DNA of 64,000 bases from Microbacterium testaceum StLB037. Lineage in GTDB: Bacteria; Actinomycetota; Actinomycetes; Actinomycetales; Microbacteriaceae. The stretch lies in NCBI RefSeq assembly GCF_900104345.1, contig NZ_FNJN01000001.1:496001-560000 (forward strand), written 5' to 3'. The notes beneath the pieces are model-generated. The model was not told where the DNA came from. It saw only the letters and a list, made by a program, of their open reading frames with translations, and did no database searches. The translations under genes and the position numbers were made by a program. Below, piece after piece: positions 1-64,000 of this stretch (its first letter is position 1; each line of letters starts with the position of its first letter).

Positions 1-1322
1 TGGTCGCGATCGTCGGTCGCCCCAACGTCGGCAAGTCGGCGCTGGTGAACCGCATCCTCGGTCGCCGCGAGGCCGTGGTCGAGGACACCCCCGGTGTCAC
101 CCGCGACCGCGTGACCTACAAGGCCGAGTGGCTCGACCGGCGCTTCTCGCTGGTGGACACCGGCGGCTGGGAGCCCGACGCGAAGGGCATCGACCGCTCG
201 GTCGCCGCGCAAGCCGAGGTCGCGATCGACCTGGCCGACATCGTCCTCTTCGTGGTGGATGCCACGGTGGGAGCGACCTCGACCGACGAGCACGTCGTGA
301 AGCTGCTGCGCAAGAGCGGCAAGCCGGTCTTCCTCATCGCCAACAAGGTCGATGACGCCCGCCACGAGCCCGAGGCCGCCGCGCTGTGGAACCTCGGACT
401 CGGCGAGCCGCACCCCGTCTCGGCGATCCACGGCCGCGGTGTGGCCGACCTGCTCGACGAGATCATGAAGGAGCTGCCCGACGTGTCGGCGGTCGCCAAG
501 TACGAGATCGGCGGACCCCGCCGCGTGGCGATCCTCGGCCGCCCGAACGTCGGCAAGTCGTCGCTGCTCAACAAGGCCGCCGGCGAAGAGCGCGTCGTCG
601 TCAACGAGCTCGCCGGCACCACCCGCGACCCGGTGGACGAAGTCGTGGAGCTCGGTGGCAAGCTGTGGACGCTCGTCGACACCGCCGGCATCCGTCGCCG
701 CGTGCACCTCTCTCAGGGCGCCGACTTCTACGCGTCGCTGCGCACCTCGACCGCTCTGGAGAAGTCCGAGGTCGCGGTCGTCGTGATCGACGTCTCGCAG
801 CCCATCAGCGTGCAGGACCTCAACATCATCGACCTCGTGCTCGAGTCGGGTCGCGCGCTCGTGCTGGCGTTCAACAAGTGGGATCGCCTCAACGACGACG
901 ACATGGAGAACCAGGACCGTCGCCGTTACCTCGAGCGCGAGATCGAGCAGGACCTCGCGCACGTCGCGTGGGCCCCGCGCGTGAACATCTCGGCCCGCAC
1001 CGGTCGCCACCTCGACAAGCTCGTGCCGGCCCTCGAGCAGGCGCTCGAGTCGTGGGACACCCGCATTCCGACCGGAAAGTTCAACGCCTTCCTCTCGGAG
1101 CTCGTCGCCGAGCACCCCCACCCGCTGCGCGGCGGCAAGCAGCCGCGCATCCTGTTCGGCACGCAGGCGGCCACGCGTCCGCCGACATTCGTGCTGTTCA
1201 CGACCGGGTTCCTCGACCCGGGCTACCGCCGGTTCATCCAGCGGCGCCTGCGCGAGATCTACGGCTTCGAGGGCACCCCGATCGTGCTCAACATGCGCAT
1301 CCGCGAGAAGCGCCAGCGCTAA
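1..1322 (+). CDS. der: Ribosome-assembly GTPase Der (EngA), 5' end outside window
   Basis: Der is a tandem-GTPase protein that binds the 50S subunit and is needed for its maturation. The reading frame is already open at base 3, so the true start lies upstream. Two complete G domains are visible. The first has a P-loop GRPNVGKS at the very edge, then [13 protein letters not shown] and NKVD. The second has [14 protein letters not shown] and NKWD. A C-terminal KH-like domain ends in a basic tail. Nothing is damaged; only the first few residues are cut off by the window. A strong hairpin terminator follows directly. Family assignment is secure. Confidence 0.97.
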
Positions 1323-1330
1323 TCCGCGTC

Positions 1331-1369
1331 GAAAGCGCCTCGTCCCCGTCGTGGGGGCGGGGCGCTTTC
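1331..1369 (+). terminator. Hairpin terminator after der
   Basis: GAAAGCGCC pairs with GGCGCTTTC, and the inner arms are C-rich and G-rich. It starts 9 bases after the der stop codon. There is no clean T-tract, as is usual in high-GC actinobacteria. Confidence 0.75.
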
Positions 1370-1621
1370 GCGTGCGGGGGCGTCTGCGGGTGCGGGTTTC
1401 TCGCGAAACTGCACCTCGCTGACACCTTCGCTGCAGGCTGACGCGGGTTCTGTCATGTCTCAGGACAGGCTGACGCGGGTTCGTCAGCGAGATGCAGTCT
1501 CGAGCGCGCCGGGGCCGCGAGGCGCGACGCAACCGGGCCCACATCCGACCGGGAGGTCGATACAGTGCTCTCGCGACGGCGACGCCGTGGCATCCGCCCT
1601 CTCTTGACGCCAGGAGACCCC

Positions 1622-2059
1622 ATGACCACCGCCGGCCCGCCGCTCGACCAGCCGTACGACGGCGCGCCGCTAGGCGCCGCGGTCCGCCGCGTCTTCGCGA
1701 AGTACGCCACCTTCCACGGGCGTGCGAGTCGCAGCGAGTACTGGTGGTGGGTGCTGACCGCCGCCGTCGTGGGCACGGTGCTGAACGCGCTGCCTACGCT
1801 GACCGATGGCATCCGGATCGAAGCCGACGGCTCGACGACCATCACCGGACCGCACGGGGTGATCCTCGGGGCGATCTGGCTCGTGTGGGCTCTCGCGACG
1901 ATCATCCCCACGTTCGCCGTGCTCGTACGGCGCCTGCACGACACCGGTCGCAGCGGTTTCTGGGTGTTCATCGGGCTGGTGCCGTTGATCGGCGCCCTGG
2001 TGCTCTTCGTGTTCACGCTGCAGGGGCGGCGACCCGAGGGTGCGCGCTTCGACGGATGA
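1622..2059 (+). CDS. DUF805 membrane protein (copy 1)
   Basis: A 145-residue membrane protein of the DUF805 family (function unknown). The family signature is clear: a GRASRSEYWWW segment before the first membrane helix and a VRRLHDTGRSGFW segment before the last two helices. About four membrane segments are predicted by eye. The ATG at 1622 is preceded by CAGGAGACCC, a good ribosome binding site; in-frame sequence upstream is arginine-rich and unlike the family. It lies 104 bases ahead of a second copy, indicating tandem duplication. Confidence 0.85.
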   Translation: MTTAGPPLDQPYDGAPLGAAVRRVFAKYATFHGRASRSEYWWWVLTAAVVGTVLNALPTLTDGIRIEADGSTTITGPHGVILGAIWLVWALATIIPTFAVLVRRLHDTGRSGFWVFIGLVPLIGALVLFVFTLQGRRPEGARFDG

Positions 2060-2163
2060 AGGGCGAAACAATGTCGCCCCCCCGCGTGGCGGAATCGATA
2101 AGGTGCATTCGCGCCGACGAGCGTGCCGGCGCATTCACTCGCCTATGTGTCAGGGGGACACTC

Positions 2164-2610
2164 ATGTCGTACTCGCAGAACACCGTTGCGCTGGACCAGC
2201 CGTACTACGGCGCTCCGCTGGGAGCAGCCGTCCAGCGCTTCTTCAAGAAGTACGCCACCTTCACCGGTCGGGCCAGCCGCAGCGAATTCTGGTGGTGGAT
2301 TCTCGCGAACGTCATCGTCGTGGCCGTGCTCGAGATCCTCGCGCTCGTCACGGGCGGAGCGGGCGGACTCGACCCCGAAGGCAACGCAGCTGCTCCGAGC
2401 GGGCTGGGCCTGGTGTTTCTCGTCGTGCTGATCGCCTGGGGGCTGGCGACGTTCGTGCCGCACCTGGCCCTGATCGTGCGCCGTCTGCACGACACGAACA
2501 AGAGCGGCTTCTGGATCTTCATCGCGTTCGTGCCCATCGTCGGACCGCTCGTCCTTCTCGTGTTCGAGCTGCTCCCCGCCGACCCGGCGGGCGCGCGCTT
2601 CGACGCCTGA
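2164..2610 (+). CDS. DUF805 membrane protein (copy 2)
   Basis: A 148-residue paralogue of the preceding gene, sharing an N-terminal LDQPY-GAPLGAAV stretch, a GRASRSEFWWW segment, the VRRLHDT motif and an identical GARFD ending. The ATG at 2164 follows an AGGGGGAC ribosome binding site. The loop between helices 1 and 2 differs most (glycine- and alanine-rich here). Both copies look intact. A terminator follows at once, so the pair probably ends one transcription unit. Confidence 0.85.
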   Translation: MSYSQNTVALDQPYYGAPLGAAVQRFFKKYATFTGRASRSEFWWWILANVIVVAVLEILALVTGGAGGLDPEGNAAAPSGLGLVFLVVLIAWGLATFVPHLALIVRRLHDTNKSGFWIFIAFVPIVGPLVLLVFELLPADPAGARFDA

Positions 2611-2619
2611 GACCCCAGC

Positions 2620-2650
2620 GAACGCCCCGGCCCGAGTGGTCGGGGCGTTC
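2620..2650 (+). terminator. Hairpin terminator after the DUF805 pair
   Basis: AACGCCCCG pairs with CGGGGCGTT across an 11-base loop, 10 bases after the stop of DUF805 copy 2. Confidence 0.7.
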
Positions 2651-2777
2651 CTCGTTTCCGGATGCCACGACCCGGTCCCTCCGCTCATGCACCGGTCGCT
2701 GCCGGTCGACGGAGCCGGGCGGTGACCGACGTGTCATCGGGATGCGGCGTCGGCGTGGGGAGCCGGCATCCGGTGCC

Positions 2778-3191
2778 TCAGAGGGGTGCGGCGGGGCGGA
2801 CGAGAGCCGTCCGGTCGGGCTCGGCGAACCCGAACTGACGGTAGAGGCCGTGCGCGTCGCTCGTGAAGAGCGTCCACCGGAAGTGGGGACCCGGGCCCTC
2901 GTCGATCATCAGCGAGACCAGGCCCTTGCCGAGGCCGTGACCGCGGTGCGCGGCGACGACGAACACGTCGGCCAGGTAGGCGAACCCGACGCCGTCGGAG
3001 ATCGCCCGCGCGAAGCCCACCAACGCACCCGTCTCACGGTGGTACGCGGCGACGACGCGCCACGCGCTGTCGAGCTGGGCCTCGACGTCGGCACGGGTGC
3101 GCCAGCGCCCCCAGTACGCCTCGGTGCTCAGCCACTGCCAGACCGCGTCGCGGTCGATCCGCGCGGGGTCGTCGTCGAATTCGTACTGCAT
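2778..3191 (-). CDS. GNAT family N-acetyltransferase
   Basis: A 137-residue single-domain acetyltransferase. The acetyl-CoA binding motif A is visible as VVAAHRGHGLGKGLV near residue 80, preceded by the ADVFV strand. The tail GLYRQFGF is the usual motif B end. Short GNATs of this type often acetylate small amines or antibiotics, but the substrate cannot be read from the sequence. It stands alone, divergent from the NUDIX gene. Confidence 0.85.
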   Translation of the reverse strand: MQYEFDDDPARIDRDAVWQWLSTEAYWGRWRTRADVEAQLDSAWRVVAAYHRETGALVGFARAISDGVGFAYLADVFVVAAHRGHGLGKGLVSLMIDEGPGPHFRWTLFTSDAHGLYRQFGFAEPDRTALVRPAAPL

Positions 3192-3271
3192 CCGACCAGT
3201 GTTCCGCGTTTCGCGGCGCGATGTGACGCCCGGCGGCGCCCTCGCGCGAGGGGTGTGCCAGGCTGGAGACG

Positions 3272-4174
3272 ATGACGATCGAGCCCCCTGCCCCCGGCGA
3301 GCCGCGGCGTCCGCACGGACCTCGCGACCCGGGCGACGCCTGGGTCGTCGCGCCCACGGGCGAGAAATACTGGGGGCGCTTCGGAGCGGCAGGGCTCCTG
3401 GCTCTCGACCCCGAGCGCGGCGTTCTGCTGCAGCACCGGGTCTCGTGGAGTCACTTCGGCAACACCTGGGCTCTGCCGGGAGGCGCGCGACACGAGGGCG
3501 AGTCCGCTCGCGACGGTGCGCTACGCGAATCGGGCGAAGAGGCGGGAGTGCCGGCGGATGCCGTGCGGGCTCGCTTCGAGAGCGTGCTCGACCTCGGCAT
3601 CTGGTCGTACTCGACCCTGGTAGCCGACGTCACGACACCGTTCGAGCCCGTGATCAGCGACCCCGAGAGCGTCGCCCTGGAATGGGTTGCCGTCGACGAG
3701 GTCGACTCGCTGCCCCTGCATCCCGGCTTCGCCGCATCATGGCCGGCCCTGCGCGAGGCCCTGACCGTGCGTCCGGCGATCGTCGTCGACGTGGCCAACG
3801 TCATGGGCTCGGTTCCCGACGGATGGTGGAAAGACCGCGCCGGCGCCGCGACCCGCCTGGTGACGAAGGTCTCGCGGCTGGCGGAGCGGGGAGTGGATGC
3901 CGAGGCCCTCGGGCTTTCCGCGACGCGCTGGTTCCCCTCGGTCACCGCGGTGCTGGAGGGTCAGGCGCGGTCCGCCCAGCCCGTGGCACCCGCGATCGAG
4001 GTGCGGCACGCGCCGGGGGAGGGTGACGACGAGATCGTCGCCGTCGTGCGCGAGGTCGCGGGGGCGTTTCGTCCGGTGGTCGTCGTGACGAGCGACCGCG
4101 AACTGGCGGCGCGCGTCGAGGAGCTCGGGGCGAGCGTGCACGGAGCGCACTGGTTGCTCGACCAGCTGAACTGA
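3272..4174 (+). CDS. NUDIX hydrolase fused to a NYN/PIN-like domain
   Basis: A 300-residue two-domain protein. Residues about 20-165 form a NUDIX domain: the substrate loop GALRESGEEAG matches the core of the Nudix box (GX5EX7REUXEEXGU), with GGARHEGESARDG before it. Residues about 170-300 resemble a NYN/PIN-like nuclease fold, opening with IVVDVANVMGS (acidic residue after a hydrophobic strand) and closing with VVVVTSDRELAARVEELGA, the usual second acidic cluster. The fusion suggests hydrolysis of a modified nucleotide or capped RNA plus RNA cleavage; that is inference. The ATG at 3272 follows GGAGACG. Confidence 0.8.
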   Translation: MTIEPPAPGEPRRPHGPRDPGDAWVVAPTGEKYWGRFGAAGLLALDPERGVLLQHRVSWSHFGNTWALPGGARHEGESARDGALRESGEEAGVPADAVRARFESVLDLGIWSYSTLVADVTTPFEPVISDPESVALEWVAVDEVDSLPLHPGFAASWPALREALTVRPAIVVDVANVMGSVPDGWWKDRAGAATRLVTKVSRLAERGVDAEALGLSATRWFPSVTAVLEGQARSAQPVAPAIEVRHAPGEGDDEIVAVVREVAGAFRPVVVVTSDRELAARVEELGASVHGAHWLLDQLN

Positions 4175-4315
4175 CGGCTGCGTCAGCCGCCCCGCGAGGC
4201 CGCGCGTGTGGCGAGGCGTCGGCGGGTTCGCCGGGTCAGTGATTCGCACAAGCTCAGTCGGTGGGCGAGGAATGCGGCTGAGGTTGTGCGGATTGCGGAG
4301 GGTGTGACGCGACGG

Positions 4316-4699
4316 TCAGTCGAGTTCGCGGCCGCGGAGCTTCTCGATGTCGCGGCGGTCGCGCTTGGTGGGGCGGCCGGCGCCGCGATCGCGCACCGGA
4401 ACGAACGGCATGCTCTCTTTCGAGGGCGGCGGGGGAGTGCGGTCGTCCACGGACTCCGCAACGAGGGCCGCCCCGACACGCTTCGCGATCGTCTTCTTCA
4501 CGACGAGGATCCGGTCGAAACCCTGGATCCGCACCCGCAACTCGTCGCCCGGGCGCACGGGTTGCGCCGCCTTGGCGCGTTCGCCGTTGACTCGGACGTG
4601 GCCCGCACGGCACGCAGTCGTCGCCGCGGACCGGGTCTTGTAGACGCGCACTGCCCAGAGCCACGCGTCGACGCGTGCGGTGGTCGTGGCATCCGTCAT
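4316..4699 (-). CDS. S4-domain RNA-binding protein (Hsp15-like)
   Basis: A 127-residue protein with an N-terminal S4 domain: RVDAWLWAVRVYKTRSAA followed by CRAGHVRVNGERAKA is the classic S4 strand-helix pattern. Hsp15-type proteins recycle stalled 50S subunits carrying nascent chains. The C-terminal half is basic and proline-rich, ending GRPTKRDRRDIEKLRG, as is common in this family. The start at 4699 places the S4 domain at the usual distance from the N-terminus. Confidence 0.88.
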   Translation of the reverse strand: MTDATTTARVDAWLWAVRVYKTRSAATTACRAGHVRVNGERAKAAQPVRPGDELRVRIQGFDRILVVKKTIAKRVGAALVAESVDDRTPPPPSKESMPFVPVRDRGAGRPTKRDRRDIEKLRGRELD

Positions 4700-4741
4700 G
4701 TCAGGTCTTTCGTCGGCGAACCTCCATCGTAAGACGGGGTC

Positions 4742-5320
4742 TCACCCGCGCAGGGTCAGCGAGACGAGAGCGCGGTCCGGCTTGGGGCGATCGACGATGT
4801 CGAAGCCCGCCTGTTCGAACATCGACACGGTGCCGCGGTACAGCTGGTTGGCGGAGCGCCTCGTGACGGTGGGGTCGAGGGGGTACGCCTCGACGACGCG
4901 GGCGCCGGCGTCGCGGGCGGTCGAGACCGCGGCATCCAGGAGTTTCTTCATCAGGCCCTGACCGCGGTGAGCCGTGCGGACGACGAAGCACGAGATCGAC
5001 CACACGTCGTCGGCGTCGAGGGGCTCGTCCGTCGCGGTCGTGACGTCGCGGGTGCGCAGGAGGCGCGTCTGGTCGATGCGGGGACCGACGCGCACCCAGC
5101 CCGCGGGCTCGCCGTCGACGTAGGCGATGAGCCCGGGAGCGCGATCGCCGTGCATCTCGGCGTGAAAGCGCGTGGTGAGGTCGTCGCGCGAGGTTTTTTG
5201 GAACTCGGCGTTGGTGAGCAGCCACCATTGGCATTGGCATCCGGGACCGTCGCCGCTGTCGAGCGCCGTCTCGGCGTCGTCGAAGCGGTCACCGGTGGCG
5301 GGCAGGATCGCGATCGTCAT
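4742..5320 (-). CDS. GNAT family N-acetyltransferase
   Basis: A 192-residue acetyltransferase. The acetyl-CoA loop is VVRTAHRGQGLMKKLLDAA (near residue 115-133). A CQCQWW motif near residue 30 and a GWVRVGPR strand are typical of a small GNAT subgroup of unknown substrate found in actinobacteria. The start at 5320 gives this family's usual N-terminus; an upstream in-frame ATG at 5350 is possible. The gene reads away from the tRNA locus at which the mobile element inserted. Confidence 0.82.
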   Translation of the reverse strand: MTIAILPATGDRFDDAETALDSGDGPGCQCQWWLLTNAEFQKTSRDDLTTRFHAEMHGDRAPGLIAYVDGEPAGWVRVGPRIDQTRLLRTRDVTTATDEPLDADDVWSISCFVVRTAHRGQGLMKKLLDAAVSTARDAGARVVEAYPLDPTVTRRSANQLYRGTVSMFEQAGFDIVDRPKPDRALVSLTLRG

Positions 5321-5413
5321 GCCCGAGACCGTAGCGAGGGCCTCCGACATCGGACAAGGGCGTGCGCACACGCCCGGGGTGGGCGTTGGTTCGCGGGGGC
5401 GTCGGCGAGGGGC

Positions 5414-5419
5414 TAATAT
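5414..5419 (+). promoter_or_regulatory. Probable -10 box of the tRNA-Pro promoter
   Basis: TAATAT lies 26 bases before the first base of the original tRNA-Pro and is the only AT-rich hexamer in this GC-rich stretch. The -35 box is not convincing. After element insertion this promoter would read through the tRNA 5' half into the element's own tRNA-Pro about 90 bases downstream. Confidence 0.4.
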
Positions 5420-5444
5420 AGGGGAGTTGCCCGCTCGCGGGTAA

Positions 5445-5483
5445 CGGGATGTGGCGCAGCTTGGTAGCGCACTTGACTGGGGG
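5445..5483 (+). pseudogene. 5' half of the original host tRNA-Pro(GGG), split by the element
   Basis: It starts CGGGATGTGGCGCAGC and runs through the D arm and the 5' side of the anticodon stem (CTTGA) to the CTGGGGG loop, then departs from tRNA sequence at 5484. Its missing 3' half lies 20 kb away at 25403-25445. Joined at the shared CTGGGGG they restore a perfect tRNA: acceptor arms CGGGATG/CATCCCG and anticodon arms CTTGA/TCAAG both pair fully. Confidence 0.85.
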
Positions 5484-5535
5484 ATAAGGGGTTTACCCCG
5501 CTCCGGTCGGCCCGAACAACTGAAAAACAATGCCA

Positions 5536-5609
5536 CGGGCTGTGGCGCAGCTTGGTAGCGCACCTGACTGGGGGTCAGGGGGTCGCAGGTTCAAATCCTG
5601 TCAGCCCGA
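5536..5609 (+). tRNA. tRNA-Pro (anticodon GGG), complete, carried at the element's left end
   Basis: Acceptor arms CGGGCTG and CAGCCCG pair over 7 bp, the D arm is GCGC/GCGC, the anticodon arm is CCTGA with loop CTGGGGG and TCAGG, and the T arm is CAGG-TTCAAAT-CCTG. The discriminator A is followed by C; no full CCA is encoded. It differs from the split host tRNA in the acceptor stem (C-T versus A-T at positions 5-6) and anticodon stem, so it is a distinct gene, not a duplicate made by integration. It probably compensates for loss of the host gene. Confidence 0.95.
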
Positions 5610-5613
5610 CAGA

Positions 5614-5649
5614 AAAGCCCTGATGAAAAGCCAATTTCATCAGGGCTTT
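5614..5649 (+). terminator. Strong terminator after the element's tRNA-Pro
   Basis: A perfect 15-bp stem (AAAGCCCTGATGAAA with its complement) with a 6-base loop, followed by GTTGTTT. It starts 5 bases past the tRNA. Confidence 0.9.
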
Positions 5650-5815
5650 GTTGTTTCTGGAAGCGGCTTTCGCTGGTCCCCCTCTGGTCCCCCTGAGCCC
5701 GTCAGTGTGACCCGTCGGCGGGTGGCCGGCGAGGCTGCGGGGTCGGTCCTGTGGATAAGGGGACCAAAAGGGGACCAGAACGCTTCCGGGGAGGCTTCGG
5801 GACCGCGATTCGGCA

Positions 5816-6005
5816 TCACAGGCGCCGCGTGGGCGGGGTGTTCTGGCGTGCGTGGCGGCGTTGTCCGGAGGGGGAGAGGAACGCGCTGGCTTGCTCGGCG
5901 GCGGAGGCGAGGTGCCGGTCGTCGGGGTGGAGGTAGCCGCGGGTGGTCTCCATGGACGCATGTCCGAGGATCTCCTGAAGGACGTGCGGGGGAACCATCT
6001 CGTGT
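5816..6005 (-). pseudogene. Remnant of a tyrosine recombinase (integrase) C-terminus
   Basis: The reverse-strand frame encodes VPPHVLQEILGHASMETT followed by RGYLHPDD, the standard tail of a phage/ICE tyrosine recombinase with the catalytic H/Y region (GHASMETTRGYLHP; tyrosine in RGY). Everything N-terminal to this is missing: upstream the sequence becomes the end of a DNA methylase in a different frame. A position next to the tRNA end is where the element's integrase should be, so this is probably its last fragment. The fragment alone cannot be an active recombinase. Confidence 0.7.
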
Positions 6006-6578
6006 CGTACCGGAGGTCGGCCAAGTCTCCGAGTACGGCGCCAAGTGCCCGTAGAGGTCGGGCTGGCTGGTCTCCCAGACCCCACGGGGCGGGTTCCCCA
6101 CCGCGAAGGGTTGCGTCCTCGGGGTTGCTGGGGCGCGGTTGCGTCGTTCACGGTCGTCTCCTTTCGAGCTTGGGCGGATCGCGGTTGCGGAGAGCAGCCC
6201 GCGCACGTTCTCGATGACGACCCACTCGGGTTGCAGCTTGTCGATGGCGGTCGCCATGTACGCCCAGAGCCCGGAGCGGGTGCCGGGTTTCAGGCCGGCC
6301 ATCTTCCCGACCGTGGAGACGTCCTGACATGGGAACCCTCCGCACAGCACATCGACCGGCTCGACGGAGCTCCAGTCGATGGCCGTGATGTCTCCGAGGT
6401 TCGGGATGTCGGGCCAATGATGGGCGAAGACACGGGCGGCGGGCTCGTTGATCTCGGAGAACCACACGGTGCGGGCGTCGAAGACATGCTCTACGGCGAG
6501 GTCGAGTCCGCCGTAGCCGGAGAACAGCGACCCGACCCGCAGACGGTGGTCGTCGTGTTCGTCGTTCGGATCGTGCAT
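6006..6578 (-). pseudogene. Remnant of a C5 DNA cytosine methylase (internally deleted)
   Basis: The N-terminal part is well conserved: LRVGSLFSGYGGLDLAV (SAM-binding motif I), a catalytic-loop GGFPCQDVS motif with the nucleophilic cysteine, and VVIENVRGLLS. After residue about 135 it jumps to a segment typical of the far C-terminus of actinophage methylases (GVWETSQPDLYGHLAP, SETWPTSGTTR). The middle with the target-recognition region is gone. The frame then runs into the recombinase remnant in another frame. An active enzyme is very unlikely. Confidence 0.7.
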
Positions 6579-6794
6579 GAGGACTCCGACAGATCGGTGA
6601 TCCCCGGCCGTCGTCCTTTTCGGGGCTACTGACCGGGCTGGTCACCTGCCAGGTGCTCGCCGCGACTCCCGACCCCTGACTCGCGAGAACCGCCCGAGCC
6701 TCGGCCGAGCCGTCGCCTCCGACCTCGTTCCAGAGCCACCACGCCTCTTGCAGATCGAGGTCACTACCCGTCACGACGGGTGAAGAATGGCCCC

Positions 6795-7886
6795 ATGCCT
6801 GATCCATGTGCCTTCTGCGGCTCAACAGAGCCACTGACCCGCGAGCACGTCTTCGGGCAGTGGGTCAGCAAGATCGGTCTGGATCTCAGCCCCGTTCAGC
6901 ACGGGGCGGGTCCGTTGAACGGCATGCCGCGTGACATGGGAGAACAGCCGCCTTTTCGGCAGACGGTGAAGAGCTTCTGCGCTTCGTGCAACAACGGCTG
7001 GATGAGTCGGCTCGAAGTCGCCGCGCAGCGTGTGCTGACGCCCCTCATCCTCGGCGGATCGGCGACGATCGCGCCGGCGGATCAGGCTGTGATCGCAGCG
7101 TGGATACAGAAGACCGCGCTCACCGCGATGCTCATCTCCAGCAAGGAGCAGCGAGAATCTGGATACGGCCTCTCGCCGGTCGAGTACAGGGCGCTGTACG
7201 AGCTGCGGGAGATGATGCAACCCCTCGATGCAAGCCGGTTCTGGGTGGGCCGGTACGAGGGACCGGCAGGGTTCTGGGCCGTCCGCGTGACGCCGCTGAG
7301 CGTTCGACTGCCCGGCATTGCGGAACCCGACTTGCCACAGTGCTACCTGATGACGATCATCCTCGGTGGGCTCGCCTTGCAGGGGTTGCGGTTTACGACT
7401 CCCGCCTTGGAGATCGAGATGACGAGTGAGCTGGGGATGCCGCAACTTTGGCCGTCTCGCGTCCCGGTTTCTGTGCCAGCAGGTCAGCCGTGCACAAGAG
7501 CGTCGTTCTTGCGCTTTGCCGACGGCAAGCTACTGCAATCGGGCGTCGAACATGTGGAACTCAGACCCTGGACTCATGCGGCAGAGTTGCCGCAGAGCAC
7601 GATCGTGGGCGGCAAAGTCAGAGTTCCGACGTTGTGCGGGAAGCACTTCTTTTACTATCCGGTCGCTCTGCTGGAACAAGCATTTCGTGGACGGTTCTAC
7701 GTGTTCATGACAGCCTGCGAATGCCAGACCGCCTACTTGATCCAGACCGAGCCCGATGGCGCGCACTGCAAGGCAGCAGGCGCTGCGGACGACATCGGGC
7801 ATATCTACGAGAACGTGCCCGGAGACGAGTTCCTCATCCAGGACGAGACCGGCGAGTTCGTATGCAAGGAGGTAGTGACCCGCTGA
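6795..7886 (+). CDS. Zinc-finger protein with HNH-like N-terminus, function unknown
   Basis: A 363-residue protein. The N-terminus has CAFCGSTEPLTREHVFGQW and, about 45 residues on, SFCASCNNGW, giving two Cys pairs around an EHV motif. This is the treble-clef layout of HNH-type nucleases (compare the EHV-IP motifs of HNH families), but the later catalytic His/Asn is not evident, so nuclease activity is unproven. The rest is not recognised; it has hydrophobic strands and no clear membrane segments. The ATG at 6795 starts directly before the first Cys pair; an in-frame GTG at 6780 is an alternative. It lies just before the relaxase and resembles in layout the protein at 11685-12497. Confidence 0.7.
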   Translation: MPDPCAFCGSTEPLTREHVFGQWVSKIGLDLSPVQHGAGPLNGMPRDMGEQPPFRQTVKSFCASCNNGWMSRLEVAAQRVLTPLILGGSATIAPADQAVIAAWIQKTALTAMLISSKEQRESGYGLSPVEYRALYELREMMQPLDASRFWVGRYEGPAGFWAVRVTPLSVRLPGIAEPDLPQCYLMTIILGGLALQGLRFTTPALEIEMTSELGMPQLWPSRVPVSVPAGQPCTRASFLRFADGKLLQSGVEHVELRPWTHAAELPQSTIVGGKVRVPTLCGKHFFYYPVALLEQAFRGRFYVFMTACECQTAYLIQTEPDGAHCKAAGAADDIGHIYENVPGDEFLIQDETGEFVCKEVVTR

Positions 7887-7932
7887 CGATGGTCGCGACC
7901 CGCTAGCAGCGCATCCTGCCCACCTGTCTCGT

Positions 7933-10900
7933 GTGACGGTCTCGATGCGCGTGATGTCGGCAGGCGATGGCTACAAGTACCTGTTACGTACGGTCACCGC
8001 GGCAGACGGCGACAGGTCCCTCTCGACACCATTGACGCGGTACTACAGCGCCGAGGGAACCCCGCCCGGCCGGTGGCTTGGCGCCGGTTTCGCGGGCCTG
8101 GGTGACAAGCAGATCGTGGAGGGCGATCAGGTCTCCGAAGCTCAGCTCCAGCTCCTCGTCGGCATGGGGCGCGACCCCATCACCGGGAAGCCGCTGGGCC
8201 GTGCCTATCCCGAGTACCGGCCCGTCGGAGAGCGGGTGGCTGAGCGCGTCGCCGCGCTCGATCCCGAGCTCGGGTCGGCGAGCCGAGCGGAGGCGACCGC
8301 CGTAATCGAGGCTGAGGAGGCCGCGCGCGGGGTGCGCCGGGCGGTTGCGGGCTACGACTTCGCCTTCTCCATCCCGAAGTCCGCCTCGGTGCTCTGGGCT
8401 ATTGCCGACGCGGGTACGCAGGCACTTATCGCGGACGCGCATCACGCGGCGGTTGCGGAGATGGTCGCGTTCATGGAACGCGAGGTTGCAGCCACCCGCA
8501 CGGGCGCAACCGGCCGCGACGGGGCGGTTGCGCAGGTCGATGTCCGCGGCCTGGTCGCTACCGCGTTCGACCATTACGACAGTCGGGCCGGTGACCCTCA
8601 CCTGCACACGCACGTCGTCATCTCGAACAAGGTCCAAACCGTCCTCGACGGCAAGTGGCGCTCCCTCGACGGACGCCCGATGCACGCCGCCACGGTCGCG
8701 CTCTCGGAACTGCACGAGGCGGTCTTCGCGGATCATCTGACCCGGATGCTCGGGGTGGAGTGGGAGGCGCGGGAGCAGGGTCGGGATCGGAACCCGGCGT
8801 GGGCGGTCGTGGGGGTGGCGGAGGAGCTGGTCAAGGAGTTCTCGACCCGTGCCCGGCACATCGACGTCGAGACGGATCGCCTCATTGATCGCTATGTCTC
8901 CGAGCACGGGCGCCGCCCGTCGCCGGCGACGATTATGAAGCTCCGCGCCCAAGCCACCCTCTCCACGAGGCCCAAGAAGGAGGTCCACTCACTCGCAGAC
9001 CTCACCGCCTCCTGGCGCCGTCGCGCCGGTCAGGTTCTTGGTTCAGACGCGACCGCGTGGGCGCGGGCTGTGTCGGTGAACGAGACACCGTTGCTGCTGC
9101 GCGCCGACGACATCCCCTTGGATGTGATCACCAACCTCGGCGAGAGCGTTGTCGGGACGGTCGGTGAGAAGCGCTCCGCCTGGCGGCGGTGGAACCTGAT
9201 GGCCGAGGCCGCGAGGCAGACCACCGGCTACAGGTTCGCCTCCACCGAGGATCGGAAGGCGATCGTCGGCCTCGTGGTCGACGCCGCCGAGGCCGCCTCG
9301 CTGCGACTGACCCCGCCCGAGCTCGTATCGAGCCCGGCGGTGTTCCAGAGACCGGACGGCACCTCGGTGTTCCGGCCGAAGCACTCGGTCGTGTTCTCCT
9401 CGGAGGTGCTGCTGGCGGCCGAAGACCGCCTCCTCGAGCGCGCCCGCACCACGACCGTGCCGACCGTGCCGCTCGCCACGCTAGAGCGGATCACCGCCCG
9501 GCCCGACCGTGCGGGGCGCACCCTCGGACCGGACCAGGCGGATGCCCTGGCGAAGATCGCGCTCTCCGGCCGGATGATCGATGTGCTCGTGGGTCCTGCC
9601 GGTGCGGGGAAGACGACGGCCATGCGTGCCCTCCGCACCGCGTGGGAGCGTGAGCACGGCCGCGGAAGCGTCGTCGGACTCGCCCCGTCGGCAGTCGCGG
9701 CCCAGGTCCTCGCGGACGACCTCGGCATCACGACGGAGAACACGGCGAAATGGTGGGACACCCATCAGCGCACCGGCGCCACCTTCCAGAAAAGCCAGCT
9801 AGTCATCATCGACGAAGCCTCCCTCGCCGGCACCCTCTCCCTCGACCGCATCACCGCCCTGGCCGAGCAAGCCGAAGCGAAGGTGCTGCTAGTGGGGGAC
9901 CGTGCGCAACTCCAATCCGTCACCGCCGGCGGCGGGTTCTCCCTCCTCGTCCACGACCGCAACGATGCCCCCGAACTGCTCGACGTCCACCGGTTCGTCA
10001 ACGAATGGGAGAAGACCGCTTCCCTCGACCTGCGCCACGGACGTACCGAAGCAATCGACACCTACGCCGACCACGACCGCATCACCGGTGGCGACACCGA
10101 GACAATGATCGACACGGCTTACACCGCCTGGCGCACTGATGCCCTCGCTGGGATCGCCACCGTGCTGATCGCCGACTCGACCGAATCCGTGCACGCCTTA
10201 AACCAGCGCGCCCGCGCAGACCTGATCCTTGACGGCACAGTGAATGCTCTCCGCGAAATCGAACTCCACGACACCTCCCGAGCCTCCATCGGAGATTCGA
10301 TCATCACGCGTCGCAACGATCGGCGCCTCCGTGCCGGTCGGGGATGGGTGCGTAACGGTGACCGCTGGACGGTCACCGACGTTCGCGACGACGGCTCCCT
10401 CACAGTTCGCCGCGCTGGTCCACGTCGTGGTGGCGCGGTGATCCTGCCGGCCGGGTACGTGGCTGAGCATGTCGATCTCGGATACGCCGTCACCGCACAT
10501 AGAGCCCAAGGCATCACTACCGGCACTTCCCACGTCCTCGCAGACTCAACCACAACGAGGGAAAACCTCTACGTCGCGATGACCCGTGGCAGGCAAGCGA
10601 ACCTCGTCTACGTCGCCACCGACCGCCCCGACGACAACCATGACGTGTCGCATCCAGCAGACGATGCCGAAGCGACCGCGCGCACCGTGCTCTACGGAGT
10701 GCTCCAGCACGTCGGCGCCGAGCTCTCCGGACGCGAGACGATAGCCGCAGAACAAGAGGTCTGGGGGTCGATCGCGCAGCTTGCGGCGGAGTACGAGACG
10801 ATCGCGCAGGCCGCTCAACACGACAGATTCGCGACCCTCATCCGCGAGTCCGGCTTCACCCCGGAGGCGGCAGAAGACACGATCCATTCCGAAGCATTCA

Positions 10901-11487
10901 GGGCGCTCTCGTCCGAGATGCGTCGCGCGGAGGCGAACCACCACAACATCGACGCTCTCATGCCGCGCCTGGTGGCGGCTCGCGGGTTCGGCGACGCCGA
11001 CGACATCGCCTCCGTACTTCACCATCGCCTCGCACGAGCCACTGCACGACCGGCAGGCTCAGGCCGTACCCGCAAGGTGCCCCAGCTCATTGCGGGCTTG
11101 ATCCCCGAAGCTGCGGGTGTGACGAACTCCGAGATGCAGGGTGCCCTCTCCGAGCGCCGCGATCTCATTGAGCAACGTGCTGACGTGATCCTTGACCGCG
11201 CTGTCAGCGAGAAGCAAGACTGGGTGCTTGCCCTTGGAACATCAGCTATCGAGCCGAGAGTGAGGGCGATGTGGCGGAGCCAAGCGCGCACGGTTGCGGC
11301 ATACCGTGACCGCTACGGAATCACCGCGAAGTCACCCCTTGGCTCAGCCCCGGATAGTGATGCGCAGAAAATCGATGCCGCACGAGCTGCCGCGGCTCTG
11401 GTGAGGCTTCGCGACATCGCTGCGCAGGCATCGGAGCCAGATGCTCGCCGGTTACGGGGACGCGCCCGGCGCGGCCTCGTGCGCTGA
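7933..11487 (+). CDS. MobF-type conjugative relaxase/helicase (TrwC/TraA-like)
   Basis: An 1184-residue protein that nicks oriT, stays bound to the DNA and unwinds it for transfer. Residues 1 to about 320 form the TrwC relaxase domain: YDFAFSIPKSASVLWA, then the metal-binding histidine triad in DPHLHTHVV (about 221-229). N-terminal tyrosines (YKYLL, TRYY) are candidates for the nicking residue. From about residue 530 there is a RecD-like helicase: Walker A VGPAGAGKTTAM (about 554-565), Walker B VIIDEAS, GDRAQLQSV, and late motifs AVTAHRAQG and ENLYVAMTRG. The tail is helical and ends arginine-rich. The start is GTG 7933 or ATG 7945. Length is typical of actinobacterial TraA relaxases. No mating-channel genes accompany it. 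Confidence 0.92.
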   Translation: MTVSMRVMSAGDGYKYLLRTVTAADGDRSLSTPLTRYYSAEGTPPGRWLGAGFAGLGDKQIVEGDQVSEAQLQLLVGMGRDPITGKPLGRAYPEYRPVGERVAERVAALDPELGSASRAEATAVIEAEEAARGVRRAVAGYDFAFSIPKSASVLWAIADAGTQALIADAHHAAVAEMVAFMEREVAATRTGATGRDGAVAQVDVRGLVATAFDHYDSRAGDPHLHTHVVISNKVQTVLDGKWRSLDGRPMHAATVALSELHEAVFADHLTRMLGVEWEAREQGRDRNPAWAVVGVAEELVKEFSTRARHIDVETDRLIDRYVSEHGRRPSPATIMKLRAQATLSTRPKKEVHSLADLTASWRRRAGQVLGSDATAWARAVSVNETPLLLRADDIPLDVITNLGESVVGTVGEKRSAWRRWNLMAEAARQTTGYRFASTEDRKAIVGLVVDAAEAASLRLTPPELVSSPAVFQRPDGTSVFRPKHSVVFSSEVLLAAEDRLLERARTTTVPTVPLATLERITARPDRAGRTLGPDQADALAKIALSGRMIDVLVGPAGAGKTTAMRALRTAWEREHGRGSVVGLAPSAVAAQVLADDLGITTENTAKWWDTHQRTGATFQKSQLVIIDEASLAGTLSLDRITALAEQAEAKVLLVGDRAQLQSVTAGGGFSLLVHDRNDAPELLDVHRFVNEWEKTASLDLRHGRTEAIDTYADHDRITGGDTETMIDTAYTAWRTDALAGIATVLIADSTESVHALNQRARADLILDGTVNALREIELHDTSRASIGDSIITRRNDRRLRAGRGWVRNGDRWTVTDVRDDGSLTVRRAGPRRGGAVILPAGYVAEHVDLGYAVTAHRAQGITTGTSHVLADSTTTRENLYVAMTRGRQANLVYVATDRPDDNHDVSHPADDAEATARTVLYGVLQHVGAELSGRETIAAEQEVWGSIAQLAAEYETIAQAAQHDRFATLIRESGFTPEAAEDTIHSEAFRALSSEMRRAEANHHNIDALMPRLVAARGFGDADDIASVLHHRLARATARPAGSGRTRKVPQLIAGLIPEAAGVTNSEMQGALSERRDLIEQRADVILDRAVSEKQDWVLALGTSAIEPRVRAMWRSQARTVAAYRDRYGITAKSPLGSAPDSDAQKIDAARAAAALVRLRDIAAQASEPDARRLRGRARRGLVR

Positions 11488-11493
11488 GCCGAG
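11393..11493 (+). repeat. Direct repeat copy A (relaxase 3' end)
   Basis: This stretch covers the last 30 or so codons of the relaxase and its stop. It recurs in degraded form at 12513-12615, beyond the intervening zinc-finger gene. Shared blocks include AGGCTTCGCGAC and GCGCT(G/A)AGCCGAG. Confidence 0.75.
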
Positions 11494-11684
11494 CTAGACG
11501 GGCTCTTCCCGACATCAGGAGGCAAGGTAGCATCTCAGAGGCGCAAATGGCGGGATCCTCCAAGATATCGACGTCCGCGCGTTCAGCTTCGCCGACCCCG
11601 GAGCCAGGAACTTCGAATCTGAGCGCGGTAGCCACCAAACCATAGTGTGGAGACAGATCTAAGCTAGGCCGCCGGGAGAACGAC

Positions 11685-12497
11685 GTGACACCGCAAGAAG
11701 GATTCGTGCCAACCGGCCGTCAGGGTAAGACTGGCCGATGCTCGCTTTGCGGAAGGCATGTGCGGCTCACCAACGCACACGTTCCCCCAAGGGCAGCATT
11801 TAACAAGGGAAGCTTCTCCTGGGGCGGCACAACAGCAGACAGTCACCTCTCATATGGCCGCCCGAAGCTCGGCGGTTCAAGCCGATACGCACACTGCGAG
11901 TCCTGCCGAGCAATCACATCGCCGTGGGACGACGAGTACATCCGCTGGGCGCATACCTTCGCAGGCAACCTGCTCAACTCGCCGGAGAAAGGCCAGCGAG
12001 AACAGATTGTCGGGAGGCTGCAGGATGTGCGTCCGGGGAGGTTCATTCGGTCAGCGATTGCTGGCATGACCGCGCTGACACCGACACTCATCGATTCACA
12101 TCCTGAGCTTGTGCGCATGGTTCGCGAAGGCGTCCCGGGCAAGCCGCCCGAAGACCTCCGCTTCCTAGCGGCGATTGTCCCAGATGGAAGTGCGGCTCAT
12201 GTGGAAGGCAGCCACGACGCGGTGGTGGTTCGAGTACTGCTCGGACCCGAGAACGGTCGGTCGATCAGCGCACACGCGCCAGCCATATCAGCCACGATTC
12301 ACTACCCTCCGTTCAGCCTGCTCCTAGCTGATCGGAGTATCGCAACGGACCTCCCTCATGCAGATTGCACCGAGATGCTCGAGCTCGGAGTCGACGAGGT
12401 GGCAGAAGTTTCCATTTCCTTACCGGTGGTTGCTCTTCCCCGGACGGAGGCTCCGGTGCCGATCTCATTGCTCCGCTTCAGCTCAGCAAGAGCTTGA
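11685..12497 (+). CDS. Zinc-finger protein with HNH-like N-terminus, second of the type
   Basis: A 270-residue protein beginning at GTG 11685 (GGGAGAAC ribosome binding site). It has CSLCGRHVRLTNAHVPP near residue 18, then AHCESCRAI about 50 residues later, the same Cys-pair / xHV / Cys-pair layout as the protein at 6795-7886, so a treble-clef, HNH-like fold is likely. The remainder is unrecognised and not obviously similar to the other protein. It sits between an intact relaxase 3' end and a degraded copy of that end, so it probably arrived as a cargo insertion or by recombination with a related element. Confidence 0.65.
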   Translation: MTPQEGFVPTGRQGKTGRCSLCGRHVRLTNAHVPPRAAFNKGSFSWGGTTADSHLSYGRPKLGGSSRYAHCESCRAITSPWDDEYIRWAHTFAGNLLNSPEKGQREQIVGRLQDVRPGRFIRSAIAGMTALTPTLIDSHPELVRMVREGVPGKPPEDLRFLAAIVPDGSAAHVEGSHDAVVVRVLLGPENGRSISAHAPAISATIHYPPFSLLLADRSIATDLPHADCTEMLELGVDEVAEVSISLPVVALPRTEAPVPISLLRFSSARA

Positions 12498-12512
12498 TCG
12501 TTATCTCCTTCG

Positions 12513-12615
12513 AAGCTCTAGCAAGGCTTCGCGACCTCGCCGCGTAGGCATTGGGACCAGACGCACGCTCTAGTCGCAGGGGCCCCGCTAATCCGGCCTT
12601 GTGCGCTAAGCCGAG
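12513..12615 (+). repeat. Direct repeat copy B (degraded relaxase 3' end)
   Basis: Roughly three-quarters identical by eye to 11393-11493. In frame it still reads ALARLRDLAA, against ALVRLRDIAA at the relaxase end, but is broken by an early stop codon and has no open frame upstream. It is a relic, not a gene. Confidence 0.75.
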
Positions 12616-12780
12616 ACCGGAGGCCTCTTTCTGATGTCCGACGTGCGACGTGCAGTGGAAGAACAAGCAAGGTGACTTTCAGATGTGTGTCGCCGTCACC
12701 CCGAGCATGACGGTATGACGGCCTCCCGGCAGTCCTTCAAGGTTCTTTGTCACCAGACCCCTTAGAAGAGGACTGCCGTC

Positions 12781-13098
12781 ATGATCCGCCAGCTCTGGAC
12801 CCTGAGCATCCATACCCGCACGTTCCTGCGCCGGCACATGCCAACCAACATCCTCCTCGACGCCATCCGAACGAGGAGAGGACTCAAATGGGGCGTCCCC
12901 GTGATGCTGCTCGCGGCGCCCTACCTCCTCACGGCGCGCGTCTGCACAACCCTCATCGACAATGGCGCGCCTGGGTGGCTGCACTTGGTCGTGCTGCTAT
13001 CCGTCTGGAACGCCCTGAAGTTCATCGTGGTGGGGCCGAGCAGCGTGACTCTGCTGATCCATGCGCGCATTCGCGAATCCGCCGATCAGAGGGTGTAG
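12781..13098 (+). CDS. Small membrane protein of actinobacterial mobile elements
   Basis: A 105-residue protein with two hydrophobic segments (about residues 38-54 and 66-90) after a basic N-terminus. Similar proteins are common next to relaxases in actinobacterial elements and are sometimes labelled sulfate permease in databases, which this length does not support. An AGAGGA ribosome binding site precedes the ATG. An inverted repeat (CGGCAGTCC near 12729, GGACTGCCG near 12770) lies just upstream and could fold over the start. Function unknown. Confidence 0.6.
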   Translation: MIRQLWTLSIHTRTFLRRHMPTNILLDAIRTRRGLKWGVPVMLLAAPYLLTARVCTTLIDNGAPGWLHLVVLLSVWNALKFIVVGPSSVTLLIHARIRESADQRV

Positions 13099-13229
13099 CC
13101 CGATTCAGCGAGGCATGCCTGGCGTGTTCCGTTCGACATCTGGAGACTGGATCGGGCATTCTGGTGACACGATGATCATCTGACTCAGCAGGAGCGCCGC
13201 GCTGGCGGTTCTTCAGTAAAGGACCGGGA

Positions 13230-15323
13230 ATGACCCAGCAGACTGCGCCCACAGATTCAAGCGACGAGACGAAAGAGCCGTTCGCTCCGATGCGGCTCTC
13301 TCACATCGAGGTGCGCAATTTCCGTTTACTGCGGAAAGCCGATATCGACCTTGATAGCCGCACCACCGTGCTGGTTGGTCGGAACAACAGTGGAAAGACC
13401 ACGCTCGCTGAGGCGTTTACTCGCTTTCTGCAGCCATCGACATTGAACTTCACCATGGCCGACTTCTCCGCCGAGAGCTACCCGGAATTCCTGGAAGCAT
13501 GGAAGGCCTACGCGACAGGAGACAAAGAACTCGCGAGGAGTCTTCTCCCCGAGATCTCCCTTACCATGGAGATCTCGTACTCAAAAGATCTGCCCGAGTA
13601 CGGGCCTCTAGCTGCAGCTATCGTCGATCTCGACCCGGACTGCACAACAGCGATGATCCGCTTGAGCTACTCACTCGAAGGTGGACGCCTGTCAGACTTC
13701 TTCGAGGGAGTCACAGCAGACCCGAACACGGGTGACGAACCGGATATCGAGCGCGTACTGGGGGTCGTCGGAGACCGAGTTCAAGGGATGTTCACACGAT
13801 CGATCACCGCGATCGATCCGGGAGATGCATTCAACATGCGTGACATCGCATTAGAGGCGATGCGGCGCATCCTCACCGTTCACTTCTTGAAAGCTCAACG
13901 CGGACTCGATGACGAGAAGGAACGACCCAAAGACCTGATCGGGAGCATCTTTCAGAGCCTGTTTGACGCCGCATCCAAAGCGAATGACGGGAGCGTCCAG
14001 AAAGAAACTGCCAATGCGCTCACCGAAGCCGTAGCTGGCATTGAGCAGGACCTGGGCATCAGAGTCAGCGAGATGGTGAAGGGAATCATCCCAGCACTTC
14101 GGAGCTTCGGATACCCCGGTCTCACAGACCCTGGTCTCAAAGCAGAGACGACCCTCGACATCGAACGCGTGCTGGGGAACCACACCAGCATTCGTTATGA
14201 CGGCGTAGCCGGGGTTTCGCTTCCTGAGTCGTACAGCGGTCTGGGGTCTCGCAACCTCATCCTGATGCTGCTCACGCTACTTAGCTACTACCGGGAGTAT
14301 GCGACGAGAGGCAACATGCCTGGGCTGCACTTAGTCTTCATCGAGGAGCCTGAAGCTCATCTTCATCCGCAGATGCAGGAAGTGTTCATCGAGCAGCTCG
14401 CTTCGGTCGCTGAGCTCTTCCCGGCCTTGGATGAAAAAACGCATCCTTGGTGGCCGCAGTTCGCGGTCTCAACACACTCTTCCCATGTTGCCAACCGTGC
14501 GGACTTCTCAACGATCCGATACTTCCGTGTCGAAAGTGACCCGAAAAATGGCCCCGGCCACCACGCCAACGTCCTCGACCTCACCGACGCTGAGGGCATC
14601 AACAAAAAGTTTCTGCACCAGTATCTGACCCTCACCCGCTCTGACCTCTTCTTCGCGGACAAAGCCATACTCGTGGAAGGCACAAGCGAACGGCTGATCG
14701 TTCCTGCGGCCATCAGAAACGCCAAGCACAAGCTCAGCAGTCAGTACGTTGCACTCATGGAAGTAGGAGGCGCGTACGCCCACATCTTCTTCCCGCTCCT
14801 TGACTTCCTTCGCATTCCCACGCTTGTCATCACCGACATCGATGCGATTGGCCAGGTCGAGGGAAACAGTCGAGACGGCGCAACGACTGTTCACGAAGGT
14901 ACATCAACAAGCAACGCAACCATCAAGAAGTGGTTCCCTGACTCCAACGCTCAGAACCCAATTGCCTTGCTGGACGCTGCTGAGACAGATGCCATCATCA
15001 GTGGCAACCGGTACCTTGCATTCCAAGTTCCTGAGAGCGAAGGGCAAGCCTGCGGTCGAACCTTCGAAGACGCCTTCCTCCTCGCTAACCCCTCTGCTGA
15101 AGGGCTCACGCTCACGGGCGATACCAGCCAGGACGAGGCCCGCGTTCGCGAGGCTGCGGACGGTCTGAAGAAGAGCGACTTCGCTTTGCGATTTGCCGTT
15201 GGGGAGGTGGGCTGGAAGACCCCTCGCTACATCCAACGCGGACTCGACTGGTTACTGAATTACTCCACCGGGGTTGAGTCTGTGGCTGAGTCTCCGAGCG
15301 ATTCGGGAGTGGTCGTTCGATGA
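13230..15323 (+). CDS. gajA: Gabija-like protein A: OLD-family ATPase/TOPRIM nuclease
   Basis: A 697-residue class 2 OLD protein. The N-terminal ABC-type ATPase has Walker A VGRNNSGKTT (about 49-58), an LGSRN signature-like stretch (about 335) and Walker B FIEEPEAHLHP (about 370). The C-terminal TOPRIM domain shows KAILVEGTSER (about 480; catalytic Glu) and VITDIDAIG (about 535; acidic pair). In Gabija, GajA is a sequence-specific DNA nicking enzyme held off by nucleotides until phage replication depletes them. It overlaps the helicase gene by 4 bases (ATGA), the usual GajA-GajB arrangement. The protein is longer than the characterised Bacillus GajA. Start ATG 13230 follows AAAGGA. Confidence 0.85.
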   Translation: MTQQTAPTDSSDETKEPFAPMRLSHIEVRNFRLLRKADIDLDSRTTVLVGRNNSGKTTLAEAFTRFLQPSTLNFTMADFSAESYPEFLEAWKAYATGDKELARSLLPEISLTMEISYSKDLPEYGPLAAAIVDLDPDCTTAMIRLSYSLEGGRLSDFFEGVTADPNTGDEPDIERVLGVVGDRVQGMFTRSITAIDPGDAFNMRDIALEAMRRILTVHFLKAQRGLDDEKERPKDLIGSIFQSLFDAASKANDGSVQKETANALTEAVAGIEQDLGIRVSEMVKGIIPALRSFGYPGLTDPGLKAETTLDIERVLGNHTSIRYDGVAGVSLPESYSGLGSRNLILMLLTLLSYYREYATRGNMPGLHLVFIEEPEAHLHPQMQEVFIEQLASVAELFPALDEKTHPWWPQFAVSTHSSHVANRADFSTIRYFRVESDPKNGPGHHANVLDLTDAEGINKKFLHQYLTLTRSDLFFADKAILVEGTSERLIVPAAIRNAKHKLSSQYVALMEVGGAYAHIFFPLLDFLRIPTLVITDIDAIGQVEGNSRDGATTVHEGTSTSNATIKKWFPDSNAQNPIALLDAAETDAIISGNRYLAFQVPESEGQACGRTFEDAFLLANPSAEGLTLTGDTSQDEARVREAADGLKKSDFALRFAVGEVGWKTPRYIQRGLDWLLNYSTGVESVAESPSDSGVVVR

Positions 15324-17110
15324 CCGCCCCGGCCAGCCCCGTTGCCGACGACGCCGAGCAAGCGAGCGAGGAAGCTCTAGCGGCCCTCTTTGCCGCACTC
15401 GATGGGCGCCGGAACTTCAAACTCGAAGCGGGGGCAGGAGCAGGCAAGACCTACTCGCTGGTCCAAGCCTTGCGACGAATACTGAAGAGCAAGTCCGTCT
15501 ACCTTCCCCGCAGCGATCAACGGGTCGCCTGCCTCACGTACACCAAGGTTGCCCGCGACGAGATCAAAGCAAGAACCGATGAAGATCCCGCCGTCTTCGC
15601 CGACACCCTCCATGGGTTCTTATGGGAGATGATCAGTCCATACCAGAAGGCTCTATCGGCGGCCCTCCACGCCTCAGAAAGCTGGAAAGATCGTCTTGCT
15701 GAGCATCCAGAGGTCAGTGGGTTGGCGATCGAGTACGACCTTGGAATTCGCGGAGTTCATGATGATCGAATCACGCTCCATCACAATGACATCCCAGAGT
15801 TAGCGATTCAGCTATTCGGCAATGAGAAATTCCGGTCGCTCATCACCGACCGATTCCCTGTCATCTTTATCGATGAGTACCAGGACACCCCGTCGGGGCT
15901 TGCCGAAGCGGTTCTATCTGGTTACGGAGCCGACCCTAAAGGCCCTGTCGTTGGCTTCTTCGGCGACCACTGGCAACAGATCTACGACAGAACCTGTGGT
16001 TCGATCGTGCATTCTTCGCTCACATCGATCCCGAAGAACGCCAACTTCAGATCGGACAGATCGGTCGTCAGCTTCCTGAACAAGCTGCGCCCGGAGCTTC
16101 CGCAGGCGCCTCGAGCCGATGCCGGTGAGGGCACAGCCACGGTGTATCACTCCAACTCCTGGCCGGGCGTCCGTCAAGGCAGAAATTGGAAGGGCCAGAT
16201 CTCCCAGGAAGCAACCCAAGCATGTCTGGAATGGCTCCAACACGCGTCCCCAAGCAGCACATGGATCCGGGACTCTGGGGATCTGAAGATCCTTATGCTC
16301 ACGCACGCGACGATCGCGAACGAACTCGGCTACCCGAGCCTTCCGGGGGTATTTGGCTCAAACGATGCCTTTGCCAACAAGGAAGACCCGGTGATCGAGT
16401 ACCTTGTCGACATTGTCGAACCCGCCATACAGGCGTTTTCCGAGCACAAATACGGAGAGTTGTTCCGCCTCCTGGGAAGCAAGAAGCCAACGCTCAATGC
16501 GCCGAAGGATAAGCATCGCTGGTCGGATTACTTTGATTCGCTCATCTCGACCAGTCGTGCGGGCACGATCGGGAACGTGTTGGACCTCTTGAACTCGCAG
16601 AGTCTCTTCTCCTTACCCACGCGAGTAGCTAAGAGAGAACGCGAGTTAAAGGAGGCGCTCCTGGCGCTCGGCCCGGCAGAGGAACTTGGAGAACCACGAA
16701 AACTGGTTGAGCATAGGGCGCTACGCTCCGTGCCGTATGCCGAAGTTCGCGCGCTTCGTTCGTACCTGGAAGACAGCACCGTCTTCTCAACTAAACACTC
16801 TGTAAAAGGCGCAGAGTTCGACGACGTGATCGTACTTGTCGGGCGCGGCTGGACTAAGTACGACTTCGCCAAGATGATCGCCGCCCACGCTCCGCAGAGC
16901 AATCCAGAACTTAGGCAGGCCGGGAGTTTTCAGCATTCACGCAATCTCTTCTACGTCTCCGCTTCGCGAGCAAAACACAACCTTGCACTGCTGTTCGTTC
17001 AAGAGCTCAGCGACGATGCAATCTCGGTACTCGAGGACTGGGCAGGACAGGAGAATGTGATCTCGATCGAGTTCGACGAGGCGGGAGCACCACGATCGCT
17101 CTCCGCCTAG
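15320..17110 (+). CDS. gajB: Gabija-like protein B: UvrD/Rep-type helicase
   Basis: A 596-residue superfamily 1 helicase-like protein. Visible motifs: Walker A EAGAGAGKTYSLVQAL (about 36-51), motif Ia-like CLTYTKVARDEI, Walker B VIFIDEYQDTP (about 178-188), motif III-like GDHWQQIY, and TKHSVKGAEFDDVIVL (motif V region). It is shorter than full UvrD, as usual for GajB. In Gabija the helicase partner is needed for protection and forms a complex with GajA. It is translationally coupled to the OLD gene. The next gene converges on it from the other strand. Confidence 0.85.
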   Translation: MTAPASPVADDAEQASEEALAALFAALDGRRNFKLEAGAGAGKTYSLVQALRRILKSKSVYLPRSDQRVACLTYTKVARDEIKARTDEDPAVFADTLHGFLWEMISPYQKALSAALHASESWKDRLAEHPEVSGLAIEYDLGIRGVHDDRITLHHNDIPELAIQLFGNEKFRSLITDRFPVIFIDEYQDTPSGLAEAVLSGYGADPKGPVVGFFGDHWQQIYDRTCGSIVHSSLTSIPKNANFRSDRSVVSFLNKLRPELPQAPRADAGEGTATVYHSNSWPGVRQGRNWKGQISQEATQACLEWLQHASPSSTWIRDSGDLKILMLTHATIANELGYPSLPGVFGSNDAFANKEDPVIEYLVDIVEPAIQAFSEHKYGELFRLLGSKKPTLNAPKDKHRWSDYFDSLISTSRAGTIGNVLDLLNSQSLFSLPTRVAKRERELKEALLALGPAEELGEPRKLVEHRALRSVPYAEVRALRSYLEDSTVFSTKHSVKGAEFDDVIVLVGRGWTKYDFAKMIAAHAPQSNPELRQAGSFQHSRNLFYVSASRAKHNLALLFVQELSDDAISVLEDWAGQENVISIEFDEAGAPRSLSA

Positions 17111-17309
17111 GCCCTTCCAGGGGCAGGCTACGGCCGGAACGCTCCTCGCCCCTTGGTGGCGTCGGACGGGCTAGATGCTGCACTCGGAGCGCCCAAGTAG
17201 TCACCGCGCGAGGGTCTCGCGAAGGTATTCGGGGGCTGCGCCGAACCGGCCCCGTTGTCAGTCCAGTTTGGTACCCAACGTGCCTCAGCCCTCAGCCCTG
17301 AGCGAGTGG

Positions 17310-20300
17310 TTAGGCAAGAAGGTCAGACGGCCCCAGGTAGTCGAGCTCGACTACGTCTCCCGCTCCGATCGCGGTGACTTTCAGTAGCCCCTGACGGCGC
17401 GGGTTCAAGTGGGTAGTCAGTACTCCGGCTCGCTGGGCATCTGCCGCCTCGAGCACGGTTGTTTCGTCGGAGCGGGTGATTGCTCGGTACGGCTCGCCGG
17501 GGGTGGGCTGATAGCCAGGTATCCAACTCACCAAAGACTCGTGCACTTCGTGAATCCACGTTCGCTGACGGAGGGCGACAGTGCGGTTGGCGAAGCTCTT
17601 CCAGAGCTCGCGGGTGGTCGGTGTTGGCCAGGATGAGTCTCTAGCTGCGGCCTGTGTTGCCTCGGATATCATCCACTCGTGTAGCCCGCCTGGGGTTGTG
17701 AATGCAGCTTCGGTTGACTCCACCGCGACGAGCGCTCCCGACCGAGAGGCGAAGCCTGCTCGCATGAGCGTCGACGCGGCCCTGTTGAGTGTGCCGGCTT
17801 CCACACCAGCGACGCTCAGTTCGGTCTCTGGACTAAATAGATCCCAAGGGGATGCATCGGGGTTGGGGTGCGCTGCAGCACGGACGCGGACGGCTTCGAG
17901 TGCCCATGGGAGTCGGTACGCCAGGGTATCTTCGATGAACTCCGCAGTTTCGAGGCTGTCGTCGGCAGCGAGTTCCACAACTGGACGACCTCGCAGCCAC
18001 CCGACCAGGATCTCTTCCCAATTGTCGGGTTGAGACTTGGGAATGAAGGGGGAGATCTCGAACACGATCTTGGCGAAATGGACTATGGCGTTGATCGCTT
18101 GGTCGTTCATGCCGAGTTGGATGGCCGCTTCGGCGATTTGCAGGTGACGGTTGAGTTGCTCAGCATTCGAATCGAGTTCCTGGCCGGTCGCGAGGCCGAC
18201 ACCCGCCAGATAATAACCGCGCCGTTGATCCGGTGTCGTGCTCCGCCAGATAACGCCGGCTCGGGCCACGAGACCTGTCCGCAGGATGTCGCGCACCGGC
18301 TCCTGGTAGCGAGCAATTGTCCGTGCCCACAACGATGAAGCGAGAACTGTATCGAGCGCGGTGCCGAGATCCTGCTCCGTGACAGAGGAGTCGCTGAGCA
18401 GTCCGAGGATCGCGCAATCCAGGCTCGCGAGTTGGCCCGGCCAGAACTTCATGGCGTCGCTCGTGGTTTCTTCGTCTTCGGCGGGAATCACAGGGAAGGA
18501 CCAGTTGGCGAGCCCGGTGACGTACTCGGTGAAGTTGTCGCAGTCGATTTCTCCGAGACTGTCGGACATCCTCTGGAGCATGGTGGTGAGGAGTCGGACG
18601 AGTCCGCTCTGCATATCCCGCAGCTGCGAATCTTCGACCAGCCGCTCCCAGTTCTGTCGTGCTCGACGGGTGGGCTCGAACATCGGATGCAACACGAGTC
18701 CGGACGAATCGACGAACGCTCGTCCAGCTCGGCCCACAATGTTGCGGAATTCGGCGGCATCGATGATCGTCCGGTTTCGCCACAGACTATGGACTACTAG
18801 TGAACTTGCCGACAGGTTCAATCCCTGCGCCAGCGTGGGGGAGGGGACCGTAATTTTCAGCGCTCCCTGTTGCAGGAGCTTCTCGACTTCTTTCCGGTAG
18901 GGCCCGGGCAAAGAGCCGTGATGGATGGCGACGCCCATGCGTAGGCAGGCTAGGAGAGGATGGTCGGCCCCAAACCATTCTTGGCCGATGCTGAGTGCGG
19001 TGTTCAGGACGGTCGGGTCTCCGTCAAACACGCTGCGGAGTGCACCTTGCCGGGCCAGCTTGACGATCAGTTTGGCCAATGCGTTGACCGAGCTCTTGAG
19101 TGGGCAGAACACCAGGACGGTCTGGCCGTCATCGACGAGGCGCCAGGCGGTCGCCAGCGTGAGCTCTTGAGCGTCTTTCGGGAACGGGAGCTTGCGTTGC
19201 TTGCTCGGGACTGTCTCCGCGGTGAGGAACCGGGGGACATATGGTTCTTCACCGCCGACAGTGATGTTGAGCCTTGCATTGTTGTCGCGCCAGACAACCT
19301 CTCCGTATCGGAGAACGGTGGGACGCCAATCACTGCTGATCAGCCCATTGGGTTCGTCGTCTGTGAGCCAATCAACGAAATTCTTGACCTCATCACCCTC
19401 TGGCAGGATCGCTGAGAGACATATGATGCGCCGAGTCTTCGCGTCGGGGCGGCGAAGGAGCCGCTGAATCTGGACTTCGTATCGCACTTCCCGCTCGTTT
19501 GCTCCGATCATGTGTCCCTCGTCGAGCACGATCAGTCCGACGTCATCGAGTAGATCTGGATCGTTGCGCAAAGCGAAGTCGAGCTTCTCGGGAGTCGAGA
19601 CCACGATGTCGCGGTCCTGGAGGATGCTCTCGTCGACATCGCTGACCCCGATGGTGCCGTACAAGGAGGAGATGGTCTTGCCGAGAGGGACGAAGGTACG
19701 TTCCAGAGCGGTCTCGGTCTGTGCGGAGAGCGCGCGGAGCGGGGTGACGAACACCACACGTTTTCCCTCGGCCAGGGTCGCGAGGATGCATAGTTCTGCG
19801 ATGCGAGTCTTGCCTGCGCTCGTGGGCAGGGAGAGCACGAGGTTGTCTTGGGTATTGAGCACTCGTGACGCGGCTTCCAATTGGGAGGGCCAGAGGTCGA
19901 TTTCGGAGCGTTGTCGGCGGAAGAGCGAGGCGATGAATGTGGCGCGTAGGCGATCCCAGTCGCCAGCGTCCCCGCTTTCCGGCCCCATCGGCAGAACCAC
20001 GTGGAAGCTGGATTCCCACAGTCCCCGCAGCAGGTGAATCGCCAGCCGATGGCACCACCACTGCGGCACCATGCTCAAAGCGGCCGCACCGCGCATACCC
20101 ACCTCGAGTCGTGCAATGGCCTCCGTGAGGAGAGGTGGTTCGCCACGTTCGAACGCCAGCATTGCCACACTGATCGCACCCATGAACGCATCGGTCAATG
20201 CGGCATCGACGATGTCCAAGACATCGGCCTCGTCGTCGTTGTTTTCATCCGGGGCGAGCACCGAGCGCAACTCCTCGGCGAGGCTTGCGTCCGCGGCCCG

Positions 20301-20798
20301 TTCGTCCGCGCGGCTACCGGAGACGAGCGTCGTCAGGCCATCCAGGTCCCGGAGCATGAGTAGCACCAGGCATCTCTCGGTGGGGGAGGTGTTCTGATCG
20401 TTGCGCGTCGCCGTGAGAAGGGAATATGCCCGCGCTGAGAATCGAGCGAGATGAAAGCTAGCTGCGGCCACCACCCGGTGAAAGCCCAAGTCCGGTGTTA
20501 CCTCCCCGCGGGCGATGACTGATTCGATCGCTGTCGCCGCGTTCTCGAATGCCCGTCGAGATGCCTCGGCAGATCCCTCTAGATCGCTCAGTTCCAGTCC
20601 GTGCTCCAGAAGCGCATACCCGTAGGAGAGGAGGTCGTGGCTCAGCAGCACGTCAAATGGGGGAGCGTCCTCTGGGAGAACGCCTTCGCGCCATATCATT
20701 GCGCGCGCCTCCCCACGCGCAAGAAGCCGCCCACGGAAGCCTGGCGCCGTTGCCCGACCGATCGCTGCTTCGAGATCCTCAACGCGCCCGGGCATCAC
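17310..20798 (-). CDS. Hachiman/AbpAB-like large DEAD-box helicase (HamB-type)
   Basis: An 1162-residue superfamily 2 helicase. A helical N-terminal region of about 310 residues precedes the core. Motif I is LPTSAGKTRIAE (about 330), motif Ia VFVTPLRALSAQTE, motif II VLDEGHMIG (about 424), motif III LSAILP. The C-terminal RecA lobe has AIHHGSLPG, TLAQGLNL and RNIVGRAGRAF, Ski2-like features. A long C-terminal region of about 400 residues follows. It overlaps the nuclease gene upstream by 20 bases. That pairing, a DUF1837-like protein followed by a large helicase, is how Hachiman and AbpAB are built. Start is GTG 20798 or the ATG that follows it. Confidence 0.82.
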   Translation of the reverse strand: MMPGRVEDLEAAIGRATAPGFRGRLLARGEARAMIWREGVLPEDAPPFDVLLSHDLLSYGYALLEHGLELSDLEGSAEASRRAFENAATAIESVIARGEVTPDLGFHRVVAAASFHLARFSARAYSLLTATRNDQNTSPTERCLVLLMLRDLDGLTTLVSGSRADERAADASLAEELRSVLAPDENNDDEADVLDIVDAALTDAFMGAISVAMLAFERGEPPLLTEAIARLEVGMRGAAALSMVPQWWCHRLAIHLLRGLWESSFHVVLPMGPESGDAGDWDRLRATFIASLFRRQRSEIDLWPSQLEAASRVLNTQDNLVLSLPTSAGKTRIAELCILATLAEGKRVVFVTPLRALSAQTETALERTFVPLGKTISSLYGTIGVSDVDESILQDRDIVVSTPEKLDFALRNDPDLLDDVGLIVLDEGHMIGANEREVRYEVQIQRLLRRPDAKTRRIICLSAILPEGDEVKNFVDWLTDDEPNGLISSDWRPTVLRYGEVVWRDNNARLNITVGGEEPYVPRFLTAETVPSKQRKLPFPKDAQELTLATAWRLVDDGQTVLVFCPLKSSVNALAKLIVKLARQGALRSVFDGDPTVLNTALSIGQEWFGADHPLLACLRMGVAIHHGSLPGPYRKEVEKLLQQGALKITVPSPTLAQGLNLSASSLVVHSLWRNRTIIDAAEFRNIVGRAGRAFVDSSGLVLHPMFEPTRRARQNWERLVEDSQLRDMQSGLVRLLTTMLQRMSDSLGEIDCDNFTEYVTGLANWSFPVIPAEDEETTSDAMKFWPGQLASLDCAILGLLSDSSVTEQDLGTALDTVLASSLWARTIARYQEPVRDILRTGLVARAGVIWRSTTPDQRRGYYLAGVGLATGQELDSNAEQLNRHLQIAEAAIQLGMNDQAINAIVHFAKIVFEISPFIPKSQPDNWEEILVGWLRGRPVVELAADDSLETAEFIEDTLAYRLPWALEAVRVRAAAHPNPDASPWDLFSPETELSVAGVEAGTLNRAASTLMRAGFASRSGALVAVESTEAAFTTPGGLHEWMISEATQAAARDSSWPTPTTRELWKSFANRTVALRQRTWIHEVHESLVSWIPGYQPTPGEPYRAITRSDETTVLEAADAQRAGVLTTHLNPRRQGLLKVTAIGAGDVVELDYLGPSDLLA

Positions 20799-21552
20799 GG
20801 ATCACCTTCTCGAACACTCGACGGATGAATGCCTGGTGTTCTGGGACCTGCAGCCCCACACCGAGACGCCGGATCTTGCCCTTGTACGCCTCGGTGTGAT
20901 CGCGGAGCAACCCGAGAGAGTCGTTGCCAGAAAACGTGAATAGCAGGTGCAGTACATCGCCCGATCGAATACGTCCACGAAGCTGAGCCGCGAGGATTTT
21001 CATATGCAGCTTGGTTTCGCCCATTTCGCGCAGACGCGCGGCGACGAACATCAGCGCGTGGGGCGTCGGCAGGCCGTGCTCGCTCAGCAAGGCGGCTTCC
21101 GCCTCATTCAGTGTCGAAGTCGAGAGGCTCGCGCGACTTTTCGCCTCGCCCTTGAGAAACTCGAGCTTGACGTCGTCCACGATGCGAACGCCGAGGAGAT
21201 CGTCGCCGCGCATGGGCATTTCGCGGCTGTCCTTCCACCGTAGGCGTGCGATCATGCGGTATCCGAGTTCGCGCGCCACATACTGGGTGGCGAGGACCTC
21301 TCCGAGTTCGCCCGACCGGGTCCGCTTGCTTACCGGCAGCTTTCCGCTCAGAACCTCCGCCGCCTCCGGCTTGCCGAGCTCGCGTAGCACTGCGGCGATC
21401 TCATCCGCAGACACATAGTGACGAGGCACGGCGGCTGCAGCCCATTTCACCCCAGCATCAACCGCGACCTCGTCGGCTGGCACCATCCGCACAACTTTGT
21501 GAGAGCCAACGTTCTCCCGGGTGGTGGTCACCCATGTCTTAATTCGAGCCAT
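20779..21552 (-). CDS. Hachiman/AbpAB-like nuclease subunit (HamA-type, DUF1837-like)
   Basis: A 257-residue protein with a PD-(D/E)XK-like arrangement. Residues about 80-85 are GELGE, followed by a strand-helix and R-x2-K (ARLRWKDSRE), then RGDDLLGV (about 116-122) and FLKGEAKSR (about 132-140), giving a D...ExK nuclease core. This fits HamA, whose nuclease activity is unleashed when HamB engages damaged or phage DNA. The gene lies directly upstream of and overlapping the helicase. Family naming is from motif order and context; a profile search against DUF1837 would settle it. Confidence 0.78.
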   Translation of the reverse strand: MARIKTWVTTTRENVGSHKVVRMVPADEVAVDAGVKWAAAAVPRHYVSADEIAAVLRELGKPEAAEVLSGKLPVSKRTRSGELGEVLATQYVARELGYRMIARLRWKDSREMPMRGDDLLGVRIVDDVKLEFLKGEAKSRASLSTSTLNEAEAALLSEHGLPTPHALMFVAARLREMGETKLHMKILAAQLRGRIRSGDVLHLLFTFSGNDSLGLLRDHTEAYKGKIRRLGVGLQVPEHQAFIRRVFEKVIRDARAR

Positions 21553-21664
21553 TCGAACAGCCCTCCGAAATTGACCAGGTCAAAACGAGTCGTCCGGCCT
21601 GTGATTGCCCGAGGCCGGCCGCCGGTTGAGCGGACTGCTCATTCAAGTTCCCACCATTCATGGG

Positions 21665-22780
21665 TCAGACCGCCCGAAGGTTCGCTTGGCTGCGTGACCC
21701 AATTTGCGCATTTCCTTCGAGGGAGAACGTCACGAGTCCGAGCATGAGATCCCGGACGTCCTGTGCGCGCACGTCGAGCGCTCGAGCGATCTCGATGAAT
21801 CCTGCGCCTTGGCCACGCATATCGTTCATGACCTGCGTTAGCAGGCTGGAGCTTTCGGCGAGTAGGTCGGAGCCGGGCTCGCTTCGTCGGAAGCCAGCCA
21901 TCGAGAGTTGTTTCGCCAGTGTGCTGTAGGTCCAGTCTGAGATGACACCCAGTCGATGCGCGCGAAGATTGAGTGCCATTGCGCTCACGCGCCAGCGTCT
22001 CTTGAGCATCAGGATGTCCTCGAGCATCAAGTTGCCGCGGATCGCGCCGAGGACGTCGGCCCGCGGCATTAAGAAGGAACTGGCAAAGTCGTTCGCTGCC
22101 TGCTCTTTTTCCTTGCCGGGCTCAACATGCAACGACCCACCGTGCATGACGAGGTGCCCGAGTTCGTGTGCGAGGTCGAAACGTAGCCGTTCGGCGGACT
22201 TGTGCACGTTCAGGAAAATCACCGGTGTCGCCCCGTGTCGGAATGAGAACGCGTCGATGGCTTGAAGTGGCCCGCCGGCGGAGTAGACCTTGGTGCCCTT
22301 GGATTCGAGAAGCTGCAGGAGGTTTTTGATCGGTGCCACACCGAGACCCCATGCGCCGCGCAGTGCCTCGGCGGCTTGTTCGGGTGGCAGTGAGTTGTCG
22401 GAGTCGAGGAGATCCTGGAGTTCTGGAACCTCTGGAGCCGGCGCCCTATATGTCGCTTCGATCCAGTCCGACAGCTCGATCGCTAGTGTCGACAGGCTTC
22501 GTGCTGTCGCCTCGTCCTTCTTCGCGAGTCGCGACGTCGCCCGAAAATGGAAAGCATCCGACGGCGGAAGTGCCGTGACCGGGCGGTAGAAGAAGTCGAC
22601 CGGAAAGTTGAGGACGCGCGCGAACTCACGAACAAGCTCCGGACTCGGTGTCTTCTTAGTGTTCTCGGCTTGAGACACCCAAGGCGCGGTCGTGCCCGCT
22701 TCCGTGGCGAGCGCCGTTGCGGTCATCTGTCGGATGGCGCGCGCCATCTCAAGGCGTGCGGGAATGAAGGTAGTGCTCAT
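21665..22780 (-). CDS. XRE-type HTH protein fused to an ImmA/IrrE metallopeptidase
   Basis: A 371-residue two-domain protein. Residues about 5-65 form an XRE helix-turn-helix (LEMARAIRQMTATALATEAG, then WVSQAEN). The peptidase domain has the zinc motif AHELGHLVMHG (about 204-214) and the downstream EKEQAANDFASSFLMP (third ligand Glu), the usual ImmA/IrrE signature. Relatives of this type control phage and ICE genes by cleaving or acting as repressors when DNA is damaged. Here it is co-directional with, and 112 bases upstream of, the nuclease-helicase pair, and 18 bases downstream of an unknown gene, so it probably regulates or triggers that module. Confidence 0.85.
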   Translation of the reverse strand: MSTTFIPARLEMARAIRQMTATALATEAGTTAPWVSQAENTKKTPSPELVREFARVLNFPVDFFYRPVTALPPSDAFHFRATSRLAKKDEATARSLSTLAIELSDWIEATYRAPAPEVPELQDLLDSDNSLPPEQAAEALRGAWGLGVAPIKNLLQLLESKGTKVYSAGGPLQAIDAFSFRHGATPVIFLNVHKSAERLRFDLAHELGHLVMHGGSLHVEPGKEKEQAANDFASSFLMPRADVLGAIRGNLMLEDILMLKRRWRVSAMALNLRAHRLGVISDWTYSTLAKQLSMAGFRRSEPGSDLLAESSSLLTQVMNDMRGQGAGFIEIARALDVRAQDVRDLMLGLVTFSLEGNAQIGSRSQANLRAV

Positions 22781-22798
22781 CGCGGGGAACCCGGCGCC

Positions 22799-23434
22799 TT
22801 AGCGCCGTGCGACGGTGAAGCCGAAGCCCTCGTCTTCTTCGGTGTCTTCCTCGAACGAGAACGCACCGAGCGCTAGGTCGAACGGCGGGAAGATGATCCG
22901 CTCCGACCAGCTGTCGATCTGCTTCCCGGCCATCGAGGTCGGACGAGACAGCTCCAAGAAAACCATGCCATCACGTTCGTTATAGAGCAGGATCCAGAAG
23001 TACTTGACGTCGATTTCGCCACCGTCGTCGGTCGGCTGGCCGAACATGGCCATCTGGCCGTTCTCGTCCACGCGACGCGCAAAGGCCGAGCCCTTCGGGT
23101 TCTTGGTGCTCGGCGTGCCCCAGGCGACGCCGGTGAACTCGTCGCCACTACTGGCGATCAGTCCGAGGTTGAGATCAGTCTGAGAGAAGTAGGGCAGGTT
23201 CTGCGGGTCTGAACGCTTCCAGTTGAGCTGGAGCAGCATGAGTTGCTCGTGAATTACCTCGACGGTGCGGTACCAGCGCGTCATATTGGGTGCAGACTTC
23301 GGCGCGCCCTTCGAGTAGGTACGACTCTCCGCAGCGCCCACCGCGACGGCACGCTCGAAGACAGTCGCTTGGAGACGCATTGGGGACAGGTGGCGCACGA
23401 GATCCTCGCGGGTCTTGGGGGTGTGAATCGCCAT
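22799..23434 (-). CDS. Unrecognised 211-residue protein heading the Hachiman-like operon
   Basis: I do not recognise this protein. The ATG at 23434 has a GAGAGGA ribosome binding site; an upstream open frame to 23557 lacks one. It is soluble by appearance, with a helical N-terminal half (TREDLVRHLSPMRLQ, TRWYRTVEVIHEQLMLLQLNW) and a strand-rich C-terminal half (YFWILLYNERDGMVFLELSRP), ending in an acidic stretch (EEDTEEDEG). No catalytic motif is evident. It lies 18 bases ahead of the HTH-ImmA/IrrE gene and is the first gene of the operon, so a partner, target or effector role with that protein is the best guess. Confidence 0.65.
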   Translation of the reverse strand: MAIHTPKTREDLVRHLSPMRLQATVFERAVAVGAAESRTYSKGAPKSAPNMTRWYRTVEVIHEQLMLLQLNWKRSDPQNLPYFSQTDLNLGLIASSGDEFTGVAWGTPSTKNPKGSAFARRVDENGQMAMFGQPTDDGGEIDVKYFWILLYNERDGMVFLELSRPTSMAGKQIDSWSERIIFPPFDLALGAFSFEEDTEEDEGFGFTVARR

Positions 23435-23844
23435 GGCGGTTCCTCTCTCGCGGCCGGTGGTGAGCCCCACTCTAGCGGGCAAGTTAAAGAAATGCCACAT
23501 CAAGTCAGGGGCGGCGTGTTGCAGCTTCCAGCTCGGGAACGGAGGCTCCTCGCCCAAGATCGCAGCAGGGAACTGCGTTCACCATGACAAGTCCGACCCT
23601 GGGTCCGGCGATCGTTGGACTCGAGCTGCTTGGGCGGTGTCGATGGTTCGGTAGACCAGGCGGTCGCCATCGATCGTTCCCGTGTGCTTACCGGAGGAGT
23701 CGAAGATCGGATAACGGCAGGCGGGAGTGCGTCAGCAGGCGTGGCTGGACTCTATGTGTCGGAGGGCAGCCGTAGCGTAGGTAGTGGGATCAAGTGCTGC
23801 CCAGGCGGTAATCATCCTTCGTGTGTGATCGAGTCAGGAGTACC
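23435..23844. promoter_or_regulatory. Divergent control region between the Hachiman-like operon and the TIR gene
   Basis: A 410-base gap with no convincing gene on either strand. It must hold promoters for both divergent units. An AT-richer patch near 23478-23497 (AAGTTAAAGAAATG) is the most promoter-like part for the leftward operon. The open frames crossing the gap lack ribosome binding sites and family resemblance. It is a candidate operator region for the HTH-ImmA/IrrE protein, which is inference only. Confidence 0.4.
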
Positions 23845-24759
23845 GTGTTGAATACCAGCATGAGCGATACCCGCTCTGTCTTTGTCGTTCACGGGCGCAA
23901 TGAGGCGCTGCGTAAGGCGATGTTTGACTTTCTGCGGAGCATTAATCTGTCGCCGATGGAGTGGACGTCCGCGGTCGAACTGACTGGCGAAGGTTCTCCA
24001 TACATCGGGCAGGTACTCGACGCGGCCTTCGAACATGCCACGGCGATCATTGTGCTCATGACGCCCGACGAAGTCGCCTATCTCCAGCCCCGCTACGGCC
24101 ATAGTGAAGGCGACATTGAGACGTTGCCTGCGCCACAGGCGCGCCCGAACGTGCTGTTCGAGGCAGGCATGGCGCTCGGGCGTGACGCCAAACGCACCGT
24201 ACTGGTCGAGATCGGCGAGGTACGCCCATTCAGCGACGTCGCGGGTCGCCACGCAATTCGCCTGACCAACTCGACAGCCAGCCGTCAGGCGCTCGCGGCT
24301 CGACTCAAAACTGCCGGCTGTGATGTCGACCTGACCGGCACGGACTGGCACACCACAGGAGACTTCACGGCGCCACCTCCGCCCGGAGACGGCCTGACGC
24401 TCGGACGACGGCTGCCGAGCAGCGCTCCGGCCCGGAAAGCTCTCGACTTCGATCTCAAATACTTCAACAAAGGTGGCAACCGAATCGACAAGCTTCAGGT
24501 GATCAACCGGGGAACCGAGACGGCTTACGAGGTGACGCTTGCTGTGCCCGAGAATGCGTCTCTCGACATGCGCTCGAACGGCAACCCTGTGATCCCGAAG
24601 ATCCCTGGCGGGGGCAGGTCGGTCACCATCGATGTGATGAGCTACCGCCGTTTCATGGGCAACGGTGGTAAGGACGACACTTTTGATGTCACCATCGATG
24701 CTCGCACCGATGGTGGCGAGCAGGTCACCCAGGACGTGTTCCTCGATCTGAACGGATAA
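23845..24759 (+). CDS. TIR-like (CAP12-type) protein with C-terminal beta-rich domain
   Basis: A 304-residue protein. The N-terminal 130 residues match the TIR-like nucleotide-binding family found as effectors in CBASS, Pycsar and related systems: SVFVVHGRNEALRKAMFDFL, a central [14 protein letters not shown], and NVLFEAGMALG, whose Glu is the expected NADase catalytic residue. The C-terminal part (about 200-304) is strand-rich, with regular hydrophobic alternation, like an immunoglobulin-type or sensor domain. No cyclase gene is adjacent. Start chosen at GTG 23845 because AGGAG precedes it by 5 bases; GTG 23821 and ATG 23860 are alternatives. The next gene starts 5 bases after its stop, so the two form an operon. 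Confidence 0.8.
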   Translation: MLNTSMSDTRSVFVVHGRNEALRKAMFDFLRSINLSPMEWTSAVELTGEGSPYIGQVLDAAFEHATAIIVLMTPDEVAYLQPRYGHSEGDIETLPAPQARPNVLFEAGMALGRDAKRTVLVEIGEVRPFSDVAGRHAIRLTNSTASRQALAARLKTAGCDVDLTGTDWHTTGDFTAPPPPGDGLTLGRRLPSSAPARKALDFDLKYFNKGGNRIDKLQVINRGTETAYEVTLAVPENASLDMRSNGNPVIPKIPGGGRSVTIDVMSYRRFMGNGGKDDTFDVTIDARTDGGEQVTQDVFLDLNG

Positions 24760-24764
24760 CGACA

Positions 24765-25232
24765 TTGGATGAAGAGATTCGAATCCCCGTGAGTCTGCCG
24801 CTAGACAGCGACGGCTTCCTTCGCCGCGAGTGCCCGAGCTGTGAGCGAGAGTTCAAGTGGTTCAGTCACAATGAGGGTGACCCGAATGCCGAGCCGGCGA
24901 CACAGTATTTCTGCCCGCTTTGTGGTGAGCCGTCTGGCCTCGATTCGTGGTGGACACCGGCGCAACTCGAGTACGGGTACGGCAGTGCAGGGGGCGCCAT
25001 TGATCAGGTCGTCAAGGATGCAATGTCGGATCTGTTCAAGGGCATGAAGGGCTTCACTTACAAGCCGAACTCGTCATTCAGCTTGGACATCGAGACGCCC
25101 GACTCGCTTGTCGAGCCGGATGACATGGTGATGGTTGAGCCGCCGTGCCACCCGAATGAACCGCTGAAGGTGCCCGAGGATTCGACTAGCCGAGTGCATT
25201 GCCTGGTATGCGGAACGGTATTCGCGGTATAG
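24765..25232 (+). CDS. Double zinc-ribbon protein paired with the TIR-like gene
   Basis: A 155-residue protein, TTG start at 24765, 5 bases after the TIR stop. Residues about 20-55 hold CPSCEREFKW and YFCPLCGEP, one zinc ribbon. The last 30 residues hold PPCHPNEP and VHCLVCG, a second one. Between them is a loop without recognisable motifs. No catalytic signature is seen. Tight coupling to the TIR gene suggests a sensor, regulator or binding partner, for instance one that recognises nucleic acid or protein through the ribbons; this is inference. It is the last gene of the island. Confidence 0.68.
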   Translation: MDEEIRIPVSLPLDSDGFLRRECPSCEREFKWFSHNEGDPNAEPATQYFCPLCGEPSGLDSWWTPAQLEYGYGSAGGAIDQVVKDAMSDLFKGMKGFTYKPNSSFSLDIETPDSLVEPDDMVMVEPPCHPNEPLKVPEDSTSRVHCLVCGTVFAV

Positions 25233-25402
25233 AAGAACACCGTCGTTCTGGTCGCCGCCGGGAACCTGAGATCTCGAACCCACCGGCGTAATAGGCGGAG
25301 CGCGACGCTGAGCGCCTTTCTAGGGTGGTTTCGTGACGTGCTCTGCATGATCTGACCCGCGGAAACACACAGTTTTCGGTGAGATTTGAACCGTTTGGAC
25401 GC

Positions 25403-25445
25403 CTGGGGGTCAAGGGGTCGCAGGTTCAAATCCTGTCATCCCGAC
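25403..25445 (+). pseudogene. 3' half of the split host tRNA-Pro(GGG), right attachment site
   Basis: It starts at CTGGGGG and continues TCAAGG, the T arm CAGG-TTCAAAT-CCTG, then the acceptor strand CATCCCG and AC. It differs at two positions from the 3' end of the element's own tRNA-Pro (5569-5610) but pairs perfectly with the 5' half at 5445-5483. It marks the right end of the element. No tRNA can be made from it where it lies. Confidence 0.88.
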
Positions 25446-25450
25446 GGAAT

Positions 25451-25479
25451 GGGTCGGAACTCGCAAGAGTTTCCGGCCC
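25451..25479 (+). terminator. Terminator of the original tRNA-Pro
   Basis: GGGTCGGAACTC and GAGTTTCCGGCCC form a hairpin with a GCAA loop, 6 bases past the tRNA 3' half, followed by TTCGTCGTTTC. It was separated from its promoter when the element inserted. Confidence 0.7.
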
Positions 25480-25539
25480 TTCGTCGTTTCTCGGGGGTGT
25501 CCGAGAGGTCGTCACTATGTCGCTCATAGGGTGAGCCCC

Positions 25540-25698
25540 ATGTTCGATTTCGACGAATTCATGATCGCCCTCCCGTCCACTGTGATCATCGGTGGGATCT
25601 CGGCCCTGGTGTCGTGGCTCGTCATTCGCGGAGCGGTTCTCTCCGCGTTACGCAAGTACCGCCGGGAACAGATGGAGGGGCATTCGGAGCAGCTCTGA
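25540..25698 (+). CDS. Small single-span membrane protein
   Basis: A 52-residue ORF starting ATG 25540. One membrane segment runs over about residues 9-30 (IALPSTVIIGGISALVSW and on), followed by a basic cytoplasmic tail (RKYRREQ). The start has only a weak upstream purine stretch (GGGTGAG). The composition is typical of real small membrane proteins in this group. Function unknown. Confidence 0.5.
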   Translation: MFDFDEFMIALPSTVIIGGISALVSWLVIRGAVLSALRKYRREQMEGHSEQL

Positions 25699-25774
25699 GG
25701 CAGCCCGCAGGGCCGACCCGTCTGAGCGTCAGCATTGGCGTCGCCACCTCGGGCTCCAGAACGGAAAGCACCCC

Positions 25775-26611
25775 TCACCCCACCACATCCCGCACCACCG
25801 CCGTCACCTCGCCCAGGAGGTCCCGCGCCAAGAACCCGACGCCGGCGCGCTTGGTCAGACGGTCGCCCGAACGCGCGTGCGTCCACCCGCCCCACACCGC
25901 CGCGCGTTCCGGCTCGAGCCCGCGCGAGGCGAACCCGGCGATGCAGCCCGACAGCACGTCGCCGCTGCCGGCCGTGCCGAGTCCTCCGCTGCCGGGTTCG
26001 GCCTGCCACACCCGCCCGTCGGGGGTGGCCACGGTCCCGAAGCAGTGCACCACGGCGCGGTAGCGGTCGGCGATCTCGGCGATGTCCGCGGCGCGGTCCT
26101 CGCCGAGGTCGCGCTCCAGCAGGAGCGCGGCCTCTTCCTCATTCGCGTTGATGAGCAGGTCCTCGGGCAGGAGCGAGCGATCGACATCGGACAGGATGCC
26201 GAGGGCGAACGCATCCAACACGAGCCGCGTCACGCCGACACGAGCGATCGCGAGCAGCGCCGCGCGCGTGACGTCGGGATCGTCGAAGCCCGGGCCGAAC
26301 AGCACCGCGTCCGCCGACTCGAGCGCCGAACGGAGTCCCTCGTCGAGGGAGTCGGCATCCCCTCCCCAGGCGTATACCCCGGCCTCGGGCATGGCAGTGC
26401 CGAGGCCCACCGCGGTCTCGGGCGGAACCGCCAGGCCCACCCGCCCCGCGCCGACGCGGAGCGCCGCCTCGGCCGACAGCAGCACGGCGCCGGGCGACCG
26501 GGGTGAGCCACCGACGACGACGACCTGCCCGCGGGCTTTCTTCGACCCGGGATCGGGCAGACCCCACTCGCGCAGCAGCGCCCGCGAGACCTTCTCAACG
26601 GTGGGGGGCAT
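25775..26611 (-). CDS. nnrD: ADP-dependent NAD(P)H-hydrate dehydratase
   Basis: A 278-residue enzyme of the ribokinase-like CARKD family that removes water from damaged (hydrated) NADH and NADPH. Diagnostic motifs are GQVVVVGGSPRSPGAVLL near the N-terminus, AVLFGPGF in the middle, and GGLGTAGSGDVLSGCIAG, the catalytic/nucleotide-binding GTGDVL-like motif with its Asp, near residue 225. The epimerase (NnrE) domain is not fused, as in many actinobacteria. Start ATG 26611 overlaps the end of the upstream gene by 17 bases, so the two are probably co-transcribed. An in-frame ATG further up would lie inside that gene. Confidence 0.9.
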   Translation of the reverse strand: MPPTVEKVSRALLREWGLPDPGSKKARGQVVVVGGSPRSPGAVLLSAEAALRVGAGRVGLAVPPETAVGLGTAMPEAGVYAWGGDADSLDEGLRSALESADAVLFGPGFDDPDVTRAALLAIARVGVTRLVLDAFALGILSDVDRSLLPEDLLINANEEEAALLLERDLGEDRAADIAEIADRYRAVVHCFGTVATPDGRVWQAEPGSGGLGTAGSGDVLSGCIAGFASRGLEPERAAVWGGWTHARSGDRLTKRAGVGFLARDLLGEVTAVVRDVVG

Positions 26612-27320
26612 CGGTCTCTCCGGAGTGGACGGTGACATCGGCGCCTGCGCTTTCAAGATGAGTGGTGTCGGAGAAGGTGACGAGCTCCCACCCGTCATTC
26701 GTGCGGACGAGTTCGGTGACCGACGCGTTCCTGACGGTGTGCACGGCCGCGAAAGCGAGCAGCTCCGCCTCGTCCATCGGCAGCAGGATGTACAGCACGA
26801 GCATGATCACCGCGTCGTGTGCGACGATCACCGCCGAGTCGACCGGTCGTTCCAGGTGTTCCGCCAGGAACGACCGCAACCGCAGAGCGACGTCGACCCA
26901 CGACTCGCCGCCGGGCGGCCGGTGGAAGAACTTGCCGAGGTGCCGACGCCGCGCCGCTTCCTCCGGATGGAGTTCGTGGACGCCGCGGGTCGTCAGAAGA
27001 TCCAGGATGCCGAGTTCTCGGTCGCGCAACCGCTCGTCCACCCGCGGCCGGGAGCCGGTTGCGACATCGTCCGAAGCGAGAGCGAGCGTCTGACGCGCGC
27101 GACGGTACGGCGACACCCAGTATTCGTCGATGGAGGGGCCGTTGACCGCCAGCCAGGTGCCCAGCGCCCGGGCCTGCTCCTCGCCGACGGGGGACAGGGC
27201 GACGTCGGCATCGCGTGCGTCGAGGGCGATGACGGCTGAGCCCTCGCGTTCGGCCTTCGACGCGGCGACGTTTCCTTCGCTCTCGCCGTGGCGGACCAGC
27301 CACAGCTTCTTCACCGTCAC
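26595..27320 (-). CDS. Histidine phosphatase (phosphoglycerate-mutase-like)
   Basis: A 241-residue protein of the histidine phosphatase superfamily. The phosphoacceptor motif LVRHGESEGN is at residues about 8-17; the acid/base Glu region and the second His (IVAHDAVIM) are both present. The substrate is not evident; such single proteins may act on phosphoglycerate or on other phosphomonoesters. GTG 27320 is the start because GGAGG lies 7 bases upstream and the RHG motif then falls near the N-terminus. It is probably co-transcribed with nnrD. Confidence 0.85.
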   Translation of the reverse strand: MTVKKLWLVRHGESEGNVAASKAEREGSAVIALDARDADVALSPVGEEQARALGTWLAVNGPSIDEYWVSPYRRARQTLALASDDVATGSRPRVDERLRDRELGILDLLTTRGVHELHPEEAARRRHLGKFFHRPPGGESWVDVALRLRSFLAEHLERPVDSAVIVAHDAVIMLVLYILLPMDEAELLAFAAVHTVRNASVTELVRTNDGWELVTFSDTTHLESAGADVTVHSGETDAPHR

Positions 27321-27339
27321 CGCGTCACCTCCGCGCGCG

Positions 27340-28434
27340 TCACTTCCGTCTCCCGAACGGTCCGCGCCGTCGCCTCTTCGGCTGTGGCGCGTCCGACTTC
27401 TCGGGCTCGCCCAGACGGATGCGACGGCCCTCGTCGATGTCCTCACGCTCCTTCTCGTCCTGCTTGTCGCTCTTGCGGGTGTCGCGAGCGGGCAGCTGGA
27501 GGTCGCGCTCGGCGGCGATGCCCGCCTGCAGCTGCCGGCCACGCTCGAGCTCGGCGTCGAATTCCGCGCCGAACAGCAGAGCGAGATTCGCGATCCACAA
27601 CCACAGGAGGAACACGATGACGCCCGCGAGAGAGCCGTACGTGCGGTCGTAGTTCGAGAAGTTGGCGATGTAGAAGGCGAAGCCGGCCGTGGCCAGGGCC
27701 AGGACGACGATCGCCACGATCGCGCCGAGGCTGATCCACCGGAACTTCGGCTGCTTCGCATTCGGCGTGGCGTAATAGAGGACGGCGACCAGGAACACGA
27801 TGACGAAGAGCATCACCGGCCACTTCGCGATGTCCCACGCGATCTGCACGCCCTCGCCGAGACCGAGGGCGCTGCCGATGGCGGAGGTGACGTCACCCGA
27901 GATGACGAGGCCGAGAGCCACGAGGGTCAGGGAGACGACGGCGATCACGGTGACGACGAGCTGCATGGGGCGCAGCTTCCAGAAGGGCCGGCCCTCTTCG
28001 ATCTCGTAGATGCGGTTCATCGCGCGACTGAACGCCCCGACGTATCCCGACGCCGACCAGAGGGCCAGCACGATGCCCGAGACGAGCGCGAACCCGGCGC
28101 CGGGGGACGAGGCGATCTCTTCGAGCGGTCCGCTCAGCGCGTCCGCCGCCCCGGGTGCCACCTGCCGGACGACATCGGTGATCGCTCCCGCGGCTGCGTC
28201 CCCCTGGCCGACGACGCCCAGGACCGAGAAGATGGCCAGAAGGGCCGGGAACAGCGCCAGCACGGAGTAGTAGACCAGACCCGCTGCGGCATCCAGGCAC
28301 TGATCGGCGGAGAACTCCCGCAGCGTCTTCTTGAGGATGTACCCCCACGACCGTTTTTCGAGATCGGTGGGGGAGTCGGGCTTCTCGCCGTCCTCGGGGG
28401 GAGGTGCGGTGCGAGTGGTCTTCTGCCGTGCCAT
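27340..28434 (-). CDS. YihY/BrkB-family inner membrane protein
   Basis: A 364-residue integral membrane protein with about six hydrophobic helices between residues 45 and 300. Family features include DAAAGLVYYSVLALFPALLA, SGYVGAFSRAMNRIYE and a late LLWLWIANLALLFGAEFDAE. Long charged N- and C-terminal tails are cytosolic. The family is sometimes annotated as ribonuclease BN, which is an old error. Start at ATG 28434; the longer upstream frame is not membrane-like or conserved in style. Confidence 0.9.
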   Translation of the reverse strand: MARQKTTRTAPPPEDGEKPDSPTDLEKRSWGYILKKTLREFSADQCLDAAAGLVYYSVLALFPALLAIFSVLGVVGQGDAAAGAITDVVRQVAPGAADALSGPLEEIASSPGAGFALVSGIVLALWSASGYVGAFSRAMNRIYEIEEGRPFWKLRPMQLVVTVIAVVSLTLVALGLVISGDVTSAIGSALGLGEGVQIAWDIAKWPVMLFVIVFLVAVLYYATPNAKQPKFRWISLGAIVAIVVLALATAGFAFYIANFSNYDRTYGSLAGVIVFLLWLWIANLALLFGAEFDAELERGRQLQAGIAAERDLQLPARDTRKSDKQDEKEREDIDEGRRIRLGEPEKSDAPQPKRRRRGPFGRRK

Positions 28435-28691
28435 AGCGACCGGTGTACGTCGGATCGACCGGAAACGCCGACAGGGTTGTGCTGCCATCACGCTTGTGAG
28501 AACGGGGTCCGCTCGAGCCTGGCAATGTCCTGCACAGAATGCAGGCTCCCTCCCGGGAATACGCGGATTTCCGCCGGTCGCGGGATGAGCGTATACGCCT
28601 CCGCGCATACGGCCCCCGTAGCGTGGCCACCAAGTCGTCGGCATCTGCCCCCGGCTTCGAGACTTCGGTCACCCCCACCGAGGAGCACGCA

Positions 28692-29798
28692 TTGGCTGCA
28701 CCCGTCATCGAGTCCCGGATGGGACCGATCCGTCAGACCTACAAGGGAACGACGGAGTTCCCGCCCATGGCCAAGGCCTACACAGAGTTGTCGCAGGTCG
28801 TCCGCGAAACGGGCCTGCTCGTTCGCGCCCGCCGGTTCTACGCGATGGTCGGGGTCGTCCTCGCCCTCGGTTTCGCCGGCGCGATCACCGGGTTCGTCCT
28901 GCTCGGCGACAGCTGGTTCCAGTTGCTGATCGCCGCAGCCCTCGGAATCCTGTTCACCCAAGTGGCGTTCCTCGCCCACGAGGCCGCGCACAAGCAGATC
29001 TTCGCCTCGGGCAAGGCCAACGACCGCCTCGCCCTGTGGCTCGCGGCCGGCGTGGTCGGTATGAGCCTGTCGTGGTGGACATCGAAGCACACGCGCCACC
29101 ACGCCAACCCGAACCGCGTCGGCAAGGACCCCGACATCGAGATCGACACGATCTCGTTCCTCGACGTCGACGCGGCCAAGGCCCGCGGCATCCAGCGCTG
29201 GATCACCCAGCGCCAGGGCTGGGCGTTCTTCCCCCTGCTGACCCTCGAGGGTGCGAACCTGCATGTCATCGGTCTGCGCCACCTGCTCTCGCGGGAGCCC
29301 GTCAAGGGCCGCTGGGCAGAGCTCGGCATCATCGCCCTGCGCTTCGCGGTCTTCGTCGCTCCGGTGTTCGTCTTCCTGCCGCTCGGAATGGCCTTCGCCT
29401 TCCTCGGCGTGCAGCTCGCCGTGTTCGGTGTCTACATGGGCGCCTCGTTCGCCCCGAACCACAAGGGCATGGCCGTCATCGCCCCCGACGCGAAGCTCGA
29501 CTTCTTCAGCAAGCAGGTTCGCACTTCGCGCAACATCACCGGTGGCTGGTGGGCCACCTGGCTCATGGGTGGCCTGAACTACCAGATCGAGCACCACCTG
29601 TTCCCGAACATGCCGCGCCCGCACCTCGGCAAGGCCCGCGCGATCGTCAAGGAGCACAGCCAGACGCTTAACGTCCCTTACGTCGAGACCACGTTGTTCG
29701 AGTCGTACGGCATCGTGATCCGCTACCTGAACCGGGTGGGGCTCGCCGCCCGCGACCCGTTCGAGTGCCCTATGACCTCGGCGGCCGCGCGGGCCTGA
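28692..29798 (+). CDS. Membrane fatty acid desaturase (acyl-CoA/acyl-lipid type)
   Basis: A 368-residue di-iron desaturase. Three histidine boxes are visible: HEAAHK, then HTRHH in SKHTRHHANPN, and IEHHLFP near the C-terminus, with further ligands in the SFAPNHKGM stretch. Four membrane helices flank them. The enzyme puts a double bond into acyl chains of membrane lipids, with electrons from ferredoxin or similar. TTG 28692 is chosen because GAGGAG lies just upstream; longer in-frame starts exist but give an unusual arginine-rich N-terminus. A terminator follows. Confidence 0.88.
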   Translation: MAAPVIESRMGPIRQTYKGTTEFPPMAKAYTELSQVVRETGLLVRARRFYAMVGVVLALGFAGAITGFVLLGDSWFQLLIAAALGILFTQVAFLAHEAAHKQIFASGKANDRLALWLAAGVVGMSLSWWTSKHTRHHANPNRVGKDPDIEIDTISFLDVDAAKARGIQRWITQRQGWAFFPLLTLEGANLHVIGLRHLLSREPVKGRWAELGIIALRFAVFVAPVFVFLPLGMAFAFLGVQLAVFGVYMGASFAPNHKGMAVIAPDAKLDFFSKQVRTSRNITGGWWATWLMGGLNYQIEHHLFPNMPRPHLGKARAIVKEHSQTLNVPYVETTLFESYGIVIRYLNRVGLAARDPFECPMTSAAARA

Positions 29799-29819
29799 CG
29801 CCCGCACGACCACCCACCC

Positions 29820-29850
29820 CAGAGGGCTCCGCATCGCGCGGGGCCCTCTG
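29820..29850. terminator. Terminator between convergent desaturase and FAD-dehydrogenase genes
   Basis: CAGAGGG pairs with CCCTCTG around a GC-rich inner stem. It lies midway between two converging genes and may serve both. Confidence 0.75.
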
Positions 29851-29896
29851 TCGTTGTGTCGGTGACACATGTCACCGCGAGCGATGATGCCCGCCC

Positions 29897-31564
29897 TCAC
29901 ACCGCCCGCGCCAGCGCCTTCCCCACCGTCCGCCCGGTGAACAGGCACCCGCCGAGGAAGGTCCCCTCGAGGGCGTTGTACCCGTGGGCCCCGCCGCCGC
30001 CGAAGCCCGCGGCCTCGCCCGCCGCGTAGAGGCCGGGGATCGGCATCCCGGATTCGTCCAGGGCGCGACCGTCGAGGTCGGTCTGGATTCCGCCGAGGGT
30101 CTTCCGCGTGACGATCCAGAGCCGGACGGCGATGAGCGGTCCATGGCGGGGATCGAGGATCGCGTGGGCGGGAACCGTGCGGAACAGGCGGTCTCCGCGG
30201 AAGCGACGGCTGTTCTGGATGCCGATGGTCTGCGCGTCTTTCGAGTACGGGTTCACGACCTCGCGGTCACGGGCCTCGATCTGCCGACGGATCGCGTCCT
30301 CGTCGAGCAGGTCGTCTCCGGTGAGGGCGTTCATTCCGCGGACGAGCTCGGTGAGGGTGTCGGCCACGACGAAGTCGGCGCCCTCGCGTTTGAAGTCCTC
30401 GACCGGGCCGGGAGCGGCGCGTCCGAGTCGCGTGCGCAGCAGCAGGGCCAGGTCGCGGTTGGTGATGTCGGGGTTCTGCTCCGAGCCCGAGAGCGCGAAC
30501 TCCTTCTTGATGATCGTCTGGTCGAGCACGAACCACGAGTAGTCATGGTCGACGAGGTCGGGGGTGGTGCGCAGCAGCTTCAGGGTGCCGAGGGTGTCGT
30601 ATCCGGGTAGCCCGGGCGCGGGCAAGCGACGGCCGCGGGCATCGAGCCACATCGAGGAAGGACCGGGGAGGATCCGGATGCCGTGACCCGGCCACACGGG
30701 GTTCCAGTTCTGCAGCCCCTCGGTGTAGTGCCACATGCGATCGCGGTTCACCAGGCGCACGCCCTGATCCGCGGCGATGTCGAGCATGCGTCCGTCGACG
30801 TGGGCGGGGACGCCGGTCACCATGGTGCGCGGGGGAGTGCCGAGCCGCTCGGGCCACCACCGGCGCACGCGCTCGTGGTCGCCGCCGATCCCGCCCGAGG
30901 CGATGACGACGGCCTGCGCCGACAGCTCGAACGCGCCGACGACCTCGCGTGACGACGACACCCCGCGGGGAGCGTCGTCGGGGGCGAGGATCGCGCCGCG
31001 CACCCCGGTGACGGCGCCGTCGCTGACGAGCAGTCCGTCGACCCGGTGACGGAAGCGGAGGTCCACGGCATCCGCTGCTCTCGCCCTGTCGGCGAAGGGT
31101 TCCGAGATGCCCGTGCCCGTTCCCCACGGCACGTGGAAGCGGGGGACGGAGTTGCCGTGGCCCCCGGCGGTGAGCGACCCGCGCTCCGCCCACCCGACCA
31201 CGGGGGTGAATTTCACGCCCTGCTGCTGCAGCCACGAGCGCTTCTCGCCGGCGGCGAACTCGACGTACGCGCGGCCCCACTTCTGCGCCCACTCGTCCTC
31301 GGGGTGCGGGCCGTCGAGACGGTCCCACCCGGCGGAGCCCTGCCAGTCCTGCCAGGCGAGGTCGAGGGAGTCCTTCACCCCGAGCCGCCGCTGCATGGGG
31401 GAGTCGACGAGGAAGATCCCCCCGAACGACCAGAACGCCTGCCCACCGAGGTTGGCGGCGTTCTCCTGCTCGACGATGATCACGCTCTTGCCCGCGCGGG
31501 CGAGTTCGGCGCTCGCGACGAGACCCGCGAGTCCCGCTCCGATGATGATGACGTCGGCGTCCAT
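29897..31564 (-). CDS. FAD-binding dehydrogenase (3-ketosteroid-dehydrogenase/fumarate-reductase superfamily)
   Basis: A 555-residue flavoprotein. The N-terminal dinucleotide fold is clear: DADVIIIGAGLAGLVAS with an acidic strand end (VEQE). The C-terminal FAD closure is GLYAAGEAAGFGGGGAHGYN with TFLGGCLFTGR. The class covers KstD-like and related dehydrogenases; the substrate cannot be assigned, and no steroid catabolic genes are nearby. ATG 31564 places the Rossmann motif at the extreme N-terminus as expected. It stands as a single gene between two terminators. Confidence 0.88.
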   Translation of the reverse strand: MDADVIIIGAGLAGLVASAELARAGKSVIIVEQENAANLGGQAFWSFGGIFLVDSPMQRRLGVKDSLDLAWQDWQGSAGWDRLDGPHPEDEWAQKWGRAYVEFAAGEKRSWLQQQGVKFTPVVGWAERGSLTAGGHGNSVPRFHVPWGTGTGISEPFADRARAADAVDLRFRHRVDGLLVSDGAVTGVRGAILAPDDAPRGVSSSREVVGAFELSAQAVVIASGGIGGDHERVRRWWPERLGTPPRTMVTGVPAHVDGRMLDIAADQGVRLVNRDRMWHYTEGLQNWNPVWPGHGIRILPGPSSMWLDARGRRLPAPGLPGYDTLGTLKLLRTTPDLVDHDYSWFVLDQTIIKKEFALSGSEQNPDITNRDLALLLRTRLGRAAPGPVEDFKREGADFVVADTLTELVRGMNALTGDDLLDEDAIRRQIEARDREVVNPYSKDAQTIGIQNSRRFRGDRLFRTVPAHAILDPRHGPLIAVRLWIVTRKTLGGIQTDLDGRALDESGMPIPGLYAAGEAAGFGGGGAHGYNALEGTFLGGCLFTGRTVGKALARAV

Positions 31565-31619
31565 GTTCTCCCTCGGCGTCGAGTGGCGGAACCCACGCTA
31601 CGCCGGTCGACGCGTCGAA

Positions 31620-31654
31620 GGCCGGTGCACCGGGGGTGTCCCTGTGCACCGGCC
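31620..31654. terminator. Terminator after the MacB-type ABC operon
   Basis: A perfect 11-bp stem: GGCCGGTGCAC and GTGCACCGGCC with a 13-base loop. It lies 7 bases past the permease stop on the reverse strand. Confidence 0.85.
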
Positions 31655-31660
31655 CTCGTC

Positions 31661-32953
31661 TCACTCGTACCGCAGCGACTCGACCGGATCGGCGCGGGCG
31701 GCGCGAGCCGCTGGCAGGGTTCCGGCGAGGAACGCGATGCCCATCACCGCGAGCGTGGTCACGACGATCGACACCGGATCGAAGGCGATGAGCTGCAGCC
31801 CCGGCAGGTCGCTGAACAGGCTCGTCGCGAGTTGGGCGCTGACCGCCGTCCCCACCCCGATCGCCACGACCGCGCCGAGCGCGCTGCCCAGCAGGCCGAT
31901 GAAGATCGCCTCGAGACTGAACAGCGAGAACACGCGCACGCTCCCCATGCCCATCGCCTTCATCAGGCCGATCTCGCGCGTGCGTTCCTGCACCGACATC
32001 AGCAGCGTGTTGACGATGCCGAAGCTCGCCGCCAGCAGGGCGATGATCGCGAAGGCGTTCAAGACCAGCACGATCCCGTTGATCACCGCTTCGAACGTGC
32101 CCAGCTGATCGGCGACCGTCGTCCCCGTGTAGCCGGCGTCGGTGAGCGCGGCCTTCACGTCGGTCACGTTCGCGCCCGCTGTCATCGTCGCGCTCGCCGA
32201 GGCGTACCGGTCGAGTTGGTCGGCGGGGACGCCGGTGTTCTGCGCGGCCGACAGGGCGTCTTCGAGGGCTGCGTTCGTCGTCAGCGTCGTGGTGCTGCCG
32301 AAGGCCTCCTCGGTCACCCCGGTCACGGTCGCTTCGACCGTGTGCTGGGTGCGGACCGGATCGGTGACCGCGATGGTCACGGTGGCGCCCACGGCCGCGT
32401 CGGCGTCGGCGAAGCCCATCGGCTCGACCAACGCGTCGGGGAGGGCGACCTGCAGCGCCTGCGAACCGTCGTCGGGCGCCACCCCCGCGCCCATCTGCGG
32501 CGTCTGCCCCGCCACGAGGCTCCCGGCCCGGGCGACGTACGGGTCGCCGTCCGGCGCCTGCACGTAGTCGATCGTCACGGATGTGACCGGCGCGACCTTC
32601 GCGATCCCCGGCACCGCCGCGAGCTCGGTGATGTCCTGGTCGGTCAGCGCGGTCACCTCGCTCGTCGTTCCGGGAGGGCCCGCCTGACGCCCCGACGAGA
32701 TGGCATCCGGATCGTATTTCTGAGGAGCGGTGGATGCCGTGGCATCGGTGCTCGTCTTGGTCACGGTCAGCGCATCGGAGGCGCCCATCGCGCTGACGGT
32801 GCTGTCGATGAAGGCGTTGATACCGGTGCCGAGCCCGTTGGTGATGGTCAGGGTGAAGGCGCCGACGAAGATCGCCAGGACCGTGAGGATCGTTCGCGTC
32901 TTCGAGCGGAACGTGTTGGCGACGGCGGTACTCACCAGATCGAGGGTCTTCAT
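31661..32953 (-). CDS. ABC transporter permease, MacB/FtsX type
   Basis: A 430-residue permease. An N-terminal helix (TILTVLAIFVGAFTLTI) is followed by a large extracytoplasmic MacB_PCD-like domain (about residues 50-275) and three C-terminal helices of the FtsX family (LNAFAIIALLAASFGIVNTLL, then the VQERTREIGLMKAMG loop). This architecture is used for lipoprotein or antimicrobial-peptide mechanotransmission rather than nutrient uptake. The start overlaps the ATPase stop by 4 bases. The divergent two-component genes probably control it. Confidence 0.9.
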   Translation of the reverse strand: MKTLDLVSTAVANTFRSKTRTILTVLAIFVGAFTLTITNGLGTGINAFIDSTVSAMGASDALTVTKTSTDATASTAPQKYDPDAISSGRQAGPPGTTSEVTALTDQDITELAAVPGIAKVAPVTSVTIDYVQAPDGDPYVARAGSLVAGQTPQMGAGVAPDDGSQALQVALPDALVEPMGFADADAAVGATVTIAVTDPVRTQHTVEATVTGVTEEAFGSTTTLTTNAALEDALSAAQNTGVPADQLDRYASASATMTAGANVTDVKAALTDAGYTGTTVADQLGTFEAVINGIVLVLNAFAIIALLAASFGIVNTLLMSVQERTREIGLMKAMGMGSVRVFSLFSLEAIFIGLLGSALGAVVAIGVGTAVSAQLATSLFSDLPGLQLIAFDPVSIVVTTLAVMGIAFLAGTLPAARAARADPVESLRYE

Positions 32954-33657
32954 GCCGCGCTCCGTTCCTCGGCGACGATGAGTCCGTCGCGGATCTGCAC
33001 GCGCCGGTCGCACCGGGCCGCGAGGTCTTCGTCGTGCGTGACGATGATGAGGGTGATGCCGTGCTCGCGGTTGAGGCGGAAGAGGATGTCCTCGACCACC
33101 GCTCCGGTCGCCGAATCCAGGTTTCCGGTCGGCTCGTCGGCGAAGATCACCTGCGGGTCGTTCACCAGGGCGCGGGCGATGACGGCGCGCTGCTTCTGCC
33201 CACCCGAGAGGGCCGTGGCCTTGTTGCGGGCCTTGTCGCCCATGTCGAGCTCGGCCAGGGCGGCGAGCCCCCGGCGCTTGCGCTCGCCGCGGCCCACCCC
33301 CGCGATCTTGAGCGGCAGCACGACGTTGTCGAACACCGACGCGCTCGGCGTCAGGAAGAACTGCTGGAACACGAAGCCGAACGTCTTGTTGCGCGTACGG
33401 TTGAGCCGGCGTCCGCGCAGGGTCGTGGCATCCACTCCGTCGAGGAGCACGGCGCCGCGCGTGGGCGCGTCCATCAGAGCCAGCAGGTGCATGAGCGTCG
33501 ACTTGCCCGAGCCGCTCTTGCCGAGGATGGCGATGCTCTCGCCGCGGTGGATGTCGAGGGTCACCCCGCGCAGGGCGTCGAAGCGGGCGGAGCCGCGACC
33601 ATACGACTTGTGCAGGTCGGTGACCGAGAGGAGTGGGGGAGCGGGATCGGATGCCAT
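32950..33657 (-). CDS. ABC transporter ATP-binding protein, MacB/LolD type
   Basis: A 235-residue ATPase with Walker [13 protein letters not shown] (about 42-53), Q-loop QQFFL, signature LSGGQKQR, Walker B VIFADEPTGNLD and H-loop VTHDE. The DEPTGNLDS form is characteristic of the MacB/LolD/FtsE group. It forms a transporter with the FtsX-type permease directly downstream. The region 33658-33789 separates it from the divergent kinase gene and must hold both promoters. Confidence 0.95.
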   Translation of the reverse strand: MASDPAPPLLSVTDLHKSYGRGSARFDALRGVTLDIHRGESIAILGKSGSGKSTLMHLLALMDAPTRGAVLLDGVDATTLRGRRLNRTRNKTFGFVFQQFFLTPSASVFDNVVLPLKIAGVGRGERKRRGLAALAELDMGDKARNKATALSGGQKQRAVIARALVNDPQVIFADEPTGNLDSATGAVVEDILFRLNREHGITLIIVTHDEDLAARCDRRVQIRDGLIVAEERSAA

Positions 33658-33789
33658 GACCCCACCCTCGCGCTCGGACCCCGGATGCCGCGTCCCACCG
33701 CCGGGGAGGACGACTCCCCCCACGGGGGTATTCGCGAATGACCCGCCGGGGCGATCGCCCGGGGCCGCAGGAGGCGACAGACTGGACCG

Positions 33790-34998
33790 GTGAGCGCTCC
33801 CGAGACCACGATGTCCGCGCCACGGGCGTTCCGGACCGCGCGTCCGTGGCTGGCCGACCTGGGCCTCGCCGTTCTCGTGGTCGGGCCCGCTTTCGCCCCG
33901 CTCCCGCTCGCAGAGCTGCGCCCCTCTCACCCCGTCGCCCTCGTGCTCGTCCTGCTGCCGGCGCTCGTCCTGCCGATGCGTCGCGCGAGACCGCGGCTCG
34001 CGCTCGCCGCCTGCGTCGCGCTGTACCTGGGGGCGCTCCTGCTGGGCACGCAGTCGCCGGGAGCGACCCTCGCGATGATCGTCGCGGCGTACACCGTCGC
34101 GCAGTGCACCGCACGCCGACGGTCGGTGCCCGCGATCCTCGCGGCGGTCATCGCCACGACGGCCACGAGCATCACCGTCTCGCTCGTCAGCGGGGTCGAC
34201 ACGCGCTTCCTGCAGGTCGGGCTGGCCCTGGCCCTCGCCGGAGCGATCGGCGACGCCGCGCGCTCGCGTCGCGCCTACGTCGAGGCGGTGGAGGAGCGGG
34301 CGCGACGAGCCGAAGAGACCCGCGAGGCCGAGGCTCGGCGCCGCGTCACCGAGGAGCGCCTGCGCATCGCGCGCGACCTGCACGACGCGGTCGCCCACCG
34401 AATCTCGGTGATCAGCCTGAACGCGGGGGTGGCGTCGTCGGCACTCGAGACGCGGCCCGAGAAAGCACGCGATGCCCTCGCCACCATCCGCACCACCTCG
34501 CGCGACGTGCTCGGCGAGATCGGGGCGATGCTCAGCGTGCTCCGCGCTCCCGACGAGGCCGCGGCGCGGGAGCAGCCAGGCCTGGCGCGTGTTCCCGAGG
34601 TGGTCGAGTCGGTGCGGATGGCGGGGTGGGACGTCGTGGTGCGCGACGAGATCGGGACGGATGCCGAGGGCAGCGGCATCCCGATCGGAATCGGCATCGT
34701 GGCCTACCGTGTCGTGCAGGAGGGACTCACGAACGCGGTGAAGCACGGCACCACCCGTCGCGCGCACGTGCTGATGCGTCGCGATGGGGACGTGCTCGAA
34801 GTCGTGGTGACGAACCCCCTGGATCGTATGCCGGAGCCCGCCGAGGCGCCGCCGACGTCGGGATTCGGGCTCATCGGCCTGCGCGAGCGGGTCGACGCCG
34901 TGCGCGGCGAGCTCGACGCCGGCCTCGCCCCCGGGGGCTTCCGGTTGGCGGCGCGTCTTCCCCTCCCCGCCCCCGTCCGATCGGAGACTGCCCCGTGA
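33790..34998 (+). CDS. Sensor histidine kinase, HisKA_3 (NarL-type partner)
   Basis: A 402-residue kinase. Five or so membrane helices occupy residues 20-155 without a large extracellular loop, so the signal is probably sensed in or near the membrane. The dimerisation/phosphoacceptor helix has RIARDLHDAVAHRIS (His in DLHD, about residue 198). The ATPase domain has VVQEGLTNAVKHG (N box) and GFGLIGLRERV (G box). GTG 33790 lies at the end of the divergent promoter region. It overlaps the response regulator by 4 bases. Such kinases beside MacB-type transporters often sense cell-envelope stress or peptides. Confidence 0.92.
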   Translation: MSAPETTMSAPRAFRTARPWLADLGLAVLVVGPAFAPLPLAELRPSHPVALVLVLLPALVLPMRRARPRLALAACVALYLGALLLGTQSPGATLAMIVAAYTVAQCTARRRSVPAILAAVIATTATSITVSLVSGVDTRFLQVGLALALAGAIGDAARSRRAYVEAVEERARRAEETREAEARRRVTEERLRIARDLHDAVAHRISVISLNAGVASSALETRPEKARDALATIRTTSRDVLGEIGAMLSVLRAPDEAAAREQPGLARVPEVVESVRMAGWDVVVRDEIGTDAEGSGIPIGIGIVAYRVVQEGLTNAVKHGTTRRAHVLMRRDGDVLEVVVTNPLDRMPEPAEAPPTSGFGLIGLRERVDAVRGELDAGLAPGGFRLAARLPLPAPVRSETAP

Positions 34999-35657
34999 CC
35001 ACCGTGATCGTCGTCGACGACCAGTCGCTCATCCGCTCCGCCGTCCGCGACCTGCTGGACGCGGCCGAGGGGATCACGGTCGTGGGCGAGGCCGCCGACG
35101 GCGAGGCGGCGGTCGAGCTCGCCCGGCGCCTCCGCCCCGATGTGGTGGTGTGCGACATCCGGATGCCGCGGATGGACGGCATCGACGCCACCGCGGTGAT
35201 CTGCGCCGACCCCGCCCTCGCCGACACCGGGGTGCTCATTCTGACGACCTTCGAGGAGGACGAGTACGTCGTCTCGGCGCTGCGTGCCGGGGCCAGTGGC
35301 TTCATCGGCAAGGGCGCCGAGCCGGACGACATCGTCCGCGCCGTGCTCGCGGTCCACGAGGGCGGAGCGCTTCTGTCACCGACGGCGACGCGCGCGCTCA
35401 TCGAGACCTGGGTGCGCGCGGCGCCCGCGCAGGTGGGCGCGCCACCGTCGCTCGAGGCGTTGACCGATCGCGAACGTGAGGTGCTGCTGCTCGTCGCGCG
35501 CGGACGCTCGAACGATGAGATCGCGGGCGAGCTGTACATCTCGCCGCACACGGCGAAAACGCACGTCAAGAACACGATGGTGAAGCTCGGCGCACACGAC
35601 CGCGCGCAGCTCGTGATCGCCGCGTACGAGAGCGGTCTGCTCCGCCCCGGCCGCTGA
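34995..35657 (+). CDS. NarL/LuxR-type response regulator
   Basis: A 220-residue regulator. The receiver domain has VIVVDDQ (acidic pair), VVVCDIRMPRMDG (phosphoacceptor Asp about residue 54), TTFEE (Thr) and GKG (Lys). The C-terminal LuxR helix-turn-helix has LTDREREVLLLVARGRSNDEIAGEL and TAKTHVKNTMVKLGAHDR. GTG start at 34995 overlaps the kinase stop. It likely activates the divergent ABC transporter genes. Confidence 0.95.
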   Translation: MTTVIVVDDQSLIRSAVRDLLDAAEGITVVGEAADGEAAVELARRLRPDVVVCDIRMPRMDGIDATAVICADPALADTGVLILTTFEEDEYVVSALRAGASGFIGKGAEPDDIVRAVLAVHEGGALLSPTATRALIETWVRAAPAQVGAPPSLEALTDREREVLLLVARGRSNDEIAGELYISPHTAKTHVKNTMVKLGAHDRAQLVIAAYESGLLRPGR

Positions 35658-35663
35658 CCACGC

Positions 35664-35876
35664 TCAGTGAGGCGAGACGGGCGCCTCAGCCCGTCGTGGC
35701 GGATAGTCGCGCAGTGAGATCTCGCGGCTGTCGAAGAGCCCTCGGCGCGCGCGAACCATGGTGACGCCGGAGCGGCGCAGGTTCTCGGCGACTTCCGCCG
35801 TCAGGGGTCCGTGGTGCGCCTTCTGCCAGCCGCCCGCCAGCGTGTAGGTGTGGGTCACCGTGCGGGGTCGAGTCAT
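35664..35876 (-). CDS. Small hypothetical protein (70 residues)
   Basis: The ORF starts ATG 35876 with GAGGTACCC upstream. It is soluble, basic, and has HTYTLAGGWQKAHHGPLTAE followed by an NLRRSGVTMVRARRG helix-strand. No family is recognised. It is convergent with the response regulator, with only 6 bases between the stops. Function unknown. Confidence 0.55.
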   Translation of the reverse strand: MTRPRTVTHTYTLAGGWQKAHHGPLTAEVAENLRRSGVTMVRARRGLFDSREISLRDYPPRRAEAPVSPH

Positions 35877-36015
35877 GGGTACCTCCTGAGGGAACCGTAG
35901 CGGCCGCAAAGCGCAGTCCTCCCAAATGTTTCGCACCCGTCATCTGCCGGTTTTCCGGCGTAACCCGGTCGGTCACGGTAGGGGCCGCTCGCGCGGCGCG
36001 GTCGATAATGGCGGA

Positions 36016-36375
36016 ATGACCACCGCGCGCATCGTGATCCTGTTCGCCGTGGCCGCGATCGCCGAGATCGGCGGGGCATGGCTCGTGTGGCAGGCCGTCC
36101 GCGAGAACCGCGGGTGGTGGCTCGCGTTGCTCGGCATCCTGGCCCTGGGCGCCTACGGGTTCGTCGCGGCGCTGCAGCCCGAGGCGAACTTCGGGCGCGT
36201 GCTCGCGGCCTACGGCGGAGTCTTCATCGCGGGTTCGTTGGCGTGGGGGATCGTCGTCGACGGTTTCCGGCCGACCGTGTGGGACTACGTCGGCTCCGCG
36301 GTGGCGCTCGTGGGCGCCGCGATCATCATGCTCGCACCGGTGCTGGCCGGGACGGATCAGGCGCCGAGCGCCTGA
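36016..36375 (+). CDS. YnfA/UPF0060-family small membrane protein
   Basis: A 119-residue protein with four membrane helices. Family signatures are [12 protein letters not shown] in helix 1, [11 protein letters not shown] and the [22 protein letters not shown] segment. The family belongs to the drug/metabolite transporter group, but its substrate is unknown. ATG 36016 is preceded by GGCGGA. Confidence 0.92.
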
Positions 36376-36394
36376 GCGCGCCTACGCTGGCGTC

Positions 36395-36604
36395 ATGACG
36401 AATGCCGCCGATGGCTCGAACCCGCTGCGCACCGTGCTCGCGAAGATCGACGCGGACGTACCCCTCAACACCCCGTTGCACTACAACCAGGGCCACATCA
36501 GCCCGCGGCTCGACCGTCTCGAGGCGAAGCTCGCATACATGGCCGACTACATCGCCTTCCTCGAACAGCGCATCCAGTCTCTAGAAGGAAGAGTAGTTAG
36601 CTAG
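36395..36604 (+). CDS. Small hypothetical protein, probable coiled coil
   Basis: A 69-residue protein beginning ATG 36395. The C-terminal half (RLDRLEAKLAYMADYIAFLE and on) has regular heptad-like hydrophobic spacing and probably forms a coiled coil. No family is recognised. It lies 19 bases after the YnfA-like gene, so it may share its transcript. Confidence 0.6.
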   Translation: MTNAADGSNPLRTVLAKIDADVPLNTPLHYNQGHISPRLDRLEAKLAYMADYIAFLEQRIQSLEGRVVS

Positions 36605-36667
36605 GCGAGATATTAGGCGGTTGTCAACCACCCTCCGCGACGAGGGCCGCTCGCGGACACTTGGTTC

Positions 36668-36775
36668 ATGCAGAACGAGAACACGCCTCACGAGGGCCTT
36701 GCCGACGACTTCGCCGATCTCGACACCGCGCGCCCCTTCGGGTCGTACCTGTCGGTGATCAACGGCGGCAACTAG
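36668..36775 (+). CDS. 35-residue ORF with its own terminator, possible peptide precursor
   Basis: The ORF runs ATG 36668 to TAG 36775. The N-terminal half is acidic (HEGLADDFADLD) and the C-terminal 13 residues are neutral and aromatic/glycine-rich (PFGSYLSVINGGN), a leader-plus-core layout seen in RiPP precursors. No modifying enzyme is adjacent. No good ribosome binding site is visible. A clean hairpin terminator follows 33 bases on, which favours a real transcript. Could also be a small regulator or chance ORF. Confidence 0.4.
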   Translation: MQNENTPHEGLADDFADLDTARPFGSYLSVINGGN

Positions 36776-36807
36776 TCGTCCGGAACCTCCGAGCGAGGTT
36801 CGCACGA

Positions 36808-36839
36808 GAGGGCCGGATGCCGACAGGCGTCCGGCCCTT
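36808..36839 (+). terminator. Terminator after the 35-residue ORF
   Basis: GAGGGCCGGATGCC pairs with GGCGTCCGGCCCTT (one G-T pair) around ACA-type loop, followed by CGTCGTTC. Confidence 0.7.
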
Positions 36840-36875
36840 CGTCGTTCACTTCCACCACCCAGAAGGACGGATGCC

Positions 36876-37271
36876 ATGACCCCGCGCACCCTCGAGATCG
36901 ACGGGGCGGCGATACATGGCATCCCGTCGCTCTACGCCGAACTGAACCGCGTGTTCATGCCCGACGAGGAGTGGACGCTGGGCGAGAGCCTCGACGCCCT
37001 CGACGACCTGCTGTACGGCGGGTTCGGGGTGCTCGACGGGGCGGAGCCGGCGCTGGTGGTGTGGAAGCGGGCCGACATCGCGCGGGAAGCGCTGGGGATC
37101 GACGAGACGCGCGAGTACTACCGCGCGAAGCTCGCCCGGCCCGAGGTGTACTCCGCGGCGACCGCCCAGCGTGCTCTGGACGCGCTCGAGTCGGGCGTGG
37201 GGGAGACGTACTTCGAGCTGGTGGTGAGGGTGTTCCGGGATCACCGGAACATCGAGCTGGTGCTCGACTGA
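36876..37271 (+). CDS. Barstar-like ribonuclease inhibitor
   Basis: A 131-residue protein of the barstar family: IDGAAIHGIPSLYAELNRVF at the start, then the conserved LDALDDLLYGGFG stretch, where the family's acidic contact residues lie. The C-terminal 50 residues extend past the usual barstar core. Barstars block secreted ribonucleases; no barnase-like gene is seen in the window, so it may be an orphan immunity gene, in line with the immunity genes that follow. Start ATG 36876 has AGAAGGACGG upstream. Confidence 0.82.
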   Translation: MTPRTLEIDGAAIHGIPSLYAELNRVFMPDEEWTLGESLDALDDLLYGGFGVLDGAEPALVVWKRADIAREALGIDETREYYRAKLARPEVYSAATAQRALDALESGVGETYFELVVRVFRDHRNIELVLD

Positions 37272-37389
37272 CAGGGGAGGCGTGATCCGGCTCCTGTTAC
37301 CGCCCCGTCCTCCAGGTGACGGCGGATCGAACCCACGGCTCCGCGGCCACGGGGTAGAGGGGAGGGGACTCTTTCCGAGCGTCGAGCGG

Positions 37390-37761
37390 TCACCACACGA
37401 CGGGCACGACGGAACCGTCGGACTCGGGGAGGGTGCCGCCGTGCTCTGGGGGCAGGGGGTCGAGTCCGCCGGAGTAGTACTGCAGCACCTGGTAACCGCC
37501 TCCCGAGGCGACCACGATGTCCCCGAGGCCGGTTGCGAAGAGGGGAACCATATCCCGGTGGGGCAGATACTCTCCGACCATCTCCCGGTGGTAGTCGGGG
37601 TCGATGACCTTCAGAAATTCGTTGGCCGCTAATCCGAATCCGTGGATCTGCCACATTTCGAGCACGGCTTCTTCGAGGAGTCCCGAGTACTTCTGCATCG
37701 TCGCGGCCGAGGTCGGGGCGATCGGTGTGAAATCTTCGAATGGCCGGAATGTCATGGTCAT
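37390..37761 (-). CDS. GAD-like immunity protein, probably truncated
   Basis: A 123-residue protein matching the N-terminal half of the GAD-like/DUF1851 family of toxin-immunity proteins: FEDFTPIAPTSAATMQKYSG, LEMWQIHGFGLAANEFLKVI and DPDYHREMV. The family usually continues for another 60-80 residues; this copy stops after VPVVW. The missing C-terminal half is not found downstream. It may still fold, but truncation is more likely. ATG 37761 and 37755 are both possible starts. Confidence 0.65.
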   Translation of the reverse strand: MTMTFRPFEDFTPIAPTSAATMQKYSGLLEEAVLEMWQIHGFGLAANEFLKVIDPDYHREMVGEYLPHRDMVPLFATGLGDIVVASGGGYQVLQYYSGGLDPLPPEHGGTLPESDGSVVPVVW

Positions 37762-37777
37762 CCATCCCTGTGACTGT

Positions 37778-38071
37778 CTAGAAGTCCTCCGCGCACCGTT
37801 TCGGCGTCGGTGCCCGCCCGGGAAAGCTATCCCGCGAACGGAATCGGGCCGGCAAGGTGCTCGGCGAGCCCGATGTGCTCGAAGATGCGGACACGTCCAG
37901 GTGCTCGACCCCCTTGGGGCCTCCCGCCGGGAGGGGCAGCGGTGGGGCGTAGATCTCGTCGAAATCGGCGGGGGAGTTCAGGGCACCGTACCTCTCAGCG
38001 GCTTCGGCGTAGGGGGCGTAGCCCATGAATCTGTCGAGCCAGCTTTCCTGAGCCGCGAACAGTCCGATCAT
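37778..38071 (-). pseudogene. Orphan C-terminal half of a GAD-like immunity gene, frameshifted
   Basis: Encodes GLFAAQESWLDRFMGYAPYA and ALNSPADFDEIYAPPLPLP, which match the C-terminal half of GAD-like proteins, without the N-terminal half. After VEHLDV the natural continuation VRIFEHIGLAEHLAGPIPF is in the neighbouring frame, so a single-base loss near 37900 has shifted it. It lies 16 bases upstream of the truncated GAD gene. A decayed remnant from turnover of immunity genes. Confidence 0.65.
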
Positions 38072-38133
38072 GTCCAGGCCCGATCCAGATGTCGTCCTCG
38101 GCTCGTTCGTGCGCGCGCATGATGCTCTCGCTG

Positions 38134-38481
38134 TCAGCCGAGGTCGGACGCAGGTATTTCGCGTCCCGTCTCGTTGTCGACGAAGCGGATCGCCCCTCGG
38201 TCTCGGATGATGGCCAGGTCTGTGCCCACCGGCATGTTGAGCAGTGGGATCACGGCCGGCTCGATAGCCGCGATCGTGTTGAAGGACGCCACCTCGAGGT
38301 TCGACGGGTCATCGAGATATGACTCGTCGTCGATCTCGGAGAAGAACCGCCACCCGTTGTCGGACGGGTTCGACGGAGCCTCGCGAACGGCCCACTTGAG
38401 GGGCGCGCTGCCGTCGAGGACGCGCCGGGACGCTATGGACGCTCCGGACTCGCGGACGAACTCAGGAGTTGTCGAGGACAT
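38134..38481 (-). CDS. Imm33/DUF2185-type immunity protein
   Basis: A 115-residue protein. The DUF2185 core is visible: LKWAVREAPSNPSDNGWRF, a SEIDDESYLDDPSNLE acidic segment, then GAIRFVDNETGREI. The family is repeatedly found as an immunity protein beside polymorphic toxins. Start ATG 38481; it overlaps the ankyrin-type gene by 20 bases, so the two are coupled. The cognate toxin need not be the one in this locus. Confidence 0.8.
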   Translation of the reverse strand: MSSTTPEFVRESGASIASRRVLDGSAPLKWAVREAPSNPSDNGWRFFSEIDDESYLDDPSNLEVASFNTIAAIEPAVIPLLNMPVGTDLAIIRDRGAIRFVDNETGREIPASDLG

Positions 38482-38986
38482 GGTTCTCCATCCTGGACAG
38501 GATTTCACTTCGGAAGGGGAGCTTTCTCGCTGCGCTGAGAGGAGATAGTCCAAACCGTGACTCCGATGTGAAGTCTGGGTTCGGCTGTTCGAACCACAGA
38601 TCGTATATCGGTTGCAGATCCTCGTCAGTGAACTTCATCGAGATCACGTCAACAAAAGGAAGGCGACCGTTATCATCGGCGTGATTGATGTCTGCTCCGC
38701 CCGCAATGAGACGCCGAGCGAGCCTAACGTCTTGCTCGATGTCGTGAGAGACCTGCCCGAACAGAATATGCAGCGCGGAAGCGCCGCCGTTGCCAGTGGT
38801 GTCTGCAGGAGCTCCCTGGTCGAGCAAGAAATTGCTGATCGCGTAACGGCTTGGCAGGTGTTTGTTCTGCAGGGACATGAGAACGAGTCCGCGTCCATTC
38901 TCGTCCGTTTTGTTGGCGTCGCCCGGCTTGAACGACTCCAAAAATTCTTCTTCTGACTTCAGGTAAGCGGTGAGGAAGATATCCAT
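38462..38986 (-). CDS. Ankyrin-repeat immunity protein for the GH-E toxin
   Basis: A 174-residue protein with several ankyrin-like units (SRYAISNFLLDQGAPADTTG, GASALHILFG, ARRLIAGGADINHADDNGRLP, FGLSPLSAARK). Ankyrin proteins are a recognised immunity type for HNH/ENDO VII toxins. The start codon overlaps the toxin stop (TAATG), so translation is coupled and the antidote follows the toxin directly. Confidence 0.8.
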   Translation of the reverse strand: MDIFLTAYLKSEEEFLESFKPGDANKTDENGRGLVLMSLQNKHLPSRYAISNFLLDQGAPADTTGNGGASALHILFGQVSHDIEQDVRLARRLIAGGADINHADDNGRLPFVDVISMKFTDEDLQPIYDLWFEQPNPDFTSESRFGLSPLSAARKLPFRSEILSRMENHVLDNS

Positions 38987-40101
38987 TACTCGTACTTATG
39001 GCCTCTATTGGTCGCGGGGAGTTCTGGCACGTAATTTTCTGGAGAGTTGTACCAATCGCGGAATTCTGCCGGGGTCAACTCGCCATCTACATAACGTTGC
39101 CACATCGTATGGTACTTCTGATCCGGAACGTGGCCCATATCCCAAACGCCCCGTCGCGGCTGGCCCGGCACCCAATCGATCGGTTCGAAGGTGTGTGGGT
39201 CTCGCACGATTCCATCTGGTCCCTTCGCGCGTTCCCACACCTCTTCCACCACACCCTTCCTGAACGAGGGGCGCGATCCGGGTTTCAGATAGGGGCGGGC
39301 GTCGGCAACCGTCTCGACGACATGCTCGACCGTCGAGGCTCCCTTGCCGCCCCCGGCCCACTTCGTCAACAACTGCAGCGCCTTACCGGCCATGCTGCTG
39401 AGCTCCTCGACGAGCCCGCGCAGCTTGGTGAAGGCGTTCACGACGGTGGTGATGGTCTTGCTGATGCGCGGTACGAGCGCAGAGACCCGCGAACCGACCT
39501 GCGCGGCGATCACCGGCGTCGCGAGGCCGACCGTCGCGACCGCGGTGATGGCGGCCGAGATCGCCATGCCGACGATCTGACTGATCGCCTCTCGTACCAG
39601 GTCGTGGGTCATCTGCACGAGCGACGACGCCATCGACAACCCCGTCGAGATCGCCCCCGCCCACTGGCCCGACGTCGTCAGGTGCTGCGACAGCCCCTGC
39701 ACGTGCGCGGTGTACGCGGTGATGGTCTCTCCCGACAGCCCGTCGAGGTCGGCGAGGCGGTTCTGGGCGGTGACGCCCAGTTCGTTCATGCGTGCGCCGA
39801 CGTTGTTCCACGTGGCGGCGAAGGCCTGCACTTCAGCCGCGTTGCCGGTGAGGTCGTTCAGCCAGCCCTTGAGCGGTTCGATGTGGTCGAGCAGCCAGCC
39901 GAGACCGTTGGCGATCAGCGTGCCGATGGGGTCCATCACGGCGGCGACGGTGTCCATCGCGGCCGAGAAGCCGGCGATCCCGCCTTCGACCCAGTTTCCG
40001 CTCCGGATGGCGTCTGCCAGGGCCTGTCCATCGGTGACGATGAAGGCGCCCGAGAACGCCGAGGTCGTGTCGACGGGCGCTGCGACGAGAGAGGTGCTCA
40101 T
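38986..40101 (-). CDS. ESX-type polymorphic toxin with C-terminal GH-E nuclease domain
   Basis: A 371-residue protein. Residues 1-230 are helical and alanine-rich, with WXG100/LXG-like features and long hydrophobic helices (VGMAISAAITAVATVGLATP), the delivery part for type VII secretion. The tip (about residues 290-371) carries RGVWDMGHVPDQKYHTMW (the GH motif), then FRDWYNSPENYVPELPATN and a final RGHKYE, the conserved GH...E pattern of HNH/ENDO VII GH-E nucleases. The target would be DNA of a competing cell. It follows a WXG100-like gene with a 4-base overlap and is followed by its ankyrin immunity gene. Confidence 0.85.
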   Translation of the reverse strand: MSTSLVAAPVDTTSAFSGAFIVTDGQALADAIRSGNWVEGGIAGFSAAMDTVAAVMDPIGTLIANGLGWLLDHIEPLKGWLNDLTGNAAEVQAFAATWNNVGARMNELGVTAQNRLADLDGLSGETITAYTAHVQGLSQHLTTSGQWAGAISTGLSMASSLVQMTHDLVREAISQIVGMAISAAITAVATVGLATPVIAAQVGSRVSALVPRISKTITTVVNAFTKLRGLVEELSSMAGKALQLLTKWAGGGKGASTVEHVVETVADARPYLKPGSRPSFRKGVVEEVWERAKGPDGIVRDPHTFEPIDWVPGQPRRGVWDMGHVPDQKYHTMWQRYVDGELTPAEFRDWYNSPENYVPELPATNRGHKYE

Positions 40102-40415
40102 CCGAGGCCTCCCTCGAGACTCCTGGTCGCCTGGACCACGGCCTCTTCGTAGGCGTCGAAGTCGGCGACGACACCTTGCAACTCCTGGCCGGTGCGCTCG
40201 AGGACGCCCTCGGCGCCGTTGATGTGTTGCGAGACCGCGCTCGAGACGAGACCGACGGGTGGGACGATCCAGGCGCACATCACACCGAACGCCCCGCCGC
40301 CCAGATTCACGCTCTTCAGGGCGGCTGCCGCTTCGGCGGCGTCCGAAGCGAGCTGCTGCACGCGCGACGCGTGCTGCAGTATGACGTCGGCATCCATCCG
40401 GATCTGCGGGGTCAT
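40098..40415 (-). CDS. WXG100-like ESX partner protein
   Basis: A 105-residue helical protein with two long amphipathic helices joined by a glycine-rich turn (NLGGGAFGVMCAWIVPPVG in place of the classic WXG). Small helical proteins like this are co-secreted with, or chaperone, type VII toxin substrates. It is coupled by 4-base overlaps to both neighbours (YbaB-like before, toxin after). Confidence 0.75.
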   Translation of the reverse strand: MTPQIRMDADVILQHASRVQQLASDAAEAAAALKSVNLGGGAFGVMCAWIVPPVGLVSSAVSQHINGAEGVLERTGQELQGVVADFDAYEEAVVQATRSLEGGLG

Positions 40416-40807
40416 CGCAGGCCTCCTCGGCGCGTCACTCCGTCGTCTTCCTGGTCGGGAATGAGCTCCGCGGCCACGACGCCGACGATGGGGTCCGATT
40501 CGCCCATGATCTGGGTGGTCACTTCGAGGGTGCGGATGCGGGCGTCCTTCGTGGCCTTCGCGATCAGGTCCATCACCTCGGCGCTGACGCGGCGGCCTCC
40601 GCGCTCGAGCGCGGCGTCGGCGATGTCGAGGTCGTGGATGACCCCCGCCGCGTCCACCTCGACGGAGATGTCGCGGGTACGCGCCACCGCCTTCGCTCGG
40701 ACCTCTCTGATCGCGGCTTGCAGGACCGGCAGCTTCTCGCCGCGTTCCTGCGCGCGACGCGTGTCTTCTTCGATCCGCCCGAGCGTTTCGTCCGGTGATC
40801 CGTACAC
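40412..40807 (-). CDS. YbaB/EbfC-like protein at the head of the ESX toxin operon
   Basis: A 131-residue protein with the YbaB layout: an N-terminal helix, then KAVARTRDISVEVDAAGVIH, ALERGGRRVSAEVMDLIAKA and further strand-helix elements. YbaB-type proteins with this context are common in actinobacterial ESX toxin loci, although the original family binds DNA; its role here is unknown. GTG 40807 is chosen for the GGGTGGGGG stretch upstream. It starts the operon YbaB, WXG, toxin, ankyrin, Imm33. Confidence 0.75.
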   Translation of the reverse strand: MYGSPDETLGRIEEDTRRAQERGEKLPVLQAAIREVRAKAVARTRDISVEVDAAGVIHDLDIADAALERGGRRVSAEVMDLIAKATKDARIRTLEVTTQIMGESDPIVGVVAAELIPDQEDDGVTRRGGLR

Positions 40808-40944
40808 GCTGTGCCCCCACCCGGGCCACGCGCGGTAGACGTTCCTCCACAGCGCGCGGCAATCGTCACTTATCCACAGACGAGGGTAGGTCGGAATACG
40901 GCTGAACAGGATGAGAATCGTCTCATCTCCGCTCCCGGGCCGGC

Positions 40945-41772
40945 TCAGTCGACGAGCGCCCCTCCCGCGCGCCAGTACCCCAGGAACGACACGCGCTCGC
41001 GCGGCATTCCGAGCTCTCGAACGAGCACGCGGCGTGAGGCGGCCACGACGGCCGCCTCCCCGGCGAGCCAGGCGTAATCGGCTCCGGCGGAACCCCAGGC
41101 GCGGACGGCCGCTTCTGTCTCGCCACGGGCGACCACGCGCACGTCGACGGCATCGCCGAGTCGGGCGACGGTGACGTCGTCTGCGGCGTCGCCGATCTCG
41201 ACGATCGCGATGCCACGGGCCTGGGGCGGGAGGGCCGCCGCGATGTTGCGGACCGCGGGGATCGCGGTCTCGTCGGCGACGAGGAGGAACGTGCCGAGGA
41301 CGGGCGGTTGCCAGTGGATGCCGTATCCCGTCCACCCGTTCCGCGCGTCGGGCCCGGTGATCACGACCGACTCGCCGACGCGCGCGGCGCGCGCCCACCG
41401 CGAGGCAGGCCCTTCGGGGGAGTGCAGGTAGAAGTCCACGTCGATCTCACCGGCGTCCGGACGGATCGCCGCGGGGGTGTAGGTGCGCAGGACGTTGCGC
41501 TCCGCGACCGGCAGCGCCTTCCAGCGCGTGTACCACTCGGACGGGTGCGGCGTCGGCTCGTCCAGCAGGCCGATGTCCGCGAGGCCTCCACCCGGCAGGG
41601 GCAGCACCAGCTTGATGCGCTGATCCACGCCCCACGGGGCGAAGTGATGCAGCGCGTCGCCGGCGAACGTGAGGCGCAGGAAGTTCGGTGACAGCATCTC
41701 GCGCGCGCTGACCTCGACGGCGAAGGCGCTGTACTCCCACGGGCGAGTGAGGGGGGCGGTGATGTCAGGCAC
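40945..41772 (-). CDS. Siderophore-interacting protein (NADPH-dependent ferric-siderophore reductase)
   Basis: A 275-residue flavoprotein of the ViuB/SIP family. FAD-binding features include LRLTFAGDALHHFAPWGVDQRIK and YTPAAIRP (RxYT-like motif with aromatic residue); the C-terminal NAD(P)H half has LLVADETAIPAV and AWLAGEAAVV. It frees iron from imported siderophores by reduction. It overlaps the permease gene upstream and ends the uptake operon. Confidence 0.92.
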   Translation of the reverse strand: MPDITAPLTRPWEYSAFAVEVSAREMLSPNFLRLTFAGDALHHFAPWGVDQRIKLVLPLPGGGLADIGLLDEPTPHPSEWYTRWKALPVAERNVLRTYTPAAIRPDAGEIDVDFYLHSPEGPASRWARAARVGESVVITGPDARNGWTGYGIHWQPPVLGTFLLVADETAIPAVRNIAAALPPQARGIAIVEIGDAADDVTVARLGDAVDVRVVARGETEAAVRAWGSAGADYAWLAGEAAVVAASRRVLVRELGMPRERVSFLGYWRAGGALVD

Positions 41773-42790
41773 GGCGGCGGATCTCCGAGACGATCATGAC
41801 GATGAGGTACGAGCCGCCCACCGAGACGGTGACGACGCCCACGGGAAGGGTGACCGGCAGGACGTGCTGGGCGACGGCATCGGATGCCAAGAGCACCAGC
41901 GCCCCGACCAGCCCCGAGAGGGTGAGCGACAACGATGGCGAACGTGCGAGGCGCCGCGCGATCTGCGGAGCCGCCAGCGCCACGAAGGCGATGGGCCCGG
42001 CGATCGCGGTGGCCGCGGCGACGAGCACCACCCCGATCAGCAGGGCGACGCTGCGCACGAGGTGCGGGCGCACACCGGTGGCGGTCGCGAGGTCGTCGCC
42101 GAGCTCGAGCTGACGCAGCGATGGGACGAGGGCGAACGCCGCGAGGGCGACGGGCAGCGCGCACAGCAGCACCCCGCCGAGCGCGTCGGCGGTCACGCCG
42201 TTGAGTGAACCGTGCCCCCACGCCGAGGCGAACATGGCGGTCTCGAGCTCGACCTGCAGCAGCATCCACGTGTTGAGTGAGGCGAGCATGGCCGAGACGC
42301 CGATGCCGACCACGATGAGCCGGAAGCCCTGGATGCCCCCGCGATACGCGAGCAGCCAGATGAGGAGGGATGCCGCGAGGCACCCGACCAACGCGCCCGC
42401 CGCCCGCGCGGGCCACGACGACGACACGAGCACGAGCGTGATCAGCATGCCCGTGAAGGCGCCGTTCGACAGCCCCAGGATGTCGGGGCTGGCGAGCGGA
42501 TTGCGGGTGACCGTCTGGAACAGTGCCCCCGCGATCGCGAGGAGCGCCCCGAGGGTCACGGCGGCGAGCACGCGGGGCAGCCGCCACCCGACGACGACGG
42601 TGGTGTCGAGGGCCGTGCCGCTTCCGAGGAGCGCGCGGATCACGGCATCCGGGGCCACCGGGTAGGTGCCCCACCCGAGCGAGAGCACCGCGAGGGGCAA
42701 GATGGCGGCGACGGTGGCGGCTCCCACCACGACGTTTCGGGGACGCAGACGGACACCCGCGAGACGCGGCGGGCTCAGGACGGCGGTCAC
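41765..42790 (-). CDS. Siderophore ABC transporter permease (FecCD family), second subunit
   Basis: A 341-residue permease with about ten membrane helices. Family signatures are WRLPRVLAAVTLGALLAIAG, TRNPLASPDILGLSNGA, LELGDDLATATG (coupling helix for the ATPase) and VALAAPQIARRLA. GTG 42790 overlaps the first permease by 4 bases. It pairs with that protein to form a heterodimeric BtuC-like channel. Confidence 0.92.
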   Translation of the reverse strand: MTAVLSPPRLAGVRLRPRNVVVGAATVAAILPLAVLSLGWGTYPVAPDAVIRALLGSGTALDTTVVVGWRLPRVLAAVTLGALLAIAGALFQTVTRNPLASPDILGLSNGAFTGMLITLVLVSSSWPARAAGALVGCLAASLLIWLLAYRGGIQGFRLIVVGIGVSAMLASLNTWMLLQVELETAMFASAWGHGSLNGVTADALGGVLLCALPVALAAFALVPSLRQLELGDDLATATGVRPHLVRSVALLIGVVLVAAATAIAGPIAFVALAAPQIARRLARSPSLSLTLSGLVGALVLLASDAVAQHVLPVTLPVGVVTVSVGGSYLIVMIVSEIRRRA

Positions 42791-43827
42791 AGTGCGCGGG
42801 CCCTTCGTCGTCGCGCGAGCGCGATGAGGACGGGAGCGCCGACGAACGCGGTCACGATCCCAGCCGGCACCTCGGCCGGGGCGATGATCACGCGGCCGAG
42901 CACGTCGGCCAGCAGGACGACGATCGGTGCGGCGAGGGCGCTGAGGGGCAGGATGCGGCGCTGATCGGGTCCGACGATCCATCGCACGACGTGCGGCACC
43001 ATCAGCCCGACGAACGAGAGGGGACCGACGAGGGCGGTCGCGGCTCCCGCGAGCACGGTCACCGAGGCGATGGATGCCACCCGCGCGGCCCCGACGCGCG
43101 TGCCCTGTGCCCGGGCGAGATCGTCGCCCAACGCCAGCGCATTGAGGGGACGGCCGAGGGCGAATGCCACGAGGAGTCCGACCACGACGAACGGCACCAC
43201 CGGCACGATGACCTCGAGCCCGCGGCCGAGCAGCGACCCGGCGTTCCACCCGCGCATGGTGTCGAACGCGTCGGGATCGCTGAGCATCATGCCCGAGGTG
43301 ACACCCGAGAGCACGGCTCCCACGGCTACCCCCGCGAGCACGAGGCGGATGGGGTCGGCTCGCCCGCGCCCCGCCGAGCCGACGGCCGCCACCGCGACGG
43401 CCACGACGAGCGCCCCCAGGAACGCGGGCCACACCAGAAGGAAAGAGTTCCGGATGCCGAAGACCGCGACCGTGAGAGCGACGGCGAACGCGGCCCCCGC
43501 GTTGACGCCCAGGATGCCCGGGTCGGCGAGCGGATTGCGCGAGAACGACTGCATGAGCGCGCCCGCCACCCCGAGCGCGGCGCCGGCGACGAGCCCGGCG
43601 ATCGTGCGGGGGGCGCGGAGTCCCTGCACGACGAAGTCGCTGTCGGGGGTGCCGGCTCCCGTGAGCGAGGCCCAGACCGCCGACCAGGGGAGGGGGTTCG
43701 CGCCCATCATGAGCGACAGCGCGATCGCGAGGGCGAGGACCGCCGCCAGGACGAGGGTTGCGGCGGCGGTCCTGCCGATGCGCGCGGGCCGGGCGGCGGG
43801 CGCCGCCTGCACGTGCGCGGCCGTCAT
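42787..43827 (-). CDS. Siderophore ABC transporter permease (FecCD family), first subunit
   Basis: A 346-residue permease with about ten helices. The same signatures appear: LRAPRTIAGLVAGAALGVAG, SRNPLADPGILGVNAGA, LALGDDLARAQG and VGLMVPHVVRWIVG. ATG 43827 overlaps the stop of the binding-protein gene by 4 bases. Confidence 0.92.
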   Translation of the reverse strand: MTAAHVQAAPAARPARIGRTAAATLVLAAVLALAIALSLMMGANPLPWSAVWASLTGAGTPDSDFVVQGLRAPRTIAGLVAGAALGVAGALMQSFSRNPLADPGILGVNAGAAFAVALTVAVFGIRNSFLLVWPAFLGALVVAVAVAAVGSAGRGRADPIRLVLAGVAVGAVLSGVTSGMMLSDPDAFDTMRGWNAGSLLGRGLEVIVPVVPFVVVGLLVAFALGRPLNALALGDDLARAQGTRVGAARVASIASVTVLAGAATALVGPLSFVGLMVPHVVRWIVGPDQRRILPLSALAAPIVVLLADVLGRVIIAPAEVPAGIVTAFVGAPVLIALARRRRARAL

Positions 43828-44747
43828 TTCGCGGAGGCGAGGAAGGTCTCGATGTCGTCGAGCACCGACTGCGCGCCCTTGGGGCCGACTCCCGCGACCC
43901 ACGTGCTCGTGTCGACGAGCGTCACGACGGGGAATGCCGCGGTGTTCTGCGCGATCGCGGCCGGGATCGTCGAGCGGTCGGCCACGTCGGTGGTTGTGAC
44001 GAAGACGGCGTCGGCAGTGGCGCTGGCGATGTTCTCGGGCGAGATGTCGGCCTGCAGTCCGTCCTCCCACGCGTGGTCGGGGATCGTGTAGCCGACGCAC
44101 TCGAGCAGGCTCCCGGCGAACGAGACCGGGCCGTACAGGCTCAGCGTCGTCTCATCGCGCGGGCGGATCATCTCGGCGGTCTTGCCTGCGAGCGAATGCG
44201 CGGCCTTGATCTCACCGCAGCGGGTGTCGACGGCATCCACCGCCTTCTTCACCTCGTCCTCGCGGCCGAGAGCCTCGCCGATGAGCGCCGCGTTGTCGCG
44301 CCAGGGATCGGCCTGCGTGGCGATGAACACCGTCGGGGCGATCGCGCTGAGCTGGTCGTAGAGGGCCGAGTGGCGGGATTCGGTTCCGAGGATCAGGTCG
44401 GGCTCGAGCGACGCGATCGCCTCGAGGTCGGGCTCGCTGACGGTGCCGACCGGCGTGACACCCTCGACGCCGAGGTAGCTCGGCACGCCCTTGACCATGT
44501 TGGCGACAGCGGCGCCGACCGGGGTGATGCCGACCGCGACCGCGGTGTCGAGCTCGAGCGGCTCGAGCGTGACCACGCGCTCGGGAGCATCGGTCACCGT
44601 GGTGGTGCCGCGGGCGTGCGTGACCTCGTGCGTCGCGGTGTCGGGGGAATCGGAGGGGGATGCCGCGCCACTCGCGCACCCGGAGAGCACGAGGGCGAGT
44701 CCGGCGAAGGCGGCGAGGGCGAGGCGGGAAGAGGGGCGCGAGGGCAT
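43824..44747 (-). CDS. Siderophore-binding lipoprotein (ABC transporter substrate-binding protein)
   Basis: A 307-residue periplasmic-binding-type protein of the FepB/FhuD class. A lipoprotein signal is clear: a basic start, a hydrophobic stretch, then LVLSGC with the lipidated Cys near residue 23. A THEVTHARGTTTV strand and PERVVTLEPLELDTA begin the helical-backbone fold; SLEPDLILGTESRH is the typical internal segment. ATG 44747 follows AAAGGAC. The operon reads binding protein, permease, permease, reductase, with no ATPase. Confidence 0.92.
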   Translation of the reverse strand: MPSRPSSRLALAAFAGLALVLSGCASGAASPSDSPDTATHEVTHARGTTTVTDAPERVVTLEPLELDTAVAVGITPVGAAVANMVKGVPSYLGVEGVTPVGTVSEPDLEAIASLEPDLILGTESRHSALYDQLSAIAPTVFIATQADPWRDNAALIGEALGREDEVKKAVDAVDTRCGEIKAAHSLAGKTAEMIRPRDETTLSLYGPVSFAGSLLECVGYTIPDHAWEDGLQADISPENIASATADAVFVTTTDVADRSTIPAAIAQNTAAFPVVTLVDTSTWVAGVGPKGAQSVLDDIETFLASAK

Positions 44748-44787
44748 GGCGAGATGTCCTTTCGGAAGGGGATGCCGCGGCTCTGGG

Positions 44788-44806
44788 TTAGGCAAGGGTT
44801 ACCTTA
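44788..44806. promoter_or_regulatory. DtxR/IdeR-like iron box upstream of the siderophore operon
   Basis: TTAGGCAAGGGTTACCTTA is a 19-base imperfect palindrome close to the DtxR/IdeR consensus TTAGGTTAGSCTAACCTAA. It lies 41 bases upstream of the binding-protein start. Iron-loaded DtxR-type repressor bound here would shut the operon when iron is plentiful. Confidence 0.85.
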
Positions 44807-44978
44807 CTGGAAGACTGAGTGGGCCTCAGGGTGGGGTGACCGGTCTTCCGTGTCCGTGGGTCCTGATACGGTGATCGCCACACACGAATGGGGGCGTTCG
44901 GATGGTTCAGTTCGAAGATGGCGTGAAGCGGATCGGGCGGCGCGGCCTGCCGGCGTACACGGCTTAGGGGAACCCAGA

Positions 44979-45770
44979 ATGGGCCTCGTCACAACGCACC
45001 CACGTCTTGAAGATCCGGGAGTTGAGCCCGTTTCGCTCTTACGAGACGGTCGTCCTCCTGGGCGGTTCGCGCCGATCATCCTCCTGTTCGCGGTCCCCCC
45101 GGCGGTGATCACCGCTGCCGACGACCGGCTCGGACTGCGCCTCGTGATGGCGTCGCTCGTGATCGTGGTCTGCGCAGCTGCGGTCGTCGCTATCGTGCGT
45201 TCCCGAACGATGACGACGGGCGTGGTGCGGTTTCACGACTCATCTCACTCGTTGTGGCTGCGGCCGCCTGCATCGCCTTCCGTCGCGGTCGTGGTTCTTC
45301 TCCTCGTCCTCTTTCTTCCCGCTGTGGCCCAGGGCGCCACCGACATCCTGGGGCTCGAGACAATGCCGTCCGTTTTGGTGCGGCGTGGCCCTTACCTCCT
45401 CGCCGCGCTGGCCGCAGGCGGTCTCGTCGTGATGCTGTGGCGCCTGCGGCGTGCACCGGGGATCGAAATGACCCCGTCTGGTATCCACGGCATCCGTGGC
45501 GTGGGTCCCGTGCACTGGCGATGGGACGAGGTCGGCGAGATCACCGTTGAACCGGGGCGCGTCGCCCGCCTGGGTCTGGCGCACGCCGAGGGATCTCCCG
45601 TTTTCGCCGTACCTTTTCTCATGCTCGGATCGGACCCACAGCGCGCGGCCGCCCTCCTGCGGTTCTACAAGGACAATCCGACCGAACGACCTCTTCTCGC
45701 CGAGGGAGGCGCGGAGGCCGTCCGCCGCGCCAACGATGTCCTCCGCGCGCGGCAGGACGCAAAAGGCTGA
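44979..45770 (+). CDS. Membrane protein of a local three-member paralogous family (copy 1)
   Basis: A 263-residue protein with four membrane helices in two pairs. Between and after them are shared blocks: ADDRLGLRLVM after helix 1, LPAVAQ-TDI-L-TMPS before helix 4, then a cytosolic domain with GIHGIRG, W-WDE and LMLGSDP. Copy 3 (58228-59007) shares all of these; copy 2 follows 44 bases downstream. No known family is recognised. ATG 44979 is preceded by TAGGGGAACC. Copy 3's context links the family to ESX-type cassettes. Confidence 0.75.
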   Translation: MGLVTTHPRLEDPGVEPVSLLRDGRPPGRFAPIILLFAVPPAVITAADDRLGLRLVMASLVIVVCAAAVVAIVRSRTMTTGVVRFHDSSHSLWLRPPASPSVAVVVLLLVLFLPAVAQGATDILGLETMPSVLVRRGPYLLAALAAGGLVVMLWRLRRAPGIEMTPSGIHGIRGVGPVHWRWDEVGEITVEPGRVARLGLAHAEGSPVFAVPFLMLGSDPQRAAALLRFYKDNPTERPLLAEGGAEAVRRANDVLRARQDAKG

Positions 45771-45814
45771 GCCCGACGCGGGCTCTTCCTATCCAGACGG
45801 GAATCGCCACACCT

Positions 45815-46597
45815 ATGCCGCTCACTGCCACCACGTTGAAACTTCCTGCCGACGTGCGAACGCGCGTATCTCTGAACGTGCGACAGGGAAAGGCGAGTTC
45901 TGCATTCTCGGGCGCCTACATCGCTGCCGCCGTCTGCGCTTTCTTCGCGGCGGTGTTGGGGATACCGGGTGTGCAGCTCGTCATAGCCGCGATCAGCCTG
46001 ATGATCGTCGTTGCCGTGACCGGGGTCGCCATGCAACTGAGATACCTCAAGGAACGTCGTCTCCTGATCGACACCTCCTCGCCGTCGCTCTGGTTCGAAC
46101 CGCGCGCTTCGCGCGGCGGCTGGATGGTGGCGGCTGCCGCGTCCACCCTCGCTCCGGCCGCGGCGATGGTCTACGGGCTCATCAACGGTCTGGCCGGAAG
46201 CGCGTCATGGTCGATCGTCGTCGGCACGAGCGTCATCGCAGTGATCGGCCTGGTGACGCTCGGACGCATGCTCTGGTCGGCTCGGCTGCCCGCGGGGCTC
46301 GAACTGACGGAACTGGGCATCCACGGCATCCGCGGTGCGGGAGACGCCCACCTGATGTGGGAGGACATCGCAGACATCGCTGTCGTCGCCGCGCCTTCCG
46401 CGAAGCTGTCGATCACGGACGCGAACGGCTCGCCCCCGATCCTCGCCTCGATTCTGTACCTCGGAGCGGACCCGAACGATGTCGCCGTGGTGCTGCGCTT
46501 CTTCCGAGACCACCCCGAGGAGCGGAACCTTCTGACGCAGGGAGGCAAGGTGGCGCTTCGACGCGTGGAAGAAGCGCTGAACGAGCCTGTCGCCTGA
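45815..46597 (+). CDS. Membrane protein of the same paralogous family (copy 2)
   Basis: A 260-residue protein with four membrane helices (about 35-85 and 115-165). It keeps ELGIHGIRGAGDAHLMWEDI and a LYLGADPNDVAVVLRFF stretch, but the N-terminal half diverges from copies 1 and 3. Start ATG 45815 lacks a strong ribosome binding site. Probably in the same transcript as copy 1. Function unknown. Confidence 0.75.
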   Translation: MPLTATTLKLPADVRTRVSLNVRQGKASSAFSGAYIAAAVCAFFAAVLGIPGVQLVIAAISLMIVVAVTGVAMQLRYLKERRLLIDTSSPSLWFEPRASRGGWMVAAAASTLAPAAAMVYGLINGLAGSASWSIVVGTSVIAVIGLVTLGRMLWSARLPAGLELTELGIHGIRGAGDAHLMWEDIADIAVVAAPSAKLSITDANGSPPILASILYLGADPNDVAVVLRFFRDHPEERNLLTQGGKVALRRVEEALNEPVA

Positions 46598-46654
46598 CCG
46601 ACCCGGGGGAGTTTTCAGCCCGTTCTGCGAGGTCGCCTGCGGTGTGACCCGCGC

Positions 46655-47755
46655 TCAGGACACGATCACCGGCTTCACCGTCGTGCCGGCGTGCATGTCG
46701 GCGACCGCGCTTTCGATGTCGTCCAACGCGTAACGCTTCTCGAGCTTCTCGAGCGGCAGGCGCCCTGCGGCGTGCAGAGCGACGAGTTGCGGAACGAGGT
46801 CGCGCGGGTCCGCGTCGCCCATCGTGACGCCGCGGAGGATCTTGCCGGTCAAGATGCCCTGGATGTCGACGCCGATCTCGGTTCCGGGCGGTGGCGCCCC
46901 GCACACGAGGACCGTGCCGCGCACGGCCGCGGCATCGAGCGCCGTCCGGGCGACGCCCGGGTGTCCGGTGGTGTCGAAACCCAGCGACACGCCACGGCCC
47001 CCGGTCAGCTCGGCGAGGCGCGCGACCACGTCTTCGCTCGAGGCGTCGACGACGGCTGTCGCTCCGAGTTCGAGCGCCAGGTCGAGACGGCTCGCGACGC
47101 GATCCACGGCGATCAACTGGACCGGTTCGCGCAGCGATGCCGCGATCACGGCCGAGAGCCCCACCGCCCCGGCGCCGTAGACCGCGACGATGTCGGTCGG
47201 CCCCGGATCGAGCACGTTCCACATCGAACCGAAGCCGGTCAGCACCCCGCAGCCGAGAGGAGCGAGCACGGTGAGATCGGCGTCGCCGGCCACGCGCACG
47301 ACGGAGCGCTCGTCGGCGATCGCGTGCGTGCCGAACGACGACTGCCCGAAGAAGTGCCCGGCCACGGGCTCCCCGTCGCGGCTGATCCCGCCCGAGCCGT
47401 CGGCTCTCAGCCCCCCGAGCAGATTTCGGGGCAACCAGGTCTCGCAGTACGCGGGATGTACGGACACACAGGCCGCGCACGCGCCGCACGAGGTGAAGCT
47501 CAGGAGTACGGCATCCCCGGGGCTGATCCCGCGGACGTTCGCGCCGACCTTCTCGACCCGCCCGGCACCCTCGTGACCGATGATCCCCGGAGTGGGAAAC
47601 GGGATGCCGCCGGCCAGCACCCCGATATCGGTGTGGCACAGACCGGTCGCGGTCAGTCGCACGAGCACCTCGCCCGGGCCCGGATCGGCGTACTCGACGT
47701 CGGAGACGACGATCCGGCCGTCGGCCTCGACGACAGCCGCGCGCCCCGCGGTCAT
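46655..47755 (-). CDS. Zinc-dependent alcohol dehydrogenase (aryl-alcohol/class III-like)
   Basis: A 366-residue medium-chain dehydrogenase. Catalytic zinc ligands are in GLCHTD (Cys about 37) and GHEGAGRVE. The structural zinc loop has four cysteines in SCGACAACVSVHPAYC. The NAD-binding motif is VYGAGAVGLSAVI. It oxidises an alcohol to an aldehyde, which the directly upstream aldehyde dehydrogenase could take to an acid. The substrate is unknown. ATG 47755 overlaps the aldehyde dehydrogenase stop by 4 bases. Confidence 0.92.
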   Translation of the reverse strand: MTAGRAAVVEADGRIVVSDVEYADPGPGEVLVRLTATGLCHTDIGVLAGGIPFPTPGIIGHEGAGRVEKVGANVRGISPGDAVLLSFTSCGACAACVSVHPAYCETWLPRNLLGGLRADGSGGISRDGEPVAGHFFGQSSFGTHAIADERSVVRVAGDADLTVLAPLGCGVLTGFGSMWNVLDPGPTDIVAVYGAGAVGLSAVIAASLREPVQLIAVDRVASRLDLALELGATAVVDASSEDVVARLAELTGGRGVSLGFDTTGHPGVARTALDAAAVRGTVLVCGAPPPGTEIGVDIQGILTGKILRGVTMGDADPRDLVPQLVALHAAGRLPLEKLEKRYALDDIESAVADMHAGTTVKPVIVS

Positions 47756-49215
47756 GCGGCACCGCCCAGGTCGAAGACGATCGAGTGGGCCTTCTGGTAC
47801 GACTGCAGCGCCTCGGGCCCGCCCTCTCGTCCCCAGCCCGACGCCTTGACCCCGCCGAACGGCACCGAGGGATCGAGCACCGCCCACCCGTTGATCCACG
47901 TGATGCCCGCCCTCAGTCGCGCGGCCACGCGGTGCGCCCGCGCGAGATCGGCGGTCTGGATGCCGCTGGCCAGGCCGTAGGGAGTGCCGTTGGCGAGGGC
48001 GACGGCCTCGTCTTCGGTGTCGAACGGCTGCACGGTGAGCACGGGACCGAAGACCTCGTCGACGACGACCTCGGCGTCGGGGGCCACGTCGGCGATCACG
48101 GTGGGAGCGTAGAAGAAGCCCCCGTCGCGCTCGACCGCGTGGCCTCCGGTCACGACCCGCGCCCCGGCGGCCCGAGCCCGCTCGACCAACGCCGAGACCT
48201 TGTCGAGCTGCGTTCGGCTCGCGAGCGGGCCGATCACCGTCGCAGGATCCGCGATGTCACCGAACGGCACTCGAGGGACGACGTCTTTCAGGATGCCGAG
48301 TACCACGCCGTACAGGGGACGCTCGACGAGCAGGCGGGGACCGGCCATGCAGAACTGGCCGGCGTTGAAGACGAACGCGGAGATCACCGTGTGGATGGCG
48401 CGATCCAGGTCGGCATCCGCGAAGAGGATGTTGGCCGCGTTGCCGCCGAGCTCCGCGGTGAAGGGGGTGAGGCTGCGGCCGGCGAGCCCCGCCGCGTGGG
48501 CTCCGATCTCGGTCGACCCGGTGAAGGCGACCTTGTCGACGTCGGGGTGAGCCACGAGGTGATCGCCGAGGGTCGATCCCGGGCCCGTGACGACATTGAA
48601 GACGCCTTCGGGCACTCCGGCGTCGCGCAGGATCTCGGCCATCAGCAGAGCGCTCAACGGGGTGTCGCTCGCGGGCTTGTGCACCACGGTGTTGCCCGCC
48701 GCGAGGGCCGGGGCGATCTTCGTGCTCGACAGGATGAGGGGGAAGTTGAACGGCGTGATCGCCGCGACCACCCCCAGCGGCTCGGGGCGCACGTACGCGT
48801 GGGCCGCGGCCGTGATCTCGCGGACCTCGCCGTCGAGGCGGTGGCCGAGGGCCGCGTAGTACTCGTAGAGCTCAGCGGCGTTGTTCACATCCACCACCCG
48901 CGCGAAGGTGATGGGCTTGCCGACGTCGAGGCTCTCGAGCTGCGCGAGTTCTTCGGCGCGCTCGCGCATCAGCGCGTAGGCGCGTTGCAGCACGCGGGCA
49001 CGCTCGCGGCTCGACAAACGCGGCCACGGGCCCTCATCGAACGCCCGGCGGGCCGCGGCCACCGCGGCGTCGACGTCGGCGACACCCGCGCGAGCCACGT
49101 CGGCGATCTTCTCGCCGGTGGACGGGGCGATGACGTCCATGCGGCCGCCGTCCGCGGCATCCGTCCACTCCCCGCCGATGAACAGTCGACCGACGGTCAG
49201 CGTCGTGACGCTCAC
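47752..49215 (-). CDS. NAD-dependent aldehyde dehydrogenase
   Basis: A 487-residue enzyme. Motifs in order: ITPFNFPLILS, a GSTEIGAHAAG nucleotide-binding turn, ELGGNAANI (general base Glu), FNAGQFCMAGPRLLV (nucleophilic Cys) and VFGPVLTVQPF. GTG 49215 overlaps the hydrolase gene by 4 bases. Together with the hydrolase and the alcohol dehydrogenase this forms a three-gene degradative-type operon: ester to alcohol to aldehyde to acid is the simplest reading. Confidence 0.95.
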   Translation of the reverse strand: MSVTTLTVGRLFIGGEWTDAADGGRMDVIAPSTGEKIADVARAGVADVDAAVAAARRAFDEGPWPRLSSRERARVLQRAYALMRERAEELAQLESLDVGKPITFARVVDVNNAAELYEYYAALGHRLDGEVREITAAAHAYVRPEPLGVVAAITPFNFPLILSSTKIAPALAAGNTVVHKPASDTPLSALLMAEILRDAGVPEGVFNVVTGPGSTLGDHLVAHPDVDKVAFTGSTEIGAHAAGLAGRSLTPFTAELGGNAANILFADADLDRAIHTVISAFVFNAGQFCMAGPRLLVERPLYGVVLGILKDVVPRVPFGDIADPATVIGPLASRTQLDKVSALVERARAAGARVVTGGHAVERDGGFFYAPTVIADVAPDAEVVVDEVFGPVLTVQPFDTEDEAVALANGTPYGLASGIQTADLARAHRVAARLRAGITWINGWAVLDPSVPFGGVKASGWGREGGPEALQSYQKAHSIVFDLGGAA

Positions 49216-49928
49216 TTCGCCACCTCCGTCGGGGCGAGGGCGTCGGCGAGGACCCCGGCGAACCACGCCGGGTCGTCCTCGAACGGGGTGTGCCCGGTGT
49301 CGACGCGCACCACGTCGGCACCGGAACGCGAGACGAGGTGCTCCTGGAACGCGGGAGGCACCAGCTCGTCGCGCTGAGTGAGCACATAGGTCGTCGGCTT
49401 CGCCTTCCACGCGACGCGGGTCACGGGCGAGGTGAACGCGCCGAGCGACTGCGGGTGGAACGTGTCGGCGATCTCTTCCGCGAGCTCAGGGGGCACCCCG
49501 GCCGGCAGGTCGGCGGTGATCATCGCGATGCGCTCCTCGCGGGAGCGCCCCATCGAGACCTTGCCGTCGGCGATCCCCCAGAACTCCGGGATGCCGCCGC
49601 CCACCGCCTGCTGGAGCGTCTCGCCCTCGTCGAGAGCGAACGCGGCGATGTACACGAGACGCTCGACCGCCGGGTGGTCACCGGCCTGGGTCGCGGGGAT
49701 CCCGCCGTAGGAGTGGGCGATCAACGTCACGGGGCCGTCTGCGGCGTCGAGCTTCTCGGTGATCGCCGCGGCATCGGCGTACATGTCGACCGTGCTGCCG
49801 ATCGTCGGCAGGGCCACGGTGTCGACAGAGAAGCCCCGCGCGCGCAGCTCGGCGCCCAGCCGGTCGAACACCCACGGGCCGGCCCAGGCGCCGTGGACGA
49901 GAAGCAGACGGGGAGGGGAAGGGGTCAT
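49212..49928 (-). CDS. Alpha/beta hydrolase
   Basis: A 238-residue hydrolase with the oxyanion HGAWAG motif, nucleophile AHSYGG (Ser about 73), QRDELVPP (Asp) and DTGHTPF (His). It resembles small esterases and hydroxynitrile-lyase-like proteins. It heads the operon with the aldehyde and alcohol dehydrogenases. Confidence 0.9.
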   Translation of the reverse strand: MTPSPPRLLLVHGAWAGPWVFDRLGAELRARGFSVDTVALPTIGSTVDMYADAAAITEKLDAADGPVTLIAHSYGGIPATQAGDHPAVERLVYIAAFALDEGETLQQAVGGGIPEFWGIADGKVSMGRSREERIAMITADLPAGVPPELAEEIADTFHPQSLGAFTSPVTRVAWKAKPTTYVLTQRDELVPPAFQEHLVSRSGADVVRVDTGHTPFEDDPAWFAGVLADALAPTEVAK

Positions 49929-50010
49929 GCGGACTCTCCTCGGACGGGGGCGACCTCGGTGTCGCCGCGATCAGTGTCGAACGCCGGACGGAGCAGCGGT
50001 ATCCGTAGGA

Positions 50011-52245
50011 CTACCGAACGCTCGCGAGCGTCGACTGGAACCAGGCCGCGATCTGCGCGCGCGAGGTGAACCCGAGCTTGGCGAGGATCCGCTGCACGTG
50101 CGTGTCGATCGTGCGCACCGACAGCACGAGGCGCTCGGCGATCTCGCGGTTGCTGAGCCCCTCGTGGATGCCGGCGGCCACCTCGCTCTCTCGAGCGCTG
50201 AGCCCCGCCGCGGGGCGCCCGGGTGCGCCCGCGAACATCGCCGCCTCGGTCGGTGTGAGGCGTTCACCCACGGCCGACAGGCGCCGGAACGCCTCGTCGC
50301 CGAGCCGCTGACGGACGGTCGCCACGCAGCGATCGTGCTCGGCGAGCATGTGCGGACCGTGCACGTCGATCCCGGAGTCGATCCGGCGCCACCAGCTTCG
50401 TGCGGCTCCCAGCAGCACGGCCGTGCGCTCGCTCGGTGCGCGCGCGGCGTCGATCCAGCTCAACAGTTCGAGCACGAGGCAGTCGCCCACGGGATCGTCG
50501 ATGCCCTGCTCCATCTCGAGCGCCGCACGGGCGTGCGCCTCGGCGTCGTCGAGATCCCCGGCGGCGTAGAGCGCCAGGGCGATCGCCCACACCGACAGAG
50601 ATCTCAGCCATCTCTCGCCGATGGCCTCGGCGTGCCGCAGTCCCTCGCGCGCCGGGGTCTCGGCATCCGGTCTCTGCAGCTGCAGAAGGGCCACCGTGAG
50701 TTGGAACTGCGCGAGGAGCGCCTCTTCGGGATGCCCCAGATCGTGCGCGAGTCGGATCGAGTGCGTGAATCCGGCGACCGCCCGCTCGCCTTCGCCGGCG
50801 AACAGCGCGCGGCTTCCGCTGCACCGCCGCCACTCCACCTCGTGCAGACCCCTTTCGGCGGCCGGGAGCTCGTCGCGCAACGCCCAGGCGTCGTCGAGCA
50901 ACGCCTGCGTTTCGGCCAGGGCGCCCTGCAACACGCTCAACCACGCGGCCACGAGCAGCGCCGGCGCCCGAGCGGCGGGGGAGGCGTCGGGCAGGGCCAG
51001 CACGCGCCGGGCCCACCGTCGTCCCTCGGGGAGGAAACCGCCGACGCCCCAGTGGTAACGGAGGTCGGTGAAGAGCCCGAGCGCCGTATCGGCGTCGAGG
51101 GTCACGGCCGTGCGCAGAGCGGCATCCATCTCCGCCCGGTCGGCGCGCTGCCCCGCGAGGATCAGCCGCTGCGCCGGGCCGTACCAGTGCGTGCGCGCCA
51201 GCCGCGCGAGGCCGCGGTAGTGGTCGAGGTGTCGACGGACGTGGAGCACCTGCTCACCCGATTCTTCGGCTCGATCGCGCCCGTACCCGCGAATCGTCTC
51301 GAGCAGCCGGTAGCGGCCCGATTCGCGGTCCGCTTCGACGAGGGACTGGTCGATGAGCGCGTCGAGGGTGTCCACGGTCGTCGCCTCGTCTCCGCCCGCG
51401 ACCGCGACCGCGGCCGGCAGGTCGAAGGAACCCGAGAAGACGCTCAGGGCGGCCCACAGCGCTCGCTCGGCGGGTGTGCACAGCTCGTGGCTCCAGTCGA
51501 CCATCGCGCGCAGCGTCCGCTGGCGCGACACAGGGGCGCGGCCGCCGGTGCGCAGCAGCGTGAAGCGCTGCGAGATCCGCCGGGCCAACTCGGCGATCGA
51601 GAGGGTGCGCAGACGCCCCGCGGCCAGTTCGATCGCGAGCGGAAGACCGTCGAGCGCGCGGCACAGGTGCGCGGCCACGGCCCGGTCCTCGCTCGAGGGC
51701 GAGAATCCGGCGTCCGCGGCACGCGCGCGAGCAAGGAGCAGGGCGACCGCCTCGGCGGGTTCGCCGTCCGTGTCGTCGGTGGCCAAGGGCGGCACGGGGA
51801 ACACCTGCTCGCCGTCGACATCGAGGCGCCGCCGACTGGTCGCCACGATCGTCACCTGCGGAAGGGCGTCGAGCAGCTCATCCACGAGCGAGGCGACGGC
51901 GTCGATGAGGTGCTCGCAGTTGTCGAGCAGCAGAAGAGTGCGATCGTCGGCGAGCACATCGACGATGAACTCCACCGGCTCGCGCGTCGACAGCTCTCCA
52001 TAGGGCAGCGCCTGAGCGATCGCGTCGGCCACGCGCCGCGGGTCGCTCACCCGGTCGAGGGCGACGAACACCACGCTCATCGACATTCGAGAGGCGTGCG
52101 CGTTGACGGCGCGCGCCGCCAGTCGCGTCTTGCCGACCCCGCCGACTCCGGTCAGGGTCACGAGGCGATTGCGCGAGAGCGCGCCGGAGAGATCGTCGAG
52201 CTCGCGGCGGCGGCCCACGAACTCGCTGCGGGGCTCTTTGATCAC
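50011..52245 (-). CDS. LAL-type LuxR transcriptional regulator with ATPase domain
   Basis: A 744-residue regulator. An N-terminal STAND-type ATPase has Walker A TLTGVGGVGKTRLA (about 31-44) and Walker B TLLLLDNCEHL (about 118). A helical, TPR-like middle follows. The C-terminal LuxR helix-turn-helix has LSARESEVAAGIHEGLSNRE and RTIDTHVQRILAKLGFTSRA. Such proteins activate carbon-catabolic genes when a ligand is bound. The 82 bases between this gene and the hydrolase operon carry no gene. It likely controls that operon. Confidence 0.9.
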   Translation of the reverse strand: MIKEPRSEFVGRRRELDDLSGALSRNRLVTLTGVGGVGKTRLAARAVNAHASRMSMSVVFVALDRVSDPRRVADAIAQALPYGELSTREPVEFIVDVLADDRTLLLLDNCEHLIDAVASLVDELLDALPQVTIVATSRRRLDVDGEQVFPVPPLATDDTDGEPAEAVALLLARARAADAGFSPSSEDRAVAAHLCRALDGLPLAIELAAGRLRTLSIAELARRISQRFTLLRTGGRAPVSRQRTLRAMVDWSHELCTPAERALWAALSVFSGSFDLPAAVAVAGGDEATTVDTLDALIDQSLVEADRESGRYRLLETIRGYGRDRAEESGEQVLHVRRHLDHYRGLARLARTHWYGPAQRLILAGQRADRAEMDAALRTAVTLDADTALGLFTDLRYHWGVGGFLPEGRRWARRVLALPDASPAARAPALLVAAWLSVLQGALAETQALLDDAWALRDELPAAERGLHEVEWRRCSGSRALFAGEGERAVAGFTHSIRLAHDLGHPEEALLAQFQLTVALLQLQRPDAETPAREGLRHAEAIGERWLRSLSVWAIALALYAAGDLDDAEAHARAALEMEQGIDDPVGDCLVLELLSWIDAARAPSERTAVLLGAARSWWRRIDSGIDVHGPHMLAEHDRCVATVRQRLGDEAFRRLSAVGERLTPTEAAMFAGAPGRPAAGLSARESEVAAGIHEGLSNREIAERLVLSVRTIDTHVQRILAKLGFTSRAQIAAWFQSTLASVR

Positions 52246-52458
52246 GGGGGAGCGTCCTTGCGTCCGGGAACCCTCATTATCCGTCGCCGATCGATTCAGC
52301 GGAATGCTTCCGCTGGCGATTGCGGGGTTTCGCGCAGAGCCGGGACGCGCGGCGCCCCGAACGACAGCCGCGGACCCCGCGTGCCCGGTCCGCCTGGCGC
52401 ACTGCGATCGAGAGTCGTCGCCGTCGGCCCGCCCGTCTCGCGCGGATCCGGCGAAGCC

Positions 52459-53406
52459 TCAGCTCAGCCGCTGCAGCATCCGCGCGGCGATGAACCGGGC
52501 ACGCCCACGGGGGCTCAGCGGGTCGTACCCGAGCTGACGCGTCCACGTCTCTTGGCGCGACTGCAGGCTGCTGTGGTGCATCGACAGACGTGTCGCCGCC
52601 GCTCGGATGCTCTCGCTGTCGATGACCACGTCGAGGGCTTCGACAGCACGGGCGTCGAGAGCGTCGAGAGCCTCGACATCGGGATGCCGCGGGGCCGACG
52701 CCTCGAACGATCGCGCCAGCAGGATCAGCACGCCGAGGTCGGCGGCATCCATCACCCGGTGTCGGTCGTCGGCGAGGCGCAGCGCGAGACGGGCGTCGGC
52801 GCAGGCGCGGGGGAGATCGTCGAGGTCGCTCGCGACGCTCGTTCCGACGGGTCCGTCCGCGGGCACGACGTCGCCGAGGCCGATCCACACCGCTCCCTCG
52901 TTCGTCGCCAGGACGGTGGATGCCGTGAGTGCGTGGGGGGAGGTGGGCGGGGCCGCCACCACGCGCACCGCTCCGCTCAGGCGCAGGCGATGGGCGGCGG
53001 CCTCGCGATCCACCCGTGAGGTCGTCGCGTCGATCACGCGTTCGACCGCGCTCATCGTCGGGTCGGCGCGCGCGACGATGATCGAGAGGGCGACCTGCGC
53101 GCGGTCGACGATCATGGCGTCGTTCAGGCCTGCGCCGTCGGGGCGTTCGAGCCACACGCGCGGCGCGTCGGCGGCATCCGCTCCCTCGGGCTCTCGAGGT
53201 GCCGTGCGCGCACCGTCGGCGTCGACGCCGATGAGCCGCCCGCGCACCCGCGCGCCGGCGGGGACCCCGCTCAGGATCGCCGCGGCTCGCACGACCGACT
53301 CGACTCCCGCGCCCCCGGCCACGAGCGAGTCGAAGTATCCGATGATCTTCACCGACTCGCTCGCGGCGGGGTCGAGCACCTTCAGTCGTCCCGCGAGCTC
53401 TTGCAT
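52459..53406 (-). CDS. PucR/CdaR-like transcriptional regulator
   Basis: A 315-residue protein. The C-terminal 50 residues resemble a PucR-type helix-turn-helix: SIRAAATRLSMHHSSLQSRQ followed by LGYDPLSPRGRARFIAARML. The upstream parts are alpha/beta with GGAGVESVVRAAAILSG near the start, as in PucR N-terminal domains. The effector is unknown. It lies 38 bases upstream in sequence order of an esterase on the same strand, so it may be co-transcribed with it. The 213-base gap 52246-52458 holds no gene I can support. Confidence 0.75.
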   Translation of the reverse strand: MQELAGRLKVLDPAASESVKIIGYFDSLVAGGAGVESVVRAAAILSGVPAGARVRGRLIGVDADGARTAPREPEGADAADAPRVWLERPDGAGLNDAMIVDRAQVALSIIVARADPTMSAVERVIDATTSRVDREAAAHRLRLSGAVRVVAAPPTSPHALTASTVLATNEGAVWIGLGDVVPADGPVGTSVASDLDDLPRACADARLALRLADDRHRVMDAADLGVLILLARSFEASAPRHPDVEALDALDARAVEALDVVIDSESIRAAATRLSMHHSSLQSRQETWTRQLGYDPLSPRGRARFIAARMLQRLS

Positions 53407-53444
53407 GGGTCACTCCCTCGTCGCGCCCAGCCTAGAACCGCCCG

Positions 53445-54419
53445 TCACCCGAGGATCCGTCGGATCCACCGGTCGCGCGCCTCGACGGCGTCGTGCGAGA
53501 GGGCGGCCTGCGGGGCGAATCCCTCGAAGGCGTGGAACGCTCCGGGCCAGACGTGCAGCTCGGCCTGTCCACCGGCCGCCCAGATGGCCGAGGCGTACGC
53601 GACGTCCTCGTCGCGGAACACCTCCGCGCTCCCGCAGTCGATGAACGCCGGGGGCAGGTTCGACAGGTCGGTGGCCCGCGCGGGCGCGGCGTAGATCGAG
53701 ACGTCGTCGGTGCCGCGGCGTTCACCGAGGAGCGCGTTCCAGCCCAGCAGGTTGCTGCCGCGGTCCCACACGCCGACGCCGTCGATCTGGTGCGTCGACA
53801 CGGTCGCATCGCGGTCGTCGAGCATCGGGTACATCAGCATCTGCCCGAGGAGGTGGGGTCCCCGCCGGTCGCGGGCGAGCAGGGCGACACCCGCGGCGAG
53901 ACCGCCGCCGGCGCTGCCGCCGGCGATGAGGAGACGCTCGTGCTCGATCCCGAGCTGTTCGGCGTTCTCGGCCGTCCACACGAGCCCCGCGTAGCAGTCC
54001 TCGACGGGGTACGGGTCGGGGAACTCGGGAGCGAGGCGGTACTCGACGGTGACGACCACGGCGTTGTACCGGTGGATCCACTCCGCGAACGCTTCGACGG
54101 CCGTGAACCTGTCGCCCATGATCATTCCGCCGCCGTGGGTGTGGAAGATGCCGGGTCCGGTGCCGGTGCGCCCCTTCGCCTCGATGACCGAGACGACGAT
54201 CTCGGCGCCCTCGTAGCCCGCGATCGTGACGTCGCGGGACTGCAGCTGCGCGGACTCGAGGATCTCGGCGGGCGTGGGCAGGCCGGGCAACGTTCCGCCG
54301 CGCAGCGCGGGGAGCATCTCGGCGGTCAGGGTGGGCGGAACCATCTGGCCGATCACCTCGAGCATGGGGCCGAGCTCGGGGTCGAAGGGCGGGCGGGGCA
54401 GGATGCCGGAAACGGTCAC
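53445..54419 (-). CDS. Hormone-sensitive-lipase-type esterase
   Basis: A 324-residue alpha/beta hydrolase. The oxyanion motif is THGGGMIMG (HGGG), the nucleophile GGSAGGGLAAG (GDSAG-like), with a late Asp (CGSAEVFRDEDVAYA) and His (PGAFHAFEGF). It hydrolyses short acyl esters; the substrate is unknown. It sits upstream of the PucR-like regulator on the same strand. Confidence 0.9.
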   Translation of the reverse strand: MTVSGILPRPPFDPELGPMLEVIGQMVPPTLTAEMLPALRGGTLPGLPTPAEILESAQLQSRDVTIAGYEGAEIVVSVIEAKGRTGTGPGIFHTHGGGMIMGDRFTAVEAFAEWIHRYNAVVVTVEYRLAPEFPDPYPVEDCYAGLVWTAENAEQLGIEHERLLIAGGSAGGGLAAGVALLARDRRGPHLLGQMLMYPMLDDRDATVSTHQIDGVGVWDRGSNLLGWNALLGERRGTDDVSIYAAPARATDLSNLPPAFIDCGSAEVFRDEDVAYASAIWAAGGQAELHVWPGAFHAFEGFAPQAALSHDAVEARDRWIRRILG

Positions 54420-54564
54420 GGTGACTCCTTCGTCGGGGACGCCGCGTCGCGTCCGCTTCGATCATGCGGCGCGGCTCCCGGTGCGCGTCCCCGCCGGGCG
54501 GCGGGAGAAAGCCGGGAGGAGGCCGCCGGGTGGCGGGAGTGGGGCTCGGACCGCCCCGCCGCGG

Positions 54565-56337
54565 CTAGTCGCTCGCCTTCTCGATACCGCGCGCGCGGAT
54601 TTCTTCGAGGTCGAGGCCCGCGAGGATCTTCCGCGCGATGAGGTCGTCGATCGTGCCCTCGCGGCGCAGGCGGAGCAAGACCTCGCGTTTGCGTTCGAGG
54701 ACGGCGAGACGCAGTCGCTGCGCCTCTTTGTGTCGCAGCAGCGGAGAACGCTGCGTGACGTCGATGTCGTCACTGACCGCGATCATCTGGAGGGGGCCGG
54801 TGAAGGCGGTGCCGTCGTCGTCCGTGCCCTGTGGCGCGCTTTCGGTGCGGCGCTGATCGAGGTCGGGTCCGTCCGGAGGGACGGGACCGGTCGACGAGGC
54901 GTCGTCGAACGAGGCGTCGAGCTCGGCGAGGTCGCGCTCCTCGATCGCGCGCTGCCGTGCCACCGCCCGGGCGTTGGCGAGTTCGAGCCGTTCGTAGCCC
55001 TCGCGGCGCGCGCGGTCGCGCACCCGGTCGCTGATGCCGTGCTCGGCCGCGAGATCGTCGAGGGCCGCCAGGGCGGCGCCCGAGATCGCGCGCTCCGCCA
55101 ACTCGTACTCTTCGATCGCGGCGTCGTCGGTGGGGAGTTTCGCCCACTTGATGACCGCCGGCAGCAGCGGCCCCTGCACGAGCAGGGTGAGCACGATGAC
55201 ACCCGCCGTGACGAAGACGATGGCGTCGCGTCCGGCCACCGGGTCGCCCGCAGCCGTGGTGACCGGCACCGACAGGGCGATGGCGAGCGACACGGCTCCG
55301 CGGAAACCGGCGACGGTGCTGACGATGCGCGATCGATGCCGCAGCGACCGCGACGATCCCGCGGCGGGCCGCGAGAACGGCGAGAACATCCACTGGAACA
55401 GGTACCGGACGACGAACAGGGCGATCCACGCGGCCACGGTGACGAGCAGCAGGATGCCGATCTCCGACCCCGAGATCTCGTGCAGCACGAGCTGCACCTC
55501 GAGCCCGATCAGCACGAAGAGGGCGCCGTTGAGGAGGTAGACGCCGAAGGGCCACGTGGCATCCGCCGCCCTTCTCGACATCGCCGTCGTGATGCGCGGC
55601 GACACCCACGCCATGATGAGGCCCGCGAACACGACGGCGAGCACGCCCGAGGCGTCGATGAGCTCGGCGATCAGGAACGACACGAACGGCACCAGAACCA
55701 TCGTCAGGTTGATCGTCAGGGTGGACTGCATGCGCCGCAGGGCGAAGAACGCGGCGGCCGCCACGGCGATGCCCGCGGCGGCTCCACCGAGGTACGACAG
55801 CAGCACCATGCCGGTGATCTGCAGCGGGGTGATCTGGTCGCCGAGCAGCAGAGCCACGGCGATCGCGTAGAGCACGAGGGCGGTGCCGTCGTTCGTCAGG
55901 CTCTCGGCCTTGAGCTTCATGAAGGTCTTGGCGGGCAGCAGGCGGCCGAGGGCGGCGACGGCCGTGGCGTCGGGCGGGGCGACCGCGGCGCCCAGCACGA
56001 GAGCGGCCTCCCACGGCACGCCCATCAGCGTCGCGACGCCCGCGACGGCGAAGGCGGATGCCACCACGAGCAGCGTGCTCATCGGGATGATGTAGCGCAG
56101 CGAGCGGCGCACCGACCGCAGCGACGTCGTCCACGCCTCGCGGAACAGCATGACGGGGAGGAACAGCAGCAGCACCGTCTCGGGCGGCAGTTCGATCTGG
56201 CGCAGCTCGGGGATGAAGCCGAGAGCGAGGCCGATGACGAGCAGCACCAGCGGTGTCGCGACGCGCAGCCGGGGAGCCAGGACGGTGCCCACGAGCATCG
56301 CCACTCCCAGCAGAACCGTGATCTCGAGTCCTTGCAT
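54565..56337 (-). CDS. Na+/H+ antiporter, CPA1/NhaP type
   Basis: A 590-residue transporter. About 12 membrane helices occupy residues 1-400. Typical motifs are GLALGFIPELRQIELPPE, VAPPDATAVAALGRLLP and ESLTNDGTALVLYAIA (the conserved Asn-Asp of the ion site), and AGFRGAVSLAIALSVP. A 190-residue charged, helical cytosolic tail follows, probably regulatory. Start at ATG 56337; a longer frame upstream has no membrane character. Confidence 0.92.
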   Translation of the reverse strand: MQGLEITVLLGVAMLVGTVLAPRLRVATPLVLLVIGLALGFIPELRQIELPPETVLLLFLPVMLFREAWTTSLRSVRRSLRYIIPMSTLLVVASAFAVAGVATLMGVPWEAALVLGAAVAPPDATAVAALGRLLPAKTFMKLKAESLTNDGTALVLYAIAVALLLGDQITPLQITGMVLLSYLGGAAAGIAVAAAAFFALRRMQSTLTINLTMVLVPFVSFLIAELIDASGVLAVVFAGLIMAWVSPRITTAMSRRAADATWPFGVYLLNGALFVLIGLEVQLVLHEISGSEIGILLLVTVAAWIALFVVRYLFQWMFSPFSRPAAGSSRSLRHRSRIVSTVAGFRGAVSLAIALSVPVTTAAGDPVAGRDAIVFVTAGVIVLTLLVQGPLLPAVIKWAKLPTDDAAIEEYELAERAISGAALAALDDLAAEHGISDRVRDRARREGYERLELANARAVARQRAIEERDLAELDASFDDASSTGPVPPDGPDLDQRRTESAPQGTDDDGTAFTGPLQMIAVSDDIDVTQRSPLLRHKEAQRLRLAVLERKREVLLRLRREGTIDDLIARKILAGLDLEEIRARGIEKASD

Positions 56338-56448
56338 GCCTGCCGCCTTCCGCCGTGCCCCTGAGCACAGCGTAGAGAGGGTCGCGGACATTCCCGATCT
56401 CTTGCCCGCACTAAACTGTCCGGACGGTTCGGAGATGGGGGATCTTTG

Positions 56449-56763
56449 ATGTCGCTCGGCGGAAACAGGGGAGACACGATGCGGCGGGAGGTCATCGTGC
56501 CGCCCGCCCTTTACCTGCCCCTGGTGAGTGATCCCGAGGGGCGCGGCCAACTGGCTGTCGTTCAGAAGCTCGTCGACGGTCGGCGCGGGTTGCTCGCGTA
56601 CACGGCGCTGGACAGGCTCGCAGACGCATGCGGGCGCGAACAACCGTGGATGCTGCTGATGACCTCGGAGCTCGATCGCATTCGGCAGATGCAGCCCTTC
56701 GACGTCGTCGCATTCGACCTCGACATACCCCCTCAGTCACGTCGGGGAGGGCGACTCGGATGA
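56449..56763 (+). CDS. SAV_915/SseB-like small protein at the head of an ESX-like operon
   Basis: A 104-residue protein. The pattern LVDGRRGLLAYTALDRLADA and LDRIRQMQPFDVVAFDLDIP resembles SAV_915/SseB-type proteins, which are frequent beside ESX substrate genes in actinobacteria. ATG 56449 has GGGGGA upstream; ATG 56479 with GGGGAG is the alternative. Its stop overlaps the next start (ATGA). Confidence 0.6.
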   Translation: MSLGGNRGDTMRREVIVPPALYLPLVSDPEGRGQLAVVQKLVDGRRGLLAYTALDRLADACGREQPWMLLMTSELDRIRQMQPFDVVAFDLDIPPQSRRGGRLG

Positions 56764-57056
56764 GTGACGCGATCTACGTCGACCGCGACAACATGGTGCG
56801 GCGGATGGGTCTCGTCGTCGACGAAGTCGACCGTCTCGACGCGGCGCTGGCCTCCCTTCCGCCCGCGGCCGACGGCGGGGCCGCTTCCGCGCTCATCGGC
56901 TTTATCGCCGGCGCTGCGGCGGAGGCGGCAAATGAGTACGCCGGGGCGGTGCGCCTCGTCGGTGCGGTGACGGAGAGCGTGCTCGACGACGTGCAGGCGA
57001 CGGAGGATCAAATGCAGAGCGAGATCTCACGACTCGAAGAGGGGCTCGCGGACTGA
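56760..57056 (+). CDS. Small helical ESX-like protein
   Basis: A 98-residue protein of two helices with a central small-residue segment (GAASALIGFIAGAAAEAANE), acidic overall, ending in EISRLEEGLAD. It has the size and shape of ESX/WXG100 partners but lacks a WXG. It is coupled to both neighbours by overlapping stop/start codons. Confidence 0.65.
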   Translation: MSDAIYVDRDNMVRRMGLVVDEVDRLDAALASLPPAADGGAASALIGFIAGAAAEAANEYAGAVRLVGAVTESVLDDVQATEDQMQSEISRLEEGLAD

Positions 57057-58225
57057 TGCCGATCGACGCGAGGATTCCCGGCGACCCGGCGAGCGTGCGC
57101 GCCGTCGCGGAGTGGCTCGAGCGCGTGAAAGAGGCGTACACGGGCGCCGACCTCGAGCTGACCTACCTCTGGGGTGACTCGAACAACTACTGGACGGGCG
57201 AAGCGGGAACCGCGTGGAGGTCGGTGGTCGGCGACATCCGCAACCGAGCGGATGGGGTGTCAAGCTACCTCAGCGATGCGGCAGAGGTGTTCCGCGCATA
57301 CTCCGCTCGACTAGAGCGCGCGCAAGAAGACGTCGCCACGCTCCGCATTCAAGCGGATGCCGTCGGCCTCGACGTCGTTGGAACGACCGTGCTGCCGCCG
57401 ACGACGTCCCTGTCGTACTGCCCGGGTCCCGGCGCGCCGGACGCCGACCTCGAGGCGTATGACCAGTACGTCTCGCTGATCGCGAGCTACAACGACCTCG
57501 GCGCGCAGATCGGCACGATGACCGGCGAACTCGACGCGTGGGTCGGGGAACACATGGCTCCGCTCATCGCTCGTGTCGAGGGCTTGCAGAAGCTCTCCGG
57601 CACGGTGTCGGCCATCGCGGCCAAGGGCAACGAATCCCTCGCGACATCCGTGCTCGACGGGTACGAGAGCTTCTACGATCAGACGCTGAGCACCTGGCGC
57701 AAAGACCACGATTCTCTCCAGTCCGCGGCGGAAACCTTCCGCGACCAGCTCCGGTCCGGTAACCCGGCACTGCGGGCGGCGGCCGAGGCGGCGGACCCTC
57801 ACGGAATGCGAGCGGGGGTGGAGGAGCTGGCGGAGCAGATCGGCCGTGTGTCGCGCGTGACCCGCGTGCTCCCCATCGCCGGCAACGTGATCGACGTAGT
57901 CTCCCTCGCCGCGGATGTCGCAGAGGGCGGTTCGCTCAGCTCCGGCGTCGCGGAGATCGCGGGAGGCATGGCCGGCGGTGCGGGAGGTGCGGCGGCCGGT
58001 GGGGCTGCGGCAGCCGCCCTCGGAAGTAATCCGGTCGGGTGGGTCATCGGCGGGACGGTCATCGGCGGCCTAGCCATCGGAGCCGGAGCAAGGTGGCTGT
58101 GGGAGGCCGCGGTCCCCCTCGACTCACGCGAAACCGTCGACGACTTCTTCACCGGGCGTCAGCCGCGGTTGGAAGGATATGTTCCTCCGTCCCCCCGATC
58201 GCAGCCGAATCAAGGAGTGAACTGA
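57056..58225 (+). CDS. WXG100-domain ESX substrate with glycine-rich C-terminal region
   Basis: A 389-residue protein. The N-terminus is WXG100-like (residues about 10-100: YLWGDSNNYWTGEAGTAWRS is a WTG turn between helices). Long helices follow, then a hydrophobic glycine/alanine-rich stretch (about 300-350). No toxin domain is recognised; the C-terminus is short and proline-rich. It could be a channel-forming or carrier substrate, or a toxin type not known to me. No immunity gene of known kind follows; the next gene is the membrane paralogue. Confidence 0.7.
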   Translation: MPIDARIPGDPASVRAVAEWLERVKEAYTGADLELTYLWGDSNNYWTGEAGTAWRSVVGDIRNRADGVSSYLSDAAEVFRAYSARLERAQEDVATLRIQADAVGLDVVGTTVLPPTTSLSYCPGPGAPDADLEAYDQYVSLIASYNDLGAQIGTMTGELDAWVGEHMAPLIARVEGLQKLSGTVSAIAAKGNESLATSVLDGYESFYDQTLSTWRKDHDSLQSAAETFRDQLRSGNPALRAAAEAADPHGMRAGVEELAEQIGRVSRVTRVLPIAGNVIDVVSLAADVAEGGSLSSGVAEIAGGMAGGAGGAAAGGAAAAALGSNPVGWVIGGTVIGGLAIGAGARWLWEAAVPLDSRETVDDFFTGRQPRLEGYVPPSPRSQPNQGVN

Positions 58226-58227
58226 CT

Positions 58228-59007
58228 GTGGCCATCAGCACGACGTCTCCCCGACTTCCGTCCCCCGACCCGCGGATTCCCGTCTTCCCGAACGGCCGGC
58301 GCCCCACCTGGCTCGTCGCCGTCATAGTTCTGTTCGCCGTGCTGCCCGTGCTCATGGCCGTGGCCGATGACCGACTCGGGCTGCGCTTGGTGATGGGAGC
58401 GCTGACCCTCACCATCCTCGGGGCCGCGGCCTGCCTGCACGTGCTTTTCGGCACGATCCAGGAACGCCTCCTACGCATCGACCAGTCGGCATCCGGGATC
58501 TGGTTCCGTCCGGCGCCGGCCGCGACCGCGGTGCCGTTCGTGCTCGGCGGCCTGCTGCTGCTACCCGCGGTCGCGCAGATCGTGGTCGACATCGCGGACC
58601 TGCCGACGATGCCGTCGTTCCTGCTCACGCGCGCGCCGTATGCCCTCGGACTGCTCGGCGTCGGCGTGATCGTGATGAATGCGGTGCGTCTGCGTGAGCC
58701 GGCGGGCTTGCACGTGACGGCCGAGGGGCTCAGGGGTATCCGCGGTCGTGGTCGGGTCGACTGGGCATGGCACGAACTCGCCGAGGTGGGGGTCGGGGCC
58801 GGCCCTGTCGCGAAACTGCATCTCATCGCCGACGGTTCCGGTCCGCGAGTCGAGGCGCCCATGCTCGCGCTCGGATCCGATCCGAATCAGGTCGCCACCG
58901 TGGTGCGATATTTCCGCGAGGTGCCCTCAGCTCGCGCCACCCTCCAGGGTCCCGGAACCGTCGCTTTGCGCGGCGTCGACGACGCGCTCCGCGCTCGTGA
59001 GGGCTGA
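58228..59007 (+). CDS. Membrane protein of the three-member paralogous family (copy 3)
   Basis: A 259-residue protein with four membrane helices. It shares with copy 1 the ADDRLGLRLVM block, LPAVAQ before a TMPSFLLTR segment, GLRGIRG, W-WHE and LALGSDPNQVATVVRYF. GTG 58228 has AAGGAG upstream and follows the ESX substrate stop by 2 bases, so the two are coupled. An immunity or anchoring role for the ESX substrate is plausible: polymorphic toxins with membrane targets often have membrane immunity proteins. That is inference. Confidence 0.75.
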   Translation: MAISTTSPRLPSPDPRIPVFPNGRRPTWLVAVIVLFAVLPVLMAVADDRLGLRLVMGALTLTILGAAACLHVLFGTIQERLLRIDQSASGIWFRPAPAATAVPFVLGGLLLLPAVAQIVVDIADLPTMPSFLLTRAPYALGLLGVGVIVMNAVRLREPAGLHVTAEGLRGIRGRGRVDWAWHELAEVGVGAGPVAKLHLIADGSGPRVEAPMLALGSDPNQVATVVRYFREVPSARATLQGPGTVALRGVDDALRAREG

Positions 59008-59101
59008 GCACGCCTCATAACCGCCGTGATCCGCACATCCTCAGCCGGGGACACCCCCGTGACGACGGAGGTTGCGTAACCCGTTGAGGGTGCTCGACGG
59101 A

Positions 59102-62100
59102 TCAGCCCGGAACGCCCACCTTCGCCTTCGCCCACGAGCGCCCGCGGGTGTCCTTGAGGATGTCGTACTCGACGTCGACGTGCGGCTCGATCGCGCTGTA
59201 CTTGTCGTTCGGTGCACCGATGACGAGCTGGAAGCCGAGGCCGCGCCAGGCGCCGATCGCGCGCTTGGTGAAGTGCGCGTCGGCCTTGATGAGCGCCTCG
59301 TCGAGGAAGACGGGGGCGTAGCGCGGGCGCTCCGATCCGGCGTCCCCGAGCTGGTAGCGCAGGGCCGCACCCACGATGAAGGCGATGAGCTCCTGCGATT
59401 CGCCGCCCGACTTCTCGCCGATGTGGTCGTAGAGCGCCACGTGCTCGCCCGTGTCGGCGCGGAAGCGCTCGGCGCTGACCCGCACGTGGTTGCGCACGTC
59501 GACGAGGTCGGCGAAGTCGGGGGCGGTGGGGCGGATGCGGTTGATCAACCGCGCCATGCGCCCGTACACGCCCTCGCGCTCCTCGTCTGTCGAGGCCGCG
59601 TCGATCGCCGCGCGAACGTCGCGCAGCTCGCGGCGGAAGCGCTTGCGCACCTCCGACTGGCTCTCGCGCGGAACGATCTGGAGGCGGTGGTCGTCGTCGT
59701 AGAACGGCAGGTCCTGCATGATGTCGTTGATCGGGGCGATGCGCTCGCGGATCTCGCGCAGGGCGCGCGTGAGCGCCGAGTCGAGGCTCGTGAGGTCGTT
59801 GCCCGACAGGCGCAGCAGCGAGTCGCGCCATTCCGCTTCGAGTTCGTGCAGGCCGCTGGCCTCGAGCTCGCTGAGGATCCGCTCGAAGTCGCCGAGCGCC
59901 TCATCGGGGTCGGCGAGCAGGTTGGGGCTCGGCCACCGGTCGGTGAACGCGGTCATCGTGCGGCGCAGGCTCTCGCGCTGGTCGCTCCACGTCTCCTGGG
60001 TCGCACGCTGTTCCTCGAGCAGACGCTTCGACGCCGACTCGAGGGCGGCGTCGAACCGCGCGAGCCGCTGCGAGGGCGAGACGTCATCGCCGGAGGGCGC
60101 CACGAACAGCCCGTCGAGGTACGCGACCTCGTCGGGGGTGAGCGTCATCTCGCGGTCCTCGGCCCGTTCGAGCAGGATCTGAGCGGCATCCACGTCGTCG
60201 GTGATCTCGGCCCAGCGGGCGGCGAGGGTCTGCTGCTCGGTCTTGGCTCCGCCGATCTCCTCGCGCAGGCGCGCGACGCGGGCCTTCGCGCCCGAGATCT
60301 GCTCCTGCAGCTCGGCGATGCGGGGGTTTCCCGCGGTGACCTCGACGACGGTCTCGTTCCAGCGGTCGAGATCGCGTTCGACGGATGCCACGTCGACCTG
60401 GTCCCACGACAGGTCCGCGATCTTCTCGAGGGCGCCGCGCCGGTCGTCGAAGGCGTCGAGGGCGGCGGCGGCCTCGTCGACCGCGGCCTTGGCGGCGGTG
60501 AGGTCGCGCCGGACGGTGACGATCTGCTCGCCGAGCTCGGTGAGGCGCACGCGGGACGAGAAACCGAGGATGCTCTGCCGCGCCGAGCCGCCGTGGGCGC
60601 CGCGGGCGCCCTGACTCGTCTGGCCCGAGATCGTGAGCGCCATGCGGTGCTGTGAGAGCTCCGACGCGGCATCCACGCAGACGAACGCGAACTGCTGCTC
60701 GAGGCGGTCCTGCAGCCAGCCGGTGAAGGGCGAGGAACGGAACTCCAGGCGCCCGGGCAGGGTCGCCGGGTCCAGCGCCCCGCGCTCGGGAAGGTCGGTA
60801 GGAACACCCTCGAATCGGAGGCGCTCCGAGAGTCGCACGCTGTCGATCGCGGCGCGGAACGCAGAGAGGTGCGCGGCATCGACGAGCAGCGTCGTCGCGA
60901 ATCCGCCCAGCGCAAGGGTGAACGCCCCGCGCCACGGTTCGAATTCGGTGCGCACGTCGACGAGCTCGGCGACGAAGGGCAGCTCGGCGGCGGTGAGCCC
61001 CGCGGCCTCGGCCAGCGCCTCGCGCGCCTCGTGCAGGCGCGGGGGGATGTTGTCGTCGCGGGTCTGCGTGCGTCGGTGCTCGACCTCGAGGGCGGCGAGC
61101 TGCTGGCGCAGGTCGGTGTGCCGGCTGCTGGCAGCGACGAAGGCGTCGCGCACCGCGCTCTTGGCACCCGTGTCGGCGAGGGTGCGCCGCGCTTCGGCGA
61201 CGAGCGCGGTGAACTGCTTCTCGGTGGCGACCTCGACCGAGAGCACGGCGAGGGCCGCTTCGAACCGTTCGCGGTCGCGCTGCATGCCCGCGAGGCGCCG
61301 CTCGAGGGTCCGCAGTTCGCGCTGCGCCGCGTCGAGCCGGTCGCCGCCCGCCGCGCGCAGCACGTCGCCCAGTGCCTCGCGTTCGGCCTCTGCCGCGTCG
61401 GCGAGGGCCTGGCGTTCGCGCACGAGCGCGTCGGTGGCGTGCGTGCGGTCGCGCAGCTCGGCCTCGACCGCTTCGAGCAGGTCGACCCGTCGCTGCGCGC
61501 GCCAGAGCGAGGCGCGCGACTCGGGGTCGCCGAAGCGCCCGAGCGCGTCGATCAGGCGCAGGCGCTCGGCGGCGTCGTCGATGCGCGTCTTCATGCCGCG
61601 GATCGGTTGCAGGGCCCGCACCTGCTGGCGGGCCTCGAGCATGCGCGTGCGCGTCGACTCGAGCCCGTCGAAGTGCGTGACGACCGCGTCGGCCACGGCG
61701 AGCGTCTCGGGCTCTTCGAGCACCATGCGCTTGTAGAGGTCGTCGACGGTGGTGATCTGCTGACCGGCCTGGATGCGCGCGAGCAGGCTCATCGCCTTCG
61801 AGCCCGCTCCCGCCGCGCCGATGCCGAGCACGGCGTGCAGCCGCGCCGAGAACTCGCGGTCGGTCGCGAGGGTGTCGAGGCCCGCCGCCCGCACGGCCGA
61901 GTCGGAAAGGTGGCTCTGCGCCGCGCGCTCGAGCTGGCGCAGGTCGAACGCCCCGTGCACGGTCGCGCGCACCTTGACGGCGTCGTCGAGCGTGCGGGCG
62001 GCGGCGGGGAAGTACCAGGCCCGCACCGCCGTGAAGCGCGCGCCGTCGTGGTCGGCCCAGGTCATGCCGATCGCGGTCCACGTGTCGACCCCGTCGCCGC

Positions 62101-62449
62101 GCAGCACCCGCACTTTGGTGCCCTCGTCGGTGCGCGACTCGTCGAGCTTGCCGCGGCCGTAGGAGAGGATGTTGCGCTGCTCCTGGCCGCGCGGGCGACC
62201 CACGACCGCGCCGTTCGAGGCGCCGTTGAAGGGGGTCGTGTGCGGCATCATCAGTGCGACGTACGCGTCCATGAGCGTGGACTTGCCCGAGCCCGATCCG
62301 CCGCACAGGAGCGTCGCGGTCGGCGCGAAGCGCACGCGGTGCGTGCCGTCGTATCCGCCCCAGTTGATCAGCTGCAGGTCTTCGGCGACCCACTGCTGCC
62401 CGCGGGAGGCCGCGGGGATGAGCCCGAACAGCGTCTCGAGCATGGTCAT
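59102..62449 (-). CDS. jetC: Wadjet JetC / MksB-type SMC-like ATPase
   Basis: An 1115-residue SMC-like protein. Walker A is [14 protein letters not shown] (about 47-60). Long coiled-coil arms cover about residues 240-460 and 640-900 around a hinge-like domain. The signature [15 protein letters not shown] is near residue 1010 and Walker [14 protein letters not shown] near 1047. In Wadjet, JetABC loops plasmid DNA by extrusion and JetD cuts it. It overlaps jetB by 4 bases. The next gene downstream converges from the other strand, so JetD is absent here. Confidence 0.92.
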
Positions 62450-63174
62450 GCGCGCTCCTCCTCGAGGATTCCGGATGCCACGGCCTCGGCGTCATCGATC
62501 AGGGGCGCCGGGGTGTCGGCATCCCGTGTCTGCTCCTCCAACCACCGCTGCAGATCGCGCAGCACCTCGGCGCTGAGCACGATCTCGATGAGCGGCCCGA
62601 TGCGGTAGCGCCCCTCGGACTCCTCTTCGATGATGCCCTCGCGGTCGAGGCGCGCGATCGCGGTGCGGACGGCCCGCTGCTGGCTCGCGCGGGTGCCGTC
62701 GGTCTCGCTGAAGTAAGTGAGCACGGTCTGCTCGACCTCTTCGACGTCGACGCGGGCGGATGCCGTGCCGGCGGTCGTCTCGCGCTGGAACACCGTGCGC
62801 AGGTAGACGAGCACGAGCGTCTCGGCGCGCGAGTACGCCTCGTCCTTCAACAGGATCGGCACGTCGACGTCGTCGCTGCGCACCTGCTCCTTGTAGGCGA
62901 CGCCGCGGGCGTGGTCGACGACGAGGCGCACGAAGAGGTCGTTCAGGCGCGACTCGATCATCTGCTGGTGCTCGAGCAGCAGCTTCCACTCGGCGGGCGA
63001 GTTGTCGGCCACGAGGAAGCGCCGCTGAAGGATCCGCACCAGCACGCGCCGCACGTCGGCGTCGAGCGTGCCGCGGTCGCCCGCGAACAGCGCGTCGGGG
63101 TCGTTCTCCATGGCCACCGGGGCGATGAAGGCGGGGGTGTCCGTGTCAGGGGCGGACGGGTCGATGTCAGTCAT
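62446..63174 (-). CDS. jetB: Wadjet JetB / MksE-type (DUF4194) subunit
   Basis: A 242-residue winged-helix protein of the DUF4194 family: [35 protein letters not shown] and [20 protein letters not shown]. It is the kite-like subunit that bridges kleisin and the SMC heads. Start ATG 63174 (or 63180) overlaps the jetA stop. Acidic N-terminal and C-terminal tails. Confidence 0.92.
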
Positions 63175-64000
63175 CGGCATCCGTTTCTGTGGCAGTCGGG
63201 GGTTCCGCGTCCGAGACGCGAGAGGGCGCGGCGATGACCGCGCCGAAGGCGAAGCGCCGGGTGGTGCCGTCGGGACGGACGGCCTCGACGATCGAGACGT
63301 CGTCGGTCTCGACCAGGCCCTCGCGGTGGACGATCTCGAGCAGGCCGACGAGGTCGACCGGGCGCCGGGTCTCGGCATCCGCTCCGGCGAAGGCCGTCGC
63401 GAGGTCGAAGCCCCCGGGAAGCGTGGCCACGTACGCCTCGAGTTCGGCGTAGTGCGGGCCGCCCCACGCGCGCGTGTCGGCGTCGACGAACTCGACGTCG
63501 GAGTCTCCGGATGCCAACGGCGCCGGCGCCCCGGGAGGACGCACGTCGCCGAGCGAGCGGCGCAGGTGCCCGATGTCGGCGAGGGGCAGGGTGCGCACCG
63601 GTTCGACGCGACCGGGGGAGCGGGTCTGGCTCCAGCGGTGCAGACCCGCCATGACCGAGCGCAGCAGATCGTCGACCTGCCGGTCGCGGATCGGGTCGTG
63701 CGTGCGCACCTGCGCGGTGATGACGTGCGAGGCGCGTCGCTGGGCGGTGAGCACCTCCTGCACGCCGGCCTCGACGCGCCTGGCGATCGCGTCGAGCTCT
63801 CCGCGCTGCTCGGGGGTCATCAGGCGCGAGAACGGCTGGGTGAGCACGGCGTGCAGCTGGTCGGTGAGGTCGTCGATGTTCTCGGGGTCGCCGATCAGGC
63901 GCAGCGCTCCCTGGAACGCCCGGCCCTCGGGGGTCGCCTGCATCACCTGGCGACCGCGCTCGAGGTACTCGCGCAGCACATCGCCGGTGGGGCGCACATC
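63167..64000 (-). CDS. jetA: Wadjet JetA / MksF-type (DUF3375) kleisin, N-terminus outside window
   Basis: The C-terminal 277 residues or so of a DUF3375 kleisin. Visible blocks are [40 protein letters not shown] and a [18 protein letters not shown] region near the C-terminus. The family is normally about 480-500 residues, so roughly 200 are cut off by the window edge. The stop overlaps the jetB start. Whatever lies upstream, including a possible relocated jetD, cannot be seen. Confidence 0.9.

Follow-up and report, generated by a model that had tools for sequence, protein, structure and literature searches.

A Wadjet type I JetABC operon without a recognisable JetD nuclease in Microbacterium testaceum StLB037, probably derived by nuclease loss

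The window analysed here is a stretch of 64,000 nucleotides from Microbacterium testaceum StLB037 (contig NZ_FNJN01000001.1, positions 496,001 to 560,000). Near its end, on the minus strand, jetA, jetB and jetC form a tight operon, with overlaps between jetA and jetB and between jetB and jetC, the latter of 4 bases. The kleisin gene jetA (DUF3375) has a GTG start and encodes 501 aa; its 3' part lies in the window (63167..64000), and the gene continues to about 64672 (6168-7673 in locus L001). The next gene, jetB (62446..63180), encodes a KITE subunit (DUF4194) of about 244 aa, and jetC (59102..62449) an SMC ATPase of 1115 aa, with intact Walker A (residue 50), signature (residue 1013) and Walker B (residue 1046) motifs. 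JetC matches the PADLOC JetC1 model over its full length with 1709 bits, as well as the JetC chains of PDB entries 8dk2 and 8as8 (phmmer). JetB scores 374 bits against PADLOC JetB1 and 133 bits against Pfam PF13835 (DUF4194), while the complete JetA, read past the window end, scores 717 bits against PADLOC JetA1 and 365 bits, over nearly the full length, against PF11855 (DUF3375).

The JetA, JetB and JetC families of Wadjet type I are all present at the locus, and the TOPRIM nuclease JetD was found neither in the operon nor in the genome. The initial annotation, which described a JetA-B-C operon without JetD, is borne out by these scores, by the gene order and by the JetD searches. It was also right that JetD is missing from its usual place after jetC: exactly 94 bases (59008..59101), at the site where JetD-bearing relatives have the start of jetD, lie between the jetC stop and a converging ORF (58039..59007, plus strand, at most 322 aa). 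Profile searches indicate that this ORF is not JetD, as neither JetD nor, at E 0.01, any Pfam family was matched, and the one NCBIfam hit was weak and under its cut-off. Two other places had been suggested for the nuclease, upstream of jetA past position 64000 or elsewhere in the genome, and both are ruled out. The sequence upstream of jetA holds, on the same strand, a mannosyltransferase-like gene with PMT_2 and YkcB_C domains (about 64716-66692). In the 12-contig genome (completeness 100%, as stated by the tool), JetD_C (PF09983), DUF3322 (PF11795) and a profile of 13 JetD sequences, used at E up to 1, found no JetD. The absence of a recognisable JetD from this genome is, thus, established.

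The two Pfam models matched in Corynebacterium glutamicum, which served as positive control, and the 13-sequence profile recovered full JetDs in five genomes that are not represented in it (G026, G028, G055, G064, and G065). It missed a single 33-residue JetD_C scrap in G106. This oversight could be taken as a sign that a JetD is present and was missed, being too diverged or lying in an assembly gap; sensitivity could also fall in the clade of the window, where JetD divergence is 1.5 to 4.1 times that of JetC, a ratio that may be raised partly by slower change in JetC. Nevertheless, the negative result of all three models in a genome rated complete, the recovery of full JetDs from unrepresented genomes, and the 48 of 58 genomes with the window clade's JetC that gave no match to the profile at E <= 0.001 make a missed JetD extremely improbable.

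The initial annotation had proposed to look for loss of the nuclease in relatives. Of the 74 related loci whose downstream sequence was long enough, 72 have no jetD next to jetC, and the other two have one that is split between reading frames. An adjacent JetD is missing from 37 of the 59 full-length jetA loci in the family sample (the window's own and 30 others were read at sequence level, and six were not fetched). The corresponding count in the class sample, which overlaps the family sample in a few genomes, is 39 of 66; 21 of these 39 were not fetched in that survey, among which G000, G043, and G226 had been read before, and the others were assessed with Pfam profiles alone, except G076, which was also covered by the JetD-profile search. 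In L090, L134, and L135, the JetD match lies immediately after jetC or overlaps its end. JetA occurs in all sequenced members sampled from two genera (7/7 and 5/5 genomes), and the locus, read in three genomes of each, is in all six JetABC without JetD; the profile found a full-length JetD in none of these 12 genomes, with a C-terminal fragment in G276 and a weak match (E 0.03) in G321. Even operons at about 87-92% DNA identity differ, occurring with jetD, with a frame-split jetD, or without it, in one family and, for some, in named Microbacterium strains. The JetD-less state is not peculiar to this one genome. Wadjet-group complexes without JetD are already known; what is new is the frequency and stability of this state in Actinobacteria.

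The history of jetD can be followed in the window clade, where the seven remaining JetDs constitute one lineage parallel to JetC, with little resolved branching inside it. The JetC tree omits L079-L089 as well as L100 and L101, which are short, and retains two pairs of identical rows (L023/L132 and L029/L127). Equal-cost parsimony gives six changes from a JetD-less ancestor, so that gains are formally cheaper than losses. Many losses of an ancestral nuclease are preferred because the seven JetDs form one group matching JetC; such a history would fit the parallel lineage, and simple parsimony does not demand it.

Purifying selection acts on JetABC. Among 19 pairs in which both members are JetD-less, dN/dS was 0.05-0.14 for JetC, 0.03-0.14 for JetA, and 0.04-0.31 for JetB. 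The pair formed by L122 (without JetD) and L123 (with JetD) has a JetC value of 0.26 over 811 codons, above those found elsewhere. In a JetC alignment of 127 rows, 17 of them from loci with JetD, all 127 retain the signature and Walker B residues, and 126 the Walker A lysine (the remaining row has a gap there). These data bear on the idea that this is a defence operon in decay, drifting towards loss now that its effector is gone. Signs of decay do exist in the genus and the clade: among the operon remnants, L098 has adjoining fragments of JetA and JetD, and L100 has JetC and JetD in truncated form; two of the seven jetDs of the window clade are frame-split (L031 and L069), and a few JetD-less operons are also broken (jetB of L023/L132, jetC of L163, and a stop in jetC of G036). 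However, the low dN/dS, the unbroken ATPase residues, and the open, full-length state of the window's three genes, in a clade where JetC divergence reaches 30% and more, disfavour a pseudogene state of the window operon, and decay appears very unlikely.

Another way of explaining the missing gene is that an unrelated nuclease, encoded elsewhere, partners JetABC in trans. A replacement from an unrelated family would be invisible to JetD profiles, and 104 of 111 JetD-less loci preserve a loose N-terminal JetB pattern, [FWY]xGDxG, as do all 16 scored JetD-bearing loci; the seven exceptions are L104-L107, L128, and L023 plus L132, which represent the same genome twice and have a split jetB. If this pattern relates to the IFDR-JetD contact reported for another Wadjet, there could still be a JetD-like partner. 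Nevertheless, it was rejected as an indicator of JetD contact: its presence does not follow that of JetD in the window clade, and it could not be mapped onto the reported IFDR motif. A substitute fourth gene beside JetABC was rejected as well: the neighbours of 62 loci fall into 44 clusters, 15 of them found in more than one genus, and the largest occurs in only 4 loci. The comparison of adjacent genes, thus, offers no widely recurring candidate, and if the losses were many and separate, the same substitute would be required each time. A partner in trans is, on this balance, improbable.

JetABC sites are kept within genera; among the 16 relatives compared in the M. testaceum group, 14 have at least one flank in common with the window, and 9 have both. 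In the window clade, the similarity between close relatives ends around the jetA start and just past jetC, with closely related JetABC units in different neighbourhoods, and some sites are common to several genera but occupied by different JetC lineages. Similarity limited to JetABC and sites shared across genera are more usual for accessory modules. In Microbacterium, JetC or pieces of it at 60% identity or more occur in 58 of 149 genomes, a patchy distribution unlike that of an essential condensin, which speaks against the chromosomal reading that we favour below. A plasmid-borne origin was rejected: JetC found a match in 14 of 72,556 plasmid records, always below 60% identity, and the window clade is on none.

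The patchy distribution in the genus would also suit immunity without a nuclease, in which JetABC would still detect incoming DNA or small circles through their complete extrusion, and would compact, silence or mis-segregate this DNA without cutting, comparable to eukaryotic Smc5/6 on viral or episomal DNA. The recognition part of the complex is intact, closely related units sit in differing neighbourhoods in the window clade, and a review (PMC10586767) names Smc5/6 as acting in immunity against viral DNA. According to the same review, however, suppression of plasmid transformation in Bacillus subtilis required all four subunits, and the presence of JetA in every sampled genome of two genera, together with sites kept within genera, is more housekeeping-like. 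Nuclease-free immunity is, therefore, regarded as rather unlikely.

Comparison with characterized systems helps in placing the complex. The window operon shares the JetA/DUF3375, JetB/DUF4194, and JetC families with Wadjet type I (JetABCD; MksBEFG in C. glutamicum and EptABCD in Mycobacterium smegmatis), as well as the A-B-C order, the overlapping genes, and the intact SMC ATPase motifs. It differs in that operon and genome have no recognisable JetD/MksG, and circular DNA should, therefore, not be cuttable by the known route. Deletion of mksB in C. glutamicum, where the complex includes the nuclease, produced no phenotype in growth or segregation and had an effect on plasmids alone (PMC7083940). 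Pseudomonas aeruginosa MksBEF belongs to the same group and is likewise a nuclease-free kleisin-KITE-SMC complex, found beside Smc-ScpAB, and the window locus has this layout: a single operon for SMC, kleisin, and KITE, with no MksG/JetD. The window JetB reaches 34 bits against Pfam MksE, above the cut-off of 27, and 133 bits against DUF4194. This difference in score, and the jetD still present in close relatives, point to a probable loss within type I Wadjet. Escherichia coli MukBEF is also a Wadjet-group SMC complex without MksG/JetD, which folds the chromosome (PMC7617805). Its sequence is very distant from the window JetC (21 bits to the Pfam MukB N-terminal model, under the cut-off of 23), and MukBEF is described as having replaced Smc-ScpAB (PMC10586767), whereas the window genome retains ScpA. 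The same review also carries the proposal that MksBEF, and perhaps MukBEF, descend from defence complexes after nuclease loss.

The explanation that we favour, with moderate confidence, is that a complete SMC motor of Wadjet type I is encoded here without JetD, in a lineage that probably lost the nuclease, and that the motor now acts as an accessory chromosomal loop extruder like MksBEF. The window lineage would most likely have lost JetD while retaining the JetA kleisin, the JetB KITE subunit, and the JetC ATPase. By extension from characterized Wadjet and MukBEF complexes, JetABC would still assemble as an ATP-driven dimer of dimers and extrude DNA loops, in a reaction no longer ended by cutting. 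Like P. aeruginosa MksBEF, it would most likely work on the chromosome alongside Smc-ScpAB. Because the motor is intact without a cutter gene, and the same holds in many relatives, its present job most likely needs no cutting. The persistence of the core without cutting fits the purifying selection, the ATPase motifs, JetA in all sampled genomes of two genera, and the JetD-less loci of relatives. Against the favoured explanation weigh the patchiness in Microbacterium, the plasmid-only effect of the mksB deletion in C. glutamicum, the JetB pattern if it is related to IFDR, the accessory-like limits of similarity and sites shared across genera, and the breaks in some JetD-less operons. Of the nuclease-free, chromosome-organizing complex proposed in the initial annotation, the absence of JetD has held and a persisting core fits the data; the chromosomal role is suggested by analogy with P. 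aeruginosa MksBEF.

In a broader and speculative reading, to which we give a low probability, the Wadjet motor of Actinobacteria would have repeatedly shed its nuclease to become a stable three-gene module, with some lineages still policing extrachromosomal DNA by looping and silencing or expelling it. If true, policing without cutting would give bacteria a natural equivalent of Smc5/6 restriction. With related operons carrying an intact, a split, or no jetD in one family, the transition from defence to an MksBEF-type complex is visible at close range, and what a Wadjet motor does without cutting becomes a directly testable question in these close relatives. Defence-system counts based on JetA, JetB or JetC alone may, moreover, overstate anti-plasmid immunity in Actinobacteria.

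The jetC (59102-62449), jetB (62446-63180) and jetA (63167 to about 64672, past the window end at 64000) genes overlap end to end on the minus strand, and match the PADLOC type I models for the SMC ATPase, KITE and kleisin subunits with 1709, 374 and 717 bits, respectively. Their products also match, by sequence, chains of solved Wadjet structures (8dk2 and 8as8 for JetC; 8dk1 and 8as8 for JetB; 8q72, 8as8 and 8dk1 for JetA), and the source is a Microbacterium near M. testaceum, the JetC nearest to that of the window being 97% identical. The initial annotation had described the TOPRIM nuclease JetD as missing from its usual place after jetC, which holds: 94 bases separate the jetC 3' end from a converging ORF (ending at 59007) that is no JetD. 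It had also allowed for a jetD upstream of jetA, past position 64000; the gene found there, 43 bases 5' of jetA, encodes PMT_2 and YkcB_C domains, genes for an amino acid permease and for a class III aminotransferase come next, and JetD is found neither among these three upstream genes nor in the downstream ORF. On the plus strand, at 56628-59007, a small ORF, a gene for a 389-aa protein and a further ORF succeed one another. The 389-aa protein has a weakly WXG100-like N-terminus (NCBIfam TIGR03930, E 0.00036, below the cut-off) and a Gly/Ala-rich C-terminus, and this series looks as if it encodes a type VII secretion target together with its partners.

Nor does JetD occur elsewhere in the genome, the other location considered initially. 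The Pfam models JetD_C (PF09983) and DUF3322 (PF11795), which both detected the positive control, C. glutamicum, gave zero matches in the 12 contigs, as did, at E values up to 1, a JetD profile built from 13 sequences, 5 of them from the window clade (the JetC tree clade holding the window's JetC). This profile recovered the JetDs of its contributing genomes and full JetDs in five genomes outside its sequence set (G026, G028, G055, G064, and G065), its sensitivity being such that a 33-residue JetD_C scrap in genome G106 escapes it. Window-type JetC (at least 60% identity, whole or in pieces) was found in 58 of the 149 genus genomes, and the profile, run on all 58, had no match at E ≤ 0.001 in 48. 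A full JetD adjoins another, distant JetC in six (G025 and the five named above), JetD adjoins the window-type JetC in two (G101 and G042), and JetD fragments alone are present in two (G052 and G102).

Relatives, to which the initial annotation had also pointed, frequently lack JetD as well. Among 78 related loci, 74 with at least 1.5 kb downstream of jetC were counted, and JetD is absent at 72; the two matches (loci L031 and L069) are each spread over two different reading frames. JetD was likewise not seen in the available sequence of the four loci set aside for short flanks. In a sample of the Microbacteriaceae (249 genomes, 59 full-length JetA loci), JetD lies within 8 kb of JetA in 22 loci and is absent in 37. 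This falls to 35 once two are removed, namely G322, whose locus sits on a short contig and whose fragmented assembly has JetD on a different one, and G349, which shows no JetC match; locus sequence was fetched for all but 6 of the 37. In a sample of the class (394 genomes, 66 full-length JetA loci), 39 loci are without JetD, 34 of them outside the family. Each of the 18 JetD-less class loci fetched for reading matches JetA, JetB and JetC but not JetD, and JetD was confirmed in both JetD-bearing loci fetched. Two other genera carry JetA in 7/7 and 5/5 genomes; the six loci read there are all JetABC without JetD, and the profile found no full-length JetD in the 12 genomes, the exceptions short of full length being a C-terminal fragment (G276) and a weak match (G321, E 0.03).

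The JetC tree has 127 rows, and JetD adjoins JetC in 17 of these; the window clade comprises 93 rows, of which 7, scattered, have JetD. The JetDs of these rows form a single group (support 100/99), congruent with the JetC grouping. If JetD was present in the ancestor of the clade, it must have been lost 15 times on this tree, a number that drops to 9 when forks below 99% support are collapsed; equal-cost parsimony gives 6 changes from a JetD-less ancestor. Close pairs differ in JetD (L123 with versus L122 without; L090 with versus L022 without; L031 with a frame-split jetD versus L030 without), and their long DNA match extends from near the jetA start to just beyond the jetC stop, with shorter matches persisting in some flanks. 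The JetD/JetC distance ratio in the window clade has a median of 2.14 (range 1.54-4.13; 15 pairs from 6 JetD-bearing members, L031 excluded), against 0.98 and 1.16 in two other clades (6 pairs each). This high ratio fits relaxed constraint on JetD before its loss; a slower JetC would also raise it.

JetABC is maintained without JetD. For 19 pairs with both members JetD-less, dN/dS is 0.05-0.14 for JetC, 0.03-0.14 for JetA and 0.04-0.31 for JetB. The Walker A lysine is kept in 126 of the 127 JetC rows (the remaining row has a gap), and no row lacks the serine or glycine of the signature motif or the Walker B residues. Broken exceptions comprise a jetB split between frames (L023/L132, one genome), a jetC split likewise (L163, among the 18 class loci) and a stop inside jetC of G036. 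In several genera the locus has retained neighbours particular to the genus. In 62 loci the neighbours form 44 clusters, the largest of them in 4 loci, with 15 crossing genus borders. Within the M. testaceum group, at least one flank is common to the window and 14 of 16 compared relatives, and both flanks to 9. In two sets of loci, from two genera, Jet operons of different JetC lineages have downstream neighbours in common (an ammonium transporter and others in L077 and L108-L110; clusters c41 and c42 in L136 and L141), which hints at preferred insertion sites.

Other Wadjet forms and remnants were also encountered. Loci L104-L107 and L128, from genera in the family of the window, constitute a deep JetD-less JetABC lineage whose JetB N-terminus also lacks the [FWY]xGDxG pattern, and are the most derived nuclease-free form among the loci seen. 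A second JetD-less lineage within Microbacterium (L094-L097) has JetC 37-40% identical to that of the window. Operon remnants include a JetA fragment adjoining a JetD fragment (L098:4077-4702) and truncated JetC and JetD (L100:5341-8117). At L091:4554-9110, JetC spans two different reading frames and a full-length JetD follows; the frame change would be a genuine lesion or else an error of sequencing.

The literature searches, within open-access PMC, covered JetD-less Wadjet or MksBEF and Microbacterium with Wadjet, and among the titles and abstracts listed none dealt with recurrent loss of JetD in Actinobacteria. Complexes of the Wadjet group that lack JetD are already known (review PMC10586767; PMC7617805), and PMC10512200 and PMC4255302 supplied general background. 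According to excerpts of PMC7083940 and PMC10123090, C. glutamicum MksBEFG targets plasmids, MksG being its nuclease; in the excerpted text of PMC7083940, deletion of MksB gave no chromosomal phenotype. Whereas that complex possesses MksG, the window's JetABC has no recognisable nuclease.

Published Wadjet and MukBEF work suggests that JetABC would load on DNA and extrude loops driven by ATP, that JetD in complete systems would cut after the processing of a small circle, and that the extrusion cycle would lack its cutting end where JetD is absent. In this genome, the motor genes are complete and conserved, and a JetD nuclease is recognisable nowhere. ScpA, the part of Smc-ScpAB searched for, is encoded at C2:491737-492399. 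By analogy, and with confidence kept moderate because of the C. glutamicum MksB deletion result, the most likely role of the window's JetABC would be accessory chromosome organisation beside Smc-ScpAB.
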